Positions 1 to 64,000 of a stretch of DNA of 64,000 nt are shown in pieces. Each line of letters opens with the position of its first letter. Positions within the stretch are counted from its first letter, which is position 1. The translations under genes and the position numbers were made by a program. Source of the DNA: Paralichthys olivaceus (taxonomy: Eukaryota > Chordata > Actinopteri > Pleuronectiformes > Paralichthyidae); assembly GCF_024713975.1 (NCBI RefSeq), contig NC_091113.1:9002501-9066500 (forward strand), in the 5' to 3' direction. The notes beneath the pieces were generated by a model that made no database searches, was not told the origin of the DNA, and saw only the letters and a list, made by a program, of their open reading frames with translations.

Positions 1-589
1 CCGGCTGACCTAATCCCCGCTTGATATTCATTCACACACACCGGTTTGTTTACATGTGGGAGGCCAACTTTCACTGCAGATTCACTGTCTTCTGAGGAAA
101 TTCTAAAAGCTAAAATACAATGTTGGATTATGCCACTGTTATGAGGATGAGTCATTTCTCTGTGGTGGTCGACTGTATTTTTTTTAACTCGAGTAAACAG
201 ACAAGAAGCAAAATACGAACAAGACGATGCACCTCAGGAAATTGAAGGTGTTCATACAGTCACTGCAGATGAAAAGGCTGATTCCTGTCTTTGAAAAATC
301 AATATGTCCATGGATGATAGTAACTCCATCAGCATAACGACGATGATGATGTCTTCTGCATTAACAATGTACTTTAATACCATGGATACATTTTCCTCTT
401 CTTAAAAATGCACCTTTTGTAAAAATAAAATAGCATGAGCAATCAGGGTTGGTTTTACAGTCTGCGTATTGATGGACACCTGTTTGCTGTTGATCACACC
501 TGAGACCTTCCAGCTCAGTCCTGTGTTTGAGTCTGAATGACTCCCTGAGTTTCACCTGAACCTTTTCATGTGTTTTTGCTGTTTCGCAG
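1..589 (+). other. prkce: Intron of prkce, 5' part of gene outside window
   Basis: No exon is visible here. The stretch ends in a pyrimidine-rich acceptor at 579-589 that leads into the first coding exon seen in the window. The upstream exons of the kinase gene (C2 domain, pseudosubstrate, C1A) must lie to the left of the window. Confidence 0.7.
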
Positions 590-6566
<5,977 letters not shown>

Positions 6567-6879
6567 ACAGACACACATGCATGCAAACAGGCGCACACTG
6601 ATCCACAGATCCCTTTACAAAACACACAAACACGTGCGACCACTCCTTCATTTTAAAGCTATTGGTTGTTGTTACTTTTGGAATATTCTTCACTTGCATT
6701 GTGTTGTCCTTGTTGCCTGGGTTTATTATGAATATGACTACACACACACACCTGCACATGCTCTCACACACATTCCCTCGTGCACACGTTTAGCACATAA
6801 TCACACATAAACACTACAATCCCAGGTTTTTACACACGCTCGCACATACCTGCAGACTCACTGCATAAGCTTCGACAAC

Positions 6880-6882
<3 letters not shown>

Positions 6883-6916
<34 letters not shown>
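6883..6916. repeat. (CA)n microsatellite in prkce 3' UTR
   Basis: About 34 bases of CA repeats within the inferred 3' UTR. Confidence 0.95.
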
Positions 6917-6919
<3 letters not shown>

Positions 6920-7712
6920 TCTACACACACTGACACTGCTTCTCTCCCCAGCACCTGTATAAATGTGGACTGTAGGTGCCGGGTGCAGAGGCCTGTATAT
7001 AGCCTGTGTCGAGTGGCTGTATCGTGTTGGTATCGTCTGCTAGTAAAGGAGAGTTGTGGCGCATGGACAAGCACCCTACCTGTGTTATTATTGTCCTTAA
7101 TGTGGACCGGTTAGGGCCAAATACCCTTTGTGCAATACCCTGACTATCTATATATTTTATGGTTTTGTTTGATCATGTGTTATTTTTTGTTTTATTTTCC
7201 TTGAAATGTTCTTTTTTTGTTGTTGTCGGATTTGTTGTATGATCGATCGCTCTCATCCTCTCTTGTGTGTACAAAGTGAATGTCGAACTTTACGAGTTAC
7301 AGGCTATTGAACTAATTATGTGGAGCAGAGTGTTACAGGTGGCCTGTGTAGCAGTGAAAAAGCCTCGTTTTTTTCAGCTGTTTCATGCATCTGCTAGTTT
7401 CAGAGTCCACCTCCCCTCCTGCCGGCGAGAATGTGCTGGCCTGTGGGCAGTTTTTATTATTATTTTCTCGTGAATGTAAATTTTTTTGTGGGTGACTGCG
7501 TGGATTTTTTTTTTCTTTGTCGATGTATGACTTTTTGTCTTCAGCATTTCTGTTTCTATAGTTACAATCAGTGTTTTCAGCCCCCCCACTTTCCTTCCAC
7601 GTCTCCTCAGAAGCACCAATTCCTCTTTCCCACCTCTAGCAGCTGTCACTCAAACCTAAACCACATGCTTTTCGGACTTTTGCTTTTTCAAGAATGGCTT
7701 TTCTTTCTCATC

Positions 7713-7741
7713 GCTCTCTCTCTCTCTCTCTCTCTCTTTTA

Positions 7742-7771
<30 letters not shown>
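7713..7771. repeat. (CT)n followed by (ATT)n simple repeats
   Basis: About 25 bases of CT units, a short T/A spacer, then about ten ATT units. Confidence 0.9.
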
Positions 7772-7772
<1 letters not shown>

Positions 7773-8669
7773 GTAAAGTGTATCTGGAGGAAACATTTGT
7801 GTATAATACTATAACTATACTATTATAAGTCTGTTACAGCCGGGTGAAAAAGAAATGTGGAGAACCAGCAGCTGAATTATCTCTCATTTCAAACACGCAA
7901 AGACACAAGTCACCACATGCAGACTCCCTCTTTTGCCTCCTCCCTCTTCTTCTCACTCTCTTTCTTACAAACACAAACACACACATGCGCACACAGAGAA
8001 GGACTGTAGTGGCATGTACTGTACATTGGGCTAAAGGCAGGCGGATTTGCTCTGTGTGCAGTAGAGTCGGTGTGTAGTGAAGCTTCGTGCACCCAGGGGT
8101 AGGGCTGTTCCTGGTCACACTTCTATCTTACTCTGTGCCAAAATGTAGTGCAACAGCCGGGCTAGTCCTGTCTGGTCTGATTCCAATAAAACACTGAGCT
8201 GTCTACATCACCCTCACACCTCTATGTGTCTTCTCTTCCTGCCTTCTTGTTGTATTTTTTCATTTTTATCCATCCTCTGTCGTCTGTGGGATGCTTGAAA
8301 GTTTGTGCAAGAAAAGAAGAAGAGAGGAAAGGGTGGAGTGGAGGAAGTGGTGGGGGAGGATGATGCTTTTCCTGGCCAGCTGACCTATCAGTGAGCTCGA
8401 TTCTGGAGGCCTTTGGGTGATGCACATGCAGAGGAGGGAGAGGAGACACTTGCTGAGTAGGATTAAGTCATCTTTGCTGCGGGGGACCACTTGCCTTGTG
8501 ACATTTGGCGCTACTAATTGCCTCTCTGATTAATTACACTGCCTGTGATGGTGCAAACTGGAGTGGGGAGGTTCCCTGCCGTGCTGTGAACTCCTGCTGC
8601 CACCATCTTTTTTTCTCCTGAGCCAACGTTCACGATGACACTGGATAGAGGCACCTGTTGTTGGACACG

Positions 8670-9958
8670 ATGACGGCCGACAAGGAGAAGAGAAGGTAAA
8701 AGCTGCGTGTGCACAGATATTTTTTAAAATCATCTTCACGATGCATTTGTGTGTTTTTGAAAATATGTTCATGAACATGTTTAATTGACCTGTTACTGGT
8801 TTGGTCTGTGACTGATGTGGTGAGGTCAAAGATGGTGTAACATTGCATATAATTGGATTTGAACGTTGACCACAGTGCGGTGCTTGTCTCCCCAATTAGT
8901 TCACCTTTAGTGGAAGAACTTCTCAAATCCTTATAGATTAAACAATTAAAACACCTTAATGAAAAAAGTAAAACTCAACATAAAAATCTTAGAATTAAGT
9001 AAAAACTATCAGCAGTGTAAAGTTTTTTAAAGCATGACAATAACTTTAACAGGAAGTTTCCTAACTGAAGCATAATATGCTTCCCTTTATGTTGAGAAAT
9101 TCTCAAAAGGTCAGTATGTCATTAAACTGAAATAAGATTCATCCATGTTCCTGCAAAATTTAGATTTTGGAGATATACCTGAGAAACAAAATGTTGTAAA
9201 AACAGTACCTTCATTCAGTCATCAAGGAAACACATTTAGTTTACCGCCATTTCTCCAGTTCTTCACTGGAAGGTCATTCAATGATTTTATAATTAATATA
9301 ATATAATAAAAGTACATTTAGTATTTTTTTGTTGTGCTCTATGCAATTAAAGGTTAATTCATAATTCTAACTGGGATCATAATAATTCATTAAGCAGCCT
9401 GTAACATGTAGTGATTTTATTGTAGCTCACTTAATTTTTATTTTTAATGTAAAGCACCTTGCAACTGTATTTTGAAAGTTGCTATTTAGATATAGTTTAT
9501 TATTATTGTTATTATTATTACTATTATTGCTGTTCTTGTGCAGGGCGATCAGCCGTGAGGCAGCCAGAAAGAGACGTCAAGTGGAGTCTGAAGTGTTTGT
9601 AGATTTATCTCGGCTGCTGCCTCTCAAACCCTCCGTCCGAGCCAACCTGGACAAGCCCTCTGTCATCCGCCTCACCCTCAGCTACATACGCATGCACGCA
9701 CTGCTCAAAGGTAACACAAGGCATCTCTGACATTTAACATTTAATCCCAATACCAACCAAAAACTATTGTGCTTTTTATAATACATACAAAATGTTTAGC
9801 AAATAAACAAAATAACATTCTGAATATCTTCTTGAGTAACATTGCTTCTATGCAGAACTTCTGCTTTGGATAAACCAGACATTTTCCACTGAATGAATAA
9901 AATTAGGTTGTTGATGTAAACTGTCTGTAGATGTGTAAAATGTGTCATAACACCTGGA

Positions 9959-9996
<38 letters not shown>

Positions 9997-10552
9997 ACCC
10001 CCACCACATCCTTTGTTCACGGTTCCCATAAAATGAACACATTTTCACTGCAAAATCATTAGAAACCCTCCATTTCTTTTATCTTCTGACCCTGACCCTC
10101 AGTGAATGCTGCAACAGAGACCAGTCACAGTGTAAAATATGGAGACATGTTGGAAGGTGGAGAGAAATGGCAAATGTGTGATGGAGGACGAGACGATGGG
10201 GAGAAAGAGACGGAGGAAGCCGAGGCCTTGGGGGAGTCACATCTGTATCTGAGCACCCTGGAGGGATTTCTGATGGTTTTATCCATTGAGGGAGACATGG
10301 TCTACCTGTCTGACAATGTCAGCACATACATGGGCTTGACACAGGTATACACACACACACACACACACACACACCTATAATAACATTTATATGTATTTCT
10401 TATGTTTTTCTGGTTTACATTTAGGAATCAGGATTTAAAGATTAACGTGTACTTCATGTTTTCTGACAGACTGAGTTGATGGGACACAATATTTTTGACT
10501 TTACTCACCCCGCTGACCACAAAGAAATCCAAGATAATCTACAGCTGATGTC

Positions 10553-10592
<40 letters not shown>

Positions 10593-12550
10593 GTGTGTGT
10601 GATAAAATTGTAATACCTCTGTAAATTTGCCTGTTTTTTAGAGGGACTTTGGTGTGGTTCCACGGAGGCCTTTGTCCTTAGGATAAAAAGCACTCTGACC
10701 CACAGAGGAAGAAGCAGCAACCTCAAATCAGCGACATGGAAGGTTGGTGAGAAACTGCAACAAAAAGCTCTCGCTTTATTTCCCTCTTCCTGAGACTTAT
10801 AACAAATCGTATCTGATGGTGTTTATCGTCTAATCCCTGAATAGAACTGTGTGGTTCTTATAGGTTCTGAACTGTAAGGGTCGAGTGATGGTGTGTTCAG
10901 GTCCCTCCACAGGGTCCTCTCTTCTGCTCACCTGCCAACCTCTGCCCCTGTCACACACACTCCTCAGCACAAACACCTTCACCAGCCAGCACAGCATGGA
11001 CATGAGGTTCACGTACTGTGACCAGAGGTGATTCACACAAATCTTTATAGATGGACACGTCTACACTATTTACAAGCATGTTAGTATTTATTTAAATGGG
11101 CAGTCTTTGCACTAAATTATTGCACAATACATTACATCGAACACTGGTGTAATAATATGTTAAAAGTAAGAAGGAGCTCTTGTGAGAGTGAGAGTCAAGT
11201 TGCATCGGAACACTGCATGACTTGTTTTACATATTATGCAATGAGAAGGAGGTGCGTTTCCATTTTGCAATGTCCCACATAATGAAATTATGAAGAAACA
11301 ATCTGCTCGTCACATTTTATTTTGCATCTGTGCTGCACTGATATTGTTTCTGTTGGTTTTACAGGCTAATGCAAACCTTAGCAGACTCTCCGGAGCTGAG
11401 AAAAAATATGCCACAGTTCTTGTGAATTACTAATAACTGATCACTACAAGTTACATACAGTATTAACTTATTACTGTAAGGATGCTGCAGAGAAAGAAAA
11501 TGTTTTATATACATTACAACCATATAAAACCTCATAAAACTCACAAAAGCTTCAAAGAGGTATAGAGTATTCCAAGTCTAGAAAAGAGGAAAAATATCAC
11601 ATATGTCAGACTGAATCCTGGGTAATAAATTATATTTCCATTTGATGTTTATGAGTTTTGAGGTGGAATTTTATTTCAGTAAACTGTAAACATCACTAAC
11701 CCTAACCCTAACCCTGGCACAAAGTGTAATTCAAACAAACACACATCATTCAGAACTAGGGCTGCTGCTTTGTTTCTCTTTCACCTTTCATATTTTTTAG
11801 TATTAGACCTACGACTGCTGTTAGATAAGTAAAAGAGACTAAGATTGAATCATTAGACTAGTTTATGAAAATTTAGTGGAATAGATTTATATTTGTTACA
11901 GCTTTGTGTTTTTGTGTTTGTGCAGAGTGACTTTGCTTTTAGGTTACAGTCCTGACGAGCTGCTCGGTCGTTCCATTTACGATATCTGTCACACACTGGA
12001 CACAGACTGTTTGACCAAGAATCATCTGAACTGTGAGGAGTGAAGCACACAAGCTAAAAAAAAACTGAAAAAAACACAAACACATTGCACATATGATTTG
12101 ACTTGTATCTCTGTCTCTCTGCAGTGTGTTTGAAGAGTCAGTCAGTCAGCGGTCAGTATAGGATGCTGGTGAGAGGTGGAGGTTACATGTGGGTGGAGAG
12201 TCACAGCGCTGTCATCCCCAGTGGCCCAGCCTCCAAGTCCAGACTCAGCTCACACCAGCCGCTCTGCATCCTCTGTGTTACCTACACCCTCAGGTAAGTG
12301 TGTGTACACTAGTTTGTTTCCTCTTTAGGACCTACTCCAATGTAAATACTTATAATGTCAGGACTGGTGTCCTAATAGGGATAAGGGTCCGGTCCTAATG
12401 AGGCAAAACATAATTTCTGAGGTCCTGGTTAAGGTCAGGGGTAAGATGTGAATTGTGATTTCTCTTGTGTCTTGCAGTGGAGTGGAGGAACCGTCCCTGC
12501 AGCTCTCTTTGGACCAGACTATCCACAGATCTCAGCTGAAAATGTATTAA
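8670..12550 (+). CDS. epas1: HIF-alpha-type bHLH-PAS protein, epas1-like, truncated after PAS-B (377 residues)
   Basis: Member of the hypoxia-inducible factor alpha family, whose partners are ARNT-type proteins. Coding exons: 8670-8695, 9544-9710, 10103-10344, 10470-10554, 10642-10742, 10864-11027, 11926-12032, 12125-12293, 12478-12550; all joins keep frame and all introns are GT-AG. The start MTADKEK is that of HIF-2alpha, and the upstream neighbour prkce is also the human neighbour of EPAS1. bHLH lies at about residues 8-62 ([24 protein letters not shown]), followed by an acidic linker, PAS-A from about 100 ([41 protein letters not shown]) and PAS-B from about 255 ([41 protein letters not shown]). 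It then ends in VTYTLSG...[14 protein letters not shown] and a TAA. Full HIF alphas run to about 800-870 residues with the LxxLAP oxygen-degradation motifs and C-terminal activation domain; none of that is present. Intact frame over nine exons argues for a functional gene. hif1al-type paralogy is a less likely alternative. Confidence 0.86.
9959..9994. repeat. (CA)n microsatellite in epas1-like intron 2
   Basis: About 34 bases of CA repeats between exons 2 and 3. Confidence 0.95.
10347..10374. repeat. (AC)n microsatellite at the start of epas1-like intron 3
   Basis: The donor GTATAC at 10345 runs straight into AC repeats. Confidence 0.93.
10555..10600. repeat. (GT)n microsatellite that contains the intron 4 splice donor
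   Basis: Exon 4 ends TCAG at 10554 and the intron opens GTGTGTGTGT for about 46 bases, with one interruption. The whole intron is only 87 bases. Confidence 0.93.
11696..11715. repeat. Short interstitial telomere-type repeat (CCCTAA)n
   Basis: Just over three perfect units of CCCTAA lie in intron 6 of the epas1-like gene. The run is too short to indicate a chromosome end. Confidence 0.85.
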
Positions 12551-12849
12551 AAGTCATCCTGGCAACAATCGCCTCTACTTCCTTTTGTGAAATGATTTCA
12601 ATCAAGCTAACTTTGATCGAATATAAAACTTTCACAATCTGAGCTGTTGATTTCCACAAGACGCTTAAACCAAACCTGAGGTACAAATTACTTATTCGAG
12701 GTGGTTTGTAGTTTAGTATTGCTGTGGATAACATTTACCAAAAGCTGTCTGTTTTTTTTACTTCTGCCAAACTGATTTGCATAGGCATTGCAGAGACAGG
12801 GCTTCTGTCTTTCACAAAGAGAAAGTTAAAGTTAAAAGTGCAGCCTTTG

Positions 12850-12855
12850 ATTAAA
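12850..12855 (+). terminator. Candidate polyadenylation signal ATTAAA for the epas1-like gene
   Basis: The variant signal ATTAAA lies 300 bases after the stop codon. No AATAAA occurs between the stop and this point. Use is inferred only. Confidence 0.35.
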
Positions 12856-13140
12856 GTGCATGGAGTGAGAGCCGAAACAGGCAGTTTGACTTTTTACTGA
12901 CCGCTCTGGGCCTGACCATACTTCCTTTGAGGTTTCCTCCTGGGCCACCTGACACTGGGGTGACATCTGACTGTGAGACACAGACAAGCACACACTGATA
13001 TAGTATTATAGAGGGATATGCATTTTGCTGATGGTGAGATGTAAGCAGACACAAGTCAAAGCCACAACTTCCTGATTAGACGTTAAAGAGGAAAGTTCTC
13101 GTGGGAACTGTTTCAACTTTTTACCTTTTGGCCTCTGAAT

Positions 13141-13209
13141 GCACGCACACACACGCACACACACGCACGCACACGCGCGCGCACACACACACACAAACAC
13201 ACACACACA
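13141..13209. repeat. CA/CG-rich simple repeat
   Basis: CACG, CACA and CGCG units alternate over about 70 bases. This alternating purine-pyrimidine run could adopt left-handed DNA. Confidence 0.9.
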
Positions 13210-13867
13210 TACGTAAGCACAAACACAAACTTTGAAACTAAATTAAAAGCAATCTGAAAATTTCAAATGCATTACAACGATAATGATGAATGACAAAAGA
13301 AGTCATAACAACTCTATATATATGTATATACTAACATACTTTACAACGACAGAGTTAAACCAACTTAAACTGTGCCTGTGTTTAATAATCTAACTACATT
13401 GATAGGAACATAAATTATATATGTGCATTAAATAATGCAGTCAATTCTATTATCTTACATAAATGTGCTTTAATGATAGTTTGTGTGTAAGGATTTTTGG
13501 ATTAATCTCACCATCGCATTGATGCAGACAGGTTTACAGCATGCAGAGAAAAGGACTTGCTCCATCTAGTGTTGAACTGTTGTCAGTGAAACATAGCGGC
13601 CATGTTCCTCCAGTCAGTTTTGCTAAGAGGCAAATCAGTGATTAGAACTGATTAGTAGAACAAAGGTTTAAAGAAGTGAAAATCAATATAATCCAACAAA
13701 TTTCTGGTAAAATCTGCAGTAAAATAAAACATTTGCATAGGTAAAGTTTAAAGTAAAGTTTACATCCATGTGGTTATTATTACAATAATCTAACCTGATC
13801 AGAGACGTGATCCTAGTTATAACATGTCAATCCAGGATATTAAATATGTCTTACTAGACGATAGAAC

Positions 13868-13970
13868 CTGTCCAGGGTGTAACCTTCCTCCTGTTGGGAT
13901 TAGGCCTTGCCTCCGCTGCAACCCTTAAAGGATAAGTATTAGATAATAGATGAATGGACGATAGGGTTCT
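13868..13970. repeat. Interspersed repeat fragment (CCAGGGTGTAACCTTCC family)
   Basis: The order of phrases (CCTGTCCAGGGTGTAACC, TTGGGATTAGGC, AAGGATAAGTATTAGATAAT, GATGAATGGA) is that of a very common degenerate fish repeat tail. It is diverged here. The class was not determined. Confidence 0.6.
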
Positions 13971-15304
13971 GGATCTTAAAGGTTAACTTAATCAGACAGA
14001 TTAGCAGATGTATATTTGTTTCTATATGATCAAAAAGCAATCGTCAAGTCTTTCTAGATTTAAATAGGCCCAATGGTCTGAGTTAGGTTTATGGGTTGAT
14101 TTTACAATTTAATCTTTAATAACCCTGAGTCTATTCTTTAAGCTTGAATCTCTACTGATCATTTGCTTTTAATAATGTGAACTCGCTGCTCTGTTGAAAG
14201 GGAATAAAAGATGCTTGTTAACAGTAATCGTTTCATCACAGCTGATTTTGTGTCTGTTCTTAGTGAAGCAAAGTAACACAAGTTTGGCCAAAAGGATAAA
14301 ACAAACACTTATGAAACTGTTCTTCCCTGCGATCAAAGTTCCTCTTCATTAACTCAGCTCTAGGAAAGATTTTTCATCCTGTTGGATTATTTTTCCAAAC
14401 TGAATCTTTTTCAAGGTGACCCTGGCGTGGTTGTGTTGTTGAACTAATGGGGGTCACTGAGTTGTTTCAGAAGCCAAATCACTCCAGTATGACCCAGTAT
14501 GAGACGGGTGGAGGAGGTCATGGTGGTGTGTTTTGTCTTTTCTTTCAATTTCATTCTAACTATCAGCTGCCCAAAATATTTCACAACCTTCACACACAGA
14601 CAGGACAACAGTCTGTTCCTCCAAGAGTATTTCCAGTGAAAGCAACATGTGACCTAACTCATAAGGGCCGTGCTGACTCCCATGTTCCCTCTTCTGTTCA
14701 CTCCTCTCCTCCCCCAGTCACACCCCTATGGTTGGGTGGGTGTTGTCAGGCTACGAGCCAATGACATGTCAGCTCTCACCCATTGAAACACAAACATGAT
14801 AAATGTTGAGTGTGTGTGGCAGCGTTAAAGACAGTAAAACACAGAGGGGTGGTGAATGTGCAAATGATGTAATTAAAGATAAACGTGCAGGAAAACACTG
14901 GTGGGCAATAAAATGAGTCAAAGTCTAATGAAATGCTCCGTGTATTTTAATTTAATTATTAATGCAGCCATTGTTTTATTGTGGAATTAATAGAAGGTTG
15001 TGTCTGGATAAAGAGTGGGTGGAAAAAGCAGAGCTGGTGGAAATTGACCTGTGGTGCAGAGTTCGAAGTCCTTTGACTGATGTTTGACATGACAAGAGAA
15101 AACAGGTTGGGTCCTTGTACAAACAGGCACATGCAAGAACCAGCCTTAAGAACTTTGTATGGAATTTTTGTATAACTATAGAGAAAGTGTATTTATAGCA
15201 CTGCGACAATTCAAATATAGGCTCTATACATATATGAGATTAGAAATTAAAGTTTGGGAAAATGAAATAGAATAAAATGAGGTAAGTAAGAATGTTTTAT
15301 ACAT

Positions 15305-15575
15305 CAGTATGAATTTATATCTATTTAGTGCTTTTCCAGGCTTATTGACCACTTGAAGTGCTTTATAGTACAAGTCGCAGTCACACATTTACACACACAC
15401 ATCCCTAGAATGCTTCGTTACCCAGCTTTTTCTATAACACACGGTCAGTACAGCCGTCAATTTTAGATTCAGTATCTTGCCCAAGGACACTTGTGGAATG
15501 CAGACTGGAGGTGCACCGTCAACCCTTAACCTAGTGTATGACCCTCTCTACTTCCTGAGCCACAGCCGCTCAGGC
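15305..15575. repeat. Interspersed repeat, copy 1 (ACTTGAAGTGCTTTATAGTAC family)
   Basis: Recognised from the ordered phrases: 'gcttttccag', 'ccacttgaagtgctttatag', 'cacatttacacacacac', 'cccaaggacacttgtgg', 'gcagactggaggtgcac' and 'cctgagccacagccgctcag'. This arrangement is typical of a dispersed teleost element. Diverged copies also lie at 15605-15700 and 29520-29610. Confidence 0.65.
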
Positions 15576-15604
15576 ACATAAAGGAGTAGGAGAGAAGGGT
15601 AAAT

Positions 15605-15700
15605 GTTTTGTATCACTCAAAGCGCTTTACAGTACAGTTTCTTCCATTAACACATTCACACATACATTCATACAGTGCATCATGCTCGGATCAAAACTCA
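15605..15700. repeat. Interspersed repeat, copy 2, partial
   Basis: Contains CACTCAAAGCGCTTTACAGT and then CACATTCACACATACATTCA, the 5' phrases of the family at 15305-15575. It sits about 30 bases after that copy, in the same orientation. Confidence 0.6.
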
Positions 15701-18700
15701 GGCTGAATGTCTGTATACTTTTTATTCTCAGCTGGTGACACAGCCAAGCACTGCAATGCAAATTTCCGTTTTTATGTACAGACAATCTCTGCATTTCTTT
15801 TGCATGATGTTTTTGTGCAGCCACCTTCTTCACTATGGCTGGTATCTGTTGTGCTCAGGATACATTTGTGAGGTGTGACAGGGGCCTCAGTTGTATATAA
15901 AGCTTCAGATTATCTTTACCACTGTTCGTTATCTCCCAAAAAGTACAGAACAAGCATGCACAATAATGTACAGATATTATATCTTTTCTCTCTTATTGCA
16001 TTAGAACCACTGAGACATTGCTTTGTTCCTGTTGTGATGGGTAACATGGTTTCTATTGATTATTATCCCCTGACATCAGAGAGACCATACAGGATGTTCA
16101 AAACACACAGCTTTACAATCCGACCATGTTAACCTGCACCAGGCCTGGGTGTACTTACATTTCATTTACACACTGTGCATGTTAAAATCACACCTCAATG
16201 AGCCATAACTCACTTTTCACATTGTGCAATCAAGTGTTTGTACCACTGTTTAAGCATAGAGTATAAATGTGTATTTGTACCTGGATCTAATCTTATCTCC
16301 TGTGCAGAGTCCATGGGTGTAAGCCCAGGTCAGGGCCTTCATTCAGTGGAGCTCAGCAATAATAGCCCCTCTCTCTGTGCCATGCAGAAGGGTTGACAAA
16401 GTTTGCATTAACTGTATGTGCGAAGTAATGTTAGCATGCCATGAATTAAGTTTTACTTAAGAGCAATTTCTTGCTTTAGTGCCTCAGCTGTGGACAGAGT
16501 GTGGAAGCAAATGCACAGACACAAACATGTAACCAGCACAAAAATGGGCATTTTTTGTTAATAGTGTTTCGCAGGCTCATGATCAAGAGTTAAATTGTAT
16601 AATCAGATTTGTAAAATTGCTCCCACATGTTGGCAAGTGGATGGAAGCAGAGATTTACATCATTTATTTATTGATGCTACAGTGTCTTGGCTCTTGTGGA
16701 AAACACTGTACTGCATGCAATGGGTGCAAAGTATAAAAACAGCTCTGCTGATTGGCTGATCAGTAGGTTGTACCCATGATACATTGCCCCTACTCTAAAT
16801 CAAGAGGCCTCTTATAAATATTATCTCAAACAAGCTGGTAGTGCAGTCGCCACAATCTCTTACACACACACGTCTGCCTTGTTCCAGCTGTCTCTGAAAT
16901 GCTCTCCAGCAACACCCCATTCATACACATGCACACCATGTGTGACCTGCTGCCCTGGATTATGCTCTCTCACTTGGTCACACATTTAGACAGTACACAA
17001 AAATAACTAAAAAGCACTGAGAACACTATGCTGCTTAAGGCCGTGGATTTAAGACTAAGCTCAGAAAGGAGGAAATCCAGTTCAACCACTGATGTGAAGA
17101 ATTGGCTCAAGTTTAAAGTTGATGTTGGAGATCATGATGTTGGCAATATCACTATCTAAATGTAAATAATTGTAATTGTATTTATGGTCAAAATGCTTTT
17201 CATGCTTAAAGTTTGCTAGTGGGTGGGTGTAGGGATTGAAATGTGTCTGACTTTCAGTCAGTCCACCACTGTGATCTGTGACTGAAACATTGGAACATTT
17301 TGTGCAGACATTCATGGTTCTCAGAGGTTGTGTATCACCAACTTTGGTGATCTTCTGACTTTTCCCATAGTCATACTTTTCACTTAAAATATCTTAACAT
17401 TTCAATTAGTCCAACACTTTGGACCAAATACCTGCAGAACGTATGACATTCTATTCAACCTCAGCTTTAACTTTGTTCCTTACCTAAATATTATCATGCT
17501 GACACACTAAATGGTAAATGTGGTATCTGCACATTATCAACATAGGATTGTTGCCTTGGAAAGTTTTTTTCACTGGCAGCTGTTAATTATTATTTCCGAT
17601 TTCAGCCACAAACAATCACAAACATCTCCAGATCAACTACAACCATTAATCATAGTTGCTCATGAGGGTGGTTGATCCCGCAAACACAGCAGACCTTTTC
17701 ATCATCTCTCACGTCCCTCGCTCTCTTCCTTCACTTCTGTGTCACTCACTCAACTGATCAGGGAAGTGCTGATGACAGCAGGACTTGCTGAAATTGTTCC
17801 ATAAAGCCACAAAGTACAAAACTCTACCACTGTGGTTGATGTACAAAGGCTAATGAATGACCAGGCTGATGCACTTCCTTTCTACCTGCTCATGTTCCCG
17901 TAAACGTAATAATCTAGAATGGCACAGTAGAAAGTCCAACAATCCCCTTAAATTCCACATCTAACCCATCATGTCTGTTTGCACATAATATAATTTCCGT
18001 GTGAGCTTCAGTAATTCTACCTTAATTTTCTTACTTGTTGAAATTAAAACGACAAGTGAACTGTGCTGCCCTCATTATACAAAGAGGAGTTTTTGTTGTT
18101 TCAATGGGGTGAACACATCTGTAGGAAAACTTGTAAAGTGCAGTTTACAAATGCAGTTCAATAATTACCTTCATGAAGGTACAATCTGTTTACTGCACTC
18201 TTGTATTAGTATGCAGTAATCTTAAACCTGGGTCGTATCCAGGGTGACCCCCAAGTCTGAAGATGTCTCACACAGCATCCTAATTTATTTCCCTCACTTT
18301 GCACCACCCATTCCAACAGCACATCCACGAAAGGCTAGAATTGTTGTCACTCTCTATGTTACGTGTAGGTGTTCGCATCCTATTGGATTGTTAAGCCTAA
18401 AGTATGCATTCCTAAATCACGTTGTGTCCTTACATCTTGCCACTGGTGTAATATGCAAAAGAGTTTGGTGCCTCTCTGTAATGTAGAAGTCCATGAGCGT
18501 ACACTCTACAATGTAGCTAGTTGGCCCTTTATCTATAACCTGATCTCGAGTATTTCTTGGAGAGAAAGGAGTATGTGTGGAATGAATCAGGCACTATAAT
18601 GGTTTGCAGATGTAATGTGTGAGGATGGTCAAAAATTCCTTGAGGCACTTGGGGAGGGGGGGGCTAGCTAAAATGTGATTGGTTTTATTCTCTCATTTGT

Positions 18701-18809
18701 ATTTTTTATCCCAATCCTCCTATTACTTCCTGTCTTGCTTTCTCTCTTCATCACAACTTCTTTTTATTGTTTTCATTCTATTTCGTTTATGTTTTAATAT
18801 TTTTTAACC

Positions 18810-19111
18810 CAAACCCCCACGTGCACGCGCAGTCAATATATCACTGGCGACACCTCGGGAGCGCGCGCTGTCAGTTGCCTTGTCTCGCACAGGCGCGCGC
18901 ACGCGAAGGCCCTCCTCTCGCGCTGCCACGCTGGGCTCGTGCACCATTTTAAGGCACACACGCGCAGCGGGTCGCTCCCACTCGACCAGAGGACTGGACC
19001 CGGTCAGGAGTCGCTCTTTCTTCCCCCCTCTCTCCTGTCGTCACCCCCATTGTCCTGGTTGTTTTGCTGCCTTGTTTTTCTTTAGTTCTTCGCGGTTAGC
19101 TACCTCCAGTC
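18810..19111 (+). promoter_or_regulatory. glud1: GC/CpG-rich promoter and 5' UTR of glud1
   Basis: Base composition changes sharply from AT-rich to CpG-rich at about 18815 and stays so through exon 1, as in a CpG-island promoter. A CACGTG E-box lies at 18818-18823, with CACGC directly after it. No clear TATA box is seen. The transcription start was not placed. Confidence 0.6.
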
Positions 19112-31588
<12,477 letters not shown>

Positions 31589-32495
31589 ACGGCCAATCAC
31601 GACCCCCACACCCGCTCCCTCTGCTCGCCTGCTATTGATCAGCCTCACCTGCCATTTTCCATCCATCGCACCGCCTTCAGAACATATCGCTGTTTACGGC
31701 TGCTCTTTGGCTCTTTCTCTCACACACATACGCAGCGACACATTGGCTAGCCTGGTATTTACCCTGTGATCTTTGTGCCGCCAATATACCGAGCCTGTTT
31801 CTCTGCTTGAATATAGTCAATTCCTGTTTTGCTTCTGTTGAGGAAAAAGCAGATAGAGCTCCAAAACCATCCCTCCCTCAGACCCCATATACAATGTTAA
31901 TGGTATTGTTGTAAGGCAGCCATGTTCAAAGCGCCCTCTATTTTTTGTGATTGCTGAATGCACGTGTGACCCTCCTGTTGCAGTTGTCATCACTACAGAT
32001 GCCTTATTTCAGAAAGAAGTCTGCTCTGAAAAGGAGCAGTTTCACTTTAATAAAAAGGGATTCAGATTTAACTTCATGTGAATAAGAGAATAGAATTTAT
32101 TACCCTTGAGTTGTCTTCTTACTGTTTAAGGTGTAAAGGTTAGAAGTAAAGTTCCCAAGGTTCAGGATTCCCAACAATGATTTAGTATTGTTCTCTTTCA
32201 AGATCGGAAAGATGTTCTCACCCTCTCCTTGTCCCTTCCTTATTCTTCCTTATGTCCCCGCAGCTTGCTCTAATCTTTAAAAGCAGCTTCTCCCTGATTC
32301 CTCCAGTGGCCAAGTAAGGGGGCTGAGTGGGAGGCGAGGTGTCACTGTGACCACCTGATGCCTGATTTCATTTTTTTTTTTTTTTTTTCTCAATTTTAAC
32401 CGTCCAGTTCCTCAACATAGAAACCATTTTAGAGGAAATTATTTTTATTTTTATTCATTTTGTGGAAACCAATAAAATGTTGAGAAAAGATACAC
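31589..32495 (+). other. glud1: glud1 3' UTR, polyadenylation signal AATAAA at 32471-32476
   Basis: Follows the stop at 31586-31588. There is an A/T-rich run at about 32370-32390 and a clear AATAAA at 32471-32476. The end of the transcript is inferred to fall some 15-25 bases later. Confidence 0.7.
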
Positions 32496-35076
32496 GGGCG
32501 TGTCGTGAGTTTATTTTACTGTGTGCGATGCTGTAATTTCAGAGGAGCTCATGCAATGACACTGCGTAGAAGTAGCCTACTCGGCAGCTACAGTTCTTTG
32601 TCAAAATAGTCCCAGCATGTAGCTCGCTCTTAAATCAGTCGCCATAATTTTTCCTCTTTTTGTTTTTTAAAACAAATGAATTACAACAGGCAAAATGCTC
32701 TCTGAGTTGTCTGAGCTCTGTTTTTTATGCTAGGCTAAATTAACCAACTCCCAGCACAGACAAAATAATTCTCTTATTTCTATTTTTAAGTTTTGATAAG
32801 AAAGCAAACGTGATTGGGACTCGTAGCTCAGTTTTGATCTGTGGCCCCTTAGTGAGCTCATGTGGCCCTGACTGATGATAATAATAATGTGAGAAAACCT
32901 TGTGTTTTCAGTCAGGCACCTCTTCAATAAACTCTCCACACTGTAGCTGGATTTCAACAAAACATATTTAATTTCACTGGTACTGTTTATAAAATCAGCG
33001 AGTCTGCTTTGATGCCAACTTAAACATGGTGTGTGGTTGTGTGTGTGTGTGAGGGGGGTGTTGTTTACAGAGTGTGTGTGTGTGTGTGTGTTTGTGTGTA
33101 CATGTTAATGTAAGTGTGTTGTAGTGTATGGTCTGTGTGTGTGTGAATGTCAGATTGCTTAATAAGGCAACATGCAGTCATCAGTTTCCATTGGCCTCAA
33201 AGTAAAAACACACCTGCTCAAGAAACAAACACACACACGCACACATACACACACATTGCTGGCTGAAACCGTTCTACGCTAACACACACATACACGCACA
33301 CACACACAGTGCATACTGACGCGCACACAAAGACGAGCAGTGAAAGGTGGCATTACACTGAGTGACGGGAGGAGGGAATCGTCTGATTGGCTGAGACAGT
33401 CGAGCGGGTCAGAACACTAGTTAGTGTGAAATCAAATCTACCCCTAAAAATCCACTACATATCCCAGAATTCAAGCTGTACACAGAACTACACATAAAGC
33501 TGAGCTACAGTGAGAACACAAACCTTCATCCTGTTCTCTCATTGGACCGATTCCCTTTTATTGAGTGATTGTTTTCATCACAGAAATCTGAATGATATTC
33601 AGGCTGCTCACTTTTCCTCTATGACATGCAAGCCGGTTCACAAACACCAAAAAGCAACTACATGATAAGAAGAAATCAACTGCTCATTTTCCCCTGAAAA
33701 CACCTTTAAACCCACAAATTTCCCTTTTAATTTCCCCCTAAATCCAAGTTAATCCTGACCGAACTCTATTTGATGTTTACGACAAGAGAAACATTTAAAC
33801 CTAAGACTCACTTCTAAATGGTTTTTCAGCATTTTCCTGCACATTTCCCCCAAATTCACTTTGGTGTATTTGGAAACTTTGATATCCACTAATCAGCTTC
33901 AACATATAGATATGAGCACATCAGTTTTTTTGCCAAAGTTAGAGCAACACTGGTTAATATGGGAAACACTGGGCTGGATTGGGACAGAAAATAGGAAGAT
34001 ACTAAGGATTTCCAATTATAATTAAAATATGGTTGTTTGCAGAGAGATGCCCCCGTCAGTCAAATCGAATCAAGCCATCAGTTATCGATTGTAGCTTTTA
34101 TGTGAAAATGTAATATTATCCATTAGAAGAATGAGCACTGTGCGTTGTTTTCAGGTTAACGACACTGTTAATAACCCTGTTTCTACACGTTGAGGCGAGA
34201 CACACACTAAGCCATACAAAGCCACACGGAAACAGCTGCTACTCTACGGTTTCAACACGTGACGAGTCATTCCACAAATCTGTTCATGCAGTCTACCGTG
34301 GCTAACTAACTACCGCACACACAACAGAACGAGATCCGCCATCAACGCACGATTCCCTGCACAAGCGTCTGGAGATTTATTGTATTTATTTCATATGCCA
34401 CAGCTGCACATGCACACACACGTATATATACTATATATATAGAATATAAGCTTTGGACACGCAGGCACACAAACAGCAGCTCACACCCTGCCTCAGTCAT
34501 CAGTTACTGCTGTGGACTGCAGTGCTGAGGCCTGAGTGGATTTTCACAACCACAATTTCATTTCTGACACACTGACCAGTGTGTGCGTCTGTGCTGGCGC
34601 TGACGGTATGCACTGTGTATGTGTGTGTGTGTGTTTCATGCATGTGTTTAATGAAGGGGTGTCTCTTTTTTGTTTGTGTGTGTATGTGTTGTTACGTGTG
34701 TGTGTTTGTGTGTGAGGTTTCCCTATAGGTTGGTAGGCGTGGGGGCAGTAACGACATCAGGGCTCATATCAGGACGACACTAACACACAGGTGAGTTGGG
34801 GGGGGATACGACGGGCAGTGGAGGAGAAGCTACAGGCTGCAGGAGGTCAGAGGGTGGAGGAGGGGTAGGGAGGTAAGGGTGTGTAAGGAGGCAGAGGGGG
34901 TGGGGAGAGGGTGTGGATACAGTGGCTGAGGTGCGGCATCTGGAAGAGTCTGTTTTAGTTGATTTTGGTTCCATAGAGTCACAAAAAAATATGTTGAACA
35001 TCTGGACTCTGCGAGGCGATGGGGGCCGGGAGGCTGCTGGAGAACACAGGAGGGGGGTGGGGGGTCCTGAAGACAA
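32496..35076. other. Convergent intergenic stretch and inferred sncg 3' UTR
   Basis: No coding exon recognised. Contains (TG)n runs at about 33020-33150 and (CA)n runs at about 33225-33310, which are complementary to each other. Candidate - strand AATAAA signals lie at 34376-34381 and 34385-34390, about 700 bases past the sncg stop. Confidence 0.5.
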
Positions 35077-41656
<6,580 letters not shown>

Positions 41657-44367
41657 CTTGGGTGACGAGACGGCTGGGCTCCCCTGCTCCAAACGGGCCT
41701 GGCTGGCTGACTGGTGCTTACAGTGGGTGTGCAGGAGGGGATGTCAGGAGTGCGTTGGTCTTCGTGAGTGAGTACGTGTGCGTGTGCCGGTGGCTCCTCC
41801 TCCCTTTGGTGCTGCACAACAGAGGGTTTGAGAGGACTGCACAGGAGGGCAACAGCACGCAGACTGAGAGAGAGAGGGTGGAGGAAACGACGGGTACGCA
41901 CGAGATGGAGAGAGGAGGTGGAGGAGGTGGAGGAGGAGGAGGAGGGATGGCCGGATGCTGCAGCATTTTCAAGTCATGCTGCAGCCCCGCCCCTCAGCCA
42001 TCCCTCCACTCTCATCCATCTTTCTCCTGATGATTCTCACTCAGCCTCAGTTACGCTGTTTGCATATTTTTTGATTGGCACGTTGCTCTGGACACACCTT
42101 TCTGGATGCTGAGCTTGTGAGAACTGTTACATAACCGTCAGAGCTTAAGCACTGGAGCTTTTTTTTTTTTTTTTCAAATCATATGGTTTTGACATGAAAT
42201 CTGTGATTGCACTTCGAACAGCTTGTCCAAAAGATGTGATTGCTGCAGCTAACCTTATATATGTTTGTGTATATTTTGCATAGGTATCAATTGTATTTAT
42301 TTATTCAATGCATTACTTTGTGTATGCATTATGCAGATTTTTGGATATAATATCAGTAAACTCCCTCTCTACTGCATCACACTGAGTTAAGAGAGACAAA
42401 GAAAGAAGCTGCTGCCATTTTTAGTGTTGTAAGAGAAGAGAAATTGCTTTGTCATCTCAACCTGAATGAGTCACAACCGCCCTCCTCTTCTTCCTCCTCC
42501 TCCTCCTCCTCATGGTCCCATTCCTGCAAAATATGCCGACTCAGCGGGACAGCAATCATGTTGATGCCTTTGATGGCCCCACATCTCCTTTTTTTTTTTT
42601 TATAAACAATGCTCTGTAAATAAAATGTGGAGAAATAACTCTAAAATATAATGTGCTGCTGTGTTATAATAGTCTTGGAACTCGTGTTTTTGGTGCCTGA
42701 CAAAATCAAAGTGCAGAGAGTAAAGGGATTTATTTGGAGCACACTGAACCGTGCTGTTGCAGGGAGGATGTCTGGTCTTTGGGGTGGGTAAGTGTGCAGA
42801 AACCTACTGCCCTCTCCCGGTCACAAGAAATGTGACATCATGACGCAGCATTGTGGCTGCACGGCTGGGTTCCTTATGACACAAACGATAAATCTGATTG
42901 ATCGTTTATCTAAAAACAGCCTTTTTAATCTTTTTGGATGTCAAGTCTAAGAGATTGCAATTGCAAGTATTTGAACAACCCTCAAAATGTGACTGCATTT
43001 GAATGCTCTTCATTTATAATTATTGTCCTGTCATTGCTTTAAGTGTAGTTTTCAAGGGGGCAGGAGTCAAGGATGTGAAATACCATGAAAGTGAAATCTT
43101 CGTTCAGTCTCATATCCTCGTTTTATGACTTAAATCAATACTAATCCATATATTTATATTAACTGGGCCAGGTGTGCGTGTACAGAGTGAAAACTGGGGC
43201 TAGTTGTGGCAAACCCTTGCAGAATTTTCCATTGACTCTGCAGTTTCCATCTCTTTTACAGAGCATCTCTCTGCTCATTGATTTGATATTTGGTCCCAAT
43301 ACTCTCCTCATTCCTGGCTGCAGCAGGCAACTGTAGAGGCTAACCTACTTAAAGCTAACCAAAGTCAAACAGCTAAATAAATGATATTTCTCTCAGGAGT
43401 TGGTGGAGAACAAAAACAGAACTAAAAGATTTGTGATGTTTTTATGTTTGAAAGTGCAAAATATAATAGTTTTGTGGATTTTGGGTTTGATGTCGTGAGA
43501 ATGAATGAAACCCCCAGAATAAGAATTTCTATCTATCGTCATACATTCATTAAGTGAAAACAAACTTTGAGAATTTAACGCCAATGCCGTTTGAGTCTTT
43601 TTCAGTACTGCCACCATAACTGTGTCACTGCCACCAGCCAATGTACACTGACATTATCCAGGTAAAAGCAATTAGGTGCATTGTCAAAACACAAAATTAT
43701 ACCATGTTTCCAGAGTGACACCATCATTCCAGTTGTGGGGTTGTAACAGTTCACTCAGCTGTATAGTTTTAAGAAAAAATTTATTCACATTGATATCAGT
43801 ACATTTTTTGAGTGCACGTTTTTTACATACTGTATTTTGTGCATATAGATAAACGTCTATGTGTGTGTTCATCCTGTATTCGTGGCTTCTCAACAAGCAT
43901 GCTGATAAGTGTTAAAACTCACAAGCAGTTCATGTACTGGGGGCGTAAAAGAAACATCATCAGTTCTGCGTGTTCACTTGAATACTTGTTATTTTTTGTA
44001 CAATTTCCGTGTCATGTAAGAGAGACAGAACCCAAAACAAACAAAGAAAATAAAAACCCAAATGCAAGATCAGGTCTTAGCAGCGGACAGATACATTTGA
44101 CAGGTAATACTGGGCTTATGAACACATAGCATTCTCACACTAACAGTTAGTATCTCACATTCTACTAATCTGGTCTACAATACACTATATCACATCGCTG
44201 AGGAGTCTCCTCCTCCTCCTCCTCCTCCTGCTTCTTTTTTCCCTCTGTAATTTATCCCCTCTTCCTGTTAACTCCTGTGCTGTTGTCCATGTCCTCCTTT
44301 ACATGTCCTCCTCCCCTCTGTCTCTCTCTCTTTCTCTTTTTCTCTCTCTTTTCTCTCCTGCACCTCT
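41657..44367. other. sncg upstream region and ldb3 3' flank, no coding exon seen
   Basis: GGA-rich purine run at about 41915-41945, poly-T at 42161-42174 and 42590-42600, otherwise AT-rich. On the - strand I searched for LIM-domain exons of ldb3 (paired CxxC...HxxC signatures) and found none. A TTTATT (AATAAA on the - strand) at 43780-43785 is one candidate ldb3 polyadenylation signal. Confidence 0.55.
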
Positions 44368-47300
44368 TTATTCCTGGACGTTGAGGATCTGTGCAGATAG
44401 TCCGTTGTGCCAGTTCTTCAGCTTGGCAAAGCGAGGCCCTTTCACCTCTGACTCAAACTTCTCTCTGAAGATAAGGAAGGCAGGAAAAGACTCTTACATG
44501 AGGTGACAGGGCTGTTTTTAAATTTAACTTTTTAAAGGATGGAGTACGATTAAACAAGAAGATCGATACCACTCTCATGTCCGTACAGAAAATAGTATTT
44601 TTATAAACATAGACAACGTGTCTCCACTTCCTCCCACTATTCAGAGTTAGTAATCGAAAAGACGCTTTGGCTTCACTTTTGGGGAGCCATCATGCCATCT
44701 ATCTTTTTATACAGTCTATGGTACAAAAAAAAGGCCAACAGCTTAATAGCTTAGCTTAGTTTAGCATTAAGACTAGCCTGGCTGTGTCTTCTGTAACTAA
44801 AAAGCAACCTCCAGAGATTAAGTCTAATATTTCACCAATAAACAGAGTCACCAGACTCCTTTTCACTTGTCATATGGCACTTAAACATAAGGGGGAATTG
44901 TTTTAATTTAAAATTTACTGCACAGACAGTGGTATTAATCTTCTCATCTAACGAAGTGCAAACAAGCATATTTCTCAAAATGTAGAATTCTTCTATTCAT
45001 GAAGCAGGTTATGTGTCCACTTCAAAATGCATGTTGAGCTGAAGTGCTGCTGTCTGTAAAAGTCCATAATAACTCCTCCTTACCTCGACCTCTGCAGGGC
45101 CTCCTCATCTGGGTCTTGCACTGTATGGAGAGAGAAAGTTGGTGAGTGCTACCTAACCAGACGATAACTGAGTCTGAAGAAGAATTGAGGAATAGCCAAG
45201 GTGAGTATTGAGAAGGTCACTAGAGAAAGTAAAGAGAGATAAAAAAAGAGAAGGCAGTCAGTACTGACGGTATTCAGTGCCAGTGATGTGGGCCAGCATT
45301 CTGAAGCTCTTGGACTGCAAGTTGGCAGCACGACGAGCCCATTCAGACATGTCCTGGTTGATCTCTCCTGGCCGGATCACTGCCTGGTACACTGGAGATG
45401 CACAGTCTACAACAGGGTCCTTGACGGGCAGAACCCCACTGCACGGCAGAGAGCACCGTTAGAGCTTGTAAAACAGATGTATTAAATGCCCACGATCATC
45501 TATAATCTATATTTTACATCTATATTATGTGTAAACAGGGATTATATTCTATTCACACTCAAATTGTGAAAATTAAAAACTTTAACTCTATCATAATAGA
45601 AAATGAAACATTTTCTAAGATACCAAAAAACATATTTTTCATATTGTAAGTCAAACTCTTTATATAGCAGTAGTCAAGGTTCATGTCTGATGCAACTCTG
45701 ACAAAACATTAAGGATCACACCCAGAGACTGTATATATAGATGCACATCCTCCCACCATCTATAAATGAAGCCAAAATATTCCAGTTACGAATGCTGCCA
45801 TCTTGTGTTGAGCCAGCTGAGAGTCAGTCTTAGCTGTCAATCAATGACTTGACAACAAACCAGAACAATTGAACACTTGCACAAACCTCAGTGTGATAAA
45901 AGCTGCCTGAAATCTCAGAGAAAGAATTCTTCTGATGTGAACTTTTTTGTTGGTCCTTTGAGGCAGGATTTATGACCTATACTGCAGCCAGCCACCAGGT
46001 GACAATTGGGACATTTTGGCTTCACTTTTGGGGAGCGGTCATGTCGTCCATCTTCATATACCGTCTATAATCACACCCAACAGTGATGTTACAGTTTGAG
46101 ACACATCCTGGAGTGCACTCTTACGTCCCTGCAGCAAGATGAGAAATGTAACCACTGGAGAACTTTCAGGTGCTGTTAAATTGCATTTTAATCTCATGGT
46201 GTGATTATGCATTTTTAAATCAGACAACCATGGTGCCTCTTTTTGCACAAGCACAAGGGAGTGGCAATATTAAGCATTTTCAAATCCTACTTTATTTTGA
46301 AATTCTAGTGGCTTTATTGTCACATAAGATGTGTAGATTGTTAAAATGAAACAACACCGTGTGACACTGCACAACAAAGCAAAACCTATAAAAAAATATT
46401 TTATCTTGTTATCAACTAAAACAATGTCATTCATTTCAATCATAGGCAGTGTTTACATTTTGTACAATTATTACATTTTTCTTCACTCATATACAAAACA
46501 GTCTTTTCATTGTGTATTATCCCTGAGTTTTACTCTGAAGGCACCTGTAAAATTGGAGTGAGTTGACACAGCAACTCACACAACAACATGGACAGTGTTT
46601 TTCAGCATTCTTTAATAATGAGTGTTAGAAAAGTCAGTCACTTCCGATCGGGCGGTAGTCGTTTATAAACCTGTGATTTGATACTCAGAACATTCCCATG
46701 CCATAAAATCCCATCAGGTATCTTTAGGCTTTGATGCTTTATTTTTTTAGAGCTGGACTCAAAAATAACCCCAAACAGAACTCACACTCTCACACTCTGA
46801 CCAAGGTACCTCTGAGTACTTGCACATACACAAAGCGTCCATGAAGGCCTGTGGTTAGTGAGTTCATCCATCAAACGTTTTGCTTTGACACACAATACCT
46901 CAGTGACGGATATGAATAAACACATTAGGATCGATAAATAGATGCTGTTGGACTGTTCGGAGGGATATTAGTCCACATGGAGCAATGCACAAGCTGTTAT
47001 GAAATCATGAGACAAGGAGGACACATGTATGAGGAGAGGCAGGATGGAGAAGGAACACTACTGTACTTACGCCAGGGGGGAGCCAGCCTCCTCACTGAGG
47101 TTGTGACCAGGGAGGAGAGATGGGGAAGGATGGGTGGACGACAGCACAGGTGTGGTTGTTTTGTTTGTGGATGGAATGAGCAGAGGAAAGTGGGTGAAAG
47201 GCACAGAGGAGTATGTGGAACAAACACGGACAACAAGGAGAAGCCCGGCCATACGTACAGTACAGCGGACATCCAGGTTCTAGCAGTGTAGGCTGAAAAT

Positions 47301-50300
47301 GTGCGTGGACGTTTAGCTACTGCTTTCTGTTTGGGCTTTTCAAGCAAAATGGGTTTACTTTTAGTGCTCACGTTGTCCATCTTTATTTACAGTCTATGAC
47401 TCCAAAGGCTATAATACCCATAAACCCTTGGATGTACAAGCTTTTTAGTTTAGCCAGTTTATTTGGGAAAATAAAAACTTAAAAACTGATTTATATAATT
47501 TACAAAAAATTATCACACGTGAAAGTTAAATGATTTAAATTGTGTATTTTCATGTTTATACTCTTTTTATTTTATACTACACTTTCACCTGGTCTTATCT
47601 TATCTTAGCTATAGAGAGATAGATGGATCAGGGTTAGGATTCAGGAAATACATCTCAGTTTCCTATTTTATGACATTGAGTCTCCACAAAATACTTTTCT
47701 TTTATAATTACATTTATAGAGAAGATGCATATCTCAGAGAAGGATAAAATCCTGAAATTTTTTTTAAAAACACTATCTGCATCTGTAGTTTGGGCGAACC
47801 GATCTTTTAATTTCTTGGAGCTTTTTTGATCAGTGTGACGTGATGTCAGGTGTGTAAGCATATTAAAGAGGGAATTAGTTGGGTTGTGCAACCTCACCTG
47901 TCGTGTCCCTTGGCCTGCGACTGCCCTGCGATGGCGTCCATGATGGCGTCCTGTGAGTACATGCTGATAGGTGTGTTGTACTGGGCGTGCACGATGGTGG
48001 CTTTTCCGCCTGGACCCCTCACCTCAATGGGCTTGTGGGTGGACAGGGCAGAGTCTTTCAGAGCGATGGGGTTGAAGCTGGGAGTGTACTCCACACTTTT
48101 GGTGTCAGAGTGGAGGGGTGAGTTAAAGGTCAGTGGGTTGGACAGGAGGTTTCAGGTGCGGGGGTGAAGGGGTTAACAGTCGGGGTGGAGGAGAGGAGAA
48201 TTTGAGAGGAAAGGAATGACAGAAAGGAACAAAGTAAGGACGGGAAACTGGGTGAGCGTCGTCGTAATAAAAAACTGAAGAGGGGGTTTATGGGGGTTCA
48301 GTTAGTGCTACTGATCTGGGACAAAGATTGAATCCATCAACTGGCAACTAAACAACTTTTTGTGTCACTAATGATGATATACAAACGTACAAATGTAACG
48401 ATAAGGCTGAATTCAAATTCAAAATCCAAGAAAATACATGCTGATATATCACAACAACGAAAAGGACCACAGACGTATTAAAATTTGTCGCACACACACA
48501 CACACACACACACTGCAGATGATGTTTTACAGCTACACACTTCATCTCATGCATTTATTCACAGTGATAAACTGTGAATTGGTTCATGTTCCCGGAAATG
48601 AATATGAAAGATTGAGGACCAGCAGAGGTGGAGTAGATTTCAGCATTAAAATATTTAGGAGACAATAAATGTAAATAATAAAGACTAAGCTCGAGTATTA
48701 AAACTAAAACTAGTTCTTTTGGTTCTTTTAAACTTCTGTTAATGTTTGTTTCTCTGTAATCTTCGATAGTTTGGCGTCATTTAAAAAACTTGATACAGAG
48801 AATTGTACGACTCACTTAAGCAGGGTGTCCCTTAACCAGAAGGTTGGGATTTCAATCCCTGATATTAAACCTGATCCTTTGTGATGGAAAAGTACTGCGT
48901 GTAGAAGCACTGTGTGAACCTGACTTATACTGTAAAGAGCTTTGATTGGTTGATAAGAAAGGAAAAGTAAATTACCATTTACAGCTACAAATAAATGAGT
49001 TAAATATTGTGAAGGAGTATAAAGTATCGCACATTTACTCAAGTAAAGTAATGGCAAAGTAAATGAGATATGGGTATATGTACTTTTAAATAACTTTCCA
49101 CTTCTGTGGACCAGATGCTGTTGATAACACTCTCCACTTTTCAGGCTGCGAGATCATATTACCTGCCACAAAAAAATGACCCGTGCATTCAATAAGCTGT
49201 TTAAGTTGCACTGAAGCTTCACACACATGAATCCATGTTGGACACAACTTCACTCCACACCAGAGTCAACAGTCACAGATGTCTCTCTAAACACAGCATA
49301 CTTCATGCACAGGAGAGACATGAGAGTACTGACTTTGCAGCTGTGTTTGCGATAACCTGAAACACACCGGAGAGACGGACAGACAGAAAGAGACAGACAG
49401 AGAGAGAGAGAGAGAGAGCATGTAATGAATCACCAGTGGCATTTTGGAGATAACAATGGCACCATGTGTGTTTGTGGGAAGCCGTCTGAGCAACAGCGCT
49501 ATCCTGTAAATCCCATGTGCAGGTCAGAATAGCAGCCGTTTGTCATCGCTGGGATATTTCCCAGCTTCCCCTGGAGTGAGTGACAAGGGCAGAAGTGCCT
49601 CAAGCACATGACGGTCGTGGAGACACATTTAGCACAGAACAGACCAAGAATATACACAACTGCACAAACACAACACAAACCACCTGAACTGCTGCCGTTA
49701 AAAACAGACGAGCACGGGTGGAGGTGGAAATACAAGCGGGGCCTTTAACGCAGCACGTGTAACACTGTAATGTATGCACCGGATTTCAATTTTCAAATGT
49801 TGTCAAGATTTCTGCTCAGGTTGTTTTTATTTAAGTAAAAAATTACACTTTTACATGTGTTTTCATCTATTAAATCACAAATGTCTTTTTATTACAATGC
49901 AAGAAATCGTAAAGTTTGACGACCCTATCCTATCTAAAGTTTTTCAGTTACACTGTGGAACGTTCACTAAGATGAAATAAAAACATCTCTGCTTTCTCAG
50001 TTAAATATGTACAGTGTCACTGCAGGAACAGCCAAAGTGAAATTAGAACATCGAGGTTCTGTTCCAGAATCAAGAAGAACCCATTCAAACGCCCCCTTGG
50101 CCGATGACAGAAATGTTGAAAGAGACTTTACAGCATTGAATAACATAGGCTGGTGCAACAGAGGCTATAAGCTTCATGTGACGGCATGATTCTCTACACA
50201 GTGTTGGGACATGTTCAGGGTACAGTGGGTAAAGTGGGTCAGGCTGAGCAGCACCTCACATCTCAGGGTATCTTAAGTATGGAAAAAAGGCATTCAGGGG

Positions 50301-53300
50301 ATTCGGGATGATGGTGTGCAACCGGAGTCGAGCATTCCATGACCACATACAACAGCTGCTCTCTCGTGTGTGTGTGTGTGTGTGTGTGCCACGGGGAATC
50401 AAAGTCTCTATATACCCGGTGAGGTGGAGCTACTGATAGGGTACTTTCGTCATCGGCCTGCAGTCAGTCTGGAGCACGTTTCCTGACACCTGACTTATCG
50501 TTGGCCATTACTGTAAAGCAGCTCGGCTCCAGAGGGGAAACCCATTAGTGGAGACTGATATCTGGATGTGATATGTCAGAGGCCGAGCAGATTACACCCT
50601 TAATTAACCTCTGCAGGTATTCAACTCACGCCATCGCACTGAGGAGAACTGCCTCAACAGTGGCCACAATCTGACGCCCTCTGCGCTCCCCACAATGCAA
50701 CATACAGCTCAGTTAAAGGTCATGCTCACTAGGCCCAGGCAAAGATACAGTAAAACAAGGCAGAGCTCTGTCTGTATCTGTCTTGCAATAAGTGAAAATG
50801 TAAAAGTTTCAAAACATTTAAACTTAAATGAAGTTTGGTGAGGATTTCATTATTTTGTCAGTAAATCTAATATCACAAAGCAGCTGGAATCCTTGTAAGC
50901 AAGAAACCATCTTTTCAGGCTCCAAGCTACTTGTTTTTGGACCAATTACATGAAATAACAGAAACCATCTTTACTTTTGGGGAGCACATGTGTCGTCCAC
51001 CTTTATGTACAGTCTATGTTTATACAGAAGTTCAGACTTTTCTCAGCGGAAAAGATGAAATTGCTCTTTTCCAAATGTGATCGCTGGTGAGATCATCCAG
51101 TCACACGCCAGTATTTTTTTTAAGTACCAAAGAAAAAGAAAAAAAAGTTCTACTGGCTGCGGGTCACCAGGTATCCACCAGTTTACTTTTACCTCACGGT
51201 GACTTTGTCATAATTAGAAATCATCACCTTCCTTTGACCTCAACAGCAGTTTCAACCCACCAAAAAAAGCATTTCCAGACAAAACGCAAACAAGCACTCT
51301 GTTCTGGGCCTTTTATTCCCATCATATATATTTGCTAGAAGAAGAAAAAGTTTCAAAAATGGATATCAGGGAGTTGAAACTGCAAAAAACTTCAAGAAAT
51401 GGAGAAACCAAAACCAAAACTGACCACTTGACCTCTGGTTTGGACAGTTTCTGTGACATTTCAAGGGGTTGCTGAGGACACATGACCTTTAATTCAGTGT
51501 CTCAGATCTGCCTGTGATAAAAATCCTCTGATGACCCTGTAGGCTGATCTCCTGCTATTCCATTACCTGGATGTAGGCCAGGTATGTTTGTGTGTACGCT
51601 CCCGAAATAGTTCCATGTGTGAGAGGAATGAAGGCCGGGATGGCGACGGAAAGTTCTGAGTACGCTCTTGTCATCACGTTACTGTTAATGTGAGGTTAAA
51701 CAAGGAAAGTGTGACTTCCTGCCATCCTCTAGAGTGAAGCACAACACTTTTGTCAGATTAGTTTGTGGGTGTGTTGGTTTTAGGGGGATTCCTGCAGGAG
51801 TTAAATCGTCTCCTCTCAGTGTGACGTGACTGGAGGTTAATCATCTCTTTGGTAACCTACCCAACCGATGGAATTCCCAGGGCGGCCGCCGGCCCATCTC
51901 CTAACTTGCCCTGCATCCGCATCATTTCTTTGACAGTCTCCGGAGAGTAGAGGCCAATTGGGCAATTGTACTGCCCCCGCTGGCTCGGTGTAGACACGGC
52001 AGCTGTTGTGGAGGAGGCAGGGGCTTTGACCGGGGTTGAGAGGAGGTCGGGATCTTTTTTGGGGTAATCCCACTCTGAGGGATTTTTATCCTGGAAAATT
52101 CCATCGGACACTGACATTTAAATTTGAACTTCACCAAAATGTTTAGGCCTGATCTCTTCCTCCATCTTTTACAACTCTTTAAAAAAAAGATGGGAACACG
52201 TCCAGTTAGACATCAAGAAAAAAGGCTTTAAATCAAAACGAGGGAGCGGTGACCTCTGAACTCCCTGCAGGTGCACTGTGAATACTTTACACTAGAGGGC
52301 AGCAGCGTACTGCCTGATGGCCTCATTAAAGCCGTGTACAGATTCTCACAAAGGACAAGAGCACAAAACAGACAGACAAGTGTACAATGATGTACATGTG
52401 TGCAGAGAATAACTGGAATTTTACGTGTATACATGTGTATCTTTAAGGATATGTGGGTTTATATACCTTCTGGTGAGGGATGATTGGCATAGGTGAGTCC
52501 ATTCTTGGAGTTGCTGTGGGAACCGGTGCAGGGCGTCTTGACCTGTTGATTCGACAGCAAAATATATGCCTTTAAAAATATCTTCAAATTTTCTATTATT
52601 TCAAAAGTTTCCCTCTACTCATATGTCTTTTTATTCTCAGTCTTTCTCAGATGGTTGCAGTATGTTGATTTTCACATTCATCAGTTTGTCTGTCCTCATA
52701 AGTAAGATTTTGTGACATCACAAATAGTTTGGGAGCCAATTCTGAACCAGTATGTGGACTGGAAACTTGATGCCTCCCGTTGGACATACAGCGAAAATAA
52801 GTGTGACCAGCAGTGAGACTTTTAAAGGAAAATATATTTGCATATTCACTTGATGAGGGAGTAGATCTGCTATTATATACTTAATTTTACTAAACAGGCA
52901 CAAATGATTCAATGCAGAGTAATTTCATGTCTGTCTGAAGCAGCATGTGTGTCTATTTTTAACACGTTGACTTTCTCTTAAAATGCTCACACAAATGATT
53001 CCGGTATGTTGGATGTTCTTTCTGCATCATCTACTTAATTCTGCGTGTGTCAGGTTTTTTAATGTAAGCGTGTGCTTGTTGTTTACTTCTGCATGGTGAG
53101 GGCCAGTTTGGTGGTGGCGGACTTGATCTTGTTCTGGGCCTCCAGGTGCGTCATCCCGTCAGTGCTCGCACCATCAATGGCTGAGATGATGTCGCCCTGG
53201 GCCAGGCTGCCACCCGCCGCCTTGCTGCCTGGGGTTATCTATGGAGGAGGTCAACAGGGAGCACTGACACAGATACCTCAGGAACCACACAAGCTAAAGT

Positions 53301-56300
53301 GAAAACCACGTGAAGTTTACACGAATATACATGCTACAGAGTGAGCAGATAATTTCAACATGCTGAAAGAGCTTTGCTGTAAATCAGGGAAAATTAAAAT
53401 GCAAATCAAAATCTTTTTTTTTTGTGTATTTTGCCTCACACCCTCGAATCTAAACAGCTTTACAGCTCAGCTAATGTGTGATTTCCCCCATTTACGCTGT
53501 GAATGTAACTGCTCAGTAGATAAAGCTTAAAGGGAGAGAAGAGAAAAGTTAATGAAGCAAAATAAACGAATCCATCCGATTTGCAGATGAAGAGGCTGGA
53601 TAAGAATCTCTTCGTTAGTCTGAGCGATAGAGTGGAGCTGCATTTTATCTGAGAGTGGAACGAGTCTCCACAGCAACACACGAGGCTCTTTATCACGGTC
53701 ACGAACGAGCAGAGAATCAGCAGGATTTCTAATGAAATAAGACGTAAGAGGTGCAGGACAGAATTATCTTAAATCTAACGTCAATGATGCATATGCAAAA
53801 ATGTGGGAATCCAGAGCTGCAGGATAAAGCAGGCTGAGGAGAGGGGGAGAAATAAATGCACAGCTGGGTCACTGCATCAAACTGTGATGGTGAAATTCAA
53901 GAAACATTTTGGATTTTATGTGAACCCTCACCTCGCATTAACCTTCAGGCTGATACATATTTTTCTGGCTGTGCTACAAAAGCAGACTTTAGTGTTTAAA
54001 CTCCACAGAAAGGTTTAACTGAGCTCAGGGGCCTTGAGGTGTACACTGATGGGTCTAGGCTTACAGTCGACTTGTTAAAGAGTTAAAATAAGCAATGCTG
54101 TTGATGCCTGCGGCTTCACTATGATTGACCCCAGCCCACTCCCCAAACACACACACACACACACTTGCTGCTGACATTCATACACAACTTCCTTGATTCT
54201 GTTTTCTGTTTACATTAAGTACAGTCCTATCTTCGTATGTGAATTCCAGTCGTCATGCGTCTATGAGTGTGTGTTTCCATGTGTTATGGTAGAAAGGCAT
54301 GTGGACAGCAGGCGTGGGGGAAACCTATTTCTGCACGCCTCAGTGTAATCAAACACACATTTAGTTACATATGTGGACACATGATAGCCACTCTGTCATG
54401 CATGTTTCATACATAACAAATATTTCAGAGAACAAAGAGAATGAAGATGTTGGAGAGTTTTGGAGTTTCAGTGAATTGTTTCTTGCGTGTTTTATAATAT
54501 AAGCAATTTTAGATTGATCAAATGCATTAGCTATGTCGATAAAAAAAGACTAAGTCTGGTTATTTTCTCACTCTTTCCACGCTCAGGACGGAAGCCAACC
54601 AGAGAGCAGAGAGCAGAGAGCTGCTTTTATTCTCATGGGAGAATGTAAATGGACTGGAATGACATTGGTAACACATGTTAAGGAAGTAAGGATTGGGGGT
54701 ACTACTGTATATTGACAGGTTTTTCGAATTTAAACTATAACTGACTGTACTGCAGCAAACCAGTTTGCCTCCTCACATATTTAACGGCTGACGACTCCAC
54801 TTGACTAACAAGATCTGAGGATCTTCATTCCACTTTCCTTTCTTAGGTCTTGGCAAAACTAGGCTGAAATCCAAACCGTGGCGGCGTCAAACTGTAAAGA
54901 CACACAGACTTGTCATGTAAAGCTGCAGTGTTTTATGTTAACCTGCTGGAACCGATCATGACCTCACAATCCAACGTTACAGTGTCACACCAGACATGGA
55001 TCAAAGCTCCCACCCCATTGGTCGGCTAAAGACTGGAACCAATGACAAACCAACATACATCTGGAGCTGTGAATCAATACAACACCGACTGATCAGCAGC
55101 CGAGCATCAATCTATCTCCTCTGCCTAAATCCGTCCATCCGTTCCGCCACAGTGACACCCTGATGTCCCCTCAGGAGCGGATCCAGAGGCTGAAACCGAA
55201 ACTGACTTTAAGCGAAAAGTAAAGCTTACTAAAGGTAACACAAGTCGCCATTAGCTTCCTCACTCCCCTCACTGCCTTTCTGTCCCATTCCCACCCCTCT
55301 CCATCTATCCACCTCTCCTGCAATGCTATTTAAAGGAAATGCTGTAAATACACCAGCAGTCCTGCCAGAGAGCGAGAGAGAGGCCCTGTCTTTCTGCTGC
55401 AGAACTTAAACTAATCTTCTGTTTGTAGAGCAACAGTGTATTCTTTATTTAAACTTATGCTTGAGAATGTTTTATGGTCAGAAAATAGAACTAATACATT
55501 TCTGTCACAATAAATCTGGTTTCTTTGGGTTGTAGTCTGAAATTTTGTTTCATTTAGTTTTTAAAAGATTTGATAGTTAAAATAACCAAATCAGTCTTAA
55601 TACTGTGAATAATTTGACTCCTCTGAAATAAAAAGTCGTTCAGCTTTCATATCTTCAATTTAAACTTAAATGTGGGGGGTGGAGGGGAGATATGTGAGTA
55701 AGTGTTGGTTGTATTTGATCAATTTTTCATGTACAATTTTCATGAAAACTAACAACAGCTAAAGTTAATTAATGCGGCAGCAACTCTGATCCAGGAAAAA
55801 AGTATTCCCGTGTCTTCAACTGCTCTATTCTAGATATCTCTCTGGAGATTATCTGAGGCTCCCTGTCATCATCGTCATGTCAAGCAACATTACATAACCT
55901 CTGCTCAACCACTGCTCAGACACACACGAACACACACACATGTTACACACATATGCACAGACACAAGCTTGAGGAAAGTTAGAACATGCAAAATATTGTT
56001 GCCCAAACAGGCAAATATGATAAAGAGTTTTGTTTTTAAAAGTTTAATCTAAGTTGCATATGATTGTTTGGAGTGAATATATTTTACAGTGTAAGGGTCC
56101 GTTAATTAACTGGCTGCACCTTCAATAATTTAAATGCCAATACAGTTGTTAGATATCACCTGGACGTCAAATAAAAACATGAACTTTTCAACATAATACA
56201 TTTTTTTTATGATACACCTACACATCTTTTCACCTGCAAATCACCAAAACTGGTTATACGCTGATATTCTAGAAGAAAAACATGATTAAATAATACAAAA

Positions 56301-56682
56301 TCATAGTTAAAGGGGTCATTTATGTATGAGGTTTGGATTATTGTGCATATTTTTCTTTTCTTTTCTTTGAGTGGATCAGTCTGATATCAGTGTGGCATAG
56401 TCTGTGCTGGAATCCCTGATTTCTGTCATGTTTATCATTTGTGACACTTCCCACGAATGGTTACATTGTCACAGCAGATTATTAATGCACCATTGATTGT
56501 GAGCTATATTGTCAATGTCACACTGCTTATAGCTTTCTGTTTGTTTGTTAGTTGCTTTGTCACAACAAATCTGACTCCGTCCTTACCCTGGAGATGGTGA
56601 GGGGCATGTTGAAGTCCTTCCCCCCCTGTAGTCTGAAGCCCCATGGAGCAGGGCCATTCAGAGTCACTGTGTAAGTACTCAT
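44368..56682 (-). CDS. ldb3: LIM domain-binding 3 (ZASP/Cypher), PDZ-ZM short form
   Basis: Z-disc scaffold of striated muscle that binds alpha-actinin through its PDZ domain and ZM motif. Exons in transcript order: 56682-56587, 53238-53087, 52542-52467, then either 52090-51861 (skeletal-type) or 49356-49334 plus 48095-47898 (cardiac-type), then 45438-45269, 45120-45084, 44464-44368. Both routes stay in frame: 285 and 282 residues. The first two exons give the PDZ domain ([59 protein letters not shown]). Exon 3 encodes [13 protein letters not shown] to MPIIPHQK. The shared exon has [19 protein letters not shown] and [15 protein letters not shown]. The last exon ends [20 protein letters not shown], then VQE and a stop, as in the known short LDB3 isoforms. 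Mammalian long isoforms continue into three LIM domains; none is found before sncg. Gene order supports the identity. Confidence 0.94.
44640..44860. repeat. Interspersed repeat cluster in ldb3 intron
   Basis: TTTTGGGGAGCCATCATGCC and ATACAGTCTATGG (family of the element at 45725-46069) are followed by AGCTTAGCTTAGTTTAGCAT (family seen at 3720-3880). Ends are unclear. Confidence 0.55.
45715..46079. mobile_element. MITE-like element, 345 bp, with 10-bp target site duplication
   Basis: Element 45725-46069. Its left end GAGACTGTATATATAGATG and the reverse complement of its right end (TAGACGGTATATGAAGATG) match as imperfect terminal inverted repeats of about 19 bases. Perfect direct repeats ATCACACCCA flank it at 45715-45724 and 46070-46079. 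No open reading frame of note, so it is non-autonomous. The 9-10 bp duplication would suit a Mutator-like element; class unproven. Confidence 0.75.
47335..47400. repeat. Fragment of the 45725-46069 element family
   Basis: GCTCACGTTGTCCATCTTTA followed by TTTACAGTCTATGAC matches the right end of the complete element. Confidence 0.6.
47898..48095 (-). other. ldb3: ldb3 cardiac-type ZM exon
   Basis: Encodes [20 protein letters not shown], then KPIEV and [20 protein letters not shown], the exon used in heart isoforms of LDB3 in mammals. It begins with a single base that completes a codon and ends with two bases of the next, so it joins the shared exon at 45438 in frame. The acceptor is AAAAG with no other AG for 150 bases upstream. 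Confidence 0.9.
49334..49356 (-). other. ldb3: ldb3 23-nt microexon (cardiac route)
   Basis: Flanked by the acceptor GTGTTTCAG and the donor GTCAGT. It encodes VIANTAA plus two bases. Joined to the cardiac-type exon it gives [17 protein letters not shown], which aligns with the start of the human cardiac exon (VVVNSPANADY...FNP). It converts phase 0 of exon 3 to the phase the cardiac exon needs. Confidence 0.8.
50955..51020. repeat. Fragment of the 45725-46069 element family
   Basis: TTTACTTTTGGGGAGCACAT, then GTCGTCCACCTTTATGTACA and GTCTATG match the right end of the complete element. Confidence 0.6.
51861..52090 (-). other. ldb3: ldb3 skeletal-type ZM exon
   Basis: Follows the acceptor AATTTTCCAG and starts [17 protein letters not shown]. 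It holds the ZM-like motif [19 protein letters not shown] and ends GIPSVG with two bases over, before GTAGGT. It matches the skeletal ZM exon of LDB3 (QYNNPIGLYSAETLREM). Confidence 0.88.
54030..56586. other. ldb3: Intron 2 of ldb3 (coding introns counted from ATG), no exon seen
   Basis: This is the distal part of the intron between the two PDZ exons (53239-56586). It is AT-rich with a short CA run at about 54150 and no recognisable exon or repeat of known family. Confidence 0.5.
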
Positions 56683-56908
56683 CTTCGGTGTCAACACTCC
56701 CCCTGACAACGACTCCCGGTGGCCGTGTGGTTTCTACTCCTGCTTGCCGTGCCCTTGCTCTCCGTCCTCCCCTGGTATCCTTTTGACCCGACCGGCAAAT
56801 CCTCCGTCAGCCCTGCTTCAAGACTGTCTCTCCCTGTCTGCTCCCAGCTCTCAGGACTAACACTCTGGGGTTGGTGGGTAGGTGGGTGGGTCAGGTGCTG
56901 TGGAACCT
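56587..56908 (-). other. ldb3: ldb3 exon with 5' UTR and start codon
   Basis: A pyrimidine/TG-rich tract ending in TTTGTCACAG gives an acceptor just above 56908. The exon runs to the donor GTAAGG below 56587. The ATG at 56682-56680 has A at -3 and begins [11 protein letters not shown], the family N-terminus. The 5' limit is inferred. Confidence 0.6.
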
Positions 56909-57154
56909 CTGTGACAAACACACACACACACACACACATAAACGCAGGGACACACACATAGGCATGCATTCATGCACACAAATACACACGGGTACACATA
57001 TGTGTAGACAGACACACATGTACAGAGAACCAAGCTCAGGCACGCCCCAAAAAAACTCCTGAAGCTCCGTCTCCTCTAATCAATAACTTTCTCTACAAAC
57101 CTCAACTCTGGGAAAGTGCAAACTCTCAAAAATCAACACAAAAGTTAATCTTAC

Positions 57155-57225
57155 GATGGAGAAGAGTTTCTTGCCTGCAGGGTTGCTGAGGGTGAGGGAC
57201 AGACAGACTAAGAATAGCTGGAGCG
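57155..57225 (-). other. ldb3: Inferred non-coding first exon of ldb3
   Basis: On the - strand a GTAAGA donor follows CCATC at 57155. The start is placed only by distance (about 25-30 bases) from the TTATAA core at 57251-57256. There is no transcript evidence. Confidence 0.4.
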
Positions 57226-57248
57226 AGCAGAGGCACAGGGGCCCTGGG

Positions 57249-57258
57249 CCTTATAAGG
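57249..57258 (-). promoter_or_regulatory. ldb3: CArG box (SRF site) overlapping a TATA-like core, ldb3 promoter
   Basis: CCTTATAAGG fits CC(A/T)6GG exactly and is palindromic within GGCCTTATAAGGCC. About 31 bases downstream on the - strand is CTATTCTTAG (57208-57217), one base off the MEF2 consensus. SRF and MEF2 sites are expected for a muscle Z-disc gene. Confidence 0.6.
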
Positions 57259-58019
57259 CCTGTAACACGAAGCCCCAGAATGCTTCACTGCCAATTCACA
57301 TCGCCAATATAGACCCCTCTTACTGCAACACATTCTCCCTCACTCTCCCTCTCTCTCTCTCTGTGCGTTTGCCAACACCCTATTATCCGTGCCGCGTCCT
57401 GATGTCATCCACTTTTCAGTCTTGCAGTCCTTCGCTTGGCTCGAGGAAGGAAACAACAAATTACCCAGCTCTGATTCCAGAGAAACACCCCCACGAAACT
57501 TTTTCAAGTTGTCTGTCTGTGTGTGTGTGTGTGAGTGTGTGTGTGTGTGTGTGTGATTCCGGGAACTCCATTAGCAGCCAACCTTAATTGTGAAAAAGAC
57601 ACATGAGATAATGTTTGAGCCATCTATCAATCAATTAATCACTTTGGACAATGCTTATTAATACATATGGCTCCATATTGATGGCACTGTTATAGTTTTT
57701 GTTTCTGGTTTTGAAATGTTGGGATGTGGATTTGTTTTCTTGTCACGAGTTAGAGACGAAGATTTGGTGGAAATGGCTTCGACCTATTTTTTGTGTTTGG
57801 AATAAATAGTGTGTTCTCTTGCAGCATCTGGAAGCGTACCCCCGGTGGCACACTAACAACACTTCAATACAACATTCAGCCATGTCAACTCACTGCACAC
57901 ACACAAACCCAGCATGTAGTTAGTGTTGCAACCATTATTGTTACAACACCTGCAATGTCTCGATCAGCCTGAGCAGCAGAGATTTATCACTACATATCTG
58001 TTGAGGCTTCATAGATTCA

Positions 58020-58245
58020 GTATCTCGCTGGCTCTGAGAATAAAGGAGAGTCTGGTTTGTTGTGGGTGGAGCCATTGGTCGAGAGTCAACTCTGGACAGG
58101 TTGCCAGGGCAGACATGCAGAGACAAACAACCATTCACTCTCACATTCACACCAGGGGACAATTTAGAGTCTCCAACTACATGGAGCAAACCCACACAAA
58201 CACAGGGAGAACATGCAAACTCCATACAAAAAGATCTTGGCAACA
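58020..58245. repeat. Interspersed repeat (ACAAACAACCATTCACTCTC family)
   Basis: Ordered phrases CAACCATTCACTCTCACATT, ACAATTTAGAGTCTCCAACT and CACAGGGAGAACATGCAAAC are those of a very common fish repeat. It is a diverged copy. The class was not assigned. Confidence 0.65.
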
Positions 58246-59362
58246 CGAGCTAAAAATGTGCTGGAGCTGTTTTTTCTGCACCTTTTTACATTCATCAGAT
58301 TAAAAGGTTTGTATTCATCACATCCACATCATCCACATCATGAAAAGTAATATGTAAAAACGTACTGACATGTTAAGTGATGAGTATGAAAACACTGAGC
58401 TGCAGCAACAAAAGCAACATGTACAATGTAAAGACAATAGAACTGAGTTTGCAATGTCAAACTTTCAAGGGTTTTTTCCCTCAAAGAGGCGACCCACACT
58501 AAGGTTTAAACAACGAGTACTATAGTGCAGCTCTTTGAATTTACTGTGCTAACAAGTGGAGAATTTTAAACATAATGCAAGAGAGATTATGAATGTTGGA
58601 ATAGGACGTAATTTACAGGGAAATCAAACCCAGTCTGTATAACCCCCCAATAATCATACCATCAAGGATTGAAAAAGATTGACCGTTATAAAACAATCTT
58701 ATTTGCAGCGACAATCTATAACTTTTTTCTTTTTAATGTGGCTACTTGGTCTACAAGCTACCTGGTATAATCTGGCAAATATGATACAGTGATTATTTCT
58801 ATGGTATATCAAGTTTTTTTTTTTTACCCATAATGTCTGAGTATTTGTCCTCTGGAACAGTTTCAAAGCTCAGAGTTTGTTCAGTGATTGTATCTTGGAT
58901 CGCGGTGTAAATAATAAAGTACTGAGACACTTATTGTGAGATAAAATTCTTTATACCAACACACACAAAATCAACAAGTGCCTGATGATGTAGCTGCCTT
59001 TATGAACATGTAGATACACAACTTCCTCAGGTAGAGGGTTGCTCAGTGTAAACTGTGCAATATGAATTTATTCATAAAACAGCCAAGAGCTGCAGCCGTT
59101 TTACAATATGTCCTCGATGGGGCTAGAGAATGTACTTGTGTTTAGGACGAGTGGACTGAAGGAGATTACGTTGTGTTGTACGTCACTGGCCCATGTACCT
59201 TTTTATTGTTTTTACTTGAGCTGTATTACTGTATAATAAGAGCTGATCTACAGCACAATGAAGCTCACAATTCCCCACGGACACATAAAATTAATCGGAA
59301 CGACGCAATCACAGTCATTTCTCTCATCAAAGACACACGAGCATGATTAAACACCAGAGATG

Positions 59363-59365
<3 letters not shown>

Positions 59366-59452
<87 letters not shown>
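59366..59452. repeat. Long (CA)n microsatellite
   Basis: About 86 bases of uninterrupted CA repeats. Confidence 0.97.
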
Positions 59453-59453
<1 letters not shown>

Positions 59454-60327
59454 GAAGGATGGCCAAAGAGCCAGCAGCCTCACTAATGTAATATTACCTC
59501 ATACAAGTCTCAGAGACATTGGACACACTGCACTGTAGCGATAATAAAATTCTGCCAGACCACAAAGAAATTCAATATTTAGTTCGAGGGAAAAACAGAA
59601 ACACACACAAAAAAAAACATTATTATTGAATGAAAACCAGAAAACCTGCCCCCTCTTTTTATGTGATTTCTCGATGTTTCCCTCTGGCTCTCAACATTCC
59701 CTTAAAATATACTATTGCTCATTTCATCACATAGTGTGTTGGTTTTTTCAATGATTTCTTTTTGTTCCCTTACCGTATAAAGTCTTTTTCCTCACGGTGT
59801 GTACTTCAATACACATTTGGTGTACTTATTCTTTACTTGAGCATTTCCATTCTGCAATATTGTATATTTCCACACAACATGTAGTAGTAAATGCAGTACA
59901 TCAATAAAAATAACAATATAATTATATTAATGTAAATACAACATGAGGATAAGGGGGCATTTTCCTGCAGAATTAATATTTTTTTAAGTTTAGGGCTTCG
60001 ATGTTTTCAGTAAATGTTTCTTTTACTGTAATTTAAAAGATATTTAAAATTTTAAAGTGGCTTTGCTGGTAGTTGAATATTTTTATATTGCAGTATTGCT
60101 ACTTTTAGTAATAATAATACTTCTATTCTTTACCATACATTGTGGAATCACTATACTTGAACTGTGCACATATGTGAACACAACCGACTTTGGGAAATAA
60201 TAATAACCTTGAATCCTATCACCAAAGCAAACTTGAAATAGAAACTGCACATGTGTAACGTAGTCACACTAACACTTAGTTTGTTTTGTTTTTTTTGTTT
60301 GGTTCCATGTCTCATCACTAACTCTCC

Positions 60328-60790
60328 TGTCATTTCAGGGCCTGCCCTTCTTCCTGCCTTGCTATCACGTCTTTTCCCTCACGTGGTTTTCCCCGCCCAC
60401 CTCCTCACCTGCAGTTCATTTGCTCATTAGTTCCTCAGTATAAATACCAGTCATTTTCACTCGCTCCCTGCCAGATTGTCTAGTGTGTTCTTGCCTAGCT
60501 ATCCTGTGTTATATTCTGTGTTCTTGCCTGCCTGTTCCTGACCTGACTGCTACCCTGCTTGGATTTTTGGATTCCCTTCTTGCCTGCCCCTTCGGATTTG
60601 TTTGCTGCACGGACTGATATCCTGGTTTTGACCTCTGCCTGTCTTTTCTCTGCCTGTCGGTGAATTATCCTGGTTTTGACCTCTGCCTGTCTTTTCTCTG
60701 CCTGTTGGTGAATAAACCACGTTGCCCACACTAAGACTGTCTGTTGGCGTGCTTTTGGGTTCTCCCTTGCCAGCACCAGTGTGCGTGACA
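60328..60790 (+). mobile_element. Probable solo LTR of a retrotransposon
   Basis: Starts TGTCATTTCAGGG and ends TGTGCGTGACA, giving TGTCA...TGACA ends. Inside are a TATAAATA box (60439-60446) and AATAAA (60711-60716), in the order expected of an LTR read on the + strand. A 48-base unit is tandemly duplicated (60621-60668 and 60669-60716). No gag-pol frame is adjacent, and I could not identify a clear target duplication, so ends are approximate. Confidence 0.55.
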
Positions 60791-61552
60791 ACATGTTTAA
60801 TTACTCTCCCACCCACTACTCTCTCAGATTGAGTTCTACTTCCCACCTCTACAGGGCGCCACTGTTCTGCCTTTCCAAAGCTAAAGAGCATGAGCAGGGT
60901 AATTCCCATCATATATAACATGTGACAGATGACATGTATCTGACATCAAGACGTTTCAGCTGTTATCTGCTGTGCTGCACGAGTCTGGAACGATCTTATC
61001 CATTCAGTTAACTGAGCCAATGATCTGTGAACAGATGCTGCATTAGGAGCTGCAATCACCATCATTATGTTGCCGCTCATCAATCAATGCCTGCATGTGG
61101 CCATACTTTATAAGTGACAAGATGACATTTTGTTTTTTGCCAAGTAAAGGTTACAAACAGTTTTTTTCAGAATTTTCTGATGTGTAATCAAGTAGTTGAT
61201 TGATAGAAATCGACAAGTTAACTTGGGTCTGGGAGCATGGCCACACCTCAACCACACCTCTAAAAACCTGTCAAGCTCCCATGTACCAGCTCGACCAATC
61301 ACACTCTTTATCTTTTGTGTTGACATTTTATAGACCAAATGATCAATTGAGAAAATAATCAGCAGTTTATTTCCACTGAAAATCATCATTAGTTGCAGAC
61401 AGAGTTTAAAGAAAAAGCCTTTTGACTGATAAATAACCACCAGTTGTGCAGATTTTAACCCTTTTATTTAGAAAAATAAATAAAAACAACACAAAACGTT
61501 TTGTTCCAAAAAAACAAAATCAGGAAACCATCACATCATTAAATCATCACTT

Positions 61553-61583
<31 letters not shown>

Positions 61584-61624
61584 TACATATATATATATGT
61601 ATATACTGTATACATATATATAAT
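61553..61624. repeat. AT-rich palindromic tract
   Basis: (TA)n is followed by TACTGTATACATATATATAT, then ATGTATATACTGTATACATA. Self-complementary over most of its length, with TACTGTATACATATATATA-type units repeated twice. Confidence 0.85.
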
Positions 61625-63411
61625 ATTCATTTGTATTTTGTCATAATTCCAACATTTTTACATTCACTGATGGAGACTGGATGTTACAACACTTACTATC
61701 AAGATTTGTACTATCTTTAATGAAATTGTCAGTTGACAAACATGAGTGTGTGTGTCAGATTTGTTTCCACGTGTGAAAAGTTACAATCATAGTCAATGAT
61801 GCAGCAATTTAAGAAGCCTCGAAGGGAAGTGCAGTGCCCAGAAGTGCAGAAAAAAAGTTTTGCAGACACGATGTTCAATGAACAGGACGGTGAAGCGTTT
61901 CTGTACAACTGTGAACGATGAGATAAAAGCCCTGAAACACACCTTTTAACTATATAACAAAAAAGTCATTTCACATACTGTCTCCTGCGGATCTAATAAT
62001 AGATGTTATATGGCATCAAGAGGAATGTGTAGTTACAGCATTGAGTCCAGTTCTCCAGTGCGGACACACTCTCACTCTAACGCTCGCATGCTCACACAGT
62101 ACTGGCTTGATGGACTGTGGTGTCGCGACACATCTGTGACCTGATCTGTAGAACTTTGTGTCACCATGCAGGACTGGAAAAATCATTGCTAAAGAGCTAC
62201 AGGGAAAATAAAATCATCCTCTCGTGACCTGTTGAGTGTATGTGGTTCATTTAGGAAGTGGCACATCTCACATTAAAGTGGCATTAAGTGGGTTGTTTGA
62301 CCACTAGAGGGCAGAAAGACTGAGCGCTCCATCTCTCCGAGCCACATACATTTGTTTGTTAGCACAATCACATAAAAACTACTTAAGCTATTCACATGAA
62401 CATTTTTGAAGGAGCGTAACATAAACCAAGGTGCAAATCCAGGATATTTTTTCACTTCCTTTAACATTGTGAGGTAGGGTGCATTTCAACATTTTGTTGA
62501 TTTCCAAGAGAAAAGTTCATGGATCTGGACACATTTAGTGGACTGATATTTATATGTGTGTGAAATTTTCTACAGATCCAAATAATAATCTGAGTCTAGT
62601 GAATTTAAATGAGGTTTCATCAGTCGACTGTTGAGTCTTGGCTGATGTATGAGTTCTCTGAGTGCCATTTTTTATTTTGTCTATGGTCTGTGCATAACCC
62701 CCCTGAAAGAAATATCAATCAATCTGAGGTTTCAGCAGATTTTCAAGACAAATTTTACAAAAATACACATAGTAAAGAAAGTGGGATGCCTTAACAAAAA
62801 AAAAATGTAACGACACTATCAACTGTTAATTTTTTAACAATTATTTTCACTGGGTTGTTCCACAAATATTCAGTTGCTTAAAAAAAATTATGCATCGCTA
62901 GTTGCAATGCAATGGATAAAAAGGATTTCAGAATTTCTGATGTTGTCCGTTGTCCTTAAAAATATTCAGTTAATGTACGGGAAAATAACGATGACCTTTA
63001 TTTTATTTTCAAGAGAAAATGTTGGACAGTGCGTTGTCCTTTATGAATAAATACATTTTTGTTTTTTCAAATTATCCATAAAAAAACACCTTTCCCGTAG
63101 TGTTCATTAAGGCTAACTTGTTGCCTCCAGCTCAGAGATAAACCAACTTCAACCATCATGATATGTCGGAAAAAAACTAAACGTATAAATCTATGCAAAT
63201 ACGGACACACATTTAAATTTACGAGGCGTTTGCACTCACATTCTCGCACACTCTGCAAAAAAAATGAAAGAGAACATGGTCTGGTTTTATGCCATAACTA
63301 GCAAACAGCATGCCAGTGCAGAAAAAGTCCCATGAGGGGTAAATAATGTTACACAAACACTCCCACACACACATACAATTACACACTCCCATTGCACTTT
63401 TGTCCAGCTGT

Positions 63412-63612
63412 TCATTGCAATGCTGTCGTCTCCAGTCGGGCCACGTCAAGGGGATCTTTGACGGCCGGGCTGTAAGTTATGGTCAATTTCTGGTTGCCAT
63501 GAAAACCTGGCGGACTGTGCAGTATAGACGGGCTGGATATAGAGGTGACGATGACAGATGGTGTTGTTTTACACACATTCCTTGGCCCCGGCGCCGCCAT
63601 CACGTTATCCAG
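63412..63612 (-). CDS. Last coding exon of an unidentified gene (partial)
   Basis: An acceptor CTTTCTCACAG ends at 63613 on the - strand and is followed by an open frame of 66 residues, beginning LDNVMAAPGPRNVCKTTPSV and ending PLDVARLETTALQ before a TGA at 63412-63414. It is rich in Ser, Pro and Thr and has no domain, membrane segment or signal peptide. I do not recognise it. By position, human OPN4 (melanopsin) lies upstream of LDB3 in the same orientation, so a cytoplasmic tail of opn4 is one candidate; this rests on synteny only. The remainder of the gene would lie to the right of the window. Confidence 0.4.
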   Translation of the reverse strand: MDNVMAAPGPRNVCKTTPSVIVTSISSPSILHSPPGFHGNQKLTITYSPAVKDPLDVARLETTALQ

Positions 63613-64000
63613 CTGTGAGAAAGAGAGAGAGCGTGGTGTTCAGGTAAAATTGATGAGACTTGACACATGACTGGATGGTTGGAGGTTTGACATGAGGAGG
63701 TGAATGAAGTTTTATTAAGTGTTGCTGTGAGCTTGATCAGTGCAGCGCAAGACATGATATAGATGCAGCCGAACAAAGGCAATGCTTGGTTGGATTGATG
63801 AATAACCTTTCCACAGTTATCTTGATGGAGCGAGACTCTATTACTCAGATGAACTGCTCACCCACCTCCCACCTCCTTAAACGCCAAGAAGATTATTTTA
63901 ATCCCCATCCATTTTTTTTTCTATGCAAAATTACACAAAAATGGCTCACCACTAAACTTTGTGAAAAGATGTGGGTCAGGGGAGCACCCATTCAGTTTTG
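63613..64000 (-). other. Presumed intron of the right-edge gene
   Basis: No exon or known repeat is seen between the acceptor at 63613 and the window end. Confidence 0.35.

Follow-up and report, generated by a model that had tools for sequence, protein, structure and literature searches.

Is the HIF-alpha gene of Paralichthys olivaceus that ends just after its second PAS domain shortened in the genome itself, from which HIF alpha does it derive, and what could a protein reduced to the bHLH-PAS half still do? The gene lies on the forward strand of a window of 64,000 nucleotides (the whole stretch of DNA analysed, C21:9002501-9066500), and comparable genes are known from other fishes. The part of Townley et al. 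2022 (PMC9789988) compared here describes a truncated HIF2Ab across Salmoniformes, Esociformes and Neoteleostei, which keeps the N-terminal third to half of HIF2A, corresponds to zebrafish epas1a on chromosome 12, is not placed reliably by sequence trees, and has transcripts that PhyloFish lacks and that other studies find at very low levels; the same text repeats the term 'relic' of Rytkonen et al. 2013 and already proposes negative regulation akin to that of HIF3A splice variants. Passages of the later papers PMC11370800 and PMC10805151 restate the truncation. Both the gene and its IPAS-like interpretation are already in print and neither is new; what is new here is the branch-specific selection result and the negative search for C-terminal exons in one more genome. 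Among the papers listed for the gene and its function, judged by titles and abstract openings, none puts the truncated protein to an experimental test.

Gene model and domain content

Nine exons between 8670 and 12550 (forward strand) splice into an open reading frame of 377 residues whose sole stop is the TAA at 12548-12550, and all eight introns are of the GT-AG type once the junction of exons 2 and 3 is placed at 9710/10103. Exon 1 (8670-8695) supplies the ATG and the first 8-9 codons, with the donor AAG/GTAAAA; exon 2 (9544-9710) encodes the basic region and the helix-loop-helix, its end at 9709 or 9710 giving an identical protein and 9710 the GT-AG intron. Exon 3 (10103-10344) carries a linker and then the first part of PAS-A, exons 4 (10470-10554) and 5 (10642-10742) encode PAS-A, and exon 6 (10864-11027) holds its end, a linker and the start of PAS-B. 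Exons 7 (11926-12032) and 8 (12125-12293) encode PAS-B, and exon 9 (12478-12550) encodes SLDQT, a nine-residue tail (IHRSQLKMY) and the TAA. The GC content is 0.61 at third codon positions versus 0.34 in the introns.

An independent gene model, obtained by splice-aware alignment of the solved-structure EPAS1 sequence to the raw DNA, recovers the same nine exons. It agrees on exons 6, 7 and 8. Exons 1 and 3 begin elsewhere in it, intron 4 is bounded differently at either end (exon 4 ending at 10562, exon 5 starting at 10644), and exon 9 ends at another point, the one where the EPAS1 reference itself stops. For exon 3 the alignment opens at 10208, after an AG at 10207, which removes 35 residues in frame and gives a protein of 342 residues; the predicted start at 10103 is preferred, because the AG at 10102 is preceded by a pyrimidine-rich tract and that at 10207 by purine-rich sequence. 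The first 35 codons of exon 3 (10103-10207), coding only with the acceptor at 10102, are rich in glycine and acidic residues and have no counterpart in the paralog models. Introns 3 and 4 start in CA/GT dinucleotide repeats (10345-10375 and 10555-10600), and with the donor of intron 4 inside the GT repeat a change in repeat length might shift splicing; intron 6 includes three telomere-like TAACCC units (11697-11714). The spliced frame, the GT-AG introns and the second model agree with what a sequence-only reading of this DNA had claimed, namely that nine exons keep frame with intact splice sites and that the protein ends at 377 residues just past SLDQT, where nine more residues precede the stop. 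A pseudogene with frame breaks is ruled out, no break occurring across the nine exons.

Pfam profiles found in the 377-residue protein are bHLH_HIF1A (1.3e-13), PAS_11 (2.2e-22) and PAS_3 (1.3e-20), and its top relatives of solved structure are EPAS1 (E 2.6e-91), HIF-1alpha and HIF-3alpha; with a match of that strength the resemblance to HIF alphas is not due to chance. Like HIF-2alpha (EPAS1), the protein has bHLH, PAS-A and PAS-B domains; unlike HIF-2alpha, it has no detected ODD, N-TAD or C-TAD. The basic region reads SREAARKRR here and SRDAARCRR in EPAS1 and in three paralogs on contigs C14, C12 and C11. PAS-B carries an insertion of seven residues relative to all five references, ahead of QPLCILCV in exon 8, and the linker ahead of PAS-A is longer than in the paralogs, provided that exon 3 starts at 10103 and relative to paralog models fitted to references that miss a few linker residues. 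Of 141 residues that do not vary among five other HIF alphas, 102 are kept and 39 lost; by region, within domain limits that we set ourselves, 26/36 are kept in the bHLH, 36/47 in PAS-A, 37/50 in PAS-B, 3/6 in the inter-PAS linker and 0/2 in a deleted stretch. Residues invariant in four HIF-1/HIF-2 sequences are kept at 121 of 186 positions, versus 141 of 186 in the C11 gene. One change, from A to P at residue 47, lies in what we take to be the helix-2 region, and together with the residue divergence it could have cost the protein its dimerisation.

Search for the activation half

Profile searches were made across the genome contigs (588 Mb, 25 contigs). PF11413, which covers the ODD and N-TAD, was above cut-off on C14, C12 and C11 in three of the four matches listed (five candidates scored), the fourth being a sub-threshold match at C14:13.48 Mb; for PF08778, the C-TAD profile, both listed matches were on C12 and C14 (nine candidates scored). 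Neither profile matched C21 among the matches listed. Eight tail peptides, cut by eye from open frames of the paralogs, were compared with 12478-19100: exon 9 itself scored 18.5 bits and nothing else exceeded 17.7 bits, against best scores in 60 mononucleotide shuffles that average 19.0 bits and peak at 27.3 bits. Where exons for the ODD and TADs are expected (12551-19100, forward strand), none was recognised by PF11413, PF08778 or the tail peptides.

In the C14 gene the frame of exon 9 continues as EQTESLFKPRHM... to a LAP motif, towards the ODD; by profile and tail-peptide searches, the LxxLAP hydroxylation motifs and the C-TAD of HIF-2alpha proper are absent here. The activation half thus appears to be gone from the locus, and not merely left unspliced. 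A full-length HIF alpha would have been overlooked if exon 8 or 9 spliced into ODD/TAD exons and so bypassed the stop, and a weak GT (AAAT/GTATTA, at 12544) does stand ahead of the TAA; with C21 devoid of PF11413 and PF08778 among the matches listed, and no tail exon recognisable up to 19100, such a transcript is highly improbable. The same evidence, with the stop of the reading frame, bears out the earlier proposal that the truncation of this bHLH-PAS-only HIF-2alpha gene is fixed in the genome.

Origin of the gene and its neighbours

Searching the genome with the protein returned 31 matching stretches: eight from the gene itself, five on C14 (22.54-22.56 Mb), five on C12 (about 14.49 Mb), three on C11 (about 1.94 Mb) and ten in other places, which lie outside the gene models made for C14, C12 and C11. 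By these models the C14 gene is a full-length HIF2A, with 79% identity to the EPAS1 reference, and the C12 gene is HIF1A, with 77% identity to the HIF-1alpha reference. The top solved-structure match of the C11 gene is HIF-1alpha, HIF-3alpha scoring slightly lower; from its missing C-TAD we call it HIF3A-like, and presume it to be of the HIF3A type. Over the shared part, the C21 gene has an identity of 48% with the C14 copy and of 50% with the EPAS1 reference.

Upstream in the window, open frames at 1811-5626 (forward strand) represent a protein kinase C (self-matches at 2485-2670 and 5318-5506; Pkinase 20.1 bits, below cut-off), presumably of the epsilon type by its sequence, which serves as a synteny anchor. 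Its closest genomic match is on C14, at 84% and 73% identity in two stretches that share the strand of the full HIF2A and lie 37 and 20 kb upstream of it, the order and orientation found in the window; HIF1A on C12 is adjoined in the equivalent position by a different PKC (77% and 62%). The presence of PKC beside both copies indicates that one PKC-HIF2A segment is present twice, on C21 and on C14, a pair as expected of the teleost genome duplication. Downstream lies a glutamate dehydrogenase gene (19229-29029, forward strand; three self-matches, two of three frames over the ELFV_dehydrog cut-offs), which we take to be GLUD; its C14 relative (92% and 82% in two stretches) is 1.8 Mb off and on the opposite side of HIF2A, so that it supports pairing at the level of contigs only. 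The PKC-HIF2A adjacency is kept on both duplicate segments, and GLUD stands apart on C14 (C14:22.54-24.40 Mb). Ten open frames of the window were run against Pfam; three matched (PKC below cut-off, GLUD twice) and seven had no match. Further downstream, at 40001-42000, the GC content is 0.52 versus about 0.37-0.39 on the flanks, and open frames of the two strands overlap there.

Sequence alone does not place the gene. In a tree of six sequences (315 columns, no outgroup) it has the longest branch, 0.81, and its split with the HIF2 pair has a support of 70, in an unrooted tree of that size; five topologies were entered in an AU test, two of them identical, and none of the four different ones is rejected (p 0.118-0.876). 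The description 'HIF-2alpha-like' given by the sequence-only reading therefore stands by PKC synteny, which decides the HIF2A origin, sequence alone not sufficing for it. HIF1A and HIF3A identities were rejected, those being separate genes on C12 and C11, HIF1A with a PKC neighbour of its own. A HIF4A origin is improbable: it does not fit the PKC neighbour, and HIF4A is reported absent from Neoteleostei in the text of PMC9789988, with which the three further ODD-bearing HIF alphas found here agree (the sequence comparison included no HIF4A).

As described in the available text of PMC9789988, the truncated HIF2Ab resembles the present gene in comprising only the bHLH-PAS N-terminal half of a HIF alpha, in being, by synteny, a duplicate of HIF2A, of which a full-length copy lies at another place in the genome (here on C14), and in its poor placement in sequence trees; no difference was found in the text compared. 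The gene is almost certainly a truncated HIF2A copy from the teleost duplication, the HIF2Ab of Townley et al. 2022 at the zebrafish epas1a locus.

Selection and possible function

A codon model (GY94-type, F3x4; four genes, 324 codons, one assumed tree) gave an omega of 0.134 on the C21 branch versus 0.017 in the background, values that are rough, since synonymous sites are saturated and the length of the C11 branch sits at its upper bound, so that their direction is what counts. An omega of 1 is rejected (LRT 17.5), and equal omega is rejected more weakly (joint LRT 7.3). When all other parameters are kept constant, the test against omega = 1 yields 17.4, a value reached by 0 of 200 neutral simulations (maximum 9.9); the fixed-parameter test against the background gives 37.2 (0/200 simulations), which overstates the difference because the background was held at its own optimum, the joint value of 7.3 being the fair one. 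The neutral dN/dS that would have marked a pseudogene, as the earlier reading had it, is accordingly not what the branch displays. Under assumed indel:substitution ratios of 0.05-0.15, neutral divergence of 1.4-2.4% breaks an unselected frame with 95% probability; the intact frame and the branch omega together make a functional protein under relaxed constraint more likely than a pseudogene. A pseudogene long dead fits these results poorly, and the gene is in all likelihood protein-coding and constrained.

A protein without an ODD should avoid decay driven by prolyl hydroxylation, and one without TADs should not activate. The C21 gene would yield a small nuclear bHLH-PAS protein that would escape prolyl hydroxylation and VHL, pair with ARNT and, given that the RxAARxRR basic region is kept, occupy hypoxia response elements without recruiting coactivators; the predicted outcome is a lower ceiling on HIF-1/HIF-2 output. 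The simplest reading, a passive competitor for ARNT or DNA, is one that we hold tentatively. The whole chain, with a truncated HIF2Ab making an oxygen-independent competitive HIF inhibitor, has not quite an even chance of being right; as the best explanation it draws on the gene model, the domains, the missing ODD and TADs, the synteny, the omega, the basic region and the wide euteleost reports. That such a gene-encoded, oxygen-independent inhibitor was truncated early in euteleosts and has been under purifying selection since is rather doubtful.

The closest functional parallels are IPAS and HIF-3alpha4, short mammalian HIF3A splice products that are likewise bHLH-PAS HIF alphas without a transactivation domain. 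IPAS, according to the passage of PMC7452874 used here, forms inactive complexes with HIF-1alpha and HIF-2alpha; a role as negative regulator is proposed for both proteins, and for the C21 gene we only infer inhibition. Unlike IPAS, this is a separate HIF2A-derived gene, shortened by a stop within an exon instead of by splicing; nor is it itself a HIF3A splice product, the HIF3A-type gene sitting on C11. The C21 protein may therefore work like IPAS, but is not IPAS itself.

Two observations count against a simple inhibitor, namely expression reported as very low and 39 of the 141 invariant residues lost: HIF2Ab transcripts as low as those cited in the text of PMC9789988 are difficult to reconcile with an inhibitor that acts by titration, unless it is induced or local, and both observations leave room for a relic or for another role. 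A near-silent copy heading towards a pseudogene, with constraint lost recently or lineage by lineage, would account for the relaxed constraint (0.134 against 0.017, joint LRT 7.3), the lost residues, and the missing or very low transcripts and the word 'relic' in that text; yet the frame and eight introns are intact, which at assumed rates caps neutral evolution at about 2% divergence, neutrality over the branch is rejected, and the truncated form in several orders, as reported in print, implies long retention, so that decay of this kind seems unlikely. Competition with HIFs may instead have been abandoned for another partner, another site or sensing through PAS-B, as the seven-residue PAS-B insertion, the longer linker (if exon 3 starts at 10103) and the relaxed but non-neutral evolution would allow; this we judge distinctly improbable, as the basic region and 102/141 invariant residues are HIF-alpha-like, the longer linker vanishes with the 10208 acceptor, and none of the present results points to another partner.

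Either way, this is a known gene. As a slow relic, it would exemplify a transcription-factor duplicate decaying from its C-terminus; as a translated restraint on HIF, it would show in nature a duplicate that was retained minus its activation half. Should the competitive inhibitor hold true, a very large fish group would possess a dedicated HIF brake that mammals produce by splicing; given translation of the protein and a restraining effect on HIF, the set point of the hypoxia response would be hard-wired in these fishes.
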